From Sphingorhabdus sp. M41 (GTDB lineage: Bacteria; Pseudomonadota; Alphaproteobacteria; Sphingomonadales; Sphingomonadaceae), in assembly GCF_001586275.1 (NCBI RefSeq), contig NZ_CP014545.1, forward strand, positions 2,568,501 to 2,632,500: a stretch of 64,000 nucleotides of DNA, given 5' to 3'. Shown one piece after another: positions 1-64,000 of this stretch; the first letter of the stretch is position 1; each line of letters starts with the position of its first letter. The notes under the pieces were generated by a model. The model worked only from the letters and a program-made list of their open reading frames with translations, searched no databases and was not told where the DNA came from. The position numbers and the translations under genes are program-made.

Positions 1-1
1 T

Positions 2-346
2 GATTTGGTGCTGTTAAGTGACAAAGCTGATCTGAATGACCCAGCACTGACTGCTGCATTTAAAAAGTATTTTGATAAAACGACCGCGCTTTCAAATCGG
101 GTTCAATATTGTGGGGTTGCACTTGTCGGATTTGACGCAGGCTTTTATCCTGCAAACGACACAAAAGCTGTTGCTGAGGAAATTTCTAACGCTGCCAAGG
201 CGGAAATAGAAAACTGGGTCAAACAAATCAGAAATCGAATATCGGTCGAGAAATTAGAAAGATTTCATATTGAATTTTTCTGTGTGCCCATCCCATCGGC
301 AGATGGTTTCCGATCTGCACTATTAAAAGCATTGGGACACCGCTGA
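2..346 (+). CDS. hamA: Hachiman protein HamA (DUF1837), 3' end only
   Basis: C-terminal part of a HamA/DUF1837 protein; the reading frame is open from base 2, so the true start lies left of the window. About 114 residues are visible. The stretch LVLLSDKADLNDP and the ending IEFFCVPIPSADGFRSALL match my recollection of the C-terminal half of DUF1837. In Hachiman, HamA is the effector nuclease partner of the HamB helicase; that role is family knowledge. The identification rests mainly on this C-terminal signature together with the overlapping helicase gene: its TGA (344-346) shares one base with the hamB ATG (346), so the two are translationally coupled. The nuclease active-site region is outside the window. 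Base composition is clearly more AT-rich than the genes from 3343 onward. Confidence 0.75.
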   Translation, partial: DLVLLSDKADLNDPALTAAFKKYFDKTTALSNRVQYCGVALVGFDAGFYPANDTKAVAEEISNAAKAEIENWVKQIRNRISVEKLERFHIEFFCVPIPSADGFRSALLKALGHR

Positions 347-2949
347 TGTCGCTGCCAGATTTACAAAATTGGTTGGTCAACGAAGGCATCAACGCTGATT
401 TGATCAAACTCATAAAAATGACTGCCGCTGCTGAGCTAGACAATGTGAATACGGAATTCGACATTGCCGCTGAAACCAACAACGTTGATTGGCAGCAGCT
501 ACTACTAGCTAGTAGCATTTTAGCACGTTCAGAGAAACGTGATCAACAAGAAGCCGCGCTGCGCATCGCGACCGCTGCCATGACTCTGGAAACGCCACCT
601 CAGATCCGCGATGCAGCGGCGGTAGTGTTTGAGAAATTATCGAATCGACGTGCAGTACAGCTTGCCGAACAACGAGGATATTTGGAACCAAACCTAGAGG
701 ACAGACTGGGAGTATCGATGAGATTAGAGGCATCCCGCCGCGATGCAACACAAGCGATATTGGTTCAATCGGCGGGAGAATGGCTGCCGGTGAATGACTT
801 TCAAAGCGAGTTCTGGGAAAAAGCAGGCCAGAAGGGTAGCTGGCTCTCTGCATCTGCTCCTACAGCGTCCGGCAAGACTTTCCTAGTACTGCAGTGGGTC
901 GTTGATCAAATGCGTGTCGGTCTAGCGCAGATCACAATTTATTTAGCACCAACTCGAGCGCTGGTGACGGAAATTGAAGATAGCTTGCGGGAAATCCTCT
1001 CGCAGTCAGATAACATTGAAATAACTTCACTCCCCTTGGCTGATAAATATACTGCCGCGATAAAAGAAGGCCGCAAACTAATTTTTGTTTTCACTCAAGA
1101 GAGACTTCATCTTTTAGCAAATATGCTTGAGAATAAATTGACGTTAGACTTGTTAGTGGTGGACGAGGCTCATAAAATCGGAGACCATCAAAGAGGGGTC
1201 ATTCTACAAGACGCAATAGAAAGAGTTTCAAGAAATAATCTCGAATTGAAGATTGTATTTGTTAGTCCAGCAACTCAGAATCCCGGTGAACTTTTAGACG
1301 ATGCGCCTGCAAACATCACTCCGCTATCAGTTGATAGCGACAAGCCAATGGTTTTGCAGAACATTATTGTAGCAGAGCAAGTTCCTCGGAAGCCAAAAGA
1401 ATGGAATCTGACACTTCGGACGGGTCACAAAGAGCATGATATTGGAAGACTTCAACTAGGTAGCTCTCCTGCAGGCTTGCGCAAGCGGTTGGCTTTTATT
1501 GCTGCTGCTGCGGGACAAAGAGGCGGCACCTTAGTTTATACTAACGGTGCAGCAGAAGCAGAACAGGTCGCAATGCTGGTGAAACAAGTCTTGCCGAAAG
1601 AAAGCGAGATTGACCCAGAATTAGCCGCACTAGCAGACTTGGCCCGAAAAGGAGTTCACCGCAAGTATCAGCTCGCTCCTTTAGTAGAAAGTGGAGTTGC
1701 GTTCCACTATGGTAACATGCCATCGTTAATACGGATGGAAATAGAACGCCTATTTAGAATGGGGAAAATTCGATTTCTTGTATGTACTTCGACTCTAATC
1801 GAAGGTGTCAATCTTTCGTGTCGTACAATCGTACTTCGTGGTCCACGAAAAGGGCGAGGAAAACCGATGGAACCGCACGACTTCTGGAATCTAGCTGGTC
1901 GTGCTGGCCGCTGGGGAAATGAATTCCAAGGTAATATTTTGTGCATAGATCCAATTGACAAAACCGCTTGGCCTAGTGGTGTACCCGCCCGCGCAAGATA
2001 TCCAATCAAGAGAGAAACGGATTCCGTTCTTGATGATGCAAAAGATATGGTTGATTACCTTGAACGAAGAAAGAATAATCTTATTCAGGACCTCGAAGGC
2101 TCCGATAAGTTCGAACAAGTTAGCGCCTATTTGCTGAGTACCTATTTAAGGTTAGGCTCAGTTTCTGAGGCGGCGTTTGCAAAGCGCCATAACGCAACAG
2201 AAATCGAAAAATTTGATCAAATTTTGTCTGAACTTGCGTCAACCATTGATCTGTCGGTGGACATCGTTGTTCGTCATCCTGGCATCAGTGCCGTTAGCTT
2301 ACAAGCTCTGATGAATACTTTCAGAAGATACGAAGGTGACGTCGAAAATTTACTTCCTGCACCAGCCGACAGTATCGATTCATATGATCGCTTCGTGACC
2401 ATCATGCGCAGGATCAACGCCAATTTATTTCCGGCTTTTCAGCCAGATGGATTGGTTCCTTTGCATTCTCTGATTGTGCTAGAATGGCTCAAAGGGTTTT
2501 CGTTGTCTTCAATAATTAAAAAGCGGATAGAATATCAAGAAAACTCAAATAAGACTTACAAATTACCCGTGCTTATTCGCGAGACAATGGAAATAGTCGA
2601 GCAAACCGCTAGATTTAAAGCGCCCAAATATATTTCTGCATATGTGGATATACTAAAGATATTTTTAAAAGAGGTTGAGAGAGAAGATCTTATAGATGAT
2701 GGGATTGATATTGGCGTAGCGTTGGAATTCGGAGTTTCAAGTCTTACATTACTTTCACTTATGGAACTTGGGCTGTCAAGAATGAGTGCTGTTGCTATGT
2801 ACGAAAAAATTGCTCGAGATGATCTCGACAAAAATGGATGTATTGCTTGGTTTCAAGAATATAATTCACAACTCGAAGGTCTAGAAATCCCTACAATCAT
2901 CGTAACAGAAATTAGACAAAAAATAGAAAAACTGCAGATTGAGACTTAG
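346..2949 (+). CDS. hamB: Hachiman DEAH-box helicase HamB
   Basis: 867-residue superfamily 2 helicase, the sensor/helicase half of a Hachiman anti-phage system. Visible motifs: Walker A APTASGKT (residues 171-178), motif Ia LAPTRALVTE (about 200), DEAH box (273-276), motif III-like SPATQ, motif V TSTLIEGVNLS (about 480-490), and motif VI NLAGRAGRWG (515-524). An N-terminal region of about 150 residues precedes the motor, and about 340 residues of unrecognised sequence follow it. Family knowledge: HamB holds HamA in check and releases its nuclease on sensing aberrant DNA. The start is ATG 346, overlapping the hamA stop by one base (TGATG). The gene is AT-rich with many AAA/ATA/TTA codons, unlike the downstream chromosome, which suggests horizontal acquisition. 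An alternative label would be a generic defence helicase, but the gene order favours Hachiman. Confidence 0.85.
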   Translation: MSLPDLQNWLVNEGINADLIKLIKMTAAAELDNVNTEFDIAAETNNVDWQQLLLASSILARSEKRDQQEAALRIATAAMTLETPPQIRDAAAVVFEKLSNRRAVQLAEQRGYLEPNLEDRLGVSMRLEASRRDATQAILVQSAGEWLPVNDFQSEFWEKAGQKGSWLSASAPTASGKTFLVLQWVVDQMRVGLAQITIYLAPTRALVTEIEDSLREILSQSDNIEITSLPLADKYTAAIKEGRKLIFVFTQERLHLLANMLENKLTLDLLVVDEAHKIGDHQRGVILQDAIERVSRNNLELKIVFVSPATQNPGELLDDAPANITPLSVDSDKPMVLQNIIVAEQVPRKPKEWNLTLRTGHKEHDIGRLQLGSSPAGLRKRLAFIAAAAGQRGGTLVYTNGAAEAEQVAMLVKQVLPKESEIDPELAALADLARKGVHRKYQLAPLVESGVAFHYGNMPSLIRMEIERLFRMGKIRFLVCTSTLIEGVNLSCRTIVLRGPRKGRGKPMEPHDFWNLAGRAGRWGNEFQGNILCIDPIDKTAWPSGVPARARYPIKRETDSVLDDAKDMVDYLERRKNNLIQDLEGSDKFEQVSAYLLSTYLRLGSVSEAAFAKRHNATEIEKFDQILSELASTIDLSVDIVVRHPGISAVSLQALMNTFRRYEGDVENLLPAPADSIDSYDRFVTIMRRINANLFPAFQPDGLVPLHSLIVLEWLKGFSLSSIIKKRIEYQENSNKTYKLPVLIRETMEIVEQTARFKAPKYISAYVDILKIFLKEVEREDLIDDGIDIGVALEFGVSSLTLLSLMELGLSRMSAVAMYEKIARDDLDKNGCIAWFQEYNSQLEGLEIPTIIVTEIRQKIEKLQIET

Positions 2950-2977
2950 ATATATCGACAACCGGTTAGGAATTAAA

Positions 2978-3286
2978 ATGCCCAAACAGCCAATTTCTAT
3001 AGGATCATGCGATTTTGCCAGCAAAGGAGACGCAGTAGATTTTTTTAAAGAAATGCTTAATAGCTATGATCCTGGAGACCGGGTTACAACACGAGATAAT
3101 GACCTATTATCTGCACTTGTTTTGAGACATCCAGAATCATCCGAAAAAATCGGTAGCGGAATTAAGGACTTTAGCGTTAGATCTGCAGACTTTGGAACGC
3201 AGTGCTTTTGGATTAATCGAATAGATGGAACTAGCGAAAAGTTTGCTTTCAGGTCTTGTATTTATACTCCCCGAAATTCGCCTTGA
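2978..3286 (+). CDS. DUF3223 / DCL-family small protein, possible Hachiman accessory
   Basis: 102-residue protein that resembles the DUF3223 (DeCL/DCL) family: a start like SIGSCDFASKGDAVDFFKEM, then YDPGDRV, a central ALVLRHPES-EKIGSGI segment, and the ending CFWINRIDGTSEKFAFRSC. The domain occurs in plant plastid protein DCL and at the C-terminus of the plant Pol V large subunit, so a nucleic-acid-related role is possible; its function in bacteria is not known to me. I chose ATG 2978 because AGGAAT precedes it by about 5 bases; an in-frame start at 2939 lies inside hamB and lacks support. The gene is 28 bp downstream of hamB, on the same strand and equally AT-rich, so it probably travels with the Hachiman genes. 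Whether it takes part in defence is inference. Confidence 0.7.
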   Translation: MPKQPISIGSCDFASKGDAVDFFKEMLNSYDPGDRVTTRDNDLLSALVLRHPESSEKIGSGIKDFSVRSADFGTQCFWINRIDGTSEKFAFRSCIYTPRNSP

Positions 3287-3342
3287 AATTGAACTAAAGT
3301 AGCTGATCCATTTTGATACGCTGAATTTACAACGACAGCGCT

Positions 3343-5175
3343 CTAATCCATCACCTCACCCCCAACCAACCCCCGCACACTATTCCCCACCAGAAACCCG
3401 CCCGCCAGATCCGCCGCGCGCAAATCCGCCTCGACCGCCTGCCCGCTCTCCAGCAGTTCCGCCCGCAACACGCCCGGCAACACACCGCGCTCCAACTTCG
3501 GCGTCAGCAGCTTGCCGTCGCGCTCGACGAACACGTTCCAGATCGCGCCTTCGGTGACAAAACCCTCGCCATCGACGAAAATCGGGTGGGCGCCCTCGCC
3601 CGGGCCGCCCTCTTCCTTGGCGACCTGATAGACCCGCCGGTCGCTGGTCTTGTGGTGCAGGCGGAAGTCCGCCTTGTCGGCCTGCATCGGCACCAGTCGG
3701 CATTGGACCGGCCCGTCATGCGGGGCGGGCATCGGCTTCAGTTCGATCGCCAGCGCGCCGGACTGGCCGAGGTGCAGGCGGACCATCGCCGGGCTGTCCT
3801 GGTGAAAGGTGATCGCCTGGATCGCGTTGCGGGCGGCGTGGCGGTCGAATTCGAATTGCAGGGTGGCGGCGCTGGTCTTCATCCGTTCGAGATGCGCTTC
3901 CAGCCGCTTGATGCCGCTGGCGGGATCAAAGGCCATGGTTTCGATCAGGTCGACTCTATGGCCTCCTTCCGCATTGGCATCCACTTTCGCAAATCTCCCC
4001 TTGGCGAGGCATTCCCGCCACTCGTCATCCCCATCCGAGTCCGCCACTATGCCAGAGCCGAGACCGATGGAAAGCGTTTCTTTGCCCGATTTGAGGAAGA
4101 AGGTGCGGATCGCGACATTGAAGGCGGCGTCGGAGCGGCCCTGTTCGTCGGGCGCGTCAATGCGGCCGATCGAGCCGCAATAGATGCCGCGCGGGCCAGA
4201 ACCATTGGGGGGGCCTCTAGCGGCCAGTTCCAGCTCGTCGATAATCTCCATCGCCCGGATTTTCGGGGCGCCGGTTATCGAGCCGCAGGGGAAAATCTGG
4301 CGGATTACATCGACCGCGTCGAGGCCGTCCTGCAGCTGCGCGGTGACCGTCGAGGTCATGGTGTGGATGGTCGGATAGGTTTCGACCGCGAACAGCTTCG
4401 GTACCTCGACGCTGCCGCGCTGTGCCACCCGCGACAGGTCGTTGCGCAGCAGGTCGACGATCATCAGATTTTCCGCGCGCTGCTTGGGATCGGCGAGCAT
4501 TTGCGCCTGCACTTTCGCGTCCGCTTCGGGATCGGCGACGCGAGCGGCGGTCCCCTTCATCGGCTTGGCAGTGAGCCGCCCGTCCTTCAGCGCGAAGAAG
4601 AGTTCCGGCGAGAAGGACAGCATCCAGTTGTCACCGTCAAACAGCACGCCGCCATAGCCGGCCTGCGCCCGGTCCCGGATCGCGGCATAAAGCGCCAGCG
4701 GATGTCCGGAAAAGTCCATTTCTGCGCGAAAAGTGAGGTTTGCCTGATAGATATCGCCGGAATGGATATAATTTTGCACCTTTTCGAACGCCGCGTCATA
4801 GGCGGCGCGCGATACCAGGGGCTTGAGCCGCCCCAGCCACGCCCCGTTGCGGTCGGGCAGCGCCTCGGCGACTTCTTCCGGGCTTAATTCCCTGTAATCC
4901 TTGAATATTCCAAACCAGGCCAGCGGAGCGGGCAGATTGTCCGGCATTTTGCCCCGCAACCGCTCCTCCAGCCCGAGCCCCGCTTCGTAGGAAAGATAGC
5001 CGGCAACATGCTGCCCCGCCTTTCGCGCCCGCGACAGGGCGGCAAAACATGCTTCCAATTCTTCCATTTTATCCGCCCGGACAACCGCCACCGGATCCCG
5101 GTAAAGCCGCGCTGGCGCTGGATCAGAGGCCCGCACATCATCGAGCAGGACAAAGGGAATATTTCCATCGAACAT
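3343..5175 (-). CDS. pabB: aminodeoxychorismate synthase component I fused to aminodeoxychorismate lyase (PabB-PabC)
   Basis: 610-residue bifunctional enzyme of p-aminobenzoate (folate) synthesis. The N-terminal about 390 residues are a chorismate-binding PabB domain with GDIYQANLTF (about 137) and the signature CGSITGAPKIRAMEIID (about 297). The C-terminal about 200 residues are a class IV aminotransferase fold, the 4-amino-4-deoxychorismate lyase PabC, with the PLP-binding lysine in HHKTSDRR (about K509) and TEGAIWNVF. The glutamine amidotransferase partner PabA is not in the window. ATG 5175 is preferred over the adjacent TTG 5178 because AGGGGTGG lies just upstream. The gene converges on the Hachiman island and marks the return to GC-rich codon use. 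The fusion is common in alphaproteobacteria. Confidence 0.92.
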   Translation of the reverse strand: MFDGNIPFVLLDDVRASDPAPARLYRDPVAVVRADKMEELEACFAALSRARKAGQHVAGYLSYEAGLGLEERLRGKMPDNLPAPLAWFGIFKDYRELSPEEVAEALPDRNGAWLGRLKPLVSRAAYDAAFEKVQNYIHSGDIYQANLTFRAEMDFSGHPLALYAAIRDRAQAGYGGVLFDGDNWMLSFSPELFFALKDGRLTAKPMKGTAARVADPEADAKVQAQMLADPKQRAENLMIVDLLRNDLSRVAQRGSVEVPKLFAVETYPTIHTMTSTVTAQLQDGLDAVDVIRQIFPCGSITGAPKIRAMEIIDELELAARGPPNGSGPRGIYCGSIGRIDAPDEQGRSDAAFNVAIRTFFLKSGKETLSIGLGSGIVADSDGDDEWRECLAKGRFAKVDANAEGGHRVDLIETMAFDPASGIKRLEAHLERMKTSAATLQFEFDRHAARNAIQAITFHQDSPAMVRLHLGQSGALAIELKPMPAPHDGPVQCRLVPMQADKADFRLHHKTSDRRVYQVAKEEGGPGEGAHPIFVDGEGFVTEGAIWNVFVERDGKLLTPKLERGVLPGVLRAELLESGQAVEADLRAADLAGGFLVGNSVRGLVGGEVMD

Positions 5176-5245
5176 CAACCACCCCTAATTGCTTTTGCAC
5201 CCATTCGTCCATAAGCATGACGAAAGAAAACAGGGAGTGACTTGG

Positions 5246-7186
5246 ATGCGGTTTGCGCGGGCTTGCCAGATTGGCTTGGCATTACTGATATTTGCGGGAG
5301 CAACCGAAGCCGCGGCCAATGACACGGCCGCGCGCCCGGCGGCTCTCGTCGCCGACCAGATCCCCGATATTCCGCAGGCCATGGTCGACCGCACTCAACC
5401 CTATATGGAATATCGCACCGCCAGCTTCGTCGACTGGGACCCGAAGACCAGAGCGATGCTGGTTTCAACGCGCTTTGCCGACACCAGCCAGCTGCACCGC
5501 GTCGCGGCGCCGATGGGACAGCGCGAGCAGCTGACCTTTGCCAGCGAACCGGTATATTCGGCCCAATATGCGCCCGACGGCTCGGCTCTATTGTTCGAGA
5601 AAGACAGCGGCGGCAACGAGGTTGACCAGATTTACGCGCTGACAAAAGGCCGCCCCAAGATGCTCACCGACGGCGAGAGCCGGAACGATCTCGGTCCCTG
5701 GTCGAGTAGCGGCAAGCTGCTCGCCTTTGGCTCGAACAAGCGCACCGGGCTTTACAATGACATTTATCTGATGAATCCCGCCAATCCGGAGGGCGCGCGG
5801 ATGCTGGTCGCCTCAACGGGTGGCGGCTGGTTCCCGATCGACTTTTCACCGGATGACAAACAGTTGCTGGTGTTCAACTATGTTTCCGTCACCGACAATC
5901 AGCTCTATCTGATCGACATTGCCCACGGCAGCTTGCGCAAGCTGACCGACAGCAGCGTGCCGGTCGCCTATGAAGGACTGCAATTCGCACCTGACGGCAG
6001 GCTCTGGGCCGCATCGGATGATGGCAGCGACGTCAAACGGCTTGGGATTGTCAATCTGGAAACATCCTTGTTCGAACCGGTGGTCGACGAGAAAATCTGG
6101 GATATCACCGATTTCGATATCAGTCCGGACGGTCGCTGGATCGCTTTTGAAGTCAATCATGCGGGCCGTTCCGTGCTCAAATTCTACGATTTGCAAAGCG
6201 GCAAGGTCCGTGCCGTCGACAGCCTCCCGGATGGCGTGATCAGCGGCGTCAAATTCGCCCCCTGGGGTGAGCTGGGCATTACGCTGAACAGCAACCGGAC
6301 CGGCACCGATGCCTATAGCGTCAATCCCGAAACGCTGGTGGTTACACGCTGGACCAAAAGCGAGACTGGCGGGCTGGATGCGGCCGACAATGTCGCGCCC
6401 GAACTGATCGAGATCGCCAGCTTCGATGGCGAGAAAATGTCCGGATTTCTCTATCGGCCCGATCCCGCCAGGCACAAGGGCAAGCGGCCGCTGATCATCA
6501 GCATCCACGGTGGTCCGGAAGGCCATGCCACACCGCGTTTTCTGGGGCGCGACAATTATCTGATCAACGAGCTCGGCATTGCGATCTTCTATCCCAATGT
6601 TCGCGGCTCGACCGGCTTCGGCAAGAGATTTGTCGCGCTCGACAACGGCCCCTGGTTGCGGGAGAATAGCGTGCTCGACATCGGCGCATTCCTTGACCAG
6701 CTGCGCGGAGACCGGAGGATTGACCGCAAGCGCATAGCCGTCACCGGCGGCAGCTATGGCGGCTATATGACGCTGGCGTCGATGCTGCGCTATGGCGAGA
6801 AGCTGAAAGCCGGGCTGGAGGTCGTGGGCATTTCAAACTTCGTCACTTTCCTCAAAAATACCGAGGCTTATCGCCGCGATCTGCGGCGGGTGGAATATGG
6901 TGACGAGCGCGTCCCCGAGCAACGCGCCAAACTGGAAGAGATCAGCCCGCTGATCCGTGCCAGCGAGATAAAGACCCCGCTGATGGTTGTCACCGGCGCC
7001 AATGATCCCCGCGTTCCAGCGAGCGAGGCCGAGCAGATCGTCGCCGCCGTCCGCGCCAACGGACGCCCTGCCTGGCATCTACTGGCCGAGAACGAGGGTC
7101 ATGGCTTCCGCAAGAAAGCCAATGGCGATTATCAATTCTGGGCGAGTCTGCTATTCTGGCAGAAATATCTGCTCGAGGAGAAATAG
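5246..7186 (+). CDS. exported S9-family serine peptidase (prolyl oligopeptidase type)
   Basis: 646-residue peptidase with an N-terminal signal peptide (MRFARACQIGLALLIFAG...), a beta-propeller region with repeated FAPDG/FSPDDK/ISPDG motifs, and a C-terminal alpha/beta hydrolase domain. Catalytic triad by position: Ser503 in GGSYGGYM, Asp587 in GANDPRVP, His619 in NEGHGF; the oxyanion-side sequence ISIHGGPEGH is also present. It is probably a periplasmic dipeptidyl/acylaminoacyl peptidase that acts on short peptides; the substrate cannot be read from the sequence. The start is ATG 5246, preceded by AGGGAG; a longer in-frame start at 5189 would add 19 residues ahead of the signal peptide. It is divergent from pabBC. 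Confidence 0.9.
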   Translation: MRFARACQIGLALLIFAGATEAAANDTAARPAALVADQIPDIPQAMVDRTQPYMEYRTASFVDWDPKTRAMLVSTRFADTSQLHRVAAPMGQREQLTFASEPVYSAQYAPDGSALLFEKDSGGNEVDQIYALTKGRPKMLTDGESRNDLGPWSSSGKLLAFGSNKRTGLYNDIYLMNPANPEGARMLVASTGGGWFPIDFSPDDKQLLVFNYVSVTDNQLYLIDIAHGSLRKLTDSSVPVAYEGLQFAPDGRLWAASDDGSDVKRLGIVNLETSLFEPVVDEKIWDITDFDISPDGRWIAFEVNHAGRSVLKFYDLQSGKVRAVDSLPDGVISGVKFAPWGELGITLNSNRTGTDAYSVNPETLVVTRWTKSETGGLDAADNVAPELIEIASFDGEKMSGFLYRPDPARHKGKRPLIISIHGGPEGHATPRFLGRDNYLINELGIAIFYPNVRGSTGFGKRFVALDNGPWLRENSVLDIGAFLDQLRGDRRIDRKRIAVTGGSYGGYMTLASMLRYGEKLKAGLEVVGISNFVTFLKNTEAYRRDLRRVEYGDERVPEQRAKLEEISPLIRASEIKTPLMVVTGANDPRVPASEAEQIVAAVRANGRPAWHLLAENEGHGFRKKANGDYQFWASLLFWQKYLLEEK

Positions 7187-7227
7187 CGACGCCCCCCGGC
7201 CATGCACCCACAACAGGGAGAATGAAA

Positions 7228-7596
7228 ATGAAACTCGGAGCCTTTTCCATCAGTCTGGCGGTCAAGGACATCGCCCTTTCCAAAGCCTTTTACGAGAAGC
7301 TCGGCTTTGCCAAATTCGGTGGCGACGAAGACCAGAAATGGTTGATCCTGAAAAATGGTGATACAACGCTGGGCCTGTTCGAGGGCATGTTTCCAAAGAA
7401 TATGCTGACTTTTAACCCTGGATGGGACCAGGATGCACAAAATGTCGATGATTTTGACGATGTTCGCACGATCGAGAAATCATTGCTGGCGGCGGGCGTG
7501 CAACTCGACAGCCAAACCGAAGGCAGCAAGGGTCCGGCCAATATCATGCTGACCGATCCCGATGGCAATCCGATCCTGATCGACCAGCACCGCTGA
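7228..7596 (+). CDS. VOC-family (glyoxalase/bleomycin-resistance fold) protein
   Basis: 122-residue single-domain vicinal-oxygen-chelate protein. It opens with the typical GAFSISLAVKDIALSKAFYEKLGF and ends TDPDGNPILIDQH; in this fold the acidic residue near the end and the early polar residues often bind metal. The substrate is unknown. Two in-frame ATGs (7222, 7228) follow AGGGAG; 7228 has the better spacing of 7. It follows the S9 peptidase gene by 41 bp and may share its transcript. It converges with the minus-strand crotonase gene, leaving 17 bp between the stops. Confidence 0.85.
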   Translation: MKLGAFSISLAVKDIALSKAFYEKLGFAKFGGDEDQKWLILKNGDTTLGLFEGMFPKNMLTFNPGWDQDAQNVDDFDDVRTIEKSLLAAGVQLDSQTEGSKGPANIMLTDPDGNPILIDQHR

Positions 7597-7613
7597 AAGC
7601 CAAGCGTGGGCTA

Positions 7614-8300
7614 CTAGTTCCGCAAGTTCGGGTGGTTGCCGATGCTCGCCCGGATCGCGTCTAGCGCCGGTTTGCGCATCGCCGATTTCTGATAGGCATA
7701 GGCATGGCCTGGCAGCTTGGCGAGTTGGCCAGCGATCGCTGTCGCCTGACCGACTACCTTATCCGGTTCAACCAGCATATCGAGATAACCGGCTTCGACT
7801 GCGCCCTTGGGATCATAGATAAAAGCCTGAATCATCGCGCGGGTCTGATGCAGCGGGCTGAGCCGGTCCCGCGCCAGTTCGACCGCAAAGACCGGCAGCG
7901 TCATTCCGGTGATCGATTCATTAGCGCCCAGTTTGAAATCGCCTGCTGCGCCGATCCGGGTATCGCAGGACATCAGGAGGAAGACACCCATGGCAATGGC
8001 ATGGCCAGTGCAGGCTGCGACTATGGGAGCCGGCCCACCATAGAGACGCAGCACCAGTTCCGAGGCTCGGTCGAGCAGACGGACAGAATCGTCGCGGGTA
8101 AAGCTGCTCATCATACCGAGGTCAAAGCCACCGGAAAATCGCCCTTCGCGGCCAGCCAATACGATCGACTTGGCGTCCGCCTCGGCCTTGTCCAGCGCCT
8201 CGTTGAGCACTTCCATCAGGTCAAAATTGACGGCATTGGCCTTGCCGTCATCCAGGGTGATTAGGGCCACATCATTCTGGATATCGACGGAAATGCTCAT
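7614..8300 (-). CDS. crotonase/enoyl-CoA hydratase-isomerase family protein
   Basis: 228-residue protein of the crotonase fold. Features are VALITLDDGKANAVNF at the N-terminus, LAGREGRFSGGFDLGMM forming the first oxyanion-hole segment, and AACTGHAIAMGVFLLMSCDTRI forming the second. It probably acts on an acyl-CoA thioester. The usual catalytic glutamates are not obvious at the expected place (SCDTRIGAAGDFKLGANES), so the exact reaction is open. ATG 8300 was chosen because AAGGAC lies 6 bases upstream. It follows kynureninase on the same strand after a 142-bp gap containing inverted repeats, so it may be separately controlled. Confidence 0.85.
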   Translation of the reverse strand: MSISVDIQNDVALITLDDGKANAVNFDLMEVLNEALDKAEADAKSIVLAGREGRFSGGFDLGMMSSFTRDDSVRLLDRASELVLRLYGGPAPIVAACTGHAIAMGVFLLMSCDTRIGAAGDFKLGANESITGMTLPVFAVELARDRLSPLHQTRAMIQAFIYDPKGAVEAGYLDMLVEPDKVVGQATAIAGQLAKLPGHAYAYQKSAMRKPALDAIRASIGNHPNLRN

Positions 8301-8339
8301 GGTGTGTCCTTTTCGAGGCGTGTTTAATTGATCGGTTAA

Positions 8340-8408
8340 GCCTATTGCCGAATAGGCGTAGGTCAATCAAAAAATCCGCGGCCAAAATCTCGAAAGCTGT
8401 TGATTGAC
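8340..8408. promoter_or_regulatory. inverted repeats upstream of the crotonase gene
   Basis: Two perfect inverted repeats lie in the gap between kynureninase and the crotonase gene. GCCTATT (8340-8346) pairs with AATAGGC (8351-8357) across 4 bases, and GTCAATCAA (8362-8370) pairs with TTGATTGAC (8400-8408) across 29 bases. The first lies about 40 bp before the crotonase start and could be an operator. No T-run follows, so an intrinsic terminator is unlikely. Function is inferred only from position. Confidence 0.3.
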
Positions 8409-8442
8409 GGGCCAGAGCTGAAAGGCCGTAGCGGCAAATCGC

Positions 8443-9564
8443 TCAGTCCGGCTCGCCTAATATTTTTAGCAAGCGCGCCACATCGTCGCGGTCATGATAA
8501 AGACCGAAGCCGATCCGCAGGACATCGCCGCGAACATCGGTTACGACATTGCGCGCGGCCAGCCTGTCATAGAGCGCGGAGGCCGTGTTACCGCGAAAGG
8601 CGAGAAAGCGCGCGTGCTGCTGGTCGCCAAGCGGATTGAGCAGCTCGAAATCTGCCAGCGGCCCATCTTCCAGAAACTGCGCCTGCAATTCGCCGACATG
8701 ACTGGAAATCACCGCTGTGGTCAGCCCTTCTGCGGCCAGCATATTCTGGACCGCGTTAAATCGGTAAAGGCCGGACGGATCGAACGTGCTGCCCAGAAAG
8801 CGCCGCCCGTCCGGTGCATAACCGATCTCTCCGTGTGGCAGGGCAAGATCATCAAATGCAGCATACCAGCCGGTCACCACCGGGCGTTCCGCAAAACCCG
8901 GCGGTGCGTGCAGGAAACAGACGCCCTCCCCGGCCATGGCATATTTGTAACCGCCCGAGAGATAAAATACCCGGTCGGCGATGTGCGACAGGTTGGTCTC
9001 CACCGCCATGAAGCCGTGATAGCCGTCAATTACCACCCAGGGCCCCTCGGGACGCGCCAGCGCCGCCAGCTCGTCCAGCGCGGAGATAATTGTGCCGGAA
9101 TTGAACAGCACGTGGCTGGCGAATATCAGATCATATTCCCCGGATCTGGCGGTCTCCAGCAAGCTGTCGGGCGAAGCTGTTTGCAGAACAACCTCCCCTG
9201 CCTCGACCCAGCGGCTCATCTGCCGGCGAAAGCTATGGAATTCGCCGTCGGTCGCCAGCACCCGGACGGGCCGCGACGGGATCGCAGACAAAAGGCGCAC
9301 GATGAAATCATGGGTATTAGGTGCAAAGCAGAGCGTTGCTGGATCGGGCAGATTTAGCTCATCCGCAACATGCTGCTGCGCTTCGGACCAGACCGGCCCC
9401 ATGATCTTGTCCCATTTCTGATCAGCCAGCGCCGCTGCGTCCTGCCATGCCGCCATATTGCCGTCGTGGTTGGCATCGGGCCAGAGATGGTGGCTATGGG
9501 CGGCAAAATGCAGCCGCTCCGGATTGGCCGACAGAGAGCGGGAGAACAGATATTTCCAGCTCAT
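8443..9564 (-). CDS. kynU: kynureninase-like class V aminotransferase-fold enzyme
   Basis: 373-residue PLP enzyme. The lysine expected to bind PLP is K207 in LSGGYKYAMAGEG, close to the YKYLNAG motif of kynureninases; DGYHGF upstream fits the cofactor-binding Asp. Kynureninase splits L-kynurenine into anthranilate and L-alanine. The start ATG 9564 overlaps the TGA of the tryptophan 2,3-dioxygenase gene (ATGA, 9561-9564), so the two are co-translated, which strongly supports a kynurenine substrate. It is somewhat shorter than well-known kynureninases (about 415 residues), so it may be a divergent branch. Kynurenine formamidase is not in the window. Confidence 0.78.
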   Translation of the reverse strand: MSWKYLFSRSLSANPERLHFAAHSHHLWPDANHDGNMAAWQDAAALADQKWDKIMGPVWSEAQQHVADELNLPDPATLCFAPNTHDFIVRLLSAIPSRPVRVLATDGEFHSFRRQMSRWVEAGEVVLQTASPDSLLETARSGEYDLIFASHVLFNSGTIISALDELAALARPEGPWVVIDGYHGFMAVETNLSHIADRVFYLSGGYKYAMAGEGVCFLHAPPGFAERPVVTGWYAAFDDLALPHGEIGYAPDGRRFLGSTFDPSGLYRFNAVQNMLAAEGLTTAVISSHVGELQAQFLEDGPLADFELLNPLGDQQHARFLAFRGNTASALYDRLAARNVVTDVRGDVLRIGFGLYHDRDDVARLLKILGEPD

Positions 9565-10358
9565 AACTGGGTACGCAGCGACCATAGTTCGGGAAAAGCG
9601 CGCTTGCCTATCGTGCTCTGCAAATAGGAAACGCCCGCCGTGCCGCCGGTCCCCATTTTGCCGCCGATAATCCGCTCGACGGTCAGCACATGCTTGTGCC
9701 GCCAGGTCGCCATGGCATCGTCGAGATCGACCAGTTTTTCCGCCAGTTGATAGAGTTCCCAATATTGCTCCGGCTTGCGATAGACTTGCAGAAAGGCCGC
9801 CTCGACCTGTTTGGACGGTTGATGGGATTGCGAAAAATCGCGGTCGAGCAAGTCCGGTGCGATATCGAAACCGGCGCGCGACAGCGCCGCTATCGCGTCA
9901 TCCCAGATGCTCGGCTGGTCCAGCGCCGCCTGCATCGCCGCCTGCGCTTCCGGGCGATCCTCCTGATATTTCAGGAAGCCCTTGTCCTTGAGCCCAAGCA
10001 TATATTCCACGGTGCGGAACTGGTCGGACTGGAAACCGGAGCTTGGCCCCAGGACGTGACGAAATCGGGTATAATCGCTGGGCGTCATGGTCGACAACAC
10101 GTCCCAGCTCAGAGTCATCACCGCCTGGATGCGACTGACCCGAGCCAGCGCCTTGTAGGCCGGTACCAGCGCGTCAGTCCTTATCTGCTGCTTGGCATAG
10201 CGCAACTCGCGGATGATCTGCTTGAGCCAAAGTTCCTTGGTCTGGTGAATGATGATGAACAGCATCTCGTCATCAAGATCGGATCGGGGATGCTGTGCGT
10301 CGAGCAATGTGTCGAGCGCGAGATAGCGCGCATAAGTCATGGTGGATTGATCGGTCAT
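9561..10358 (-). CDS. kynA: tryptophan 2,3-dioxygenase
   Basis: 265-residue haem dioxygenase that opens the indole ring of L-tryptophan to N-formylkynurenine, the first step of the kynurenine pathway. Recognisable blocks are MTYARYLALDTLLDAQ, DEMLFIIIHQTKELWLKQII (containing the active-site histidine region), FGxxS-like SSGFQSDQFRTVEYMLG, and the C-terminal GKMGTGGTAGVSYLQSTI motif that contacts substrate and haem. The length is typical of bacterial TDO. It is followed by kynureninase in a 4-base overlap and preceded by gspE, whose stop is 42 bp upstream. Confidence 0.95.
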   Translation of the reverse strand: MTDQSTMTYARYLALDTLLDAQHPRSDLDDEMLFIIIHQTKELWLKQIIRELRYAKQQIRTDALVPAYKALARVSRIQAVMTLSWDVLSTMTPSDYTRFRHVLGPSSGFQSDQFRTVEYMLGLKDKGFLKYQEDRPEAQAAMQAALDQPSIWDDAIAALSRAGFDIAPDLLDRDFSQSHQPSKQVEAAFLQVYRKPEQYWELYQLAEKLVDLDDAMATWRHKHVLTVERIIGGKMGTGGTAGVSYLQSTIGKRAFPELWSLRTQL

Positions 10359-10400
10359 GCGAGATAGTAACGCCGCGATGCGCTTATGGGAAGAGCCAGC

Positions 10401-11948
10401 CTAACCGACCATCTCGCTTTCGCGCCGGGATATTCTGATGCCTTCTTCGGCGGTGGTCAGCCCTTCGCGGACAAGGGCTCTCGCTGCGGAGCCCAGATTG
10501 GGCTGGCGGAGAAACGCATGGGATGCGATCCGCGCCTCGTCTCCGCCATTATTGATCAGTTTTCTGAGCGTGTCATCGATGCGGATCGCCTCGAACACCC
10601 CGATCCGGCCCTGAAAGCCGGTCTGGTTGCAATGGTCGCAGCCGGTCTCGCGATAGACCACCGTGCCATTGTCGAAACCGAGCAACGAAGCCAGCGAGCC
10701 ATCGGCCTGGATCGGCGTGCGGCAATGTTCGCATAATTTCCTGACCAGACGCTGAGCGATCACTGCGCGCAGGGTCGAGGCGAGCAGAAACGGCTCCACC
10801 TTCATGTCGCGCATCCGGGTGATCGCACCGACCGCATCATTGGTGTGCACGGTCGAGAGCACGAGATGGCCGGTAAGACTGGCCTGCACCGCGATCTCGG
10901 CCGTTTCGCGGTCGCGGATCTCGCCGATCATCACCACGTCCGGGTCTTGGCGCAGGATCGCGCGCAGACCAGCAGCAAAGGTCAGCCCGACCTTCGCGTT
11001 GACCTGCGTCTGGCCAATGCCCTCAATCGCATATTCCACCGGATCCTCGACGGTCAGGATATTGCGGCTGCCGTCGTTGAGCTGCTTGAGCCCGGCATAA
11101 AGCGTGGTGGTCTTTCCCGAGCCAGTCGGTCCGGTGACCAGGATGATGCCATTGGGTTCGCTGAGCGCATCGGTGAGGATAGCATGCGTCGTTTCCGACA
11201 TGCCGAGCAAATCGAGCGATATCCCGGCGCTTTCCTTGTCGAGAATCCGCATCACCACCCGCTCGCTTGCCCGGTTGGGCAAGGTCGAGACGCGCACGTC
11301 GAGCAATTTCCCGCCCAGCGTCAAGCTGATCCGGCCATCCTGCGGGATGCGGCGCTCGGCTATATCCAGCCGCGCCATCACCTTGATCCGGTTGACGATC
11401 ACGCCCGCGACATGCGGCGGCATTCTGAGCTTCTCGGTCAGCACACCGTCGACCCGCATCCGCACGACAAGACCGGTCTCATAGGGTTCAATATGGATAT
11501 CCGAAGCCCCCTGCCGTGCGGCTTCGGCAATGATCCCGTTGATCAGCCGGATCGTCGGCGCATCATCGGCGCTGTCGAGCAGGTCCTCGGCGCTGGGAAT
11601 ATCCCCGGCAATATCGTCCAGCCCTTCGCCGGCCAGCGCCATGTCACCCGCCATGGCGGCGGCGCTGCCGTCCATCGCATAATGGGCGCTGAGCAGCTTC
11701 TCGAACGCCGGCCCATCGACCGGTTCCACGTCAAAGGGCAGAGCCAGATAACGGCGAACCTCGAGCAAGGCCGAGGGATCGGAACCTTCGCGCATCGCGA
11801 TCGAGGCGCGGTCGCCTTCCATTGAACAGATCAATACGCCGCGATCGCGGGCATAGCTGTAGGGAAGGTCGAGCAGAGGCGATGGCGAACGGAAAACATT
11901 CCGATCACCGGCCATCCTGTCGTCCGCAGAGACATTCTCCCCGTTCAC
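10401..11948 (-). CDS. gspE: type II secretion / type IV pilus-like ATPase GspE
   Basis: 515-residue secretion ATPase. The C-terminal motor has Walker A GPTGSGKTTT (about 273-282), the Asp box VEDPVEYAIEGIGQTQVN, Walker B-type LRQDPDVVMIGEIRD, and a His-box STVHTND. The tetracysteine zinc site CEHC...CDHC near residues 410-440 is characteristic of GspE/PilB. The N-terminal part (IHIEPYETGLVVRMRVDG) is the N2 domain. It would power pseudopilus assembly at the inner membrane. No other gsp or pil genes adjoin it, so its partners must be elsewhere. The start at 11948 has only a weak ribosome site. Confidence 0.9.
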   Translation of the reverse strand: MNGENVSADDRMAGDRNVFRSPSPLLDLPYSYARDRGVLICSMEGDRASIAMREGSDPSALLEVRRYLALPFDVEPVDGPAFEKLLSAHYAMDGSAAAMAGDMALAGEGLDDIAGDIPSAEDLLDSADDAPTIRLINGIIAEAARQGASDIHIEPYETGLVVRMRVDGVLTEKLRMPPHVAGVIVNRIKVMARLDIAERRIPQDGRISLTLGGKLLDVRVSTLPNRASERVVMRILDKESAGISLDLLGMSETTHAILTDALSEPNGIILVTGPTGSGKTTTLYAGLKQLNDGSRNILTVEDPVEYAIEGIGQTQVNAKVGLTFAAGLRAILRQDPDVVMIGEIRDRETAEIAVQASLTGHLVLSTVHTNDAVGAITRMRDMKVEPFLLASTLRAVIAQRLVRKLCEHCRTPIQADGSLASLLGFDNGTVVYRETGCDHCNQTGFQGRIGVFEAIRIDDTLRKLINNGGDEARIASHAFLRQPNLGSAARALVREGLTTAEEGIRISRRESEMVG

Positions 11949-12128
11949 TGAAATGCACCCTGACTATGGCCAGCCCATTGCTTGCTCAAGGCTGCGCAGC
12001 ATGCAGCCAAAGTCTCTGGAAGTCCGCCGCGCATCACAATATCCTTCCGCTGCCATCCATGAACTGGATAGAAAAATAGTGTGACGCTGCGACGACTCCT
12101 TTTTGACAGATAGATTACAAATTTCGGC

Positions 12129-14834
12129 CTAGAAGTTCAGACCAATGCTCATCGAGAAACGCGTACCAACATCATAGGCATTGTTCAGGATTTGGGTGGA
12201 GCCCAAAGTCTGGGATTCGCGATAATCGGTGCCCAGAATATTCCGTGCTTCCACTTTCAATTCGAAATCCTGCCCGGCAATGTTCAATTCTTCGCGGACG
12301 ACAAAATCCAGTTGCCAACCGGTCCGTTCGATCAGGTCCGGCTGGTCCTGCGGACCGCGAGCGGTGACGCGCGGGCTGTTATAGGTGACGAGCAATGTCT
12401 GCTGTGACAACGGACCATCTTCGCGTTCCATGCCAAATTGCAGATTGGCAACATGCGTGGATTGACCGGTCAATCGGTCACCATCGTCGAACACATTTGA
12501 CGCATCGGTGGGCAGCAGGGTCACGGGATTGATCGCCTGATCGCCGGCAGCCACCTTAATTTCCGACTTGGTATAGGTATAGTTTGCGGCCAACAGCAGT
12601 CGACGGTCATCAAAGAAACTGCCGCCGAGATCATAGAGCGGGAAATATTTTACAAGCTCCAGTTCTGCCCCATAAAGTTCTGCTGTGGGAGCATTGGAAA
12701 ATCCTGTAAACAACGTACCCCCACCCTGAACAAAAGCGACATTTTCGATTGGATTGTCGATTTTCTTGTAGAATCCGGCGATGGTGACGCGCTCGCCCCG
12801 TCCGATATAATATTCAAACCGGCCTTCAAAATTCAGCAACTCGCTATCGGTAAGCAGCGGGTTGCCGATAAACGTGCGGTCGGTTTCTAGATCAAGAAAT
12901 TGCTGCGGTGCGAGTTCGCGAAATTGCGGCCGGGCAATGGTTTTCGAAGCAGCAAAGCGAAATTGCATATCATCGGCGAAATTCCAGGTCAGAGTAGCCG
13001 CCGGCAACCAATAGTCGTTAGCAAGACTGGTCGCGACAGTGGCTGCTCCGCCTTGCAACAGGATCGGGGTCACGGATTGCATTGCATCCTCGTAGCGTAC
13101 GCCGACGTTCAGTCGCAAACCTTCGCTCAGCTCAGCGTCGAATTGTCCGTATCCCGCATGGACTTCAAGTTGTGCTTCATAGGCAGGAACCGAAGTTTGG
13201 GCAGCAACTTCGCGCAATTCGATCTTGTGGGTAAAAACATTATAGTCGGAGAGCAGGAAGTCGATCCGCTCCTGTTCGATCGGATTGGGCAAACCGTTGG
13301 CGGGCACAAAGCGAAAGGCACGGCGTTGGGCCTGCCGGTCGTTGAGATAATAATTATACCCCACGGTCAGATTCACCGGCACACCAATGTTGGTTTCATA
13401 TCCGAGGTCGGCTCCGGCTCCATAGACATCATCATTGAGGTCGCTGAACTGGACACGCGCCGATTGTCCGGGAGAGGTCAGGTCGTTTACAAAATCCTGC
13501 GCGACGATCTTGTCAAACGCATAGCTGTAGGTCCGCTGGTAGGGTGCATCCCGCTTGGAATTGGCCCAGGCCCCACGAACATCGAGCGATATTTCATCAA
13601 ATTTAAACTCGCCAACAAATTGGGTGGTGAAAAGCTGCCTTTCAAACCAGCTGGTGCGGCCTTGATTCAGCAGGGTTTCTTCATCCACGTTAATTGCATC
13701 TATCCCCGCCTTGATCGACGCTTCCTTTGATGTATCGTGAATATAGAGATTGGTGAAACGCAATTTATGCTCACCAAATTCGGCAGAAAGCCCAAGCAAG
13801 CCGTTGACGATGATCCGGTTCTCGGTGGTCACGAAATTGAAATTCTGATCGGGGCGCAACCCCTCTTCCCCATCGATATTGACGATGCCCTGCGAGGTTT
13901 GCTGGACGCCGCCACGGGTGCGCCAGCTATTATCGAAACCGGCGGTCGCGACAACGCCGACCAATGCATCACCCACATCAAATGACGTACCACCGGTAAT
14001 CTCTGCGGAGAAGTTAGCGGGAATGTCCATATTGCGCTGGATAAGATTGGTTTCTGCGTTGTTCAGGCTTGCAGCAAAATTTTGCAGATCCGTACTGGAA
14101 AACTCCGTACCTGCGGAAATCGGGATGTTCTTGGCGAGAGCTTGGGCAAGGCCATTGGGAATAGCGCGCAAGCCATCATCATAACCAATGATATCGCTAT
14201 CCGAACCATCATAGACATAACCCAGTTTACCGGTGGTTTCGCTGTCACCACTGACTCCGAATTTGACCTTGAGAAAGGGTTCGTCCGGAGTCGATTTTGT
14301 CGTCAGATTGATCACGCCGCCACCGAACTCCCCCGGATAATTTGCCGAATAGCTTTTCTGCACAACGGTCGACGCGATTACACTGGTGGGAAAGAGATCG
14401 AGCGGGACTACCCGGCGCAAGGGTTCCGGCGATGGCAAAGGCAGGCCGTTGAGCAAAGCGAGCGAATAGCGTTCACCGAGGCCACGAACGAATACGAAGC
14501 GACCGCCAACCACGCTAAGGCCAGTGACGCGCTGCAACGATCCGGCGATATCGCCATCTGCAGCTCGCGCAATTTCCGCTTCGCCCAATACCGACACGAC
14601 TTCCGACGTGGCCCGAATTGGGTTGGGAATATATTTGCCGCGCACGATGATTTCGCCGCCAAAATCGCCGCCGGGAGCCGAAATATCGACATTGTCATCG
14701 TCATCCTGGGCATCGTCAGGCTGTATTGTCTCAACCGCCGGATCGTCCGCAGCAGTGGTCTGCGCATAGGCTGCTGGTGCTACCAGTGCAGTGCTTAGGA
14801 GCAGGCTGGCCATCATCGCGGTCCGCTTCGTCAT
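12129..14834 (-). CDS. TonB-dependent outer-membrane receptor
   Basis: 901-residue receptor with a signal peptide (MTKRTAMMASLLLSTALVAPAAYAQ), an acidic linker, a plug domain (IIVRGKYIPNPIRAT ... LQRVTGLSVVGGRFVFVRGLGERY ... NYPGEFGGGVINLTTK) and a long beta-barrel ending MSIGLNF with the usual terminal Phe. It imports a substrate that cannot be read from the sequence. ATG 14834 was chosen because AAGGAAA precedes it; ATG 14849 has no ribosome site. It lies 73 bp downstream of a lipoprotein gene. A strong intrinsic terminator ends only about 20 bases before its start, which leaves no room for a separate promoter and suggests expression by read-through. Confidence 0.92.
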   Translation of the reverse strand: MTKRTAMMASLLLSTALVAPAAYAQTTAADDPAVETIQPDDAQDDDDNVDISAPGGDFGGEIIVRGKYIPNPIRATSEVVSVLGEAEIARAADGDIAGSLQRVTGLSVVGGRFVFVRGLGERYSLALLNGLPLPSPEPLRRVVPLDLFPTSVIASTVVQKSYSANYPGEFGGGVINLTTKSTPDEPFLKVKFGVSGDSETTGKLGYVYDGSDSDIIGYDDGLRAIPNGLAQALAKNIPISAGTEFSSTDLQNFAASLNNAETNLIQRNMDIPANFSAEITGGTSFDVGDALVGVVATAGFDNSWRTRGGVQQTSQGIVNIDGEEGLRPDQNFNFVTTENRIIVNGLLGLSAEFGEHKLRFTNLYIHDTSKEASIKAGIDAINVDEETLLNQGRTSWFERQLFTTQFVGEFKFDEISLDVRGAWANSKRDAPYQRTYSYAFDKIVAQDFVNDLTSPGQSARVQFSDLNDDVYGAGADLGYETNIGVPVNLTVGYNYYLNDRQAQRRAFRFVPANGLPNPIEQERIDFLLSDYNVFTHKIELREVAAQTSVPAYEAQLEVHAGYGQFDAELSEGLRLNVGVRYEDAMQSVTPILLQGGAATVATSLANDYWLPAATLTWNFADDMQFRFAASKTIARPQFRELAPQQFLDLETDRTFIGNPLLTDSELLNFEGRFEYYIGRGERVTIAGFYKKIDNPIENVAFVQGGGTLFTGFSNAPTAELYGAELELVKYFPLYDLGGSFFDDRRLLLAANYTYTKSEIKVAAGDQAINPVTLLPTDASNVFDDGDRLTGQSTHVANLQFGMEREDGPLSQQTLLVTYNSPRVTARGPQDQPDLIERTGWQLDFVVREELNIAGQDFELKVEARNILGTDYRESQTLGSTQILNNAYDVGTRFSMSIGLNF

Positions 14835-14855
14835 CGGGTTTTCCTTCATAATATC

Positions 14856-14892
14856 AAAAATGGGATGGCGACCCGAGGCGGTCGCCATCCCA
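14856..14892 (-). terminator. strong intrinsic terminator / attenuator between lipoprotein and TonB receptor genes
   Basis: On the minus strand a perfect 13-bp stem TGGGATGGCGACC / GGTCGCCATCCCA (14880-14892 and 14861-14873) closes a 6-base loop and is followed directly by five T residues (14860-14856). This is a textbook Rho-independent terminator. It follows the lipoprotein stop by about 15 bases, and the TonB receptor start codon is about 21 bases beyond the T-run. It therefore probably sets a high lipoprotein-to-receptor ratio or acts as a regulated attenuator. Confidence 0.85.
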
Positions 14893-14907
14893 CGAGAGTG
14901 TTGCTGC

Positions 14908-16437
14908 TCAGCCGATGGTAGGAGCGACGATGCAATCATTGGCATAGAGGCCGCACGTCCAGCCCTGGAAGCGCGTGTCATTGGCGTCGCGTACCGCGCC
15001 AATATAGCCGACATCTTCAAAGAAGCTGTTGATACCGCTGACCGCAAACGGTGTTACCGCATTCTCCGTGGCTCCGTTGATGAAGGGGAATGCCGCGGCG
15101 ACATTGGCGAGGCTCGACGTTCCGGCTGCGGTGTTATTGGTCCCGGCGTTGAAGATCGTCTGGATCTGGGCAACCGTGATATTGCCATCATCCACGAACG
15201 ATGTGGCACAGCTCATGAACAGGGACTGGAACACTGGTGGACCATTTTCGTCACCCGCAGCGCCAGCGGCCTGGATGGTCGTAGCACTATCAATGTCAAT
15301 ACAGGCAGCAGGGCTGTTGAAAACGCTGTTGTAGAACGCATAGTCACCGCCACCCCGCAACAGGATTACATGATCACCGCCATTGGACACGAAGGTGACG
15401 TTGGCAAGCTTGTGATCCTGACGCGGCTCGGCATCCTCGTCGCCATTGGAGTCGGCTTCCATCACATGGTCGCCACCATTTGCACGCTGTACCGCGAGCA
15501 CAAACTGATTGTGCCCCTTGAAGCCCGAGTCAGAGTCAACCGAGTCATCATCGATACCGGTCATGACAAGATTCTTGCCGTTGACGCGGCCACCGAACCA
15601 TTCGACGCCATCATCAGAACTGTTGTGAATCTGGATATTCTGGAAGAATGTCCCGCTTCCAACGCCAGCCATGGTGATACCGTTCAACTCGTTGCCTGTC
15701 GAAACCTCGAAGCCGGGATAACGAACCTGAACATAGGACATTCTACCACTCGAATCAGCTGGCAATGTGCCGCCATAGACGGCGTTAGAAGGACCTTCGA
15801 CGATCGCCTCACAATCGGTGCGGGTCCCGCCCGGATTTGAAGCAGCGCCAGTTGCACAGTCGGAAATCGGTGCGCGACCAAGGATAACGATACCGCCCCA
15901 TTGACCGATGCTGTCGACACCCGACGTACCCATGATATTCTGGCGCGAAGTAAAGATGATGGGATTGGAAGCCGTGCCTTCTGCAAACAACTGCGAGCCA
16001 CGGTTGACCAGAAGAAAATCACCGCCCGAAGAACCGAAAATTGTGACACCCGGTTCGATTGTGAGAATGCCCTGCGCACCACCGTCGACACCGACTTCAA
16101 GTCCACCGGAAAGCGAATAGACCGTATTTGCGGTGTCAGGCCGTTTCGGAAGCACGAGATTGCCTTGGACAACGCCTGAAACCTGGCAGTTGCGAGCCTC
16201 TTCACCATTGCCTGTCGTAATAATACCGACGTTAGCGGTCCCGGCAGGGCAATCAGTCGCCGGGGTTCCGGCGGGCGTCGGCGTGGGAGTTGGCGTCGGT
16301 GCAGGCGCGGGCGCCGGTGTGGGGAGCACGACGATATTGCCTTCGCCTGGCGATGCGACATCATCTGCGCCGCAAGCCGTCACTGCAAGGGCGGCAACAC
16401 CTGCAAACAGGACGGAACGGAATTGCTTATTCAACAT
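14908..16437 (-). CDS. lipoprotein with proline-threonine linker and probable right-handed beta-helix
   Basis: 509 residues. The N-terminus is a lipoprotein signal with lipobox VTAC (Cys22). A low-complexity linker of alternating Pro with Ala/Thr (about residues 38-57) follows, encoded by near-repetitive DNA at about 16280-16330. The rest contains evenly spaced segments such as LTIEPGVTIFG, NPIIFTSRQ, GQWGGIVILG and DDGVEWFGGRVNGKNLVMTG, which suggests a parallel beta-helix. It is probably anchored in the outer membrane with the domain held away by the linker. The gene is immediately upstream of the TonB receptor, and similar pairs occur in sphingomonads, so it may capture the receptor's substrate (inference). 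Its own function is unknown. Confidence 0.8.
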   Translation of the reverse strand: MLNKQFRSVLFAGVAALAVTACGADDVASPGEGNIVVLPTPAPAPAPTPTPTPTPAGTPATDCPAGTANVGIITTGNGEEARNCQVSGVVQGNLVLPKRPDTANTVYSLSGGLEVGVDGGAQGILTIEPGVTIFGSSGGDFLLVNRGSQLFAEGTASNPIIFTSRQNIMGTSGVDSIGQWGGIVILGRAPISDCATGAASNPGGTRTDCEAIVEGPSNAVYGGTLPADSSGRMSYVQVRYPGFEVSTGNELNGITMAGVGSGTFFQNIQIHNSSDDGVEWFGGRVNGKNLVMTGIDDDSVDSDSGFKGHNQFVLAVQRANGGDHVMEADSNGDEDAEPRQDHKLANVTFVSNGGDHVILLRGGGDYAFYNSVFNSPAACIDIDSATTIQAAGAAGDENGPPVFQSLFMSCATSFVDDGNITVAQIQTIFNAGTNNTAAGTSSLANVAAAFPFINGATENAVTPFAVSGINSFFEDVGYIGAVRDANDTRFQGWTCGLYANDCIVAPTIG

Positions 16438-16750
16438 GGATTGGTCTCCGCAAAAATAACTGGTTTGATAGCTTCAGATCAAACGATGCGGTTTCGAATC
16501 AAATGCCCCCATCGCCTTCAGGGAGGGCACTAGGGGCGGGAAATGACCCAGCGATGCTGTTTGCGTGACAGTTCGGAGACTCAATTGTGACGAAATTTTT
16601 TCAATGCGGCCGGGACGAGCGGGCAAGCTGACTTTGTACCAATTTCAGTCGGAACCGCTTAGTGGATGGAACAAAAAAAGATGGCCGCAAAAACGGCCAC
16701 CCTCTGCATATTTTATGAAGCACGAGGATTTTTCCCCGAAAATATTTTAT
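16438..16750. other. intergenic region between lipoprotein and TPR-protein genes
   Basis: About 310 bp without a gene. It holds the terminator of the TPR gene (16673-16699) and must contain the promoter for the lipoprotein-receptor unit on the minus strand. A GGTCT/GGAG-like ribosome site is not strong before 16437. No other structured element was recognised. Confidence 0.5.
16673..16699 (-). terminator. intrinsic terminator after the TPR-protein gene
   Basis: On the minus strand the stem TGGCCG/CGGCCA (16694-16699 and 16682-16687) closes the 6-base loop TTTTTG. After two bases it is followed by a run of seven T residues (16679-16673). It lies about 50 bases downstream of the TPR gene stop and would isolate that gene from the lipoprotein gene. 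Confidence 0.75.
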
Positions 16751-17134
16751 CTAGCGGGACGCAATCCGGTTGTTGAGATTCCGCAATGCAAGTTCAGCAG
16801 CTTCTCGGGAATTGATTACCTCACCGCTTGCGAGCACCAGATCGAACTGACGGTTGCTTTGTGCGGCGGCGTTGAACATGCGGGCGGCATCTCCCATCCT
16901 GCCCAGCCGCGCATAGGTCTGACCCAGATTGATCAGACGGGCAGGATCCTTGGCGTGTAGCTTTTCGGAAGCCTCCAATTGCTGCAGTGCCAGATCATTG
17001 TTGCCCGAAACCAGCGCATCATAGCCCAGCGAACCCTGCGCATAGCCAATTTCCCCGGAGGATTGGGCCAAGGCTGCACCGCTGCTCATCAAGAGCAAAC
17101 CAGCTGCAGCGCCGATAATTTTACCGCATTTCAT
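16751..17134 (-). CDS. small exported TPR-repeat protein
   Basis: 127 residues. A signal peptide (MKCGKIIGAAAGLLLMSSGAALAQ) is followed by two TPR-like helix pairs, GYDALVSGNNDLALQQLEASEKLHAKD and ARLINLGQTYARLGRMGDAARMFNAA, split here between positions 35 and 95. It is probably periplasmic and mediates protein contacts; no partner can be named. GAGGAG precedes the start with long spacing. It has its own terminator, so it is likely monocistronic. It lies upstream of the lipoprotein/TonB receptor genes on the same strand. Confidence 0.78.
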   Translation of the reverse strand: MKCGKIIGAAAGLLLMSSGAALAQSSGEIGYAQGSLGYDALVSGNNDLALQQLEASEKLHAKDPARLINLGQTYARLGRMGDAARMFNAAAQSNRQFDLVLASGEVINSREAAELALRNLNNRIASR

Positions 17135-17462
17135 CGCATTTTCTCCTCATCCGATGCGACTTTGTTACACTTATGTGACATCGAGTGCAATATAACTGCA
17201 ACATAAATGTAATATTTTTATCGCGGGAAAATTAACTCTGCATTTCCAGATAATTACAGCTGTGATAAAAACACAGGCCATTGACCTCAAGCAGATATAG
17301 TGGCCGGCGGTGTCACAACGACGCGCGACTCAATGGATCGTGCCAACAAATATTCAGACTGGATAGCCCGAGGCTAAGACTCTCGCAAAAATGGCGCAAT
17401 CAAAAGAGAAAGGCACCGGCCGGGCTGCGATCGTCCCCGTTCTCAAGCTGTCCGTTGACAGA
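17135..17462. other. intergenic region upstream of the TPR gene
   Basis: About 330 bp. The part next to the TPR gene is AT-rich (17180-17270) and includes the imperfect dyad GTTACA-N4-TGTGAC at 17164-17179, consistent with a promoter region on the minus strand. The remainder, after the end of the DUF1552 gene, shows no clear terminator and no gene. Confidence 0.4.
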
Positions 17463-18794
17463 TCAGGCCATTAGTTCGGTGATAGTGCGGTTAGTTTCCA
17501 TCGAGAGCAGGCCCCATCGGTCTACCTGCACGCCCATGGCCTGCTGCATGGTCAGACCGATACGAGCGATGGAATCGCCCTTGCCGTTGAGGTGAAAGCC
17601 GGTGCGTATCTTGCCGCCTCCATTGCCCGCGATCATGGTCGGAATTCCTTCTACCGCATGTGCCTTGGCAATCGAACAATCGGAGTGAGCGAGGATAAGG
17701 CAATTATCCAGCAGCGTGCCGTCGCCTTCGGGAATCCTGGATATCTCATCGAGAAATTCCTTCCAGGCAATCATGCTCTGGGTTGCGAAATAGGCACATT
17801 GTTTCTGATAGCCCAGGCTCGGATCATCCTTTTCCTCATGCGTCAAAGTATGATGCGTGGTCGTTTCGCCCTTTCGGCGCAAATTGGAAGTAGTATCGGA
17901 GAGCAGAACATTGAATATCCGGGTCTGGTTGGTCTGGAGCGCCTTGGCAAGCAGTTCGGCCATGAGCCGATGATTGGCCATAACCGTTTCCATGTCTTCA
18001 CCCTCGACATCGGCTTCCGGCTTTGTTGGCTTGGTAAAATCCTTTACGGGTGCCGGGGGCTGGAGCTGCAAGTCGAGCTGCTGCTCGATCTGGCGAATGG
18101 AAGTAAAATATTCGTCGAGCCTGTGCCTGTCGTTCAGGCCGACATTCGCCATAAGCTGCTGCCGGTCATCCTTGATGACCGAGAGAACGCTGCGGCGCGC
18201 CATTACGCGTGCATCCGGTTCAAAACTCATCGCATTCGGGTCCTGGAAGCCGTCACCAAAAAGGCGACGATATAGGGCGAGCGGCGAAGTTTCGCTGGGA
18301 TTGGGTGAATTGGCGGCGCGGTACGAATAGGAGCGGTTTACTCCCGATGCGCTTAGCTCGAGCGAGCGAAAACGTGTGCCAGCAGCAATTTTCTGACCGA
18401 TCAGCACGTCCAGAGTCGGCGCCTTTACATTTTCATTCGGTACCGGGATGCCGGTGCGCAAACCCAGGCAGCCGGTAATATGCGGTTTATTGGGTACGCC
18501 ATCAAGCTTCACGTCGAAACCACTGAGAATGGCGAGCCTGTCTCGATAAGGCTCCAGCGGCGCCAGATCTTCAGGCATCAGATATTCGCTGCCGGTCGTG
18601 GCGGGCACCCATTTTTGCGGTATGAAGCCGCACCCCCAGATCCATGTGCCAAAACGAACCGGAATGCGTTCTCCAGTAGCGGCAAGAGCTGTACCATTGC
18701 CATCCAGAAACATATCGAGCAGCGGCAGGCCGACACCTATCGTGGCGCCTGCCATCGTGCCGCGCAAAACCGACCTTCGCGAAAAACTAGTCAT
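17463..18794 (-). CDS. DUF1552 protein with Tat signal
   Basis: 443 residues. The N-terminus SRRSVLRGTMAGATIGVGLPLLD is a twin-arginine export signal, so the protein is folded in the cytoplasm and secreted to the periplasm. Family features are FGTWIWGCGFIPQKWVP, LAILSGFDV, KPHITGCLGLRTG and LILAHSDCS...HAVEGIPTMIAGN. The family resembles DUF1501/sulfatase-type proteins, but its reaction is unknown. The start ATG 18794 overlaps the stop of the DUF1592 gene (ATGA). The two families are regularly encoded as a pair, so they probably form one periplasmic system with the 411-aa protein upstream. Confidence 0.88.
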   Translation of the reverse strand: MTSFSRRSVLRGTMAGATIGVGLPLLDMFLDGNGTALAATGERIPVRFGTWIWGCGFIPQKWVPATTGSEYLMPEDLAPLEPYRDRLAILSGFDVKLDGVPNKPHITGCLGLRTGIPVPNENVKAPTLDVLIGQKIAAGTRFRSLELSASGVNRSYSYRAANSPNPSETSPLALYRRLFGDGFQDPNAMSFEPDARVMARRSVLSVIKDDRQQLMANVGLNDRHRLDEYFTSIRQIEQQLDLQLQPPAPVKDFTKPTKPEADVEGEDMETVMANHRLMAELLAKALQTNQTRIFNVLLSDTTSNLRRKGETTTHHTLTHEEKDDPSLGYQKQCAYFATQSMIAWKEFLDEISRIPEGDGTLLDNCLILAHSDCSIAKAHAVEGIPTMIAGNGGGKIRTGFHLNGKGDSIARIGLTMQQAMGVQVDRWGLLSMETNRTITELMA

Positions 18795-20542
18795 GATGCC
18801 TCTCCGTTCTTACCATCGGGGGTTCTCGTCATTTGATCACCGGCTTCCACCGGTATATTTGCTGGATCCGCAGGATCGCGTCCGGAGCGGGTGATTGCGA
18901 AAAAATTTTTACTCAAGGCAATTTCCCGCATCAGCGAGGGTATGCGATATCCGTTGTCCTTGAACGACTCGATAAGCCAGTCGAGGAAGTAGCGCTCGTC
19001 CCATGTAATATCGCGGCCGACTGCACTGTTGTAGAGCCGCTCGACGACACAACGCGGCGCTTCAGGATGATCACGCATTGCTTCGGCGAGACCGGCCGTT
19101 GTGTCGAAGCTGGTCCCATCAAGTGAACCGGCCGTGTCGATCCGGGCACCATTTTCCAATATACGAAATGTGCCAATTCCGTCATAATTTTCCATCGTCA
19201 ACCCCAAGGGGTCCATCACCTTGTGGCAGCCGGCACAGCTTGGTTGGGTGGAGTGCATTTTCAGCCGATCACGCGCTGTGACCATCTTGGCGTGGGCCTT
19301 CTCCTCGACCGCCGCGAAATCGACATTCGCTGGTGGATCAGGGACATCCTGACAAAGGAATACCTGGCGCATGCCATAGCCCCTTAGCGTCGGTGATGAG
19401 CGGCCCGGATGTGAGTGCAGCGCCAGAAAGGAGACATGGGACTGAATGCCAGCACGATTGGCTTCCTCTGCGAAAGTCACTTGCTCCCAATCACCGCGTG
19501 TCGGAACCGGAGCACGATAGATGACGCCGAGATTGCGGGTCAGATAGGTCCGTCTTGTCGTAAAAAGGTCGCGATAATCGCCTTGTCCCGACAACAGGTG
19601 ATCGACAATCGTTTTCAGCGTCTGCTCCTGCGCATCTGCAGCGACTTCACTGTTGAAAGCGGGAAAGATGGCAGGATCTTTTGACAATTCCCCAAAACGA
19701 TCAAATTGCAGCATATCGGCAAAGAAAGCGCGTATGGCTCCTTCAAATCGTGGCGAATCCATCAACCGGTCGACCTGGCCGGCCAACCCCCAGTCAGTGT
19801 CGAGATCCCCTTCCCCGGCCGCGCGCAACAGTTCGGCATCGGGCGAACTGTTGGTGAGGAAAAAACTGAGGCGCGACGCTTTTGAATAGGCGTCGAGTGT
19901 ATCCAATTCGCCACTTTGGTCTGTTTCGACAGTTTCAATACGGAACAGGAAATCGGGGGCGATCAGCATCGTGTACAGGCTGAGCCCGAGGCCTTCGTAA
20001 AAATCGCCCAGCCGGTCATGGGACTGCCTGGCCAGCGCGACATATTTCGTCAGTTCTTCGCTGCGGAGGGGGCGACGAAAGAGCAATTTGCCTTTGGTCG
20101 CAAGAAAGCTGCGGGCACATATTTCGTCAAATTCCGACGTTTTTCGCGGACCGCACGCGACATATTCTGCGCGCCTTTTCTTGCCCATTATGGCTGCGAC
20201 GATTCCTTGGGCTGCTGAATCATATTGCTCGATCGCAAAAGCCGATATGCCAGCCCTGCCAGTGCCTATCGCAACGAGACCCCGTTCCCGTACGGGCTTC
20301 TCAAAACGAGCGTTTACGGGAATGTCACTCGCGAAGATGTCGGCGATGCTTGCTCGATATTGCTCCTCGGTCAGGCGGCGGAGCATCGGTGGTCCACCGA
20401 CAGGATCGGGTTCTCCAGAATTGCCAAAAAGCAGTATCGCGCAACCGATCACTATCACCAATAAAGCCACGCCAGGCCATTTCTGGGCCGGCCCATAGAA
20501 ATGGGGCAGATCGTGGGTGTAAAATGCCTTCAGTCTATTCAT
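18791..20542 (-). CDS. DUF1592-family membrane-anchored haem-binding protein
   Basis: 583 residues. An N-terminal membrane segment (about 22-40, VALLVIVIGCAILLFG) anchors a periplasmic protein with the domain order DUF1587 (LRRLTEEQYRASIADIF), DUF1595 (KLLFRRPLRSEELTKYV), DUF1592 (SLYTMLIAPDFLFRIE...ASRLSFFLTNSSPD), DUF1588 (HVSFLALHSHPGRSSPTLRG) and DUF1585 (PRCVVERLYNSAVGR). A c-type haem motif CAGCH sits at 436-440, followed by MDPLGLTMENYDGIG. The likely role is electron transfer or oxidation with the DUF1552 partner; the substrate is unknown. ATG 20542 overlaps the upstream gene's end by 8 bases. This set is best known from Planctomycetes and Myxococcota but also occurs in Proteobacteria. 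Confidence 0.87.
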   Translation of the reverse strand: MNRLKAFYTHDLPHFYGPAQKWPGVALLVIVIGCAILLFGNSGEPDPVGGPPMLRRLTEEQYRASIADIFASDIPVNARFEKPVRERGLVAIGTGRAGISAFAIEQYDSAAQGIVAAIMGKKRRAEYVACGPRKTSEFDEICARSFLATKGKLLFRRPLRSEELTKYVALARQSHDRLGDFYEGLGLSLYTMLIAPDFLFRIETVETDQSGELDTLDAYSKASRLSFFLTNSSPDAELLRAAGEGDLDTDWGLAGQVDRLMDSPRFEGAIRAFFADMLQFDRFGELSKDPAIFPAFNSEVAADAQEQTLKTIVDHLLSGQGDYRDLFTTRRTYLTRNLGVIYRAPVPTRGDWEQVTFAEEANRAGIQSHVSFLALHSHPGRSSPTLRGYGMRQVFLCQDVPDPPANVDFAAVEEKAHAKMVTARDRLKMHSTQPSCAGCHKVMDPLGLTMENYDGIGTFRILENGARIDTAGSLDGTSFDTTAGLAEAMRDHPEAPRCVVERLYNSAVGRDITWDERYFLDWLIESFKDNGYRIPSLMREIALSKNFFAITRSGRDPADPANIPVEAGDQMTRTPDGKNGEAS

Positions 20543-21770
20543 TACGCACCAGCTTTTCGTTTGTGCTTTTCGTATCGACATCCACGACAAATGCGGGTCT
20601 CGCCTCAAAGCGATATTGAGTGGAGATAGAAGTATATTTCCCGCTTTTGTTGTCGGGATGGCCGTCTGCCAATCGATTGAGCGCCTGATAGACGCCCTGG
20701 CAGGTATAACCCAGCACGCGCGCTGCGCCGTTGGAAGATTGCAATCTCAATCCGGCAGGTGCGGGATTGCCTTCACCATCCGTCCCGTTGCGAAAACCGA
20801 AATGCAGGTCATACATGGCTTCAACCGGTGTATATCCCGCCAATATGCCTTTCAGCAGCCCATCCTTGGAAAGCGTAGCCCTTATCCTTGCGTCGCGAAG
20901 CGGGCGCTTCAAGCGGATGCTGTTCACGACGTGCCGGAATTGTATGTCCACCGGCTCCGTGGTGAGTACGCCGTCCTTTATCCTGCCCTTTGTTGTCGCG
21001 CGATAGGCCGGGTCCTGATCCATTGCATAAGTCGCATATTCCAGAGGCACCCGCGTCGGGCTGAGCTGAATGGGATCGGCATTGGCGTAAAGACCGACCT
21101 TGACCGAAACGTCATTCCGCAAGTCGTCGACATCGTCCAGCGTCACCACCATGCCCCAGGCACCGGTCAGCATCTCGATCTCGAACTGGTTGGAAGGACC
21201 ATCCGGTCGATAGGATGGGCTGCAGCCAACGGCGCGGAAAAACTGATTGTCGATGCCTTTGAGGCCGCTCTTGCCGTTAAAGTCGAGCAATCCTGAAACG
21301 ACATCTTTTTCCGAGCGCGAAACTTTTCCGTCAAGGTCTAGCCCTGGGACCAGAATGTCGGGATTGTCGAAAATCCGGAAGTGGGTGTCGGGTGGGGCAA
21401 GCTCGGGGTGGACGCAATAGTTGCTGCCATCAGGGCTGGCGGAAATGGCTCGGCCTCCCGCTTCCTTGCGCTCGCCATAACCTTCATCCGTTTCTCCCGG
21501 ACGGCGCTGGCCTTCGACCGACATCGCAAAAATTTCGGCAACATTTTTGGACATGCCATTGGGGCAGGCCTCGGCATCGCTCGCATCATTGTCATGCGCC
21601 CAGCCAAAGGACGTAATCACGAAACCGGCTTTGTTATCGATGAGAAAACTGCCCGCCGGTGGAGTGGCGGTTTCACTGCCGAACGTCAAATATCCGGCTC
21701 CCGCTGCGATCAGCGCCCCCGTTGCGCCAATCGCCAGCAACTTTTGATATCGCGGCATCTGCTCCAGCAT
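20535..21770 (-). CDS. conserved exported protein of unknown function in the DUF1592/DUF1552 operon
   Basis: 411 residues. A single N-terminal hydrophobic segment (YQKLLAIGATGALIAAGAGYL) acts as a signal or anchor. The mature part has several cysteines (EACPNG, NYCVHPE, VGCSPSY, YTCQGVY) and no haem motif. I recognise no named domain. The start ATG 21770 follows GGAGAGG. It is the first gene of an overlapping operon with the DUF1592 and DUF1552 genes and is divergent from the TetR gene, so it is probably part of the same periplasmic system and possibly under TetR control. Confidence 0.7.
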   Translation of the reverse strand: MLEQMPRYQKLLAIGATGALIAAGAGYLTFGSETATPPAGSFLIDNKAGFVITSFGWAHDNDASDAEACPNGMSKNVAEIFAMSVEGQRRPGETDEGYGERKEAGGRAISASPDGSNYCVHPELAPPDTHFRIFDNPDILVPGLDLDGKVSRSEKDVVSGLLDFNGKSGLKGIDNQFFRAVGCSPSYRPDGPSNQFEIEMLTGAWGMVVTLDDVDDLRNDVSVKVGLYANADPIQLSPTRVPLEYATYAMDQDPAYRATTKGRIKDGVLTTEPVDIQFRHVVNSIRLKRPLRDARIRATLSKDGLLKGILAGYTPVEAMYDLHFGFRNGTDGEGNPAPAGLRLQSSNGAARVLGYTCQGVYQALNRLADGHPDNKSGKYTSISTQYRFEARPAFVVDVDTKSTNEKLVRNE

Positions 21771-21866
21771 CGACCTCTCCAACTCGCCTGCCTCCCTGTG
21801 CACTTACAGGAGTGAAGCCCCGAACGATCGATTTTCGATTCGCTCGCCTTCAAACTTTCACCCATG

Positions 21867-21907
21867 TTACTAACAGTCTTGCAAGAAACGGCAAGCCGTA
21901 ATAGTAA
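21867..21907. promoter_or_regulatory. candidate TetR operator in divergent promoter region
   Basis: In the 192-bp gap between the 411-aa protein gene and tetR there is a nested dyad: TTACT (21867), CTTGC (21878-21882), eight bases, GCAAG (21891-21895), AGTAA (21903-21907). The halves are symmetric within one base. Its place between divergent genes fits an autoregulatory TetR site; this is inference. Confidence 0.4.
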
Positions 21908-21962
21908 AGGCGCGATCAAGGCCTGACAGGGGCCTCCCTTTACGAAAGTTGCGAGAGTATCT

Positions 21963-22550
21963 ATGGCGCGTCCCCTTTCTGCCACCGACGATCAGATAAT
22001 GGAGGCCGCACAGAAGGTGCTGGCCTTGCGCGGGCCCAACGGGTTCAGCGTTTCCGAAGTGGCGCGCGAACTGTCGCTTTCCAGAGCCGCGATAACATTG
22101 CGTTTTAAAAGCGCACAAAATTTGAAGCAGATAGTTCTCCTTCGCAACGCCGAGCTGTTCAGGGCAAGGCTCAAAGGCTTGCAGTTGAGAAAAGGGGCAG
22201 AGGGACTTGTCGAAATTGCCGAACTTATCGGCGAAATGTCCGGAGGTCGGCAGAATTTTTCTGATTATATTTCCCGCTATGCTGCCAACGTGAATGATCC
22301 CGATGCGCTGGAAATAGAACAGCAGCGTGGACAGATAATGCGGGAAGCGATCCTTAAGGTCATGCCCGAAACGGTGGTCCTGCCGGAAGATGCAGCCGAT
22401 GCTTTCATGGCTCATCTTACGGGATCGCTGATGAACTGGCAGGGACGCACCAATATTTCCGCGAGCAGTTTTTTGAAGGAACGCACGATTAAATGGCTTC
22501 GTCTTGTTGGCATATCTTGTGACGAAAGCGATATCGGATCAGCAAAATGA
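21963..22550 (+). CDS. TetR-family transcriptional regulator
   Basis: 195 residues. The first about 55 residues form a TetR DNA-binding domain: DQIMEAAQKVLALRGPNGFSVSEVARELSLSRAAITLRF, with a recognition helix around SRAAITLRFKS. The ligand-binding part is not assignable. GAGAG lies just before ATG 21963. Its stop overlaps the start of the cytochrome gene (ATGA), so both are co-expressed. It is divergent from the DUF1592/DUF1552 operon and is the obvious candidate regulator of both units. Confidence 0.85.
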   Translation: MARPLSATDDQIMEAAQKVLALRGPNGFSVSEVARELSLSRAAITLRFKSAQNLKQIVLLRNAELFRARLKGLQLRKGAEGLVEIAELIGEMSGGRQNFSDYISRYAANVNDPDALEIEQQRGQIMREAILKVMPETVVLPEDAADAFMAHLTGSLMNWQGRTNISASSFLKERTIKWLRLVGISCDESDIGSAK

Positions 22551-23851
22551 CAGGCGGGAGAGAAAGCGCAAAGGAGCCGGCAAATAGCCGCAAATGGGAG
22601 CATGGCGGTTCCCTTGTTTTGCTACTCCTTATCATCGGCAGCGCCGTTGCCGCATTTGTTTTCTGGCCGAAACCCTTACCCCCTGCGCCTGCGCTGAACA
22701 CTTTGGCAGCGAGTGCAGAAAAAGGCGCCTATCTGGCGAAAATAGGCAATTGCGCCGCCTGTCACACGACAACTGGCAAAGCACCTTATGCTGGCGGACA
22801 CATGTTCGAAACGCCCTTCGGAAAACTTTTTTCAACCAATATCACATCCGATGAGAAACATGGCATTGGCGCGTGGAATTTTGCCCAATTCCACAGGGCC
22901 ATGAAACATGGTCAACGGGCCAATGGCGACCATCTCTACCCGGCATTTCCCTATACTTCATTTGCAAGAATGAGCGACGAGGACATCGGGTCGCTCTATC
23001 TCTTTCTGACCAACGTGGACGCGGTCCCTGAACCCAATAGAGAAAATGCGCTCGATTTTCCGTTCAATAACCGTTTCCTCCTCTATTTCTGGAAAAGGCT
23101 GTTCCTTGACAGCGATAGTTATATCACCGACCCTGAAAAATCGGTTGCCTGGAACCGCGGGAATTATCTGGTGGAGGGCGTTGCCCACTGCGGGGCCTGC
23201 CACACGCCGCGCAATTTCGTCGGAGCAGCAAAATCAGGTCAGGCGCTACAGGGCGGAACTTATGTCGACAAAGTTGCAAGCGGTGAACATAAGCTGTGGG
23301 CAGCACCGGATATCACGCCAGGCCCCCACGGGCTTGCTGCATGGGATGAGAAGGACATCATCAACTATCTGACGACCGGGAAAAACGGCCATGCCGTTGT
23401 CCATGGGCCAATGAACGGGGTTTTTGCTTCGACCGCCAGCCTGAGCCGGGATGACGCAACCGCCATTGCTCGATATCTGCACCAGAAATCTCCCGGTGCC
23501 CGACGGATCGACTGGCCATCGCTGGGTGGTCGGGCCGCCAAAGGCGAGATCATTTATACCGTGCATTGCGGCACATGCCATCTTCCCGATGGCAAGGGTG
23601 ACAAGATACTCGGCGTTCCTCTGACCCGAAATGCGCTCGTGCAGGCGGCAGACCCTGCCTCGCTCATCAACGTGATACTCTACGGTCCGGACTTGCCGCC
23701 GCCTCCCTTCGACTCGAAGCGCACGGTGATGAAGCCTTTCGGCAAGCGCTTATCGGATGAGGATATCGCCTCACTGGCAACCTATTTGCGGGGCAGCTTC
23801 GGTAATATAGCCAGCGCTGTTTCTCCCGATCAGGTCAGGAAACAGAGATAA
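22547..23851 (+). CDS. membrane-anchored tri-haem cytochrome c (alcohol-dehydrogenase cytochrome subunit type)
   Basis: 434 residues. An N-terminal membrane helix (about 22-40) is followed by three cytochrome c modules with haem motifs CAACH (69-73), CGACH (215-219) and CGTCH (341-345). This is the layout of the cytochrome subunit of PQQ- or flavin-dependent alcohol, gluconate and sorbose dehydrogenases, which passes electrons to ubiquinone or an oxidase. No dehydrogenase subunit is adjacent. Its likely donor is therefore the divergently encoded DUF1592/DUF1552 system (inference) or an enzyme elsewhere. ATG 22547 overlaps the tetR stop. Confidence 0.9.
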   Translation: MTGGRESAKEPANSRKWEHGGSLVLLLLIIGSAVAAFVFWPKPLPPAPALNTLAASAEKGAYLAKIGNCAACHTTTGKAPYAGGHMFETPFGKLFSTNITSDEKHGIGAWNFAQFHRAMKHGQRANGDHLYPAFPYTSFARMSDEDIGSLYLFLTNVDAVPEPNRENALDFPFNNRFLLYFWKRLFLDSDSYITDPEKSVAWNRGNYLVEGVAHCGACHTPRNFVGAAKSGQALQGGTYVDKVASGEHKLWAAPDITPGPHGLAAWDEKDIINYLTTGKNGHAVVHGPMNGVFASTASLSRDDATAIARYLHQKSPGARRIDWPSLGGRAAKGEIIYTVHCGTCHLPDGKGDKILGVPLTRNALVQAADPASLINVILYGPDLPPPPFDSKRTVMKPFGKRLSDEDIASLATYLRGSFGNIASAVSPDQVRKQR

Positions 23852-23993
23852 GCAATGATCGAAGACGTTGACGAAGCTCCGGATCACTTAGATATGTCAC
23901 CTCGGCTATTATCGGGCATTTTGGCGGAATCCATGGAAGCCCCCCCCCTGAGACGCCTTCCATCCTCTTCATATTAACGTAAGTGCTCGAGTT

Positions 23994-24016
23994 GACGCAG
24001 CAACCTACCCTGCGTC
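23994..24016. other. hairpin downstream of tRNA-Cys
   Basis: GACGCAG (23994-24000) pairs with CTGCGTC (24010-24016) around a 9-base loop, about 30 bases past the 3' end of tRNA-Cys on the minus strand. It may aid 3'-end formation, but there is no T-run. A run of nine C residues lies nearby at about 23940-23948. The rest of the 23852-24045 gap shows no gene. Confidence 0.3.
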
Positions 24017-24045
24017 GAATCAATAATACATCAGGGAAGTTTGTC

Positions 24046-24119
24046 TGGAGGCCCGACCCGGAATCGAACCGGGGTGCGCGGATTTGCAATCCGCTGCGTC
24101 ACCACTCCGCCATCGGGCC
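24046..24119 (-). tRNA. tRNA-Cys (anticodon GCA)
   Basis: Read on the minus strand, the acceptor stem GGCCCGA (5' end at 24119) pairs with TCGGGCC (24056-24050), followed by the discriminator T and an encoded CCA (24048-24046). The anticodon stem-loop GGATTGCAAATCC carries the anticodon GCA for cysteine, and the T arm contains GGTTCGATTCC. Including CCA the gene is 74 bases. All arms can be folded by eye, so confidence is high. Confidence 0.96.
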
Positions 24120-24370
24120 GGAGAGAGCGCGCGAATTGCTTCGCTTTGCCGCGAAAGTCAACCCAAAGTTGCGTCCTCCATTTCCGACGCTGAATAATAT
24201 GCAAAATTGCCAATTGTCGCGCAAAAGACGCAGTCAGCACAAATTCGCCGGAATCCATCTTGGCGCACGTGCCAAGGCGGGCTAGAAGCGACAAAATCTC
24301 GGCCATAGTGTATTGTATTCATAATACAGAAATGGCATGGACGCAAAATATTCATTGCGAGGATCAACGC

Positions 24371-25024
24371 TTGGGCCACGAAAATTTCAAACAAATGCGG
24401 AAAGCCATGGTGGTGAGTCAGCTGCGCACTACCGAGGTCAGTGATCCGCGGGTTATTGCAGCGATGAGTCACATCGCTCGGGAAGACTTTGTCCCGTCTG
24501 CCCAGCGCAGCTTCGCTTACGCCGACCGCGGCGTGCAAATCGGCGAAGGCCGGGCTCTCAATCCCCCGCTTACCACCGGACGACTGCTGAACGTGGCGCA
24601 TGTCACGAAGGATGATAATGTCCTGCTCATTGGCGCGGCCACTGGTTATACGGCTGCCGTACTGTCGCAGCTCGCTGGCTCCGTCACCGCGATTGAACAA
24701 AATCCGAAACTGGCCGCCATGGCGGTTAAGAATCTGGCAGATAATGACAACATCACCCTCGAAACGGCCAATCATGCAACCGGGTGGGACGCATCGGCAC
24801 CTTATTCGGTGATCGTTATCGACGGACTGGTGGAGCAGATTCCCCAGAGTCTGATCGATCAACTCGCGCCGGACGGGAGGATAGTCGCAGCGGTCATGCA
24901 TGATGGCGTGTCCCGTCTGGCCCTGGGTCATACCGCAGGCGCACATGTCGGCTATCAATATTTTGCCGATTGCGGGGCCTGCTCCCTACCCGGCTTTGAA
25001 AAAGCAAAAAGCTTTGAATTTTAA
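24371..25024 (+). CDS. protein-L-isoaspartate O-methyltransferase-like protein
   Basis: 217-residue SAM-dependent methyltransferase of the PIMT family, which repairs isoaspartyl residues. Visible features are MRKAMVVSQLRTTEVSDPRV (N-terminal family signature), REDFVP, the SAM-binding loop LLIGAATGYTAAVLSQL, and VTAIEQNP. Changes from the canonical family include PLTTGRLL in place of the usual ISQP motif, so activity may be altered; sphingomonad copies beside TolC are often like this. A TTG start at 24371 with GAGGA 7 bases upstream gives the usual N-terminal length; ATGs at 24332 and 24395 are alternatives. tolC follows after 21 bp. Confidence 0.82.
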   Translation: MGHENFKQMRKAMVVSQLRTTEVSDPRVIAAMSHIAREDFVPSAQRSFAYADRGVQIGEGRALNPPLTTGRLLNVAHVTKDDNVLLIGAATGYTAAVLSQLAGSVTAIEQNPKLAAMAVKNLADNDNITLETANHATGWDASAPYSVIVIDGLVEQIPQSLIDQLAPDGRIVAAVMHDGVSRLALGHTAGAHVGYQYFADCGACSLPGFEKAKSFEF

Positions 25025-25045
25025 GACGTTCGGGAGAGTGATGAC

Positions 25046-26509
25046 ATGAGCAGATGCCGCCTTTTCCTTGGTACAGCTATCGTGGCCTTGCTGTCAGTTC
25101 CTGCGCAAGCCGACACACTGCGCGATGCACTGGAAGCCGCTTATCAGACAAACCCCACTCTGTCGGGTGCGCGTGCTGCACAGCGAGCTACCGACGAGTC
25201 CGTTGCCATCGCCAAAGCCGACGGCCGGCCGAGTGCCACCAGTGATTTCGGCTTTCAGGAAAATTTTCTTCGCAGCGCCAATAGCTTCACCGCGCCACTA
25301 CGCCAGTCTACGGCAGGTGGATCAATAGACGTTCCGATCTATTCCGGCGGCGCCGTAAAAAATGCTGTCCGTGCCGCTCGCACGAGAGTGGAGGCTGGTC
25401 AGTTTGACCTGCGCGCGACCGAAGCGAGCATATTCAGTAATGTGGTCGCCACTTATATGGATGTCATCCGCGATTCGGCGATCGTCAAACTGAACCGGGC
25501 CAATGTCGGTGTCCTCTCTGTCAATCTGGATGCGACGAGCGACCGGTTTGAAATTGGCGATTTGACCCGAACCGACGTTGCACAGTCAGAATCCCGGCTG
25601 GAGACTGCCAAGAGCGATCTGGAAACCGTCCGCGCAAGCCTGATCCGCAGCAAGGAAAATTATATCGCCTTGGTCGGTCACGAGCCTGGTGATCTTGAGC
25701 CTCCTCCACCCTTGCCCAACTTGCCAGAAACCCCGGACCAGGCCGTTGATCTGGCGTTGACCTATAATCCGGACTTGCTCGCCGCCAAGGAGCGCAGCGA
25801 AGCCGCTGAATTTGATATAAAGACCGCCCGAGCCGGCAACAAGCCGCGGGTATCCACCTATGCCCAGGGGCGCTATTTGAATTATCATGGCACGCTGGGC
25901 GGGAATATCGCGGGCACAACCTTCATTCAGGAACAATCGACCGCCGAAGTCGGCATCCGGGCAACCATGCCAATTTATCAAGGCGGACGACCCGCTGCGC
26001 AAATTCGTCAGGCACAGGCGCGTTCCGGCCAAGCCTACGAGCAGTTGATCGCGATTGAGCGCGATGTGATCTCGCAGACCCGCGCTGCCTATTCCAGCTG
26101 GCGCGCGTCGGAACGGGTTATCCAGTCCTCGGAACGGGCCGTGGCCGCCGCGAGCCTGTCACTGGAAGGCGTGCGCGCGGAAAATTCCGTTGGCAACCGG
26201 ACCATTTTGGACATTTTGAACGCCGAACAGGAATTGCTCAACGCTCAGGTGCAATTGGTGACCGCACGCCGCAACAGCTATGTCGCGGGTTTTTCGCTGC
26301 TAGCAGCCATGGGCCGGGCAGAAGCACGCGATCTCGGGCTGGAAGGCGGACCGCTTTATGATCCTGACGTCAATTACGAGAGGGTCGACGATATGTTTTA
26401 CGACTATCAAAGCGATCGCAATCCACAACCACAGGCAACCAGGACCGTTGACACTCAGGCGCAAAAAGCGGAGATAGAGGCGTTGCCTGAAACACCGAAG
26501 CGCCAGTAG
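25046..26509 (+). CDS. tolC: TolC-family outer-membrane channel protein
   Basis: 487 residues. A signal peptide (MSRCRLFLGTAIVALLSVPAQA) precedes DTLRDALEAAYQTNPTLSGARAA, the usual TolC start. Two internally repeated halves follow, with the GxxxRTDVAQSESRL/ LDILNAEQELLNAQ type motifs at equivalent positions. It forms the trimeric outer-membrane exit duct for type I secretion and efflux pumps. The C-terminal about 50 residues are rich in Asp, Gln and Thr and are probably disordered. GGGAGAGTGATGAC precedes the ATG. It is linked to the PIMT gene 21 bp upstream and probably forms an operon with it. Confidence 0.93.
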   Translation: MSRCRLFLGTAIVALLSVPAQADTLRDALEAAYQTNPTLSGARAAQRATDESVAIAKADGRPSATSDFGFQENFLRSANSFTAPLRQSTAGGSIDVPIYSGGAVKNAVRAARTRVEAGQFDLRATEASIFSNVVATYMDVIRDSAIVKLNRANVGVLSVNLDATSDRFEIGDLTRTDVAQSESRLETAKSDLETVRASLIRSKENYIALVGHEPGDLEPPPPLPNLPETPDQAVDLALTYNPDLLAAKERSEAAEFDIKTARAGNKPRVSTYAQGRYLNYHGTLGGNIAGTTFIQEQSTAEVGIRATMPIYQGGRPAAQIRQAQARSGQAYEQLIAIERDVISQTRAAYSSWRASERVIQSSERAVAAASLSLEGVRAENSVGNRTILDILNAEQELLNAQVQLVTARRNSYVAGFSLLAAMGRAEARDLGLEGGPLYDPDVNYERVDDMFYDYQSDRNPQPQATRTVDTQAQKAEIEALPETPKRQ

Positions 26510-26565
26510 AGCAAGTGGTGGCAATCGGTTCCGGCATCGGGTCACTAGATTTGAGGGTTTCGTAA

Positions 26566-27051
26566 ATGGCAGAGCAGAATCGGGAATCGTCAATGGAGGA
26601 AATCCTTTCATCGATCAAACGCATCATCGCCGAAGACAAGGCGATTGATGAGGAACGCCCCCTCCCCCGCCGCAAAGCCGCTCAGAAACCAGCGCTGCAG
26701 GCCGTTCCCGATATAATTCCTGCAGACAGGAATGAAGAAATTCTGGAATTGACCGACGAATTGCAAGAACATCAAAATTCATCCGCTCACGGTGTGTTTG
26801 GCGACCGCCGCAAGGAAGAACGGCTAATCGACGACAACAAGCTGGACAGCATGCGCCAGTCGCTTTCGGCCCTGGTTGAAAAAGAAGCGATGGAACGTCG
26901 TCCAGCGGCCTTATCCGACAGAGGCACTTCGCTGGAAGACATGACCCGCGACTTGATGCGGCCGATGATCAAACAATGGCTGGATGCCAATTTGCCGGAT
27001 CTTGTCGAGGAACTGGTGGCGCGGGAAATCCAGCGACTGAGCGAGAAATAG
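26566..27051 (+). CDS. DUF2497 protein, PopZ-like polar organiser
   Basis: 161 residues. The N-terminal helix SSMEEILSSIKRIIAED and the C-terminal block LEDMTRDLMRPMIKQWLDANLPDLVEELVAREI are the two conserved ends of the PopZ/DUF2497 family; the middle (about 45-110) is charged and low in hydrophobics, as expected for its disordered linker. In alphaproteobacteria PopZ assembles at the cell pole and anchors the ParB-origin complex. It lies between tolC and an S9 peptidase and precedes valS by about 3 kb, an order I have seen in related genomes. Confidence 0.88.
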   Translation: MAEQNRESSMEEILSSIKRIIAEDKAIDEERPLPRRKAAQKPALQAVPDIIPADRNEEILELTDELQEHQNSSAHGVFGDRRKEERLIDDNKLDSMRQSLSALVEKEAMERRPAALSDRGTSLEDMTRDLMRPMIKQWLDANLPDLVEELVAREIQRLSEK

Positions 27052-27106
27052 GCCTGCATACCTGATCTCAATTGCCTTGTCGGACAGTCGTGCTAGACTG
27101 TGAACC

Positions 27107-29200
27107 ATGACAAAAATTTTCAAAACATTCACCACGGCCCTGTTTCTGACGGGTGCCGTTATTCCTACATTCGCATCGGCCAGACCGATGACAGTGGAAG
27201 ATCTCGCCACGCTGAAACGAATGGGGTCGGTCACCATTTCTCCCGATGAGAAATGGGCCGCCTATGATGTCACTGAAACCGATCCGGCGACTTACGAACG
27301 ATCCAGTGCGCTATATCTGCTGGACGTCACCACAGAAAATGCTGTTCCTCGTCGCATTGTCGACAAGGCAGGGAAAAGCGAACATAGCCCGTCTTTCGCG
27401 CCGGATGGCAGTCTCTATTATCTGAGCGATGCCAGTGGTTCGGAGCAGCTTTGGCACGCAGATATTGCCGCTGGCGCTGATGGCGAAAATCCGGTTCAGG
27501 CGAGTGATCTGAAAACCGATATTGCCGGCTTCAAGCTGTCGCCAACCGGTGAACAAATCGCGCTTTGGGGTGATATTGCAAGAGACTGCCCAACCTTTGG
27601 TTGCGAGACCGATGGGAATCGGGCCGAACCCGGACCGGGCACCGGCCGCGAATATGATGAGCTTTTCATCCGTCACTGGTCGAGCTGGGAAACGCCAGGC
27701 AATTACAGCCGGATATTCGCCTTTGGCCTGGAAGACGGAAAAATTGTCGGCGAAGGATCAGCGCTCGACGGTGATCTTGTCGGCGACAGTCCCTCCAAAC
27801 CATTTGGCGGCGGTGAGGAAATTAATTGGGTTCCGGGAGAGGACGGCGTCTTCTTTGCACTGAGAATTGCGGACCGCAATGAGCCCAGGTCGACCAATAT
27901 AGATATTTATGGCGCCAAGGTCGATGGCGAGGAAACGGTCAATTTCACAAGCCAAAACAAGGCTACAGACACATTGCCGGCCTTTTCGTCCGATGGCGAA
28001 TGGCTGGCGTGGGCGGCGATGGAGCGGCCGGGATATGAAGCCGATCAGCTTGTCGTAAAATTGCGCAAACAAGGCAGCGATGAAAGCGAAGCCATTGCTC
28101 TGACCAAGGAATGGGACCGGTCGGTCGGTTCGATCGTCTGGACGCCCGACGATAAATATCTCATTGTCACTGCGCAGGACGTGCTTGATCATCCGGCGTT
28201 CGCAGTGGAAGTCGAGACAGGCAAGGTCACCCGCCTGACAGCCGAAGGCAATGTCGGTACAACCATTCCGTTGCAGGACGGCTCGCTTATTTACACGATG
28301 AACAGCCTGCAAGCACCCACCGACCTATACAGGCGTGCGGCGGACGGGACGGTGAAGCAGCTGACCAATATAAATGGGCGCGAACTGGCCGAAATCGACA
28401 AGGTTGAGATTCAGCGTTTTAATTTTTCAGGCGCAGGTGGTGAAAAGGTCTGGGGCCAGATCATCAAGCCCGCAGGCGTGACAGGCAAGCTGCCGATGGC
28501 CTTTCTGGTCCATGGCGGGCCACAGGGCAGTTTCGGCAATAGCTGGTCGACCCGCTGGAATCCCAAAGTAATGGCGGCGCAAGGCTATGCGGTGGTCACC
28601 GTCGATTTCCACGGCTCGACTGGTTACGGCCAAAAATTCACCGACAGCATCAATCTGGACTGGGGTGGCAAGCCGCTGGAAGACCTGAAAAAAGGCTATG
28701 CGGCGGCGGTCAAGATCGACAAGCAGATTGATGGCGAGAGATCCTGCGCCTTGGGTGGCTCCTATGGCGGTTATATGATGAACTGGATTGCGGGCAACTG
28801 GCCCGACCGGTTTGACTGCCTGATCAACCACGCCGGTGTATTTGATCTTCGCGCGATGGCGCTGAGCACAGAAGAGCTCTGGTTCGATCAGTGGGATCAC
28901 GGCGGCAACTGGTGGTCGCGGCCCAATCCGGAAAAATGGAATCCGGTGAACAAGATCACCAACTGGAAAACCCCAACACTGTTCATTCATGGCGAGAAGG
29001 ATTTCCGGATCCCCTACACCCAGAGTATCATGCCGTTCACCGTTGCTCAGGAAATGGAGATTCCATCCAAGCTGCTGATATTCCCGGATGAAAACCACTG
29101 GGTACTAAAGGGCAAGAACAGCGTGCAATGGTACCGGACGGTGTTTGACTGGATGGGTAAATGGACAGCTGCTGGAGAGCAGGAAGGCAAAGGCCAATGA
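27107..29200 (+). CDS. exported S9-family peptidase (dipeptidyl/acylaminoacyl type)
   Basis: 697 residues with an N-terminal signal (KIFKTFTTALFLTGAVIPTFASA), a beta-propeller of TISPDEKW/FAPDGSL/WTPDDKYL repeats, and a C-terminal hydrolase domain. Triad by position: Ser552 (LGGSYGGYMMNW), Asp632 (GEKDFRIPY), His664 (PDENHW). The oxyanion region is FLVHGGPQGS. It is likely a periplasmic peptidase releasing dipeptides or acyl-amino acids. It overlaps the following crotonase gene by 4 bases (ATGA), so the two are co-translated. It is only distantly similar to the S9 peptidase at 5246, so this is not a recent duplication. Confidence 0.92.
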   Translation: MTKIFKTFTTALFLTGAVIPTFASARPMTVEDLATLKRMGSVTISPDEKWAAYDVTETDPATYERSSALYLLDVTTENAVPRRIVDKAGKSEHSPSFAPDGSLYYLSDASGSEQLWHADIAAGADGENPVQASDLKTDIAGFKLSPTGEQIALWGDIARDCPTFGCETDGNRAEPGPGTGREYDELFIRHWSSWETPGNYSRIFAFGLEDGKIVGEGSALDGDLVGDSPSKPFGGGEEINWVPGEDGVFFALRIADRNEPRSTNIDIYGAKVDGEETVNFTSQNKATDTLPAFSSDGEWLAWAAMERPGYEADQLVVKLRKQGSDESEAIALTKEWDRSVGSIVWTPDDKYLIVTAQDVLDHPAFAVEVETGKVTRLTAEGNVGTTIPLQDGSLIYTMNSLQAPTDLYRRAADGTVKQLTNINGRELAEIDKVEIQRFNFSGAGGEKVWGQIIKPAGVTGKLPMAFLVHGGPQGSFGNSWSTRWNPKVMAAQGYAVVTVDFHGSTGYGQKFTDSINLDWGGKPLEDLKKGYAAAVKIDKQIDGERSCALGGSYGGYMMNWIAGNWPDRFDCLINHAGVFDLRAMALSTEELWFDQWDHGGNWWSRPNPEKWNPVNKITNWKTPTLFIHGEKDFRIPYTQSIMPFTVAQEMEIPSKLLIFPDENHWVLKGKNSVQWYRTVFDWMGKWTAAGEQEGKGQ

Positions 29201-29868
29201 GCTTTTTTCCGACGGAGGATCGTGAAGGCACAATCATCGTCACGCTGACCAACGGCGAACGCAACACGCTCCACCCGGAACTCCTGAAAGAGGGGATCGC
29301 GGTCTTCGGGACATTGGCCGAAAACCCACCGGAGAGCGGTATTGTTCTGACCGGGGCTGGCGAACATTTCACCTGCGGAATGGATACGAAAATCGCGGCA
29401 ACTCTGGACAAGGCGGGCCAGAAACAGGCGGCTGCGGCGATCGACTCATTTGCAGCGTCACTGCACCGCCTGCCATGCGCGGTAGTGGTTGCGCTCAACG
29501 GCAACACCATTGGCGCTGGCGGGATCATGGCGCTGGCAGCGGACTGGATTGTCGCGGCGCAAGGCGACTACAAAATCGGCCTGCCCGAAGCCAAGGCTGG
29601 CCTGCCTTTCCCTCCGGTGCCGCAAGCCATCCTTGATCACTGGCTCGATCCGGTCTGGCGGCGACGGCTCGCTCTGTCCTCGCATTTGCTGACACCGGTA
29701 GAAGCCTTGAGCGCGGGACTGGCTGACGAGTTGGCGGATCCGGGCCAGTTGCTCGATCAGGCCGTAGCGCGCGCACGGGAACTGGCCGCGCAACCGGGTT
29801 TCAAGGCCTGCAAACGGCAATTGCGTGCCAAGGCCAATGCCGAGATTGATGCTATTTTGAACGGTTGA
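29197..29868 (+). CDS. crotonase/enoyl-CoA hydratase family protein
   Basis: 223 residues of crotonase fold: IIVTLTNGERNTLHPELL, first oxyanion loop GAGEHFTCGMDTK, second oxyanion loop VVVALNGNTIGAGGIMALAADWIVAA. It probably hydrates or isomerises an acyl-CoA; the specific substrate is unknown. The start is ATG 29197, overlapping the peptidase stop. A longer start at 29161 would lie within the peptidase gene. A palindromic repeat pair follows before valS. Confidence 0.85.
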   Translation: MSFFPTEDREGTIIVTLTNGERNTLHPELLKEGIAVFGTLAENPPESGIVLTGAGEHFTCGMDTKIAATLDKAGQKQAAAAIDSFAASLHRLPCAVVVALNGNTIGAGGIMALAADWIVAAQGDYKIGLPEAKAGLPFPPVPQAILDHWLDPVWRRRLALSSHLLTPVEALSAGLADELADPGQLLDQAVARARELAAQPGFKACKRQLRAKANAEIDAILNG

Positions 29869-29880
29869 GTGGGGGCCGAG

Positions 29881-29958
29881 TGCTCCGCACTGGATGCGGA
29901 GCTCTGAGAGGCTAGGATCGCACTTCCCTTTATAGCGCTCCGCATCAAGTGCGGAGCA
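29881..29958. repeat. inverted pair of palindromic intergenic repeats
   Basis: Two 22-base units, 29881-29902 and 29937-29958, are reverse complements of each other except for one base. Each is itself a palindrome (GCTCCGCA-N5-TGCGGAGC). The paired units can fold into one long hairpin with a 34-base loop. A related unit lies at 45023-45047. The arrangement resembles REP/BIME elements and lies between the crotonase gene and valS. Confidence 0.75.
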
Positions 29959-30002
29959 CAACACTGTTGTCTCCCGCCAAAAGCAATGCCAAAGACCCAG
30001 CC

Positions 30003-32723
30003 ATGACCTTAGATAAAAATTTCGACCCCGCCGCCATCGAAGCGCGCTGGTATGAGCATTGGGAAACCAAGGGCCTTTTCCGTCCCGAGCGCGATGATCG
30101 CGAGCCGTTCACGGTTGTGAACCCGCCCCCCAATGTTACCGGATCGCTGCATATCGGCCATGCGCTGGATAATACGCTGCAGGATATCATCATCCGGCAC
30201 GAACGGCTGAAGGGCAAGGACGCGCTGTGGGTCGTCGGCATGGATCATGCGGGCATTGCTACCCAGATGGTGGTCGAGCGCCAGATGAACGAACGCCAGC
30301 AGAAACGCACCGATTTCTCTCGCGAGGAATTTGTCGAGAAAGTCTGGGAGTGGAAAGAGGAAAGCGGCGGCACGATCACCAGACAGCTGCGCCGTCTCGG
30401 CTGTTCGATGGACTGGTCGAACGAACGCTTCACAATGGACGAGGGCATGAACGAGGCCGTGCTCAAGGTCTTTGTCGATCTCTATAATGACGGCCTGATC
30501 TACCGCGACAAGCGCTTGGTCAACTGGGACCCTGCGCTGAAAACCGCGATCTCCGATCTTGAAGTCGAGACGGTCGATACCAAAGGCAGTTTCTGGCATT
30601 TCAAATATCCGCTGGCCGACGGCGTGACCTTGGATGATGGGCGCGACTATATCGAGGTCGCGACGACCCGGCCGGAAACGATGCTGGCCGATATGGCGGT
30701 TGCGGTGCATCCATCGGACGAGCGCTACAAGAGCGTGATCGGCAAGGAAATCGAGCAGCCAATCACCGGGCGCCGGTTCAAGATCGTTGCCGACGAACAT
30801 GCCGACCCGGAACTGGGGTCGGGCGCGGTGAAGATCACGCCGGGCCATGACTTCAACGATTTCGAGGTCGGCAAGCGCGCGGGCTTTGCGGCCAGCGAGA
30901 TGCTCAACATGCTCGATGGCGAGGCCAATGTCTGCCAGACCGCCGACGGGCTGGTGCCGGGCGAATATATCGGACTGCACAGGTTTAGGAAAGATGGCGT
31001 CGATGGTGCCCGTGAACTGGTTGTCCAGCGGCTGAAGGAACAGGGTTTCCTGCTTCCGCATGTTTCAAAAAATAAGGACGGTGAAGAAGTTGAACATGAC
31101 GCCGAGCCGCGCACCATCGCGACGCCGTTCGGTGATCGCGGCGGCGTGGTGATCGAGCCGTGGCTGACCGACCAATGGTATGTCGATGCAGAAACGCTTG
31201 CGCAGCCTGCAATCGAGGCAGTGAAATCGGGCGCGATCGAGATCGTCCCCAAAAGCTGGGAAAAAACCTATTATAACTGGATGGAGAATATCCAGCCATG
31301 GTGTGTCAGCCGCCAGCTGTGGTGGGGGCATCGCATTCCGGCCTGGTTTGGTGACGACGGGAAAATCTACGTCGCAATGAACGAAGAGGAAGCACAAAGC
31401 CAGGCTGGTAACGACGTAAATCTGACACAGGACGAAGACGTCCTCGATACATGGTTCTCCTCCGCGCTCTGGCCTTTCGGCACCCTAGGCTGGCCGGAAC
31501 AGACCAAGGATCTCGAACGCCATTACCCCAATGACCTGCTGATCTCCGGCTTTGACATCCTGTTCTTCTGGGATGCGCGAATGGCGATGCAGGGCATCCA
31601 GTTCATGAAGGAAGTGCCGTGGAAGAGGCTCTATCTGCACGGGCTGGTCCGCGCCGAAGACGGCTCCAAGATGTCCAAGTCGAAGGGTAATGTTGTCGAT
31701 CCGCTTGGCCTGATCGATCAATATGGCGCCGACGCATTGCGTTTTTTCATGGCGGCAATGGAAAGTCAGGGCCGCGACATCAAGATGGATGACAAGCGCG
31801 TCGAGGGCTATCGCAATTTCGCGACCAAATTGTGGAATGCCTCGCGCTTTTGCGAAGTGAGCGGCATTGGCGCCAGCAAGACGCTCGCTGCCCCGGAAGC
31901 CGCCTTGCCCGTCAATCGCTGGATCATCAGCGAAGTTGTCGAAACGCAGCGCGCACTCGACAAGGCGCTGACCGACCTGCGCTTCGATGCGGCAGCCAAC
32001 ACCATCTATCATTTTACTTGGGACCGGTTCTGCGACTGGTATCTCGAACTGATCAAGCCGGTGTTGCAGGGTGAGGATGCCGGCGCGGCAGATGAAACCC
32101 GTCTCGTCGCCGGCTGGGTGCTCGACCAGATCATTGTCATGCTCCACCCGTTCATGCCGTTCATTACGGAAGAGCTCTGGCATAGCATGGGTGATAGAGA
32201 ATATGACCTGATAGTAGCCAAATGGCCCGCGCCAAAAACGGAAATCGACGAAGAAGCGAAAGCAGAAGTAGACTGGCTTATTCGCCTTATCTCGGCAACG
32301 CGGACTGCAAAAGTCGAACTCAATATTCCACCCGGAACGAAAATGTCAGCCCATGTGCGCGATGGTGATGATGCCCTCGCAAAGCGTATCGCGCGCCAAG
32401 GCTCTGCACTGGACCGCGTTGGCAGGCTGGAGAGCTTTTCCTTTGATGCTGCTCCGGAAGGCGCGACCGCCCAGATCGTGGTGGACGGCGCAACCTATGT
32501 GCTGCCGCTGGCAGGCGCAGTCGATTTCGAAGCCGAAAAGGCGCGGCTATGTAAGGCGCTGGAAGCGTCGCAGAAAGAGGCAAAGTCATTGTCTGGCCGT
32601 CTTGGGAACCCCAATTTTGTCGAGAAGGCCAAACCGGAAGCGGTCGAAAAAGCCCGCTCCGATCTGGCAGAGAAAGAGGCAGAGACCGAGCGGTTGCAGG
32701 CGGCTATTGATCGCTTGGGTTAA
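30003..32723 (+). CDS. valS: valyl-tRNA synthetase
   Basis: 906-residue class I aminoacyl-tRNA synthetase charging tRNA-Val. Signature HIGH (50-53, in [10 protein letters not shown]) and KMSKS (556-560); the editing domain shows [17 protein letters not shown]. The C-terminal coiled-coil arm typical of ValS (about 840-906, with [16 protein letters not shown] and the [17 protein letters not shown] motif) is intact. The start is ATG 30003 (MTLDKNFDP), which matches the usual N-terminus; an in-frame ATG at 29949 lies inside the repeat element. No T-box or leader structure was seen. Confidence 0.96.
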
Positions 32724-32827
32724 TTTCGATTCTGCGCAGGCAGGAGGCCATTTCCATTGTAGCTAAGCCAGGAACTATCCGAAGGAGATGCCTCGCCTGT
32801 CCGGGGCACCAGCTTTAGCTATCTCGG

Positions 32828-33262
32828 TCAGCTATCGTCTCCGCGACGCATTTTCTCCGCCCCTGCCCGCATTTTCACGGCGCCTTCGCGCATTTTTTCC
32901 GCGCTAAGCCGCAGTTTGGGAGCGCTTTCCAGCAATTGCTGAGCCGTGACTTCAGTGTTTCTTCGCTCATTCTGGCGCACTGCCTCACCTGCACGGGAAA
33001 GCGAGTCGTTTTCTAACCGGTCAGCATAAGCCTCCATTTCATCGGCCCCGCGCAGCATCTTGTCCGCACCCTTTTCCATTCCCTCTGCACCCTCAGCCGA
33101 ACCGAGTTTCACCTGGGCCTTGATGTCGCTAGCAAGCGTTTCGCTCCATGCTGCATGCTGTTGGTTTTTAACGTCCTGCGCGTCACTGGCCATCGCTGGC
33201 CATACCGACGCGGCGACCAGTCCCAATACCGCGATCAACGGAAAATAGCGCTTATCAACCAT
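32828..33262 (-). CDS. exported coiled-coil protein with heptad-like repeats
   Basis: 144 residues. A signal peptide (YFPLIAVLGLVAASVWPAMA) is followed by an almost wholly helical, charged protein. Repeats with Gly/Ala-Lys-Met spacing recur: MEKGADKMLRGADEMEAYADR in the middle and KMREGAVKMRAGAEKMRRG at the end. It is probably periplasmic, forming a coiled coil. No family name is recognised. GGAAGA lies before ATG 33262; a GTG at 33274 would add four residues. It converges with valS. Confidence 0.65.
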   Translation of the reverse strand: MVDKRYFPLIAVLGLVAASVWPAMASDAQDVKNQQHAAWSETLASDIKAQVKLGSAEGAEGMEKGADKMLRGADEMEAYADRLENDSLSRAGEAVRQNERRNTEVTAQQLLESAPKLRLSAEKMREGAVKMRAGAEKMRRGDDS

Positions 33263-33391
33263 CAAATCTTCCACATCATACTGTCGCGCACAATGCGCGG
33301 CTTATGACTACAGATGTAATCGATTATGAAAGGCTTGATACTGACTATCGATCAACAGCCGAGGAAAATGGACAAACGGCCTGGAAGTTAG

Positions 33392-35095
33392 TTATCGGCC
33401 TTGCGCTCTCCAGCGTTTGATAACCCGCTGGATGATCTCCTCTTCGCCGCCGCGTTCGCGCCACAGTTCTGAGAATATGGGATCTTCCGAAGCCGGTCGG
33501 CGTTCCTCAGCCAGCGTATCCAGCGAGACACGGATCGGGATCGCAACACCTTCCCCACAGCAGATCACCTCACGATTCCGCAGGGCGGGGATGGAATCGA
33601 GGAAACCGCGCGCCCCTTCCGGCATGGCAGCCTTCACAAAGGACTGATCGCGGTCATTGTTCAATCGCATAGACAGGATCGTACCACATTGCGAGAGCAC
33701 ACCTTCGGCGAGATCGGATGGCCGCTGCGTGATCAGGCCGAGCGAAACGCCATATTTCCGGCCTTCCTTGGCGATCCGGCTGAGAATGTCCCGGACAGCG
33801 CTTTCCTCGGCAACGTCATCATTGGGAATGTAGCGATGCGCTTCCTCGCACACCAAAAGCATTGGTCGCTGTGGTTCATTGCGCGCCCAGATTGCATAAT
33901 CAAATACCAGCCGACTGAGCACGGACACCACCGTAGGCGTGATCTCTGACGGCATTGCCGAGACATCGATAATTGAAATCGGCTTGCCTTCGGACGGTAG
34001 TCTGAAAATCTTGGTAAGAAAGCTTGCCATTGTATCACCGACGAGCATGCCGGAGAACATGAAGCTGTAACGCGGATCAGCCTTGATCTCGTCAATCTTG
34101 CTTTTCAGGCGCTGATAGGGAGCGCTGTTGGTTGCCTTGTCAAGCTTGCCCATTTCATTCTGAAGGATCGTTGTCAGATCGGACAGCAAATAGGGCACGG
34201 GTGAATCCACGGTCAGCTTTGCGACACTAACTCCCCCCTGATTTTTGGCTTTCGCGGCGAGCAGACATTTCGCGAGAATGTCACAGTCCATCTGCTTGGC
34301 ATCGCCTCTCGACTGAACAAACACTTCGCAATGCTCTCGAAAGTTCATCAACCAGTAAGGCAGATTCAGGTTATTCACATCGAATATCTTGCCGTTATCC
34401 TTGAACGCTGCCCCATATTCACCATGCGGGTCGATCATCAGGATATGGCCTTCGGGTGCCAGATCGCAGATTTTATGCAGGATTAGCGCTGCCGCAGTCG
34501 ACTTACCAGTACCGGTAGAACCGAGAAGGGCAAAATGTTTACCGAGCATGGCATCAACATAGAGTGCGCCGCGGATATCGTTTGTGGGATAGACCGTGCC
34601 GACCTCGACATTGGCGCGGCCGTCAGAAGCATAGACCTGTTTGAGATCCGCTGTCGTCACTGCATAAACTATCGACGCTGGCGTCGGGTAGCGGGTGACG
34701 CCGCGGCGGAAATTGTAAATTTGACCGGTCAGCTTTTCCTCATCCCCTTCACCCAGGAAATCGATCTCGGCAACCACCAAGCCCGACTGTCCTTCATAGA
34801 GTCTCTGAGTGCGGATATTGGCCAGCAACCAAGTCTGACCGACACGGATTTTGACCTGACTGCCCACTTGGCCAGCCATTTTCACAGTTGGATCAGGGTG
34901 CTCCAGCAATCCGCCAAGTACAGCGGTGTCCATGACAATTTTGGAACCCGATCCAGCGATTTCGATGACCTCGCCGATTTTATAGCCTTCGCTCCGCTTT
35001 GAATCGGCACCGTGGTTCTCATCACGCTGCGGTTCCCTGTCCGAATCCGGGAGTGGCCTTGCGGCAGGGAAGTTGTGAGAACCCATATCGGACAT
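33392..35095 (-). CDS. HerA-like hexameric ATPase/translocase
   Basis: 567 residues. The N-terminal beta-barrel (HAS-barrel, about 40-165) is followed by a FtsK/HerA-type ATPase with Walker A GSTGTGKST (192-200), MIDPHGEYG, Walker B-like PMLLVCEEAHRYIPN, and the sensor segment LITQRPSDLAEGVLSQCGTIL. HerA proteins are hexameric DNA translocases that often act with the nuclease NurA in end resection or in defence. No nuclease gene is adjacent and the base composition matches the chromosome, so a housekeeping copy is more likely. AGGAAA precedes the start. It appears to be monocistronic. Confidence 0.88.
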   Translation of the reverse strand: MSDMGSHNFPAARPLPDSDREPQRDENHGADSKRSEGYKIGEVIEIAGSGSKIVMDTAVLGGLLEHPDPTVKMAGQVGSQVKIRVGQTWLLANIRTQRLYEGQSGLVVAEIDFLGEGDEEKLTGQIYNFRRGVTRYPTPASIVYAVTTADLKQVYASDGRANVEVGTVYPTNDIRGALYVDAMLGKHFALLGSTGTGKSTAAALILHKICDLAPEGHILMIDPHGEYGAAFKDNGKIFDVNNLNLPYWLMNFREHCEVFVQSRGDAKQMDCDILAKCLLAAKAKNQGGVSVAKLTVDSPVPYLLSDLTTILQNEMGKLDKATNSAPYQRLKSKIDEIKADPRYSFMFSGMLVGDTMASFLTKIFRLPSEGKPISIIDVSAMPSEITPTVVSVLSRLVFDYAIWARNEPQRPMLLVCEEAHRYIPNDDVAEESAVRDILSRIAKEGRKYGVSLGLITQRPSDLAEGVLSQCGTILSMRLNNDRDQSFVKAAMPEGARGFLDSIPALRNREVICCGEGVAIPIRVSLDTLAEERRPASEDPIFSELWRERGGEEEIIQRVIKRWRAQGR

Positions 35096-35208
35096 TGGCG
35101 TTTTCCTGTTTTACTGGTCAGGGCACCAGACTAGTCGATCATGGTTAAGAAAGATTTACTGCCACTATAGAAGGCAAGGCCCAAGAGTTGGCCAGCGTCA
35201 AGCACTCA

Positions 35209-35982
35209 TCACATCTTGCGGAACAGATAGCCAGCGGACCAGCCCAGGAAAACCGAAATGAATACAGCTATGAGACCATAGAGGAAGCCGTTATTCTGGG
35301 AAAGATTGGTGATGAACCGTCCCATTCCGATTTTTTCAATGGTGATATCCTTGACTTCGGCCGCCTCCACCCTGCCGTCGATAACAAGGAAGGTTTCCGC
35401 AGTATAATCGCCCACTGGCACGCTGGCTGGCAAATTAATCCGCGCCTGATACAAGACACTGTTGGTGATTTTTACGCTATTGGGCAGGTTCTTGAAAAGA
35501 TTTTCCCGGGAATTCAGATCGACCAGTCCGTCGACGAAGCGATCCAGTTCGCGACTGTCGATCGCGCCAGCCGGCGAGAGCTGCAAATGATGCAGTCCCA
35601 ACTCGTAGATGTCTGCGGTTTTGCTATCCACGATATCGTCAATCGGTTTCGAGGAAGCCACCGCGTAAAAACCGGGGGAGGAACGGAATTCACTGCTCGC
35701 GGCGTTAATCCAGATACCGGCGATTTGCTGCTTTTCACGCACGACAATCGATTCAACCGGTCCCTTGAGCACAACCACGATATCAGCCCGGTCAGTATTG
35801 CGGGTGCCCGGTGGATAGGTGATAGCCCCAAAAAGCAGCAATTGGGCACCGTTGAAATCGCCTCTGATACTGATTCGGTCCTGCGATACTTCGGGAACCA
35901 GAACCGGGGTTGCGGCGATGCTGAACATGGCGATGCCGAATATCGCGAGTATACGAGAAAAAAAGATGTGACGCCGGGTCAC
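35209..35982 (-). CDS. TIGR02186-family membrane protein (TauE-associated)
   Basis: 257 residues. A signal peptide is followed by an extracytoplasmic domain (VSQDRISIRGDFNGAQLLLFGAI...) and a C-terminal membrane helix (YGLIAVFISVFLGWSAGYLF). It matches the conserved hypothetical family TIGR02186, found beside sulfite-exporter-type TauE/SafE genes in alphaproteobacteria. Its start overlaps the tauE stop by 4 bases (ATGA, 35979-35982), so the two are co-translated and probably act together; the molecular role is unknown. Confidence 0.85.
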   Translation of the reverse strand: MTRRHIFFSRILAIFGIAMFSIAATPVLVPEVSQDRISIRGDFNGAQLLLFGAITYPPGTRNTDRADIVVVLKGPVESIVVREKQQIAGIWINAASSEFRSSPGFYAVASSKPIDDIVDSKTADIYELGLHHLQLSPAGAIDSRELDRFVDGLVDLNSRENLFKNLPNSVKITNSVLYQARINLPASVPVGDYTAETFLVIDGRVEAAEVKDITIEKIGMGRFITNLSQNNGFLYGLIAVFISVFLGWSAGYLFRKM

Positions 35983-36893
35983 AAGAGTTGCACCGTGTAA
36001 ATTTCGTCTGGCTGGAATCCCAGCCCCAATGCCATGCGTATCGCAACAATCAGCACCATGGCTGCCAGGCTCAGCCGCAAATATTCAGGCCGCATCCGTT
36101 GAGCGAATTTTGCGCCCAGTTGCGCGCCTGTTACGCTACCCAGTAACAAAAGCGAGGCTAAAACGATATCAACCGCACGGGTGGTCATGCTGTGCATCAT
36201 TGTAGACGCGATGGTTACGAACAGGATTTGGAACAGTGAGGTACCGACGACGACTTGGGCGCCCATGCCAAGCAAATAGAGCATGGCCGGGACCATGATG
36301 AACCCGCCGCCAACGCCAAGCAACATGGTCAAAATGCCCGTCAGCAAGCCGAGTATAAATGGCGCGATAGGCGAAATATAAAGACCGGAGCGGTAAAAGC
36401 GCCATCGAAATGGCAAATTGGCCACCAGGGGATGATGGCGCCTCTTCCTCGCCGGCATTGGTTTGCCAGCACGCAACGCTCTGACGCTCTGCAGGGATTC
36501 CTTGAACATCAGCCCGCCAATGCTCGATAGCATCAGGACATATAATACGTTGATGACCGTATCTATCTGTCCCCAACTCTGCAAAATCTGAAACAGCCCG
36601 GTTCCAATAATGGTTCCAACAAGACCGCCGGCCACCAATATAGCCCCCATCCGAAAATCCACCCCCTTGCGACGCATATGGGCGGCGACACCTGAAATGC
36701 TGGACCCTGTTACCTGGGTAGATGCAGAAGCGGCTGCAACTGTTGGGGGAATGCCATAAAAAATCAGCAGCGGAGTGGTCAGAAATCCACCGCCGACCCC
36801 GAACATACCCGACAAGATCCCCACCAGTCCGCCGAGCAGGATGATGACGAAAGCATTTACCGAAAGATTGGCGATTGGTAGGTAGATGTCCAT
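35979..36893 (-). CDS. TauE/SafE-family sulfite/sulfonate exporter
   Basis: 304 residues with about eight hydrophobic segments and the two internally repeated Gly-rich motifs VGGGFLTTPLLIFYGIPP (about 35-50) and VGGGFIMVPAMLYLLG (about 195-210) that define the TauE/SafE fold. It is proposed to export sulfite or other small organic sulfur anions; the substrate here is not known. It is the first gene of a two-gene operon with the TIGR02186 protein. The N-terminus at 36893 (MDIYLPIANLSVN) is typical. Confidence 0.9.
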   Translation of the reverse strand: MDIYLPIANLSVNAFVIILLGGLVGILSGMFGVGGGFLTTPLLIFYGIPPTVAAASASTQVTGSSISGVAAHMRRKGVDFRMGAILVAGGLVGTIIGTGLFQILQSWGQIDTVINVLYVLMLSSIGGLMFKESLQSVRALRAGKPMPARKRRHHPLVANLPFRWRFYRSGLYISPIAPFILGLLTGILTMLLGVGGGFIMVPAMLYLLGMGAQVVVGTSLFQILFVTIASTMMHSMTTRAVDIVLASLLLLGSVTGAQLGAKFAQRMRPEYLRLSLAAMVLIVAIRMALGLGFQPDEIYTVQLL

Positions 36894-36996
36894 ATGGCTA
36901 TGGGACTAATCTCTTTTTGTTGCGGGATAAAGAGCATTGCCGTCTGCAGGGCGATAAAACAGAGGACTGGCCGAGCAGATCGGGAATATGGTCTGA

Positions 36997-38118
36997 TCAG
37001 AAGCCCGCTGAAACGGTTATCGCCGCTCCGCTCCCGGGTCGGGCATTGCCCGCGACCCGAAGCCGCCAGTCGACCGCGATGCGTGCTGATATAACCCCGA
37101 CCGGGGCCACCAATGAAACGCGCGGTCCGACGTCCATTCGGCTGATGTGGCGTTGACCGCCTGCCCACGCTCCTGGACCAATTGAGAGCTTCGTGAGACC
37201 CAATTCCGCTATCGGACGTTGCAATGTCGCCGATCCGTCAAAGAAATAGGTTTCATTCTGTCCCATGACATAGCCCGCCTGTGCATATGTCTCGAGTGCA
37301 AATTTCTCGAAAATCTGTTCGGGGCCAGAACCGCCAGTGACATAGAAAGCTGTCCGGGAATCATCTCCCGAGCTGGCGTCAAACCGTTGTTCCGCGTGCA
37401 GAGTCACAGGAAGCTTTCGAACCGGGCGGATGCGCGCACCCAGGGCGATTTCCTTCTGGCTCCAAGGAGCCAGCGCAGCCGAGAGGCGACCGTAGAGGGA
37501 CATTTCGGGGAGCGGCCTGTCCAATATGCGATAGGACAGAATTGCTCCGGCCTGGCTACCGCCATATTGGCCATTGGATATAGAGCCTACTCCTGTGGCG
37601 TGCCCCTCCTGTTTTATCCCGGAATCCTGACGGGCGTACATCCAGAAATAAGCGCCGATGCTGTTGCCCTGTTGATCCACCGACGGATTGGGGAAACGCT
37701 GAATTATACTGGGTGCGTTTGCTAATTCGACGCCAGACCTTGCTAAAGGGCTCTGCAGGGAAAAAGTGCGAACATCATCGGAGTCTTGCCATGGCGAAAG
37801 GCTAGGAACCGGTCTCCTTGTGACTGGCCACCCTGCAGTAGATAATCTGCCAGTACCGCGGTTCGCTGTCGCCAAGGGGAAATATCTGTGTTTTGTACCT
37901 CCGTCCTGCTGACTTTTCCTTGGCATAAGCAAAGGCGATACGAGCTGCGCTTGCTTTTTCCTTCTCTTATAATCCTTCGCGGCATTGCTGGTCACCAAAT
38001 CCAACGGCTTCCAAGCGATATTCGCGGGGCTATTCGACATGACAACCCGCAACAATATCCAGATCGCCGCCAAACTTGCCATTGCACGTAACGGCGCACC
38101 GGCAGCGGACCGCAGCAA
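36997..38118 (-). CDS. NfrA C-terminal-domain protein (phage N4 receptor type)
   Basis: 373 residues. A short hydrophobic N-terminal region (about 13-28) is followed by a basic low-complexity stretch. From about residue 150 the C-terminal region resembles the bacteriophage N4 adsorption protein A C-terminal domain: SLYGRLSAALAP, TLHAEQRFD, ETYAQAGYVMG, and the ending RLRVAGNARPGSGAAITVSAGF (cut to motifs). E. coli NfrA is a far longer outer-membrane protein with TPRs; here only the C-terminal module is present. A TTG start at 38118, with AGAGG 7 bases upstream, places it 4 bases after the glycosyltransferase stop; ATG 38082 is an alternative. The two genes are surely one operon. Confidence 0.72.
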   Translation of the reverse strand: MLRSAAGAPLRAMASLAAIWILLRVVMSNSPANIAWKPLDLVTSNAAKDYKRRKKQAQLVSPLLMPRKSQQDGGTKHRYFPLATANRGTGRLSTAGWPVTRRPVPSLSPWQDSDDVRTFSLQSPLARSGVELANAPSIIQRFPNPSVDQQGNSIGAYFWMYARQDSGIKQEGHATGVGSISNGQYGGSQAGAILSYRILDRPLPEMSLYGRLSAALAPWSQKEIALGARIRPVRKLPVTLHAEQRFDASSGDDSRTAFYVTGGSGPEQIFEKFALETYAQAGYVMGQNETYFFDGSATLQRPIAELGLTKLSIGPGAWAGGQRHISRMDVGPRVSLVAPVGVISARIAVDWRLRVAGNARPGSGAAITVSAGF

Positions 38119-38122
38119 GAGG

Positions 38123-39550
38123 TCAGCCTCTGTCGCGTACGGAATAATGCGGCTTTAGCTGCTTTATATTCTGTGCGTCCGGATAAAAATGCGTCGTTTT
38201 TTCCCAATGGGCAGGACGACCGGCAAGCTGGCCAATATATTGGCCGAGAGCACGCCAGACGGCCATGATATTGATCAGATTGGCCACGATAGTCCGGGGG
38301 ATCGACAAGAACGCTTCTCGCACTCCGTAAAGGGCAAGGACAAAATAGAATTTCATCAGCAGCCGCCACAACAGGAACCCGGCATTGAGGAACAATGTTA
38401 ATTTCAGAAATTCCGAAATGGGCTGGGGTTTGTAGACTTCGATCAGGTCGGCGAATATCAATATGCCCATCAAAATAACCGCGACATAGGCGATAGCCAG
38501 AATAATGGCTGCAAAGCTGGCCTTGCGATCGCGCAGGCGCATCCAATTTTCCCGCCAGCTGTTTTTCCAGCCCAGTCGATCCCATCCTGACAAGGAAATT
38601 CCTGCCATCCACCGGCTTTTCTGACGGATGGCGTCTTCGAGTTTCTCCGGGAAAAATTCCTGCGTTGCCACCAGCTGCCCGTCTAGATCTCGCAGCCGTG
38701 CAAAAATACCACGAGCCTCTCCGCCAGTCAGATTGAGCCCCAGTTCATAATCTTCGGTCAAGCTCTCCGCATCAAAAGGTTTCCCCTGTGTTCGCACGGA
38801 CAGCTTTTGCAGCGCATCCCGGGAGAATGCGCAGCCCACACCGGCCGACGGTATGGATGCGCCCAGAGCCTCGCGCAGCACCATTTGCTTGCCATGCAAT
38901 TCGGCAAACTCGTCGCAATAATGACCCGCAATCCAACGCGATCCTTTGGCCCGGCGCGGAATGACCGGCAATTGTACCAAGGTGGCGCGGCCGATCAGAT
39001 GTGCGAAAAGCCTTAGTGCCTCGGGATGAACGAGATCCTCCGCATCGTGCAGAATGATCGCCGCATAATTGGCCTTTTCTTCGATTTCGTCGCGACATAG
39101 GGCGTCCCAGAGATGATTGAGGCAATCCGCCTTGGTGGTCGGTCCGTCTCGTTGACAAATAACAATCCTAATCTTCGCACTACCGGTAGACGCCGATGCC
39201 ACAGCCGCGATGGTTTCTGCGTCATTGGGGTAGCAGCCAACGTAAATACGATATTCGCTCGCCGTCCATTGCCGCAAACAGCGCCGTAGCATGGCACCGA
39301 TAACCGGCGCCTCTTTCCAGGCGGGCACGAATATCGCCAGGCGGCATTCCGAAGTTGGAATGCTCAGACTTTCCACTGTTGCCCGCTTATATTGTGAATA
39401 AACCAGCAGCCTGCGTTTCAAACTGTGGAATATCCACAATCCGTCAAACAGCAGATCGTCGGCCGAGCCGATCAGAAAGGAAAGGCTGGCGAACAGCAGC
39501 AGCTCCTTTTGCAGAAAGTCGAGAAACGGCAAAATTTGATCGAATGCCAT
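38123..39550 (-). CDS. NfrB-like family 2 glycosyltransferase, inner membrane
   Basis: 475 residues. An N-terminal membrane segment precedes a processive GT2 catalytic domain with VPAWKEAPVIGAML, the metal-binding-type HDAEDLVHP, SLTEDYELGL (TED) and QKSRWMAG (QxxRW). Three to four membrane helices follow (about 345-440). It resembles the glycosyltransferase part of E. coli NfrB, which makes a secreted polysaccharide exported through NfrA, the phage N4 receptor. The C-terminal c-di-GMP-binding module of NfrB is missing. ATG 39550 was chosen because GGAG lies 7 bases upstream. Confidence 0.82.
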   Translation of the reverse strand: MAFDQILPFLDFLQKELLLFASLSFLIGSADDLLFDGLWIFHSLKRRLLVYSQYKRATVESLSIPTSECRLAIFVPAWKEAPVIGAMLRRCLRQWTASEYRIYVGCYPNDAETIAAVASASTGSAKIRIVICQRDGPTTKADCLNHLWDALCRDEIEEKANYAAIILHDAEDLVHPEALRLFAHLIGRATLVQLPVIPRRAKGSRWIAGHYCDEFAELHGKQMVLREALGASIPSAGVGCAFSRDALQKLSVRTQGKPFDAESLTEDYELGLNLTGGEARGIFARLRDLDGQLVATQEFFPEKLEDAIRQKSRWMAGISLSGWDRLGWKNSWRENWMRLRDRKASFAAIILAIAYVAVILMGILIFADLIEVYKPQPISEFLKLTLFLNAGFLLWRLLMKFYFVLALYGVREAFLSIPRTIVANLINIMAVWRALGQYIGQLAGRPAHWEKTTHFYPDAQNIKQLKPHYSVRDRG

Positions 39551-39637
39551 GAGCATGCTCCGGGGTTTGCGGAAAAGTGATTTCCGCATAAAGTTCAGAA
39601 ACTAGCTAAAATATATGTGGTCCGGTGCGCTCCGGCG

Positions 39638-40081
39638 CTAACCGGATTCGATATTGCGATCCGGCACTGCATGCTCCTGTTCTAAGGATCCAATCGCCAG
39701 CGCCAGCAACATCGGATAAGCCCAGAACACCGCTCCGGTGCCAAAAGCCCAGGGGGTTATCTGAGGCGCTACCATCATCGCGGTATGAATGGTTACCGCA
39801 AGCAGTTGAAAGGCGGATGCCCACATCGGCCAGAAGCGATCGGACTTTAGCGTTAGGTAAATCAATGCAAGGAGCCCGACAATGTCTATGCCAAAGATGC
39901 CCCCTTCCAAGCTGGACCATGCTGTTCCAAACAATTTAGCAACCGCCAGAGTTAACAAAGACCCGGTTAGCATAATCGCAGCTCCAAAATATTCGGAACA
40001 AGCCCCACGGAAAATTGCATATCCACAACAGACTAGAAGAAATATATAGTAGAGATAAGCCCAGACCGTGTCGAAGATCAC
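39638..40081 (-). CDS. small four-helix membrane protein, unknown function
   Basis: 147 residues with four predicted membrane segments (about 8-28, 32-52, 58-78 and 88-125) and no recognised motif. It starts with GTG 40081; an AGG lies about 10 bases upstream, which is weak. It lies 87 bp upstream of the glycosyltransferase gene on the same strand, so it may belong to the same polysaccharide locus. It resembles uncharacterised sphingomonad membrane proteins only in general composition. Confidence 0.6.
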   Translation of the reverse strand: MIFDTVWAYLYYIFLLVCCGYAIFRGACSEYFGAAIMLTGSLLTLAVAKLFGTAWSSLEGGIFGIDIVGLLALIYLTLKSDRFWPMWASAFQLLAVTIHTAMMVAPQITPWAFGTGAVFWAYPMLLALAIGSLEQEHAVPDRNIESG

Positions 40082-40143
40082 AGTGGTATAACCTACGCTA
40101 ACGCCGGTTTGACTGCGGCCAGACCAACCCAGCGCGCAGACGC

Positions 40144-40506
40144 TTAAGCGGCATGATCAGCCAACTTGACGACATTCTCATCTTTCTCAGTTGCCATCGC
40201 CGGCGGCTTCATGTCAGTGCTTCCCATTGCCATTGCCTGCAATCCAATTTGATCTCGCGTTTTCGCCAAATGGTTATGAGTTGCAACCAGATGTCCCCTA
40301 GCTCCAACTATTGCAGACAATGTTTCCGCCGCCTCAGAAATTGCATCCTGACCGACGACCGCCGACAAATTGGCATTTGTCCTCGCTATCGGCAAATATT
40401 TGACCAAATCCGCCATTTTGCAGATCGCCTCATCAACAGCCTGTTCCGCCGCAAACAATCTGTTCGCCACATTTTCGGCTGCGTCTCGTCTTTGTTTCAG
40501 CATCAT
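40144..40506 (-). CDS. small cytoplasmic helical protein, unknown function
   Basis: 120 residues, predicted mostly alpha-helical and soluble, with heptad-like runs (AAENVANRLFAAEQAVDEAICKMADL) and a disordered acidic C-terminus. No family is recognised. AAGGA precedes two adjacent ATGs (40506 and 40503). It lies between the LuxR-type regulator and the small membrane protein, all on the minus strand with short gaps, so it is possibly part of the same transcription unit leading into the NfrB/NfrA-like genes. Confidence 0.6.
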   Translation of the reverse strand: MMLKQRRDAAENVANRLFAAEQAVDEAICKMADLVKYLPIARTNANLSAVVGQDAISEAAETLSAIVGARGHLVATHNHLAKTRDQIGLQAMAMGSTDMKPPAMATEKDENVVKLADHAA

Positions 40507-40590
40507 TATTCCTTTCTCGGATCTCGCAAGGCCACTCGATCGAGCACTTTATATTCAGCGGACAAATGGGCCGGACGGGATCGCAGGTGC

Positions 40591-41127
40591 CTAGCCTTTG
40601 AGCCGAGACAATGCTTCCAGCCCCGCTATCAGTCCGCCGAAGGACAAAGCAGCCCCGATCGCGATGGCCAATATCCACCCCAACCGTTCGACCGCGGCGA
40701 GACTATTTTTCTCGCCACGATAACGTGGAATGGGAAGCGGTCGGTGCCTGATTTCAGATTGCTCGAAACCCAGGATAGCACCGCCGCCATCCGCATTCAC
40801 ACCATCATCCAGTCTGCCGGTTTTTTTGGTTCTGATTCTTCCGGATGACGCGTCCTGTTCCCCGGTTTTGCTTGCTGCTTCAACAGCCGAAGATTGATAT
40901 ATCAATGGCTGATAGCTGTTTTCTTGATCAAGCCGGGCGAATATTCGGGCCGCTTCAAAGCGAGACTGCGCACCTAAAATACGCATCGCGATGCGAAGTC
41001 TTTGGTCCACAGTATGAGGAGATACTCCCAATTCTCGCGCAATTTCCTTGGAATTGAGATGCGCCAGCACAAGACGCAAACAGTCGCGTTGCCCGTCATT
41101 CAGCCTGTCCAGTCCGGAAACAGTCAT
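40591..41127 (-). CDS. LuxR-type HTH regulator with C-terminal membrane anchor
   Basis: 178 residues. The N-terminal LuxR/GerE DNA-binding domain (about 5-62) shows LNDGQRDCLRLVLAHLNSKEIARELGVSPHTVDQRL. A disordered linker follows, then a C-terminal hydrophobic helix (WILAIAIGAALSFGGLIAGLEAL) that would tether it to the membrane. No receiver or ligand-binding domain is present. ATG 41127 gives the usual N-terminus; an upstream in-frame start at 41376 would add 83 unrelated residues. It precedes the two small genes and the NfrB/NfrA-like genes and could regulate them (inference). Confidence 0.78.
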   Translation of the reverse strand: MTVSGLDRLNDGQRDCLRLVLAHLNSKEIARELGVSPHTVDQRLRIAMRILGAQSRFEAARIFARLDQENSYQPLIYQSSAVEAASKTGEQDASSGRIRTKKTGRLDDGVNADGGGAILGFEQSEIRHRPLPIPRYRGEKNSLAAVERLGWILAIAIGAALSFGGLIAGLEALSRLKG

Positions 41128-41434
41128 ATCGGAAGAGGCTTGCCGAATCGGATATTGGGGGACCGGAAAGGTTGAAACAAATCGGCGAACTTGCAGCGGA
41201 AAGCTGGTGAAAATAGCAGGAATCGGTTTCCATGCACCATATCTGCCCCCTGTGTCTGATGAATTGACCGACTGATACGTGCCGATACAATAACAGAAAT
41301 CCGCCGTTTGGTGAAATTTATTCATATTGCGCGAAAATTGCGGCTCGGGCCCGCGCCCCGGGTCGAATCGTTGCAAAGTCCTCTGGACTTGTCGTTCCGT
41401 TCAGGCCATCAACCATAAAAAATAAGGAGAGAGT
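41128..41434. other. divergent promoter region between LuxR-type and MFS genes
   Basis: About 300 bp that must hold both promoters. A GC-rich block (41340-41365) includes GGGCCCGCGCCCCGGG-like partial symmetry. No recognisable operator, RNA or small gene was seen. Confidence 0.35.
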
Positions 41435-42859
41435 ATGAGCGCTACACAGGCAACGGCTGCGCCGATGACCAATACGGGACAGGCTTTCGGAACCAGCGGA
41501 TATCGGGGTTATGTTCTGTTTTCGTTGCTCGTGGTGTACACGCTTAACTTTATCGATCGCGCACTGATTGGCGTGGTTTCCGAGCCGATCATTCGAGAAT
41601 TTCAACTCACTGACCTGCAATTCGGCTTCCTCTCCGGCTTCGGATTTGCCCTGACATATACTTTATTTGGAATTCCCATCGCCCGCTTTGCGGAACGGTA
41701 TAATCGTGTGCGTATTATCGCATTCAGCGTCATTCTCTGGTCGGTCATGACAGCTCTATGTGGAATCGCTGGAAGCTTTATTGCACTGCTGGTATTTCGT
41801 GTTGGTGTCGGTATCGGCGAAGCTGGCTGCACGCCCCCTGCCAATTCAATCATCGCAGACTATTTTCCGCCGAGAAGCAGAGCTCGGGCGCTGGCGATTT
41901 ACGCAATGGGCGTGACGCTTGGCAGCGCTTTGGCAGCAGCTTTTGGTGGTCCCATTGCCGAGGCATTCTCGTGGCGCCAGGCATTTATCATTCTGGGCTT
42001 GCCTGGGATTGTTGTCGGCCTGGTCGTATTATTCACGGTCAAGGAGCCACCCCGGGGCTATTCAGATCCTCCCGGTACACCACAGCTGGAAAAATTGGGA
42101 TTTAATGCGACCCTGAAAAGGCTGAGCGGCAACAAGAGTTACTGGATCAACGCTTTGGCAGCGACGATTGTCGCTTTCGTTGGCTATGGTGTTTCCAGTT
42201 TTCAGGTTTCATTCTTTGTGCGCGTGCATGAGTTGAGCATTTCGGATGTTGCGCTGCAGCTGGTACTCCCGATTTCACTCTCGGCGGCGGCCGGTACGTT
42301 TGGGGGTGGATTTGCGATCGAGAAGCTGAGCGGTCGTTTTCCCAACGCCGTCGCCTGGGTTCCGGGCTGGTCGCTCATGGCATCGCTGCCGCTATATTGG
42401 ATCGGCTTTACCACCGACAGTCAATCAACTGCGTTGATGATGCTGATCGTCGCCGCATTCCTCCATTACACTTATCTGGGTTCACAATATACGATTGCTC
42501 AAGGTGTGGTCGATGTAAAAGCACGAGCGACATCAATCGCGATATTGCTATTCGTGGTCAATCTGATCGGATATGGGCTTGGTCCTCTGTTTGTCGGAGC
42601 GATCAGCGACATTCTTTCGGCATCCTATGTGAGCAGCGCTGCAATTAATGCGCAAATGACGCTGGAGCTTTGCAAGGGAACCGATGCCAGCATATTGGCT
42701 GCTGGCAACGAAGCAATGCTGGCAGCCTGTCGCGAGGCTACGGGCGAAGGGGTCCGGGACGCACTCCGCTTCACGGCCATGATATATGGAGCTTCCGGAC
42801 TTGCCTATCTCTGGCTTTGCAGACATTTGCAGAAAGATCTGCTGGCGAAAATGAACTGA
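41435..42859 (+). CDS. spinster-type MFS transporter
   Basis: 474 residues with 12 predicted membrane helices. Features are LNFIDRALIGVVSEPIIREFQLTD at the start, ALTYTLFGIPIARFAERYNRVRII (MFS loop 2-3 motif), and GVGIGEAGCTPPANSIIADYFP, which is typical of the spinster-type MFS branch that is abundant in sphingomonads. The substrate is unknown; relatives are often near aromatic or lipid catabolism genes. GGAGAGAG precedes the ATG. The thioesterase gene follows after 38 bp, probably in the same transcript. Confidence 0.88.
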   Translation: MSATQATAAPMTNTGQAFGTSGYRGYVLFSLLVVYTLNFIDRALIGVVSEPIIREFQLTDLQFGFLSGFGFALTYTLFGIPIARFAERYNRVRIIAFSVILWSVMTALCGIAGSFIALLVFRVGVGIGEAGCTPPANSIIADYFPPRSRARALAIYAMGVTLGSALAAAFGGPIAEAFSWRQAFIILGLPGIVVGLVVLFTVKEPPRGYSDPPGTPQLEKLGFNATLKRLSGNKSYWINALAATIVAFVGYGVSSFQVSFFVRVHELSISDVALQLVLPISLSAAAGTFGGGFAIEKLSGRFPNAVAWVPGWSLMASLPLYWIGFTTDSQSTALMMLIVAAFLHYTYLGSQYTIAQGVVDVKARATSIAILLFVVNLIGYGLGPLFVGAISDILSASYVSSAAINAQMTLELCKGTDASILAAGNEAMLAACREATGEGVRDALRFTAMIYGASGLAYLWLCRHLQKDLLAKMN

Positions 42860-42897
42860 TCAGAGCCATTTGGCCCAATTGAAAGCGGACTTCATCT

Positions 42898-43332
42898 ATG
42901 GCTCGACCTGAACCCTGGCAGCTTGATCCTGCCAACTATCCGGTGTCGCTGGTCACCCAGACCCGCTTTCAGGATATTGACCCCAACCGGCATCTAAACA
43001 ATGTCGCCTTTGCGACGATGTTCGAAAATGCGCGGGTTCGGTTCAACCGATCATTGCGCCCCTGGGCGGAGCGACCAAGAAACGAACGCAGCATGGTAGC
43101 TGCCGTGACGATCAATTATCTGCGCGAGGGACAGTTTCCCGACGATGTCGAGATTAGCTCAGGTGTCAGCAAGATCGGAACATCAAGCTATGTAATCGCC
43201 CAGGCCATGTTCCAGAACGGCCAGTGCATCGCCACCTGCGATGCCGTCATCGTTTGCCGTACTGACGGCGAGGGCAAGCCGCTGCGTCAGGAAGTCGTCG
43301 ATGAGCTGAAGAAGATGCGGACAACCGGCTAG
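42898..43332 (+). CDS. acyl-CoA thioesterase, hotdog fold (4HBT type)
   Basis: 144 residues of single hotdog domain. The catalytic-type Asp is in TRFQDIDPNRHLNNVAFA, followed by FENARVRF, as in 4-hydroxybenzoyl-CoA-type thioesterases and YbgC-like proteins. It probably hydrolyses an acyl-CoA to acid and CoA; the substrate is unknown. It is downstream of the MFS gene and converges with the crotonase gene at 43444. Confidence 0.88.
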   Translation: MARPEPWQLDPANYPVSLVTQTRFQDIDPNRHLNNVAFATMFENARVRFNRSLRPWAERPRNERSMVAAVTINYLREGQFPDDVEISSGVSKIGTSSYVIAQAMFQNGQCIATCDAVIVCRTDGEGKPLRQEVVDELKKMRTTG

Positions 43333-43357
43333 CAACATACCGCCGGCCTCGCCGCTC

Positions 43358-43378
43358 GTCCTGATCTTGTCGAAGGAC
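43358..43378. repeat. sphingomonad-type intergenic palindrome
   Basis: A 21-base palindrome with arms GTCCT(GA) and (GA)AGGAC around CTTGTC, lying between two convergent genes. Copies of this motif are scattered in sphingomonad genomes (from memory). It may help to terminate both transcripts. Confidence 0.6.
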
Positions 43379-43443
43379 CTTTCAAGACCCTATCGGCACT
43401 TCAACATGCTCCATGCGAACGGCCTTCATCGGCAACACGCAAT

Positions 43444-44268
43444 TCAGTCGGTAAAATTCGCGGTCCGTTTCTGCATGAATGCCATGACTGCCTCGACCTG
43501 ATTGGGTGTGCGGGCAACCTTGTCCTGCCCCACCGACTCCATCATCAATATCTCGTCTTCGTTCATGTCGGGCAGCTTGTTGATCAGGTCCTTGGCCAGT
43601 TGGACTGCCTGCGGATGCTTGCTGGCGATCTCGGTGGCGATTTCCATAGCCTTGGCGTGCGGATCATCGGACAGATGGGTAACAAAGCCCAGTTCCTTGC
43701 CTTCCTCGCCGGTGAAGATACGGTTGGTATAGGTCAGCTCGCGCAGGATGTCATCGCGCACAAAGCTGCGCCAGGTCGTGTAGCTGCCCATGTCGGGGAT
43801 CAGGCCCCAGCGCATTTCCATGATGGACATTTTTGCGTCGGGCGCAACCACGCGAATGTCGGCGGCGCTGGCGAATTGCAGGCCACCGCCAATGCACGGA
43901 CCGTGGATGGCGGCAATAACCGGTGCTTTCAGCTTCCGCCAGAGCAGGACGATATGTTGATATTTATTGGCATTGCCAAAGGTACGTTCGGCCAATGTGC
44001 TGGCAAGTGGTGACTTTTCGCCGTCCTTGCTTGGGTCCGATGCAGCAGCGGCGGAAGCTGCAAAGCTGCCCATATCGAGACCGGCGCAAAAAGCCTTGCC
44101 CTCTCCCGAAAGGACGATTGCTCTTATGCCTTCCATCGCCGCCAGCTTTTCGCCCGCTTCGACAATCGCATCAATTTGCTCGCCATCGAGCGCATTCATC
44201 TTTTCCGGCCGGTTGAACCGGACATCGGCGATATGATCCTTGACGGTAATGGTGACGCGTTCTGACAT
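43444..44268 (-). CDS. crotonase/enoyl-CoA hydratase family protein
   Basis: 274 residues. Crotonase motifs are ADVRFNRPEKMNALDG, first oxyanion loop GEGKAFCAGLDMG, and second oxyanion loop AAIHGPCIGGGLQFASAADIRV; the region SIMEMRWGLIPDMG carries an acidic residue at the usual catalytic position and resembles dienoyl-CoA/enoyl-CoA isomerases. ATG 44268 has AAGGA 6 bases upstream. It is the last of a minus-strand run with the isomerase, GST and aminotransferase genes. Together with the 2-hydroxychromene isomerase-like gene it may act in aromatic-acid breakdown (inference). Confidence 0.88.
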   Translation of the reverse strand: MSERVTITVKDHIADVRFNRPEKMNALDGEQIDAIVEAGEKLAAMEGIRAIVLSGEGKAFCAGLDMGSFAASAAAASDPSKDGEKSPLASTLAERTFGNANKYQHIVLLWRKLKAPVIAAIHGPCIGGGLQFASAADIRVVAPDAKMSIMEMRWGLIPDMGSYTTWRSFVRDDILRELTYTNRIFTGEEGKELGFVTHLSDDPHAKAMEIATEIASKHPQAVQLAKDLINKLPDMNEDEILMMESVGQDKVARTPNQVEAVMAFMQKRTANFTD

Positions 44269-44280
44269 GTTTGATCCTTT

Positions 44281-44361
44281 ACTCTTCCCCGTTCGCTTCG
44301 GGCGAAGTCGAGAAGCTTGATATTCCCACTGTGTCTCGACTGCACTCGACACCAACGGAAA
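44281..44361. repeat. intergenic inverted repeats before the crotonase gene
   Basis: Two short imperfect palindromes, GTTCGCTTCGGGCGAAGTC at about 44290 and GTCTCGACTGCACTCGACAC at about 44333-44352, fill most of the gap between the isomerase-like gene and the crotonase gene. They resemble scattered sphingomonad repeats; no T-run follows. Confidence 0.4.
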
Positions 44362-44374
44362 TGTAGATTCGTTG

Positions 44375-44998
44375 CTATATTGAGCCCTGTTTAATCGCCC
44401 AATTAACAAGCGGCAACTGGTCATTGCCAAAATACATTCTTTCGCCGTCCTCAAAGGGCACGAATATGCTCGGCGAACCATAAGCGCCGCGTGCGATCGC
44501 CTCTTCGGTATTGGCGCGCAGCCGGTCCTTGACGTCCTGCTCCTGAATCCGTGCGGCCAGCGCTTCGCCGTCCAGGTCCACCTCATTTGCGATGGTGATC
44601 AGCACTGACCGATCATCCAGATTACGCTGATCGCCATAATAAGCGGCGAAAGCAGCGGTCGCGAACTTGTGCAGTGCCGCCTGATCCTCTTCCAGAGCGC
44701 AGCATAGCCGCATCCCGTGCACCGACTTCACCGGATGATGTTCGCTCGGAAAATTCATCGGCAGCCCGGCAAGCTTTGCCCAGTCCTTGAGCACACGAAA
44801 ACTGTGGACGAATTTTCGATTATCCGGATTTTCCCGCGCCGCGTAGACGTCCTGATTGACCGCATTGAAGACACCCCCGACCAGGAACGGCTTCCAGATA
44901 ATTTCCGCGTCATTCTCAGCAATGATCGGCTGAATATTATGGAAAGCGAGATACGTCCATGGCGAAGAGAGGTCAAAATAGAATTCTACCATAGTCAT
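44375..44998 (-). CDS. 2-hydroxychromene-2-carboxylate isomerase / DsbA-like GST-kappa protein
   Basis: 207 residues of thioredoxin/DsbA-like fold without CXXC. The serine motif EFYFDLSSPWTYLAFHNIQ near the start and the ending ARGAYGSPSIFVPFEDGERMYFGNDQ (cis-Pro loop S-P-S-I) match HCCA isomerase. In naphthalene degradation this enzyme converts 2-hydroxychromene-2-carboxylate with glutathione as cofactor. No other aromatic ring-cleavage gene adjoins it, so another glutathione-dependent role is possible. The adjacent GST gene supports a glutathione link. Confidence 0.85.
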   Translation of the reverse strand: MTMVEFYFDLSSPWTYLAFHNIQPIIAENDAEIIWKPFLVGGVFNAVNQDVYAARENPDNRKFVHSFRVLKDWAKLAGLPMNFPSEHHPVKSVHGMRLCCALEEDQAALHKFATAAFAAYYGDQRNLDDRSVLITIANEVDLDGEALAARIQEQDVKDRLRANTEEAIARGAYGSPSIFVPFEDGERMYFGNDQLPLVNWAIKQGSI

Positions 44999-45022
44999 TT
45001 CTCAAGTCCCTTTATCATTCCC

Positions 45023-45047
45023 GTGTTCCGCACTTGATGGGGAACAC
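45023..45047. repeat. palindromic repeat related to the 29.9-kb pair
   Basis: GTGTTCC (45023-45029) pairs with GGAACAC (45041-45047). The core CCGCACTTGATG is shared with the repeat units at 29881-29958. It lies between the GST and isomerase genes, and a trailing AGCGGAGCAC at 45051-45060 looks like another arm. Confidence 0.6.
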
Positions 45048-45073
45048 TGGTAGCGGAGCACCTCGCGCTCGCC

Positions 45074-45763
45074 TTATTCCTTCAACCCGAACAATGTCTT
45101 GCGCGTCTGGGCGTCATCCTGCGGGTTGCGGTTGATCTTGTCGCGACCGACAGCCATCCCGCGCCGCAAGCCTTCTCGCTGTTTCAGCGTCTCGTACCAG
45201 CGTTTCACATTGGCGAACCCGTCGAGATCAATGTCTTGCCGCCTGTAGGTCTGCACCCAGGGAAAGCAGGACATGTCCGCGATGCTGTATGCCTCGCCCG
45301 CGAGATAATCATTGCCTGCCAGCCGCCGGTCCATCACCCCGAACAGTCTCAGCACTTCCTTGCGATAGCGCTCGGTGGCATATTCAATCCGATCCGGCGC
45401 GTAGAGTTTGAAGTGACCATGCTGACCCATCATCGGTCCCAGCCCGCCCATCTGCCACATCAGCCATTCCGTGGCCGCAATCTGGCCGCGCAGATCATGC
45501 GGCAGGAAGTCTTCTGCCTTGTCAGCGAGATAAAGCAGGATAGCACCAGTCTCGAAAACAGACACTGGCTCCCCGCCATCCGCAGGATCATGATCGACAA
45601 TGGCGGGGATCCGGTTGTTCGGGCTGATCGCTAGAAACTCCGGCTCGAACTGCTCCCCTGCCCCGATATTCACCCACTTGATATCATAATCCAGCCCGCA
45701 TTCCTCAAGCATTACTGAAATCTTCCAGCCATTGGGAGTCGGAGCAAAATAGAGATCGATCAA
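45074..45763 (-). CDS. glutathione S-transferase (Nu/YfcG-YghU type)
   Basis: 229 residues. The N-terminal thioredoxin domain has LYFAPTPNGWKISVMLEECGL, NNRIPAIVDHD (cis-Pro loop) and VFETGAILLYLADK (Ser/Glu glutathione site). The C-terminal helical domain has EWLMWQMGGLGPMMGQHGHF, typical of the YfcG/YghU (Nu-class) enzymes with disulfide-reductase and peroxidase activity. It begins with TTG 45763, and GGTGA lies 7 bases upstream. It is 49 bp downstream of the aminotransferase gene. Confidence 0.9.
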   Translation of the reverse strand: MIDLYFAPTPNGWKISVMLEECGLDYDIKWVNIGAGEQFEPEFLAISPNNRIPAIVDHDPADGGEPVSVFETGAILLYLADKAEDFLPHDLRGQIAATEWLMWQMGGLGPMMGQHGHFKLYAPDRIEYATERYRKEVLRLFGVMDRRLAGNDYLAGEAYSIADMSCFPWVQTYRRQDIDLDGFANVKRWYETLKQREGLRRGMAVGRDKINRNPQDDAQTRKTLFGLKE

Positions 45764-45812
45764 GAGGCTATCACCTTTTGAAGATCACGGATTCCGTTCA
45801 GCACATGATCCA

Positions 45813-47024
45813 TCAAATCGCTTCGCTTTGCCCCGGCGTATTGACACCCATTTTCTGCAGATATTTCTTCACATTGCGCGCAGCCTGACGGATGCGCTGC
45901 TCGTTCTCGACCAGTGCGATCCGGACAAAGCCCTCGCCATCCTCGCCATAGCCAACGCCAGGCGCGACCGCGACGCCAGCCTGGGTGAGCAATTGTTTGG
46001 AAAATTCGAGACTGCCCATATGGGCCAGCTGCGGCGGCAGCGGGGCCCAGGCGAACATCGATGCCGCGGGCGGCGGGACTTCCCAGCCTGCCCGACCAAA
46101 GCTTTCCACCAGAACATCGCGCCGTTTGTGATAGAGCTCGCGGTTCTTGGCAACCTGATCCTGCGGACCGTTGAGCGCCGCGCAGGCGGCTGCCTGAATC
46201 GGGGTGAAGCCGCCATAATCAATATAGCTTTTCACCCGGGTCAGTGCTTCGATGAGTGTCTTGTTGCCGACCGCGAAACCGACCCGCCAGCCGGCCATGG
46301 AATAGGTCTTGCTGAGTGAGGTAAATTCAACCGCAACGTCTTTTGCGCCGGGCACCTGCAATATCGAAGGCGTCGGGTTGCCGTCATAATAGAGCTCGGA
46401 ATAGGCGAGATCGGACAAGAGCCAGACCTTGTTTTCCTTTGCCCAGGCCACCAGTCGCTCGTAGAAAGCGAGATCGACCACTTCCGCGGTCGGGTTGGAC
46501 GGATAGTTTACCACCAGAAGTGTCGGACGCGGAACGGTAAAGGCCATCGCCCGTTCCAGCGATTCCCAATAATGTTCGTCAGGCGTTGTCGGTACGCTGC
46601 GGATGGTTGCACCGGCAATGATGAAACCGAACGTATGGATCGGATAGCTCGGATTGGGCGCAAGAATACAGTCGCCCGGCGCGGTAATCGCCGTTGCCAG
46701 ACTGGCCAGACCTTCCTTTGATCCGAGGGTCACAACGACTTCCGTCTCAGGATCCACATCCACGCCAAAGCGGCGGCCGTAATAATTGGCCTGTGCCTTG
46801 CGCAAACCCGGAATTCCCTTGGATGCCGAATAGCCATGCGCGTCGGGTTTCTGCGCCACTTCGCACAGCTTGTCGATGACATGCTGCGGTGGCGGCAGAT
46901 CGGGATTGCCCATGCCAAGATCGATGATGTCCTCACCCGCCGCTCGCGCTGCCGCCCGCATGTTATTGACTTCAGCAATGACATAAGGAGGCAGGCGTTT
47001 GATGCGGTAAAATTCTTCGGACAT
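45813..47024 (-). CDS. alaC: AlaC-type alanine aminotransferase
   Basis: 403-residue class I PLP aminotransferase. The PLP lysine is K239 in SLSKTYSMAGWRVGF. Other motifs are DLGMGNPDLPPP, GYSASKGIPGLR, NYPSNPTAEVV and SDLAYSELYY (Asp/Tyr contacting PLP). It is very close to E. coli AlaC, which interconverts pyruvate plus glutamate and alanine plus 2-oxoglutarate. Misassignment to LL-diaminopimelate aminotransferase is common in this branch. The C-terminus KKYLQKMGVN is typical. Confidence 0.9.
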   Translation of the reverse strand: MSEEFYRIKRLPPYVIAEVNNMRAAARAAGEDIIDLGMGNPDLPPPQHVIDKLCEVAQKPDAHGYSASKGIPGLRKAQANYYGRRFGVDVDPETEVVVTLGSKEGLASLATAITAPGDCILAPNPSYPIHTFGFIIAGATIRSVPTTPDEHYWESLERAMAFTVPRPTLLVVNYPSNPTAEVVDLAFYERLVAWAKENKVWLLSDLAYSELYYDGNPTPSILQVPGAKDVAVEFTSLSKTYSMAGWRVGFAVGNKTLIEALTRVKSYIDYGGFTPIQAAACAALNGPQDQVAKNRELYHKRRDVLVESFGRAGWEVPPPAASMFAWAPLPPQLAHMGSLEFSKQLLTQAGVAVAPGVGYGEDGEGFVRIALVENEQRIRQAARNVKKYLQKMGVNTPGQSEAI

Positions 47025-47195
47025 TTTAGATCGTTTCTTGCGTTAAATGTTACAGGACCCCTGCTTTGCGTAATTTTGATACAAATGTCGAGAGCTGGCA
47101 GCTGGTTTCCGCAATTTGTCCGCAACAGGCGTGGTGGAGCGCTGATAGGAGATCAATGCAGCGCTCGATTGGCAGTGCCCACAATGACCGAGTGC

Positions 47196-48830
47196 TTAGG
47201 CCTGAAGCCGATTTGCCCCTCGGAAAACTGTCTGACTCTTGCTGCCGGTAAGCGCAATCGACTTGGCCCGGATCGTATCCAAAAAATGCCAGGTTGAAGT
47301 CGCTTTTTCGGGGGTTAGCGCCACTGTCATATAGCCGCGATGCTCCGTGTCAGCCCATTGCAGCTGCTTGTTGGCACCGACCACAGCTTTGGCAACCAGG
47401 TCAGGATCCACCCCTTTTGTATAGGCTTCGAAGCCCGGTGAACTGACACTATGTCCGGCGAATTCTACGCCCGCAGCGCCATCTTGTGTCCCCAGATCAA
47501 AAGCCCAGGCATTGTGACTGTCGCCCGAAAGGACGATCAAATCGGCATCGGCCTGCTGCGCGGCGGCCAGCGAGCGGGCGCGGGCCTGCGGATAGCCGTC
47601 CCAGCTGTCGAAATTGATCGGCAGTCCGATCTGGGCGGCGAGCGCGCCCACCGCGACGCGCGCCTGCGCGATCGGGGGCGCATCTTCCGGCACCCAGTTT
47701 TTGGCAACTTGCGGCAGCACCAGCTCGCCCATCACGCATTGCTGTGACCAGACTTGCCACTTCGTGCCAGAAGTCTTGGATTTCTGTAGCGCATTCGCGA
47801 ACCATTGCTCCTGAACATTGCCCAGCATCGAGCGGTCCGGGTCCTGCCAGACATCGTCGCGAAACGCCTTGAGCGCCGCGGCGACATCTTTCTGCCCCTT
47901 GATCGCTTCGGCCAGGTCCACCGGCTTGTCGCGTCCGCCAATCCGGCTCTCGGTAAAAAACAGGGTCGCCAGATCGCCGATCTGATATTCGCGCCAGCGC
48001 GGGCTACCAAATTCCATATCCCGAACCGGCATCCACTCCCGATAGACGCGCTCCGCGACACGCTTGCGCACTTCCCAGTCACCCTCGCTCGGATCATGGT
48101 TCTGCGCGCCATCCCGATAGGCGTCATTGGCGAATTCATGATCATCCCATGACGGTATCATCGGCAACACCTGATGGATGCGCTGCAGGTCGGGATCGCT
48201 GCGATAGGCGGCATAGCGCAGCCGGTAGTCGGCGAGCTGGACCATCTCGTGGGCGGGATCGATTTTGCGGCCGGCCAGCGCCTCTTCTTTGGAAGGATAG
48301 GTGCCGATCGGATATTCGTAAAGATAATCGCCGGTGTGAATGATCAGGTCGAGATTTTTATTTTGCGCGGCATGGGCATAGGCGTTGAAATAGCCGAACG
48401 GCATGTTGGAACATCCAACAACGCCGATATTGAAATTCTGCACCGGCCCCTGCGGCAAGGTCCGGGTCCGACCTATGACCGATTTCGAGCCGTCCGGCCC
48501 AACGAAGCGATAGAAATACCATTTATCGGGGGCCAGCCCCTGCACCGTGATCTTGGCGGTAAAGTCCCGTTCGGCCTTTGCCTGCACTTCGCCGACCATT
48601 TTTGCGCCAGCGAAATCGGCATTGTCCGATATCTCCGCGGTCAGACTGGCGTCACCGCTGCTGACATAGCGCGTCCACAACAGCACCGATTCTTGGCCAG
48701 GTTCGCCGCTGGCGACGCCATGGGTAAATCCTTTTCCACCCATTAGCGATGCCGAGGCCGGCACGCTGAGCGCCCCAAGGCCAAAAGTTCCCAGTGCCAT
48801 CAACTGACGACGATCGATATTCATGGTCAT
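47196..48830 (-). CDS. PhoD-type alkaline phosphatase/phosphodiesterase
   Basis: 544 residues. The Tat signal NIDRRQLMALGTFGLGAL precedes an N-terminal fibronectin-like domain and the metal-dependent PhoD catalytic domain with VVGCSN, IHTGDYLYEYP, SWDDHEFAND and VLSGDSHNAWAF. It is exported folded with calcium/iron cofactors and releases phosphate from mono- and diesters. It starts 4 bases after the end of the DUF3667 gene. No Pho-box is obvious in the short gap, so its promoter must be upstream of or within the DUF3667 gene. Confidence 0.92.
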   Translation of the reverse strand: MTMNIDRRQLMALGTFGLGALSVPASASLMGGKGFTHGVASGEPGQESVLLWTRYVSSGDASLTAEISDNADFAGAKMVGEVQAKAERDFTAKITVQGLAPDKWYFYRFVGPDGSKSVIGRTRTLPQGPVQNFNIGVVGCSNMPFGYFNAYAHAAQNKNLDLIIHTGDYLYEYPIGTYPSKEEALAGRKIDPAHEMVQLADYRLRYAAYRSDPDLQRIHQVLPMIPSWDDHEFANDAYRDGAQNHDPSEGDWEVRKRVAERVYREWMPVRDMEFGSPRWREYQIGDLATLFFTESRIGGRDKPVDLAEAIKGQKDVAAALKAFRDDVWQDPDRSMLGNVQEQWFANALQKSKTSGTKWQVWSQQCVMGELVLPQVAKNWVPEDAPPIAQARVAVGALAAQIGLPINFDSWDGYPQARARSLAAAQQADADLIVLSGDSHNAWAFDLGTQDGAAGVEFAGHSVSSPGFEAYTKGVDPDLVAKAVVGANKQLQWADTEHRGYMTVALTPEKATSTWHFLDTIRAKSIALTGSKSQTVFRGANRLQA

Positions 48831-48834
48831 GATT

Positions 48835-50022
48835 TTATCCCAAAATGCCTAGAGCGAGCAGAATAGCGAAGAATAGAGACAGGCTTATGACAGTGAATAT
48901 AAGCAGGAACGACACTCGGAACAGCGCCTCGGGGCGGGACATCTTGTAAGCATGTCTGAGTTGCCGATAGATGTGGAAAGGTGGATAGAATAGCAGCAAC
49001 GCCCCCCATATGGACGCGGGAGCCCCAATGGCAGCCAATATGGCGCAGGTCACAAACAACAGAGACATGAACGCGATGGAATAGGTGGCGAACACCGCGT
49101 GGTCATAAAAGTGAAGACCGCGCCGACCGATCAATGTCAGCCACACGAAAGGGATGGAGATCGGAATCAGGAGCCAGGCAAATTTATAGCCATTGGCTTT
49201 CAGTTTGTAGAGAAGCAGAGAAGGATTTTCAGTAGCACGTTCGAGACCGCCCTTCAGCATCTTGCCAATCGAACTATCCTTGAATTCGTCCCAAATCTCG
49301 ACTCGATTGCCGTTGCCGCCACTGATATTTCCTGCACCCGCAGCGCTTTCCGTGTTTGAGACCAGCGCCTCATCGCTTCCGAATTCTCCGATCTCTGTGC
49401 CATTCTTACCCAATCCGGCTTCCGGATAGGGAATTTCGCTCATCGTCATGGTTGCCATGATATTGCGGGCCCGCTTTATATCGAGAATTTGCTCCTGAAC
49501 TTCCGTCTTGTCTTCCTCTCTCGTCGTTTCCAGTTCATTGATCTTGTCCCGCAAGCGCTTTTCAAGCTCTTGGGTTTCCACCGCTATCGCACTGTTGAAT
49601 TCGACGCCTTCGCTAGCACCACCCTCTGTCGAAAACGGGTCTGCGATGAAGGAAAATACCGCAAACATCATGAATACCGAAAAGAGGAACAGAGCCATTG
49701 GAGAGATGAATTTGGCGCGTTCGCCTCGTACATAGCGACGCGTCAGATCACCCGGCTTCCAGACCAGCAGTGGCAATGTCCGCCAGAACTTTCCCTCAAA
49801 ATGCAGCACGCCATGCAATATATCGTGCCAGAAGGAGCCGATCGAACGGTGGACATGCAGAGGCTGGCCGCAATCCGCGCAATAATGACTGGTCACCAGC
49901 GCGTTGCAGTTAAGGCATGTTCCGCCCTTGCCCCCCGATGCGCCGGTGCTTTCATCATCCACCGCCTTGGCGATCAAGCCGCCTTCGATGGCGGTACCCA
50001 TGGCTTCCAATTCCCCTGACAT
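48835..50022 (-). CDS. DUF3667 membrane protein with zinc ribbon
   Basis: 395 residues. An N-terminal zinc ribbon CLNCNALVTSHYCADCGQP (four Cys, about 35-55) precedes the DUF3667 block FWHDILHGVLHFEGKFWRTLPLLVWKPGDLTRRYVRGER, which is split here by a conserved Lys-rich edge, and then membrane segments around 105-125 and in the last 130 residues. The middle region is a charged coiled-coil. The function is unknown. ATG 50022 (MSGELEAMG) fits sphingomonad relatives; ATG 50031 is possible. It is upstream of phoD with a 4-base gap. Confidence 0.83.
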   Translation of the reverse strand: MSGELEAMGTAIEGGLIAKAVDDESTGASGGKGGTCLNCNALVTSHYCADCGQPLHVHRSIGSFWHDILHGVLHFEGKFWRTLPLLVWKPGDLTRRYVRGERAKFISPMALFLFSVFMMFAVFSFIADPFSTEGGASEGVEFNSAIAVETQELEKRLRDKINELETTREEDKTEVQEQILDIKRARNIMATMTMSEIPYPEAGLGKNGTEIGEFGSDEALVSNTESAAGAGNISGGNGNRVEIWDEFKDSSIGKMLKGGLERATENPSLLLYKLKANGYKFAWLLIPISIPFVWLTLIGRRGLHFYDHAVFATYSIAFMSLLFVTCAILAAIGAPASIWGALLLFYPPFHIYRQLRHAYKMSRPEALFRVSFLLIFTVISLSLFFAILLALGILG

Positions 50023-50124
50023 GCTGCCCATTTTTGGCCCATTCGGCCAATAAGGCAAGTGGCTTTTGCATTCTACTCGATCTAGCAATATATGACATAT
50101 TATATCCGGCTACGGAGAGACAGA

Positions 50125-50488
50125 ATGGGCTCAACCATAATATAAGCACGCCAGAAAAACGCTGTCATCACGGTGGACAAACTATTTGCCGAACTCACTA
50201 TCACGCCCCTGATTGATGTTCTCCTTATCCTACTGGTGACGCTCGTGTTTTTCATTCCGGCTGTCACTCATTTCGACTGGAATCGCGATCCGGAATGATA
50301 TTCTGTTGGACAGCGACCGGTTACAGGTCCGGCTGGCTATGACGACCAGGGAGCCGGCAAAACCCCAACTCCATTTTGAAAACGATGCCGGAGCCCGGTA
50401 GGAACGGTTTGAACGACTTGTGGCGATGAGAAAAGGGGAAGGCGATGGACAAGTCGGTTTCTTAGACAATGAGCAATTTGCGAGCTGG
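50125..50488 (+). pseudogene. decayed exbD/tolR-family gene
   Basis: From ATG 50125, with GGAGAGACAG upstream, the frame reads MGSTII, then TAA at 50143, then continues in the same frame with LFAELTITPLIDVLLILL, the ExbD/TolR N-terminal membrane segment. It then shifts by one base at about 50281-50291 into ILLDSDRLQVRL ... PQLHFENDA, meets TAG at 50399, and resumes with ERFERLVAMRK and GFLDNEQFAS, the usual ExbD C-terminus. Two in-frame stops and a frameshift make it non-functional. ExbD normally energises TonB with ExbB; no exbB is adjacent. Confidence 0.78.
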
Positions 50489-50856
50489 GACAACCCCCGA
50501 CTTCTTGATTCAGGCGAGGGAAGTCGGTCACTCGCAGACGCCCTTTCGCCGGATGCACGCTACCCTTGGGTGATACTATGCCTGAAGAGGGGCCCGATAG
50601 GGAATAACTAGGATTTGAAACTTTTTCGATGAAAAAGGCATCTCTCATCCTCGTCTGAACAGGCGGCAATATGTCTATTATATTGTTCGATAATCTGTTT
50701 GGACAACCGACCAAATCCCCAGCAATTCATTGGCTTAAAGACCAAATTCCGGAATGTACCGAAACAAGGCTTAATGCTGTGAGCAAATGATTCTTAGGCA
50801 AATGGCTTTTTGTCCGTTTACAAGGTAATGAACAAACTAGATTTAGGTGACGGAAG
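50489..50856. other. intergenic region before the hybrid histidine kinase
   Basis: About 370 bp after the exbD remnant. The former gene's frame runs on openly to a TAG at 50609 with no similarity. The rest is AT-rich (50620-50830), consistent with the promoter of the kinase gene. No other gene or RNA was recognised. Confidence 0.4.
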
Positions 50857-53373
50857 ATGAAAGCAAAGATCGCTCACCAAATACGCTGGATTCATGGATC
50901 GACCATTTTGCTGGTGTCGATCGTTTTTGGTATTCTGGCCTGGAGCGGTGCGAGCTTAACTCAGGACGAGGGCAGGATTGCAGTCGTCTGGCTAGCCAAT
51001 GCGTTTCTTGTAGCGGTCATTCTAAGGTCAGCGAAAAAGCGTGTGCCCCACTATCTAGCGGGGGCGTTTCTAGCGAATATTGCCGCTAATCTTCTGACCG
51101 GTGATACTGTCATCCACGGCATGACGCTGGCTGCCATCAATCAGTTCGAGATGATCCTGATCTGGCTTCTCATGCAACGGCTCGGCGCTGCCAAACCGGA
51201 TATGCAGCGAATTCGGGAGCTAGGAATATTCTGTTTGGTGGGCGGCCTGATAGCCCCCCTGGCCTCGGGACTGCTTGCCGGGCTGTTTTTTTCCACTGGG
51301 TCTTGGCAGTCATTTCTCATGTCTTGGCTTCAGTGGACCGTCACTGACGGCCTCGGCATGATTTTGCTCAGTCCCGCCGTTATGGTACTGATTGACCTGA
51401 TCAGGCCCATTCCGACGCTGAGAGGCGGCAGAAGCTTGCTGATCGTCAATACCAGTCACTGGGAGTGGATAGCGATCCAGTCGTTCACATTTGCTTCTGC
51501 AGTGATGATTTTTTGGGTTCTCAATTTTCCCGTCTTTTTCTTGGTAGCCCCTTTGGTTCTGCTGAATGCATTTAGATTGGGTACGCCTGGCACTTCAGTA
51601 TCCATCGTACTCATTGCTTTCGTTGTCGTCATCGCCGCAGCTTTCGAAACAGGACCATTTTATGCCGTAGAGCTTTCGCTGACAGCGAAATTGTTTGTCC
51701 TGCAATTTTTCCTTCTGAGCTGCTTTGCAGTGGGAATGCCCACTTCGGCAATGCTGACCGAGAAAGCGTCGATCCGCAATACTTTACGCATCCATCGCGA
51801 AGTCCGCGACTCCATGCTGGAGAATATGAGCGAAGTTATCTTTCGGGCAAACAATGACCTTCAATGGCAGTTTTTAAACTCTGCTTGGGAGAAGCTGACG
51901 GGCCGTTCCGTGCGGGACAGTTTGGGACAGCACATGTCCGAGATATTTGATGTGGATGAGTTTGCCGCTCTGAAAGCTGAGCTTCAATCAATCCAGTCAG
52001 CCATGCTCAAACGCTCGCGGTTTGAAGGTTCAATCCGCCATCAAGACGGATCAAAAGTTGATGTAGAACTGAGCTTTTCCGGATTGGCCGGTGAAGATGA
52101 TAAAATCATTGGTATCGTCGGCAGCATTAGAGACGTGACTGAACGCAAGCAAATGGAGCAAAATCTGATCGCTGCCAGAGTGGGTGCCGAGACAGCAGCG
52201 GATGCAAAAACACGTTTTCTCGCAAACATGAGCCACGAAATCAGAACTCCCATGAACGGTGTACTTGGATTCACTCAGCTGTTGCTAGACAGCGATCTGC
52301 CTACCGAACAAAAATATCATGCGCAGATGATTCTGGATTCCGGCAACGGCATGATGCGGCTTCTCAATAATATTTTGGACATTTCGAAGGTCGAGGCTGG
52401 CCAGACCGATTGTACGCTAGAGCCAATGTCGACACGGCATATGCTCAAAAATTGTGTCGGTCTGATGGCCCCCATCGCCGATAAAAAACAACTCGGCCTA
52501 TATCTGAAAATCGAGGATACAGTGCCCAATCAAGTTCTTGCAGATGCCGATCATTTGCGTCAGATCATACTCAATCTGCTGGGAAATGCGGTCAAATTTA
52601 CCCAAGCCGGTGCCGTTACAGTCACGGTCGAAGCAGACATGCCGGTTGCTGACAAAACCAATATCCACTTGTTTGTTGAAGATACTGGAATCGGCATTCC
52701 CTCGGATCGGCTCGAAGCCATATTCGTACCATTTGAACAAGCAAAACCCGATACTTCAAGAAACTTTGGAGGCAGCGGTCTGGGCTTGACGATCAGCAGA
52801 CAATTGGCCTCGATCATAGGAGGAACCATTGAAGTCTGCAGCACCGAGGGGAATGGCACCACCTTTCACCTGCAATTCCCGGTCAGTATATTACCGGACG
52901 AACTGGCGGAACCACAGAAACTGGTTGAAAAAACAACAGAAGCCGGCTCGAGCCAAGCGTTGGACAAACCGGTCTCAAAAATCTGCAACGGAAGGATTTT
53001 GCTGGCGGAAGATCATGATATCAATCAGATTTTGATTGCCGAGATGATCAGGAAACTTGGTTATCAAACGGTTCTGGCCGTAAACGGCCAAGACGCCATT
53101 GCGAAGTTGGAAGCAGCCGCCAGTGAAAACATGCCGTTTGATTTGGTGCTGATGGATGTTCAAATGCCGATTATGGACGGGTATGAGGCTTCAGAAACCA
53201 TTCGGTCAAAAGGCTATTCCAAAGACGTGTTGCCGATCTTGGCCATAACCGCAAACGCCTATCCCGAAGATATTGCTCATTGCCTTCAATCCGGCATGCA
53301 GGGTCATATCGCCAAACCAGTAATGATCGACAAGTTGAAATCATCTTTGCAAGAATGGATAACAGTAAACTAG
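50857..53373 (+). CDS. MASE1-PAS hybrid sensor histidine kinase
   Basis: 838 residues. N-terminal MASE1 membrane sensor of about eight helices (1-300, with GRIAVVWLANAFLVAVIL), PAS domain (about 315-430, ending GIVGSIRDVTERKQ), HisKA with phospho-acceptor His460 (NMSHEIRTPMNGVL), HATPase with LLGNAVKFTQ, VEDTGIGIPSD and GGSGLGLTIS, and a C-terminal receiver with Asp767 (LVLMDVQMPIMDG). It should autophosphorylate and pass phosphate to its own receiver. The signal is unknown, and no phosphotransfer protein or output regulator adjoins it. The start ATG 50857 has GGTGACGGAAG upstream. Confidence 0.92.
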   Translation: MKAKIAHQIRWIHGSTILLVSIVFGILAWSGASLTQDEGRIAVVWLANAFLVAVILRSAKKRVPHYLAGAFLANIAANLLTGDTVIHGMTLAAINQFEMILIWLLMQRLGAAKPDMQRIRELGIFCLVGGLIAPLASGLLAGLFFSTGSWQSFLMSWLQWTVTDGLGMILLSPAVMVLIDLIRPIPTLRGGRSLLIVNTSHWEWIAIQSFTFASAVMIFWVLNFPVFFLVAPLVLLNAFRLGTPGTSVSIVLIAFVVVIAAAFETGPFYAVELSLTAKLFVLQFFLLSCFAVGMPTSAMLTEKASIRNTLRIHREVRDSMLENMSEVIFRANNDLQWQFLNSAWEKLTGRSVRDSLGQHMSEIFDVDEFAALKAELQSIQSAMLKRSRFEGSIRHQDGSKVDVELSFSGLAGEDDKIIGIVGSIRDVTERKQMEQNLIAARVGAETAADAKTRFLANMSHEIRTPMNGVLGFTQLLLDSDLPTEQKYHAQMILDSGNGMMRLLNNILDISKVEAGQTDCTLEPMSTRHMLKNCVGLMAPIADKKQLGLYLKIEDTVPNQVLADADHLRQIILNLLGNAVKFTQAGAVTVTVEADMPVADKTNIHLFVEDTGIGIPSDRLEAIFVPFEQAKPDTSRNFGGSGLGLTISRQLASIIGGTIEVCSTEGNGTTFHLQFPVSILPDELAEPQKLVEKTTEAGSSQALDKPVSKICNGRILLAEDHDINQILIAEMIRKLGYQTVLAVNGQDAIAKLEAAASENMPFDLVLMDVQMPIMDGYEASETIRSKGYSKDVLPILAITANAYPEDIAHCLQSGMQGHIAKPVMIDKLKSSLQEWITVN

Positions 53374-53511
53374 CAATTTCATCAGCAATCGATATTGCTA
53401 TAGAAGAGACGCAAGTGCATGTGGCTATTGGAGAACTTTACTTGCACCGGCAATAATACTCAATTTCGATATCACTATACAACCGCTGCTTGATCCGCCA
53501 CATATCACTAT
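53374..53511. other. gap between kinase and SDR genes
   Basis: 138 bp. A small hairpin AGCAAT-CGAT-ATTGCT lies at about 53385-53400, near the kinase stop, without a T-run. Downstream AT-rich sequence (53440-53510) may promote the SDR gene. No gene is seen. Confidence 0.3.
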
Positions 53512-54285
53512 ATGGAACTGAACCTCAAAAATCGGATCGTGCTGGTTACGGCTGGCAGCAAGGGTATCGGACTGGCGACCGCATTGGGCTTTTACAAATC
53601 AGGCGCGAAAGTAGCGATTTGCGGTCGGACCCGATCGACGCTTGACGCCGCGGCTGCGCAAATGCCGGGTTGCCAGGCCCTCATCGGTGACGTGTCCAGA
53701 TCTGAGGATATCGAAGGGGTCATAGCAGCGGTGGCGCAAGAATTTGGCAGCATCGATATATTGGTGAATAACGCTGGCGGACCCCCGCCTGGCCTTTTTG
53801 TAGATCTGGCTGACGAAGATTGGGACAAAGCCATAGAGTTGACTTTAAAATCCGTTATCCGCGCTACCCGGCTTGTGCTGCCGCATATGCGGGCCCAGAA
53901 ATGGGGCCGGATCATCAATATTTCGTCGACTGGCGTAAAACAGCCCGTTCTTGGTCTTACCCTGTCCAACAGTATCAGGATGGCCGTATTGGGCTGGGCC
54001 AAAACGCTCGCCAATCAGGTTGCGGCCGACAATGTGCTGGTGAATACGATCTGCCCCGGTTTCACCCAGACTGATCGTATCGCCCAAATTCTCGAACAAC
54101 AATCTGCCGCCTCCGGAAAGAGCATCGAAGAGATTGCCGCAGGGCTCGCAGCGCAGATCCCGATGCAACGTATCGGCCGGCCTGAAGAGGTTGCCAATCT
54201 GGCGGTCTTCCTCGGATCGGAAGCCGCAAGCTATATAACCGGTACATCGATTCAGGTAGACGGTGGATCAGTACAAGGCTTTTGA
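53512..54285 (+). CDS. short-chain dehydrogenase/reductase lacking the usual YxxxK
   Basis: 257 residues. The Rossmann motif VTAGSKGIGLA (about 12-22), NNAGGPPPG and the catalytic-type serines in IINISSTG are present. In place of the YxxxK pair, the expected site reads VLGLTLSNSIRMAVLGWAK, with Ser-Asn and Arg where Tyr and Lys are expected. SDR members with this SN..R pattern form a known divergent subgroup often annotated as 3-oxoacyl-ACP reductase. The reaction is uncertain. It has its own start at 53512 and lies 81 bp upstream of the GNAT-nitrilase gene. Confidence 0.82.
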   Translation: MELNLKNRIVLVTAGSKGIGLATALGFYKSGAKVAICGRTRSTLDAAAAQMPGCQALIGDVSRSEDIEGVIAAVAQEFGSIDILVNNAGGPPPGLFVDLADEDWDKAIELTLKSVIRATRLVLPHMRAQKWGRIINISSTGVKQPVLGLTLSNSIRMAVLGWAKTLANQVAADNVLVNTICPGFTQTDRIAQILEQQSAASGKSIEEIAAGLAAQIPMQRIGRPEEVANLAVFLGSEAASYITGTSIQVDGGSVQGF

Positions 54286-54366
54286 AGCCAACACATTCGC
54301 GGTCTATTGCCCACGAGCTGCACAACAATTGTTTCCCACCGGGCAAAAGCCCGCTAATGGGCGCCC

Positions 54367-55908
54367 ATGACCGCAGAAAAACCAAAACTCATCATCCGCA
54401 TGGCCGAACTGGAAGACGCCAGAAAAATCTCGACCCTTTCACGCAAGGTTTACGGTAAGGGAGAAGGTTATACGGCCGAGGAAGTGCGCGGCCAGATCAA
54501 CAATTTTGCCGATGGCCAGCTGGTCGCGGAATATGAAGGCAAGATTGTCGGCCATTGCGCAACATTCCAGATATCCGAAAAAACTGCCCGCGCGGCACAT
54601 AGCTGGGCCGAAATTACCGGCGGCGGCTTTGCTGCCCGGCATGACCCTGATGGTGAAATTCTCTATGGCATGGAAGTCAGCGTCGACCCGGATTACCGGC
54701 GCTTGCGCATCGGACTGCGCTTCTACAAGGTACGCCGGGAACTCTGCCAGCATCTCGGACTGAAAGGCATCATCTTTGGCGGACGGCTGCCCGGCTATGC
54801 CCGGCGCAAACGCAAATATCCCGACCCGGCGGATTATCTGGCGGCGGTGGTCAACAAGCAGCTCCGCGATCCGGTCATCAACTTCCAGCTCAATCAGGGC
54901 TTTGTCCCGCTCGGGATTTTGAAAGACTATATGCCGACCGACAAGGCATCCGGCGGCAATGCGGTGCATATGTTTTGGGAAAACCCGCTGGCGGCCGAAG
55001 CGAAGCTGGTGACGCAGACACCGCATGACCGCCTGCCCCAATCGGTGCGCGTCGCGACTGTACAGTTCCAGATGCGCAAAATTGCATCGCAGACGGAGTT
55101 TGAGGAACAAGTCGAATATTTTGTCGATGTTGCGGCCGATTATGGCGCGGACTTCGTGACTTTTCCGGAATTGTTCACGCTGCAATTATTGTCTCTGGAG
55201 GGCGAAAAACTCGACCCGGCCCAAGCGATCGAAAAAATCGCCGAATATACCGATCGGTTCAAGGAAGTGATGGAGAAACTCGCGGTTTCCTATCATATCA
55301 ACATCATTGGCGGCTCGCACCCGACCCGTATGGAAAATGGTGATATACGCAATATTTCCTACGTGTTCCTGCGCAATGGTGCAATTTACACGCAAGACAA
55401 GCTGCACCCGACGCCCAGTGAAGTGCGCTGGTGGAATATCAAGGGTGGCTATGGCGCAGAAGCGATCCCGACCGACTGCGGTCCGATCGGAGTGATGATC
55501 TGCTATGACAGCGAATTTCCGGAAATGGCGCGGCATCTGGTCGATCAGGGCGCTATGATCCTGTTCGTTCCCTTCTGTACCGATGAACGGCGCGGCTATT
55601 TGCGGGTGCGTTACTGCTGTCAGGCACGGGCGGTGGAGAACCAGTGCTATGTCGTGATGTCCGGTGTGGTCGGAAACCTGCCCAACGTCGAAAATATGGA
55701 CATCCACTATGCCGAAAGCGCGATATTGACGCCATCGGACTTCCCCTTCGCGCGGGACGGCGTCGCTGCAGATACCGCGCCCAACACAGAAACAATCGCG
55801 ATTGCCGATCTGTCGATGACAAGCCTGTTGACCAGCCGGCAATCCGGCGCTGTGCAGAACCTGAAGGACCGCCGCTTCGATCTCTATCGCGTGCTTTGGA
55901 AGGGTTAG
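54367..55908 (+). CDS. GNAT acetyltransferase-nitrilase fusion protein
   Basis: 513 residues. An N-terminal GNAT domain (about 8-170, with MEVSVDPDYRRLRIGLRFYK) is fused to a C-terminal carbon-nitrogen hydrolase (about 230-500). The nitrilase triad is visible: Glu268 (FPELF), Lys345 (QDKLHPTP) and Cys379 (MICYDSEFPE). It may couple acylation and amide hydrolysis on one substrate, but none is known. This architecture is conserved in several proteobacteria. An inverted repeat GCCTTTTC/GAAAAGGC (55920-55961) lies between its end and the convergent LysR gene. Confidence 0.9.
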   Translation: MTAEKPKLIIRMAELEDARKISTLSRKVYGKGEGYTAEEVRGQINNFADGQLVAEYEGKIVGHCATFQISEKTARAAHSWAEITGGGFAARHDPDGEILYGMEVSVDPDYRRLRIGLRFYKVRRELCQHLGLKGIIFGGRLPGYARRKRKYPDPADYLAAVVNKQLRDPVINFQLNQGFVPLGILKDYMPTDKASGGNAVHMFWENPLAAEAKLVTQTPHDRLPQSVRVATVQFQMRKIASQTEFEEQVEYFVDVAADYGADFVTFPELFTLQLLSLEGEKLDPAQAIEKIAEYTDRFKEVMEKLAVSYHINIIGGSHPTRMENGDIRNISYVFLRNGAIYTQDKLHPTPSEVRWWNIKGGYGAEAIPTDCGPIGVMICYDSEFPEMARHLVDQGAMILFVPFCTDERRGYLRVRYCCQARAVENQCYVVMSGVVGNLPNVENMDIHYAESAILTPSDFPFARDGVAADTAPNTETIAIADLSMTSLLTSRQSGAVQNLKDRRFDLYRVLWKG

Positions 55909-56001
55909 GCCGTTCACCCGCCTTTTCAGGGGGAGGTTGCACGAACCGAAATCGAAAAGGCAGGCGCGTAAGCGAGAATATCGCAACGGACCAATAGTCT
56001 C

Positions 56002-56907
56002 TCAGATGTCAGACCCGTTCGCGAGACTTTCGGAGACCGATTGTATCAGGCCTGCGATGCGCGAAACTCGAGCGGGTAGTGTTCGACCCCGTCGAGAAAT
56101 CATCCACAAATCATGGTGGAGCCCGCGAGGGAGTGGAGCAATGCGCAGCTTGTCTTTGCCAGAGTAACTGTTCACGCCACTGCGTGGCAGCAGAGTATAT
56201 CCGATCCCATGCGCAACGGGCGAAGGAATCTGGCTGATCTGGTTCACAAAGCTACGGATGCGCAGATGATCCGAACCTTGGAACTCTTCCGGAAAATTCA
56301 GAGAGAACAGATCATCGGCATAGGCAAATCCGTCAGGATGCGCGACGAAACCAAGTTCTTCGAGCGCTTGAAAACCGATCGGTGACTTAATCACATCATG
56401 CGGGACAACAAGGCAGAGTTCCTCTTGTCCCAGATGCTCCGCCTCCAACCGGGGATGGCGCGGATCATGGTCAGCAACCCCAAGATCAAATCGCCCCTCC
56501 AATACACCGCCTAGTACCTCGTCCTGCGGGGTAGCGACAAGCTTTATGGTCAGCTCCGGGGATTGCTGCATGGCCGTCAGAATATGGGGATATAGCAGCA
56601 TGGCGAAACTGCCGGAGCAAGCGATGGCCACGTTTCCGACTGCAGGATCATCGCGCAAGACCGTTTCACGCAGGGCCCGCTCCTCTGTACGTCTTGCAAG
56701 GCCAACCGCGAGAACAGCTTCGCCTGCGGGTGTAAGGCTAAAACTCTTGCCTAGGCGCGAGATAAGCGATTGACCGACTTGCGTCTCAAGCTTCCGCAGA
56801 TGCTGCGAAACGCCTGGCTGGGTCATGTTCAGCAGGCTAGCCGCCCTGGTAAAGTGACCGGTTTCGCAAAGCACGACAAAGCTTTCCAGCCATTGAGAAT
56901 TCAACAT
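56002..56907 (-). CDS. LysR-family transcriptional regulator
   Basis: 301 residues. The N-terminal winged HTH (WLESFVVLCETGHFTRAASLLNMTQPGVSQHLRKLE) is followed by a periplasmic-binding-type effector domain (about 90-295). The helix TQPGVSQHLRKLE is the recognition element. It is divergent from the VOC gene, with LysR-type dyads in the gap, so it most likely controls the VOC/DJ-1/NmrA-like/MFS/HlyD/OMF run and itself. The effector is unknown. Confidence 0.9.
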   Translation of the reverse strand: MLNSQWLESFVVLCETGHFTRAASLLNMTQPGVSQHLRKLETQVGQSLISRLGKSFSLTPAGEAVLAVGLARRTEERALRETVLRDDPAVGNVAIACSGSFAMLLYPHILTAMQQSPELTIKLVATPQDEVLGGVLEGRFDLGVADHDPRHPRLEAEHLGQEELCLVVPHDVIKSPIGFQALEELGFVAHPDGFAYADDLFSLNFPEEFQGSDHLRIRSFVNQISQIPSPVAHGIGYTLLPRSGVNSYSGKDKLRIAPLPRGLHHDLWMISRRGRTLPARVSRIAGLIQSVSESLANGSDI

Positions 56908-56925
56908 CGTTCATTACTATATGTT

Positions 56926-56959
56926 ATGATAAAATTTTGAAATCATTATTTCACATAAT
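56926..56959. promoter_or_regulatory. candidate LysR binding sites
   Basis: In the LysR-VOC gap ATGAT (56926-56930) and ATCAT (56942-56946) are separated by exactly 11 bases, the T-N11-A spacing of LysR sites. ATTAT-N5-ATAAT follows at 56945-56959. The region is markedly AT-rich. Confidence 0.5.
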
Positions 56960-57009
56960 GGCGCGGTCCACCTATTTTCATCCCCACAGAAAATGAAAGG
57001 AACCCCATC

Positions 57010-57507
57010 ATGCTACCAGCACCTCGCGCCTTTTCCCATATTGGCCTATCCGTACCTGACCTCGATGCTGCAGTAAAATTCTACACCGAGGTACTCGGGC
57101 TCTACACAATAATGAAACCGACCGATGTCACCGAAGATGACAGTGCGGTGGGTATTATGTGCACAGATGTTTTCGGTCCCGGATGGAGCAGTTTGCGCAT
57201 TGCTCATCTCGCGACCGCCGATCGTGTCGGTATCGAGCTATTCGAATTCCCGGAAAATCATGCGCCCGACAATAATCTGGATCACAGGCGCCATGGGACC
57301 TTTCACTTTTGTATCCAGGACCCCGACGTGGAAGGCCTGATCGAGAAGATTGTCGCCGCCGGAGGAAAGCAACGCATGCCGGTGCGCGAATATTATCCCG
57401 GCAAAAAACCCTATCGCATGTGTTATGTCGAGGACCCGTTCGGAATAGTGTTCGAGATTTACAGCCACAGCTATGAACTGACCTACTCCGACGGGGCCTA
57501 TTCTTAG
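57010..57507 (+). CDS. VOC-family protein (glyoxalase I-like)
   Basis: 165 residues: FSHIGLSVPDLDAAVKFYTEVLGLY with the first metal-binding His, TFHFCIQDPDVEGLIEKI with the second, and VEDPFGIVFEIYSHSYELTY with the metal-binding Glu near the end. These fit a metal-dependent glyoxalase I-type enzyme. AAAGGAA lies before ATG 57010. It is the first gene of the LysR-linked run and is followed after 132 bp by the DJ-1-like gene. Confidence 0.86.
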   Translation: MLPAPRAFSHIGLSVPDLDAAVKFYTEVLGLYTIMKPTDVTEDDSAVGIMCTDVFGPGWSSLRIAHLATADRVGIELFEFPENHAPDNNLDHRRHGTFHFCIQDPDVEGLIEKIVAAGGKQRMPVREYYPGKKPYRMCYVEDPFGIVFEIYSHSYELTYSDGAYS

Positions 57508-57639
57508 CAGATTTACTCGGTTTAGTGGGTGGTGTTGAGCCCGTATTCGAACGCGTTCGGGACTCGGCCAAGCAACCGAAACGCTGGAAGCGCGTTATCT
57601 GCAACAAGAACAATCAAAACAAAATATAAGGCAAAAATC

Positions 57640-58314
57640 ATGAAAATTCTAATGGTCCTCACATCGCACGACCAGCTTGGCGACACCGGCAAGAAGACCG
57701 GCTTCTGGCTCGAGGAATTTGCCGCGCCTTATTATGTGTTCAAGGATGCTGGCGCTGACATCACCCTTGCTTCGCCAAAGGGCGGACAGCCACCGCTCGA
57801 TCCGTCTAGCGACACAGACGACGCCCAGACTGATGACACAAAGCGTTTCAAGTCGGATGAAGCCGCGCAAAAGGAGCTTGCCAATACAGCTGTGCTCTCA
57901 GCTGTTTCGGCCGACGGATTCGACGCAATCTTCTATCCTGGTGGGCACGGCCCGCTCTGGGACCTGGCAGAAGATAATGACAGCAAGGCGTTGATCGAAG
58001 CATTTGCAGCCAGCGACCGTCCATTCGGTGCGGTTTGCCACGCTCCGGCAATTTTCAAACATACAAAGGATGCGGACGGCAAGCCGTTGGTCTCCGGCAA
58101 AAAGGTGACTGGCTTTACCAATAGTGAGGAAGAAGGCGTCGGCCTGACTGACATTGTACCCTTCCTGGTCGAGGACATGCTGAAAGAAAATGGCGGCGAA
58201 TATCGCAAAGGCGACGACTGGGCCTCTTTCGTTGTCGTTGATGGCAAACTCGTGACCGGCCAGAACCCGGCATCATCGGCAGAAGCTGCGCGTCAATTGC
58301 TAGGCCTACTGTAA
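57640..58314 (+). CDS. DJ-1/PfpI-family protein, Hsp31-like
   Basis: 224 residues. LTSHDQLGDTGKKTGFWLEEFAAPYYVF (split motif) and DAIFYPGGHGPLWDL precede the nucleophile elbow AVCHAPAIF with Cys133. These match the Hsp31-like/glyoxalase III-type DJ-1 branch that removes methylglyoxal or repairs glycated proteins. ATG 57640 has AAGG 8 bases upstream; a longer in-frame start at 57529 is not supported. It is 22 bp upstream of the NmrA-like gene. Confidence 0.88.
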   Translation: MKILMVLTSHDQLGDTGKKTGFWLEEFAAPYYVFKDAGADITLASPKGGQPPLDPSSDTDDAQTDDTKRFKSDEAAQKELANTAVLSAVSADGFDAIFYPGGHGPLWDLAEDNDSKALIEAFAASDRPFGAVCHAPAIFKHTKDADGKPLVSGKKVTGFTNSEEEGVGLTDIVPFLVEDMLKENGGEYRKGDDWASFVVVDGKLVTGQNPASSAEAARQLLGLL

Positions 58315-58336
58315 ATTACCAGAAACGGAGCGACTT

Positions 58337-58945
58337 ATGAATATTCTTATCGCCGGTGCAACCGGCAACACCGGGCTGCGTCTGGTCGATCAGTTGACAG
58401 CGAAAGGCCATTCGCCAATCGCGCTGGTGCGTGAATCGTCGGATACAGCGTCTCTTCCCGACGACGTCATTCAGCGCCAAGCTGACCTGACCAACCTTCA
58501 AAGCGGTGTCTGTGATGATTGTGACGCGGTAATCTTCGCTGCCGGATCGGGCGGTTCCACCGGTCCCGAAATGACCGACAAGGTCGACCGCGACGGTGCC
58601 AAGCGGCTGATCGATCTGGCCGTCGATGCTGGTGTTTCCCGCTTCGTCATGCTGAGCAGCGCTGGCGCCGACGACCCGGATCCCGAAAGCGATCTTGCCC
58701 ATTATCTCCAGGCGAAGCATGATGCAGACGAACATCTTAAGGCCTCTGGCCTCAGCTATGCCATCGTTCGGCCTGTCAGCCTCACCGACGACGACGGCAG
58801 CCGCGACATGCGTTTCGGCGATGATGTCGATCCGAAGGGCAAAGCGGCGCGGGGCGATGTCGCCGCGGTGCTGGCAAATGCGGTGGAAGACAGTGAATGG
58901 ACGGGCAAGGCCCTGCTGATGCAGTCCGTTCTTGCAGGTGCCTGA
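58337..58945 (+). CDS. NAD(P)-binding atypical SDR (NmrA/YwnB-like)
   Basis: 202 residues. The Rossmann motif GATGNTGLRLVDQL (7-20) and RFVMLSSAGADDP are typical of atypical SDRs that bind NADPH and often act as redox sensors or quinone reductases. No catalytic YxxxK is clear. AAACGGAG precedes ATG 58337. The stop overlaps the MFS start (58932 or 58938), giving translational coupling. It is part of the LysR-linked run. Confidence 0.86.
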   Translation: MNILIAGATGNTGLRLVDQLTAKGHSPIALVRESSDTASLPDDVIQRQADLTNLQSGVCDDCDAVIFAAGSGGSTGPEMTDKVDRDGAKRLIDLAVDAGVSRFVMLSSAGADDPDPESDLAHYLQAKHDADEHLKASGLSYAIVRPVSLTDDDGSRDMRFGDDVDPKGKAARGDVAAVLANAVEDSEWTGKALLMQSVLAGA

Positions 58946-60623
58946 CAAGAGTAGCCTGACAGACGATAGCGCGGGCTATGAATTCAAGCAGCACGAATTG
59001 CCGATCCTGCCGGGATCGCCGGCCAATCCGGACCATCCAGCACAGCGCAAGTTCGCCTATCTGGCTATAGGTCTTTTTCTGGGGCTCGTCGGAGGAGCCC
59101 AGAACGGCTTCCTGCTGGCCAACACCGCTGCGCTTCAGGGTGAAATGGCGCTGACACCGGTACAGGCCGGATGGATAAGCGTCGCCTTTTACTCGACCTA
59201 CGCGTGCATGAGTATGTTGCTGTTCCGTGTCCGGCAGGAATTCGGCATCCAGCCATTTGTCAAATATGCCATGATCGGCCTTGTTGCGGCCAATTTCATT
59301 CAGGTGCTGGAACTCGGCTATTATCCCGAGATTGGCGCCCGAGCGATGGCCGGGATCGCCGCCAGCGGCCTGTCCGCGCTATCGATATATTATCTGATGC
59401 AGGGGCTACCGGCATCCGCCCGGATCGGCGCACTGGTCCTAGGTATCGGTCTTGTCCAGACGGCCTTCCCGCTGGCGCGCGCCATATCCCCTTATCTGCT
59501 CGTCGACGGCAATATTAGTCGCGCCTTTCAATTACAATTTGGGCTGTCGTTAATTTCGCTTGGCGCGGTTCATTTGTTACGCCTTCCCATCGGATTTCGG
59601 AAAAAGACATTCGAAAAGCTCGACTTGCCGAGCATTACATTATTTCTCGTAGGCGTAGCGGCACTGCTCGCTTTTCTTATTCAAGGGCGGATCCAATGGT
59701 GGGACGCCAGCTGGCTGGGTTGGGCGCTGGCGCTCGCTATCTCCTGTCTGGGCGGTTGCCTCCTGATCGAGATGAACCGGCGAAGCCCGATGCTCAACAC
59801 GAGCTGGCTATCAAGCCGGGCCATCCTGTCTCTGGCGATCACCGGTGCTGGGGTGAGGGTTCTGGTCGCAGAACAAAGCTTTGGCGCGAGCGGTCTTTTC
59901 TCCGCACTTGGCTATGGCAACGAACAATTGACCGGCTATTATTTCGTGCTGGCCGGAGCAACCGTGGCGGGCAGCATATTGTCGGTCGTGCGTTTGGACC
60001 CGAGAGACCTGACCCGGCCGATCCTGTTTGCGATATTGGTCATTGCGATCGGCGCTTTCGCAGACACGCGCACCGGAATCATGTCTCGTCCCAGCGATCT
60101 TTATTGGACCCAGGCCGCTATAGGCTTCGCCGCGGTTTTCGCCATGGGCCCGGTGATGATGGAAGGCATGTTACGCGCCCTTGCAGCTGGCCCGGCCTAT
60201 GTTATCAGTTTCATCGCGGTCTTTTCACTCTCCCAGACTATCGGCGGCCTGGCAGGTGTTTCCGCGCTCTCCGCCTTCCACACGATCCGGCTCAAGACTC
60301 ACTTGATCGACGCTGGCGCAACGCTCACTGCCACAAATCCGCAGCTTGCCAGCGAGATAGGGCGGTTAACGACAGGATTTGCAGCGACGATCTCTGATCC
60401 GGTGCGCCAACAGCAAGCGGCGGCTTCGCGCATATCCCAGGAAGTCGGCCGCGAGGCTGCGGTTTTGGCGTTTAACGATGTCTTTTTCCTGATCGGCTCG
60501 CTCGCTTCCTTCGCCTTTGTCGTGGTGCTAGTACCCTGGGTGATTAATCGCGTCAGGGGACGCAACCCGCTCAGCAAGGAACTCGTCTTTCTCGAGAATA
60601 TGATCGCCAGGAGCAAGCGATGA
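58932..60623 (+). CDS. MFS efflux transporter (DHA2/EmrB-like)
   Basis: 563 residues with about 14 hydrophobic segments (starting LAIGLFLGLVGGAQNGFLLANTAAL). The region LTPVQAGWISVAFYSTYACMS resembles the DHA2 helix 1-2 area. A C-terminal extracytoplasmic loop and a final helix are followed by a basic tail. It exports substrate with the HlyD and outer-membrane partners. The start is TTG 58932 or GTG 58938, both overlapping the upstream gene; neither has a strong ribosome site. The end overlaps the HlyD start (ATGA). Confidence 0.84.
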   Translation: MQVPDKSSLTDDSAGYEFKQHELPILPGSPANPDHPAQRKFAYLAIGLFLGLVGGAQNGFLLANTAALQGEMALTPVQAGWISVAFYSTYACMSMLLFRVRQEFGIQPFVKYAMIGLVAANFIQVLELGYYPEIGARAMAGIAASGLSALSIYYLMQGLPASARIGALVLGIGLVQTAFPLARAISPYLLVDGNISRAFQLQFGLSLISLGAVHLLRLPIGFRKKTFEKLDLPSITLFLVGVAALLAFLIQGRIQWWDASWLGWALALAISCLGGCLLIEMNRRSPMLNTSWLSSRAILSLAITGAGVRVLVAEQSFGASGLFSALGYGNEQLTGYYFVLAGATVAGSILSVVRLDPRDLTRPILFAILVIAIGAFADTRTGIMSRPSDLYWTQAAIGFAAVFAMGPVMMEGMLRALAAGPAYVISFIAVFSLSQTIGGLAGVSALSAFHTIRLKTHLIDAGATLTATNPQLASEIGRLTTGFAATISDPVRQQQAAASRISQEVGREAAVLAFNDVFFLIGSLASFAFVVVLVPWVINRVRGRNPLSKELVFLENMIARSKR

Positions 60624-61771
60624 ATCAGCATAAGAATACCGACAATCCAGACGTCAGGGACCCGAAGATCGAAAATAATCCCACTATGGAGGAGATACCG
60701 GAGGCTGCTCCTGAAGATGAAGGTGGCTGGAAGCCCAACGTCTCTCGCCGAAAACTTTTGCTGGCTATATTCGTGATATTCGCGGGCGTTTTGACAGCGC
60801 TTTTTGCCTGGGGACTGACGCCTTTCAACAGCGGCAAGCAAACGACGAATAACGCTTATGTTCGCGGGATGACCACCGTGATCAGTCCGCAGGTCTCGGG
60901 CTATCTGACCGAAGTGCCCGTAAAGGATTTCCAGCGCGTGAAAAAAGGGCAATTGCTCGCCCGAATCGATCCTGCACCCTATCGTCAGCGCCTGCAACAG
61001 GGACGAGCGAATAGTGCGGCCCAAACCGCTAACCTTGCCAATAGTCAGCAGAGCCTTCGTTCCGGCGAAGCGCAGATGCGATTGCAGGACGCTTCGGTCG
61101 CCAGCGCCCAAGCGGCTCTGCAGAAGGCACAGGCCGATATGCGGCGGATTGAGGAATTGGTGGGCGAAGGCTCGGTATCACTCCGCGAACGGGATCAGGC
61201 TCGTGCTGCGCTGAAGCAGGCGGAAGCGGGTGTCCAGCAAGCGAAGGCGCAGCGCGCCATAGCGGCCGAGCAGGTGCGATCGGTTCAAGTTGGACGCGGC
61301 GCTCTCCAGGCTCAGGTACAGGGTGCTGATGCATCGGTCGAGTTGGCAGAAATAGAATTGTCCCGCACCAATGTTCGTGCACCGCGCGACGGGCGGCTGA
61401 GCGAAATTTCAGCCCGCCTGGGCCAATTGGTAACCGGCGGCACCCAGCTGATGTATCTCGTCCCCGACGATCTTTGGGTAACAGCCAATTTCAAGGAAAC
61501 CCAGACTGCAAAAATGGCGGTCGGTCAGCGAGCGACATTGACGGTCGATGCGCTCGGCGGAGCGGAACTGACCGGCACGGTGCAAAGCATCGCGCCCGCC
61601 GCAGGCAGCGAATTCAGTCTGGTCAAGCCCGATACCGGCGCCGGCAATTTCGTGAAGGTCCCGCAACGAATCGCTGTGCGCATAAAATTTGATCCCGATC
61701 AGGATCTTGTCAAACGCCTGGGTCCGGGCATGTCGGTCATTGCCACAGTGCATACGAACAAAAGGCGGTAA
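60620..61771 (+). CDS. HlyD-family membrane fusion protein (EmrA-like)
   Basis: 383 residues. A cytoplasmic acidic N-terminus and one membrane helix (about 50-70) precede the lipoyl half VISPQVSGYLTEVPVKDFQRVKKGQLLARIDP, a long helical hairpin rich in Ala-Gln (115-225), the second lipoyl half TNVRAPRDGRLSEI, and a beta-barrel (LWVTANFKETQTAKM). It bridges the MFS pump and the outer-membrane channel. ATG 60620 overlaps the MFS stop. Confidence 0.92.
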   Translation: MNQHKNTDNPDVRDPKIENNPTMEEIPEAAPEDEGGWKPNVSRRKLLLAIFVIFAGVLTALFAWGLTPFNSGKQTTNNAYVRGMTTVISPQVSGYLTEVPVKDFQRVKKGQLLARIDPAPYRQRLQQGRANSAAQTANLANSQQSLRSGEAQMRLQDASVASAQAALQKAQADMRRIEELVGEGSVSLRERDQARAALKQAEAGVQQAKAQRAIAAEQVRSVQVGRGALQAQVQGADASVELAEIELSRTNVRAPRDGRLSEISARLGQLVTGGTQLMYLVPDDLWVTANFKETQTAKMAVGQRATLTVDALGGAELTGTVQSIAPAAGSEFSLVKPDTGAGNFVKVPQRIAVRIKFDPDQDLVKRLGPGMSVIATVHTNKRR

Positions 61772-61775
61772 CCAG

Positions 61776-63173
61776 ATGATCATGCCATCCCGTCTCGTCC
61801 TGGCTGCAGCAACATTGGCAGGTGCAACCGCGCTCAGTGGCTGTGCGCCCAACCTGCGCCCCCTGCCAGCATCGGTCGCTGTGCAACCGTCGCTCGAATG
61901 GCGGACCGAGCTGTCGAACACAGAAGAGCTCGAGCACAGCTGGTGGCAACGATTTGGTGACCCCCGGATGGTGGCGCTGGTCGACAAGGCGCGAGTAAAT
62001 AACCCAGACATTCTTCTGGCTGCGGCAAGGGTGGAGGAAGCCCGGGCGACGGAAACAGTCTCACGCTCCCTCTTAATACCAACGCTTGAAGCGGGACTTG
62101 CAGGAGGCGCGCGGCGTGAAGTGTCGCCCTTGGGCCAGGGCCAGAATTCGCTCGTTGCAGAACCCGCCTTCCGCGCATCCTATGAAGTGGATCTGTTCGG
62201 CAAGAACCGGGCGAATATCGATGCGGCGCAGGCCGGTGTCGCAGCAAGCGAGGCAAGCAAAGAAGCGGCCTTGCTATCGATCAGCGCCGCAACGGCGAGT
62301 GGTTATGTCAGCTTGCTGGCGCTCGATGCGCGCCGCAAGGTCCTTAGCAATACGCTGGAACTGCGCACCCAGGCATTGAAGTTTGCCCGCGACCGGGCGG
62401 AAGTCGGCTATACGTCGCAGCTGGAATGGCGTCAGGCGCAGGCGGAATATCAGGCGACGGCACAACTGGTGCCGCAGATTGAAGCACAAATCGCGCGGCA
62501 GGAAAATGCCCTGTCGGTGCTCACCGGCGAGATGCCGGGCGACATCATTCGCGGTGGTTCGCTCGCCGATTTGCAGCAACCACCTCCCCCCGATGTCATA
62601 CCATCGCAACTTCTGCGGCTGCGTCCCGATATTGCAGCGGCCGAATATCAGCTGGCGGCTTCCGACGCACAAATGCGCGCTGCGCGGGCCGGTCTCATGC
62701 CAAGCCTGGGGCTCAGCGCATCGGCGGGCGCGGCCATCTCCGATCTGCTCGGCGACCCGATCTCGATATGGTCGATCGGCGGCAGCCTCCTAGCACCGAT
62801 CTTCAATGCAGGTCGGCTGCGGGGACAGTTTGATGCCGCAACCGCACGGCGCGACCAGGCCGCTTTCGCTTATCGGTCAACCGTTTTAAACGCCTTTCGA
62901 GAAGTGGAAGACCGGCTGGCAGTCGTGGCCCGCCTCGGTGATCAGAAACGCGCTCTGGAAGCCCAGCGCAAAGCTGTCGCCGATGCATTGCGGCACGCAC
63001 GAAACCGCTACCGGGCAGGCTATACGCCCTATATCGAGCAAGTGGATGCGCAACGTAGCCTGCTGGGCGTCGAACTGTCTCTGGTGCAGCTGGAAGCGGA
63101 CCGGATCAATGCGACAATCAGCCTGTATCAGGCGGTCGGTGGTTCGCCCGATGCTGCTGCAGCGGTCGAATAA
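61776..63173 (+). CDS. outer-membrane efflux lipoprotein (NodT/OprM type)
   Basis: 465 residues. A lipoprotein signal with lipobox ALSGC (Cys23) precedes the OMF pair of repeated halves; family motifs are SWWQRFGDPRMVALVDKA, SYEVDLFGKNRANIDAA, LLRLRPDIAAAEYQLAASDAQMRAARAGLMPSL (split) and RYRAGYTPYIEQVDAQRSLL. It forms the outer-membrane exit of the efflux complex. AAGGCGG precedes ATG 61776, 4 bases after the hlyD stop. It is the last gene of the LysR-linked run. Confidence 0.93.
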   Translation: MIMPSRLVLAAATLAGATALSGCAPNLRPLPASVAVQPSLEWRTELSNTEELEHSWWQRFGDPRMVALVDKARVNNPDILLAAARVEEARATETVSRSLLIPTLEAGLAGGARREVSPLGQGQNSLVAEPAFRASYEVDLFGKNRANIDAAQAGVAASEASKEAALLSISAATASGYVSLLALDARRKVLSNTLELRTQALKFARDRAEVGYTSQLEWRQAQAEYQATAQLVPQIEAQIARQENALSVLTGEMPGDIIRGGSLADLQQPPPPDVIPSQLLRLRPDIAAAEYQLAASDAQMRAARAGLMPSLGLSASAGAAISDLLGDPISIWSIGGSLLAPIFNAGRLRGQFDAATARRDQAAFAYRSTVLNAFREVEDRLAVVARLGDQKRALEAQRKAVADALRHARNRYRAGYTPYIEQVDAQRSLLGVELSLVQLEADRINATISLYQAVGGSPDAAAAVE

Positions 63174-63397
63174 ACAGTCAGACAGTCTGAAGCGAAGAAA
63201 CCTTACGCAACCTTTGCCTGTTCGGGACGTATTTCAGACAATGCAGGACTATTCGCCAATATTCGGCCATAGATACAGGCATCAAACGAATAGGTGTGCA
63301 GCATATGAAGTCCATATCGCGAAAGTGGAACAAACCGGCGCAGGCTGACACAGCGGCGAACCATCATCTCAGTTCGAAATCTCCAGTTCGCTAAGCC
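63174..63397. other. gap before the AsmA-family gene
   Basis: 224 bp after the efflux operon. No terminator with a T-run is evident. The stretch must contain the promoter for the AsmA-family gene. No gene or structured RNA was recognised. Confidence 0.3.
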
Positions 63398-64000
63398 ATG
63401 GACACAAGGGCCAAAAAATCTTCCGCATTTCCCCATCGACGGACCCGCAATATCGGCGTTGGAATCCTCGCTATTTCGATTCTGGCAATAATACTGCTAG
63501 GCGCGGTCCCGGCGAGTATATTCGAGACTGTGATCCGTGACAAATTGCAGGGTGCTTCGGATCGTGAAGTGGCCATCGGTTCTGTCAGCAGAGACAGTTT
63601 CTTCTCTTACTCCCCTGTTATCACCATCCACGATATACGCGTCGCGCAACCGGCTTGGGTGGGAGAAGGCGATTTTCTCAGATTGAAATCGATATCGGCG
63701 CGGGTAGCCGTGCTTGACGTTCTCACCGGCAGCGCAAGGCCTGATCGTGTCAGGGTCGACGGGCTCGATATAGCACTCATCCGGGATAAAAACGGCCGGA
63801 GCAACTGGAGTGACGATGATGGTGATGAAGACGAAGATGATCGCGGTCCCGTCTTAACCGATCTCGATATCACCAATTCGCATTTCAGTTTTGCGGACCA
63901 CAAACGCAGTCTCTCGCTCAATGGCCCCATATCCGTCAGCTCGAAAGGCGGCCTTCGCGCGGAAGGCAGCGGAACATTCTTGAGATCTAAAGCGACCATG
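63398..64000 (+). CDS. AsmA-family protein, N-terminal part (runs off the window)
   Basis: From ATG 63398 the frame is open for 201 codons to the edge. The N-terminal cytoplasmic basic stretch and one membrane helix (about 20-41, IGVGILAISILAIILLGAVPA) are followed by periplasmic sequence with AsmA-type features: IFETVIRDKLQGASDREVAIG, VITIHDIRVAQPAW and LRLKSISARVAVLDVL, then a very acidic loop (DDDGDEDEDD). AsmA proteins act as bridge-like lipid carriers or in outer-membrane assembly (family knowledge). The C-terminal part is outside the window. Confidence 0.85.
   Translation, partial: MDTRAKKSSAFPHRRTRNIGVGILAISILAIILLGAVPASIFETVIRDKLQGASDREVAIGSVSRDSFFSYSPVITIHDIRVAQPAWVGEGDFLRLKSISARVAVLDVLTGSARPDRVRVDGLDIALIRDKNGRSNWSDDDGDEDEDDRGPVLTDLDITNSHFSFADHKRSLSLNGPISVSSKGGLRAEGSGTFLRSKATM

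What the first reader, a model, noticed from the sequence alone, without database searches (positions are those of the whole stretch)
1..2949. Hachiman defence system at the window edge in AT-rich DNA
A DUF1837-type C-terminus overlaps a DEAH helicase gene by one base, the hallmark order hamA-hamB. The segment to about 3290 is visibly more AT-rich, with AAA/ATA/TTA codons, than everything from 3343 on, so it looks like an acquired defence island whose right border is about 3290-3340. More defence genes may lie to the left.
Basis: partly seen in the sequence, partly recalled or inferred. Interest (0 to 1): 0.7.

Follow-up and report, generated by a model that had tools for sequence, protein, structure and literature searches.

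The report
Hachiman type II antiphage system, hamABC
The left edge of the window holds the end of a complete, acquired three-gene bacterial anti-virus system of a kind already described (Hachiman type II), and relatives of its third, unexplained gene also sit beside other anti-virus systems thought to sense abnormal DNA.

Summary
Confirmed, and ordinary in kind. Together they match Hachiman type II, described by PADLOC in 2021 and shown there to defend E. coli with the system of Sphingopyxis witflariensis (63/62/56% identical here for HamA/B/C). HamA keeps D158/E176-x-K178 and HamB its helicase motifs. The three genes fill a 4.34 kb AT-rich insert (GC 0.445; 0 of 695 other windows as low) that ends at the pabBC stop codon; ten flanking genes gave no credible defence hit. 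The same slot in five sister species holds other cargo (hicAB, ParE-HTH, methylase plus DndB-like, or small genes), so it is a small turnover hotspot. Not found in my literature searches: DCL proteins like HamC also directly follow the SMC-like ATPase of ABC-3C/Lamassu-like systems (6 of 53 genome loci, 2 of 28 plasmids) and another Rad50/SMC-like ATPase (3 of 28 plasmids). This suggests an optional accessory of DNA-sensing ATPases; its function is inferred, not shown.

The parts
1..346 (+). 3' part of hamA (DUF1837 nuclease, HamA). The gene starts 629 bases left of the window, at G000:C1:2567872; whole protein 324 aa (P0001)
   Evidence: PF08878 5.5e-18; PADLOC HamA 2.1e-43; full gene; D158, E176, K178 identical in 50 of 50 aligned relatives
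346..2949 (+). hamB (Ski2-like DEAH helicase, HamB), 867 aa, overlaps hamA by one base
   Evidence: PADLOC HamB2 E=0; PF00270 and PF00271; DEAH in 53 of 53, AGRAGR in 52 of 52 aligned relatives
   Evidence: PADLOC HamC2 8.5e-42; PF11523 4.1e-21; PDB 2k0m 4.2e-30
3287..3342 (.). right end of the insert; border at about 3342. The left border lies outside the window, at about G000:C1:2567502, 999 bases left of it
   Evidence: BLASTN breakpoints against sister species
3343..5178 (-). pabBC-type gene, right flank of the insert (not part of the system; the gene name is my reading of the sequence)
   Evidence: full or nearly full-length relative in 28 of 32 congeneric genomes, own included

Best explanation
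A complete Hachiman type II antiphage system. By homology, HamA (nuclease) and HamB (Ski2-like DNA helicase) form a complex that rests on intact DNA; when HamB loads a free 3' single-stranded end or similar damage-like DNA made during phage replication, its ATPase cycle activates HamA, which degrades phage and host DNA (abortive infection). HamC is an accessory that I infer acts at the sensing step, on the ATPase or the nucleic acid it handles, rather than being the killing enzyme, because DCL proteins also follow directly behind ATPases of unlike defence systems with unrelated other components. Shown here: gene content, intact motifs, foreign composition, a variable insertion site, and DCL genes behind several kinds of ATPase. 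Taken from others' work on relatives: the HamAB mechanism and the anti-phage activity of a type II system. Inferred: that this copy is active, and what HamC does.
For: PADLOC HamA/HamB2/HamC2 hits in the right order; full-length frames and conserved catalytic motifs; 63/62/56% identity to the system tested in E. coli; HamAB mechanism and D-E(X)K mutants in PMC12278908; low GC insert at a site whose content differs in all five comparable sister species; DCL directly behind HamB, LmuB-like or SMC-like ATPases.
Against: No activity, expression or phage data for this copy. HamA has no phmmer match to any PDB chain at E up to 1, and HamB's match to the solved ECOR-type HamB (8vx9) is limited to about 93 residues, so the mechanism is carried over from distant relatives. 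HamC's role rests on gene adjacency; 11 of 28 plasmid DCL loci have no such ATPase by my tests.
Confidence: 0.88

Rival explanations
1. HamC is a protein-recruiting arm: as the DeCL region of plant Pol V helps bind an exoribonuclease, HamC brings a host exonuclease or repair protein to the end opened by HamAB.
For: HamC is homologous to the DeCL domain of Pol IV and Pol V; [quoted passage not shown]
Against: No exonuclease gene travels with hamC at the loci read; the plant evidence includes flanking QS repeats that HamC lacks.
Confidence: 0.25
2. HamC is an RNA- or DNA-binding chaperone that acts as a brake or immunity factor, keeping HamAB quiet in uninfected cells.
For: DUF3223 of Tetrahymena Mlp1 is needed for full tRNA-mediated suppression, read there as possible RNA chaperone activity (PMC9705548, passages read); the Hachiman of PMC12278908 is mildly toxic when overexpressed; most Hachiman systems lack HamC, as PADLOC finds it with about 3.8%.
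Against: A brake absent from about 96% of systems is not essential; no toxicity data exist for type II.
Confidence: 0.25
3. A decaying, inactive remnant of a Hachiman system.
For: Some relatives are visibly broken: hamB split or interrupted in L060, L062, L102 and L103, and hamC fragments in L111 and L118; H23 keeps only pieces of hamB.
Against: All three frames are full length here and the tested motifs are kept.
Confidence: 0.05

Closest known systems
Hachiman type II (hamABC; PADLOC, PMC8565338), system of Sphingopyxis witflariensis DSM 14551
   Same: Same three genes in the same order; 62.9, 61.9 and 56% identity
   Different: Sequence divergence and genomic site only, as far as seen
Hachiman type I (HamAB; PMC12278908)
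   Same: HamA with D-GExK motif and Ski2-like HamB with intact helicase motifs
   Different: Here a HamC gene is added; HamA shows no phmmer match to PDB chains at E up to 1 and HamB only a partial one
AbpAB
   Same: HamA-like domain plus Ski2-like helicase; a sister species (G018) has an AbpAB-like pair followed by a DUF3223 gene
   Different: No Cap4 nuclease domain in this HamA
ABC-3C / Lamassu-like systems
   Same: Some carry a DCL protein with PADLOC HamC2 match directly after the ATPase gene
   Different: SMC-like ATPase with CTD9 and MC5 components, unrelated to HamA and HamB

Membership tests
Hachiman | HamA of the DUF1837 family | tested here: met
   PF08878 5.5e-18 on the fragment; PADLOC HamA 2.1e-43
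Hachiman | HamA D-(G)ExK nuclease motif | tested here: met
   D158, G175-E176-S177-K178; D, E, K identical in 50 of 50 relatives that align there
Hachiman | HamB superfamily 2 helicase directly downstream | tested here: met
   PADLOC HamB2 1348 bits; PTASGKT, DEAH, AGRAGR present; one-base overlap
Hachiman | phage defence and DNA-end-triggered DNA degradation | not testable with these tools
   needs bench work
Hachiman type II (PADLOC) | DUF3223 gene (hamC) beside hamAB | tested here: met
   PADLOC HamC2 8.5e-42, PF11523 4.1e-21; gap hamB-hamC 28 bases
AbpAB | Cap4-type nuclease domain fused to the HamA-like domain | tested here: not met
   Only the HamA domain in Pfam on the window fragment; whole HamA is 324 aa with no room for it, against 624 aa with Cap4 in G018
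multi-system defence island | further defence genes beside the system | tested here: not met
   ten flanking genes (six left, four right) scanned against PADLOC: only weak SspA/DndA matches (2.7e-7) on one 424-aa gene, read as a PLP enzyme by look

The most novel reading that the evidence does not exclude
HamC/DCL is an optional subunit shared by otherwise unlike defence systems whose sensor is a DNA-sensing ATPase: Ski2-like helicases (Hachiman, AbpAB-like) and Rad50/SMC-like ATPases (ABC-3C/Lamassu-like, and another SMC-like form on Bradyrhizobium plasmids). It would act on the shared step, handling the aberrant DNA (or RNA), and the DeCL domains of plant RNA polymerases IV and V would be kin of a bacterial immune module. 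The solved structure 2K0M, called HamC in print, would then belong to the ABC-3C branch.
Probability: 0.4. Interest if true: 0.6.

Novelty: new member of a known kind. Interest (0 to 1): 0.3.

Why it matters
The locus itself adds one more Hachiman type II system. Two side results have wider use. First, a slot of a few kilobases between a TauE/SafE permease and pabBC is a turnover site for defence and toxin-antitoxin genes in this genus, a cheap place to look for new systems. Second, HamC, called of unknown function by PADLOC in 2021, has relatives behind ABC-3C/Lamassu-like and Rad50/SMC-like ATPases, which turns 'what does HamC do' into a testable question about a step common to helicase- and SMC-based sensors.

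Tried and rejected
Integration by a recombinase at a tRNA: ARAGORN finds no tRNA in the 18.6 kb fetched to the left and one in the window, at 24046; border repeats were only 14-24-mers of 71-88% identity. A dispersed palindromic repeat just inside the left border (2567655-2567681) occurs six times in the genome with up to 3 mismatches, control 0; it may mark the site but proves no mechanism. A fully empty site was not found: the smallest gap, 724 bases in G014, still holds an ORF.

More defence genes to the left: rejected for the six genes scanned there.

HNH-like part in long DCL proteins: the C-terminal part of long forms (about 180-245 aa) shows a C..TG...HVDH.PP.F...H...A.L pattern by eye (reading it as HNH-like is recall; in the Hachiman-linked long forms the D is lost). 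A PDB profile search gave nothing credible (best E 0.58), Pfam gave no consistent family (one member matched DUF5696 at 1.8e-4), and the predicted model of a phage long form failed (pLDDT 35.7). Left open; the HamC here is the short form without this part.

Loss of the nuclease motif in G018's AbpA: the profile aligned only its last 45 residues, so not tested.

First count of partner changes on the DCL tree was inflated: it treated 2K0M and two contig-edge loci as own groups. Recount without them: ABC-3C 1 change, SMC 2, Hachiman 3; with partnered rows only, 3 changes for three labels (the least possible is 2). So repeated trading is only weakly supported. Four rows were dropped before the tree (L063, L111, L116, L118) and identical rows merged; the AbpAB row has a branch of about 10 and its place means nothing. 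L064 (in-frame stop) was left out of the partner count, and L066 gave no match there.

Literature: searches with HamC, DUF3223, ABC-3C, DCL, 'defective chloroplasts and leaves', Hachiman and Lamassu. No held paper has both ABC-3C and DUF3223; the PADLOC paper names DUF3223 and, separately, Lamassu, and the passages I saw tie DUF3223 to Hachiman only. Most subscription papers and bioRxiv preprints were not covered. NCBI's automatic annotation already shows 'DCL family protein' beside 'ABC-three component' genes.

Full report
Observation. The frame open at base 1 ends at 344-346 and overlaps the ATG of the next gene by one base. The window is G000:C1:2568501-2632500 of a 3.34 Mb one-contig genome, so I could read leftwards: the whole hamA starts at 2567872 (324 aa). 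The set is Hachiman type II.

Intactness. HamA carries D158 and G175-E176-S177-K178; among related loci each of D, E and K is identical in the 50 of 50 that align there. HamB carries PTASGKT (172; its lysine in 53 of 53), DEAH (273; 53 of 53) and AGRAGR (517; 52 of 52). The D-E(X)K motif is the one whose double mutation ablated defence in the Hachiman of PMC12278908 (section 9 read); PMC12799240 writes it D-GEXK (passages read).

Nearest tested relative. The genome scan returned contig NZ_NISJ01000011.1 of Sphingopyxis witflariensis DSM 14551 (L079), the source of the type II system that PADLOC's authors cloned and found to reduce plaquing of at least one phage in E. coli (PMC8565338, passages read). 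Identities to ours: HamA 62.9%, HamB 61.9%, HamC 56%.

The insert. Against G003, shared DNA ends at 2567501, 55 bases before the start of a TauE/SafE permease gene, and resumes at 2571842, the base before the pabBC stop codon; the other relatives break at 12-37 bases further out on the left and 13-24 further in on the right. The 4340 bases between have GC 0.445; none of 695 same-size windows in the surrounding 82.5 kb is as low (minimum 0.496). The only genes I recognise in it are hamA, hamB and hamC. ARAGORN found no tRNA near it and no border repeat stood out. Of ten flanking genes scanned (six left, four right) none gave a credible defence match.

A turnover site. A full or nearly full-length pabBC relative is in 28 of the 32 congeneric genomes searched, own included; G004 has a partial copy at a contig end, and G001, G002 and G029 only a distant paralogue. 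The permease is in 8 of 32. In six genomes, own included, the two lie close together on one contig, with gaps of 4399 (own), 1635 (G015), 3596 (G003), 2983 (G024), 1823 (G025) and 724 (G014) bases. Contents differ: hicA-hicB in G015 and G024 (Pfam shown for G015; G024 by 91% identical DNA), a ParE-type toxin with a helix-turn-helix gene in G024 and a similar stretch in G025 (76% identity), a D12 adenine methylase plus a 783-aa DndB-like protein in AT-rich DNA (GC 0.422) in G003, and a small ORF in G014 and G025. None of the five relatives has ham genes there. HamC's PADLOC model hits 2 of 60 genomes searched, own and G018; I did not search hamA or hamB across the genus separately.

Mechanism. 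For HamAB I rely on PMC12278908 (abstract, sections 9 and 17, passages): HamB senses free single-stranded ends with a preference for 3' overhangs, HamA is the DNA-degrading effector, and activation clears phage and host DNA. Nothing here contradicts that for this copy; nothing here tests it. The kinship is distant: no PDB chain matches this HamA by phmmer at E up to 1, and the solved HamB (8vx9) matches over about 93 residues.

Tree. On 74 DCL domains (104 columns; 21 of 71 inner branches well supported), recounted without 2K0M and two contig-edge rows, the ABC-3C label needs 1 change, SMC 2 and Hachiman 3; with partnered rows only, 3 changes for three labels where 2 is the least. So partners are strongly clustered, ABC-3C was probably joined once, and repeated trading is only weakly supported: the long HamC of Rhizobium/Agrobacterium Hachiman and the SMC-linked L065 group apart from the main Hachiman HamC (99/93). 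2K0M falls inside the ABC-3C group (bootstrap 97, SH-aLRT 90), so the structure called HamC in print may belong to an ABC-3C system; I could not read its neighbourhood (one search failed). DCL is optional in ABC-3C too: of 385 genomes of the class, three carry MC5, two without a DUF3223 hit and one (G420) with it far away.

Reading. Hachiman is shown, and the Lamassu/ABC-3C superfamily is thought, to sense aberrant DNA ends or structures (PMC12278908; PMC10586767, passages read). A protein placed directly behind the ATPase of both, with otherwise unrelated components, most simply acts at the sensing step. Precedent for parts shared among Hachiman, Lamassu and other systems is the nuclease-protease pair of PMC12799240 (passages read). 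Against: adjacency only; part of the wider DCL family has no such partner; and the plant and Tetrahymena data point to protein or RNA binding (PMC7714444, two passages; PMC9705548, five passages).

Verdict. The finding is right and ordinary in kind: a new member of Hachiman type II in a small variable site. The shared use of HamC is the part worth following.

Noticed in passing
L046:455-3718 (sister species G003, same slot): An AT-rich pair: a D12 adenine methylase and a 783-aa protein with a DndB/DpdB-like part, a weak Swt1-type HEPN match and, by eye, a nuclease-like N-terminus; possibly an undescribed modification-based defence pair.
   Followed up: partly
L115:3905-7291 and L148:108-2895: The ABC-3C cassette with DCL sits beside an integrase-like gene (L148:4396-5469) and a terminase-like gene (L148:7355-8893; both names by look) on a contig that IMG/VR lists as viral, so it is probably prophage cargo.
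   Followed up: partly
L131:3962-6978 and L149:3992-7020: Sinorhizobium phage AP-16-3 and metagenomic relatives encode a long DCL protein directly upstream of, in the phage overlapping, a Prim-Pol primase gene; a phage version of a defence accessory in the replication module.
   Followed up: partly
L153:204-4136 (Streptomyces mirabilis linear plasmid): A DCL gene lies after the terminal-protein gene tpgA1 and a DEAD/DEAH helicase that shows no meaningful similarity to HamB (best E 0.76); a link to replicon ends is possible.
   Followed up: partly
L104:5482-7279: A DUF2460 phage-tail gene runs in frame into the end of a LmuB-like ATPase just before hamC: a recombination junction or an assembly chimera.
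   Followed up: no
L047:844-936 (sister species G024): Pieces of the pabBC 3' end are repeated on the far side of hicAB, hinting that cargo enters this slot by duplicating the gene end; not seen at the window's own insert.
   Followed up: no
L128:663-3324 (Rhizobium leguminosarum plasmid): An MBL-fold hydrolase gene lies directly before hamA although that HamA has no room for a fused protease; PMC12799240 describes MBL-fold nucleases only with a protease partner in the passages I saw.
   Followed up: no
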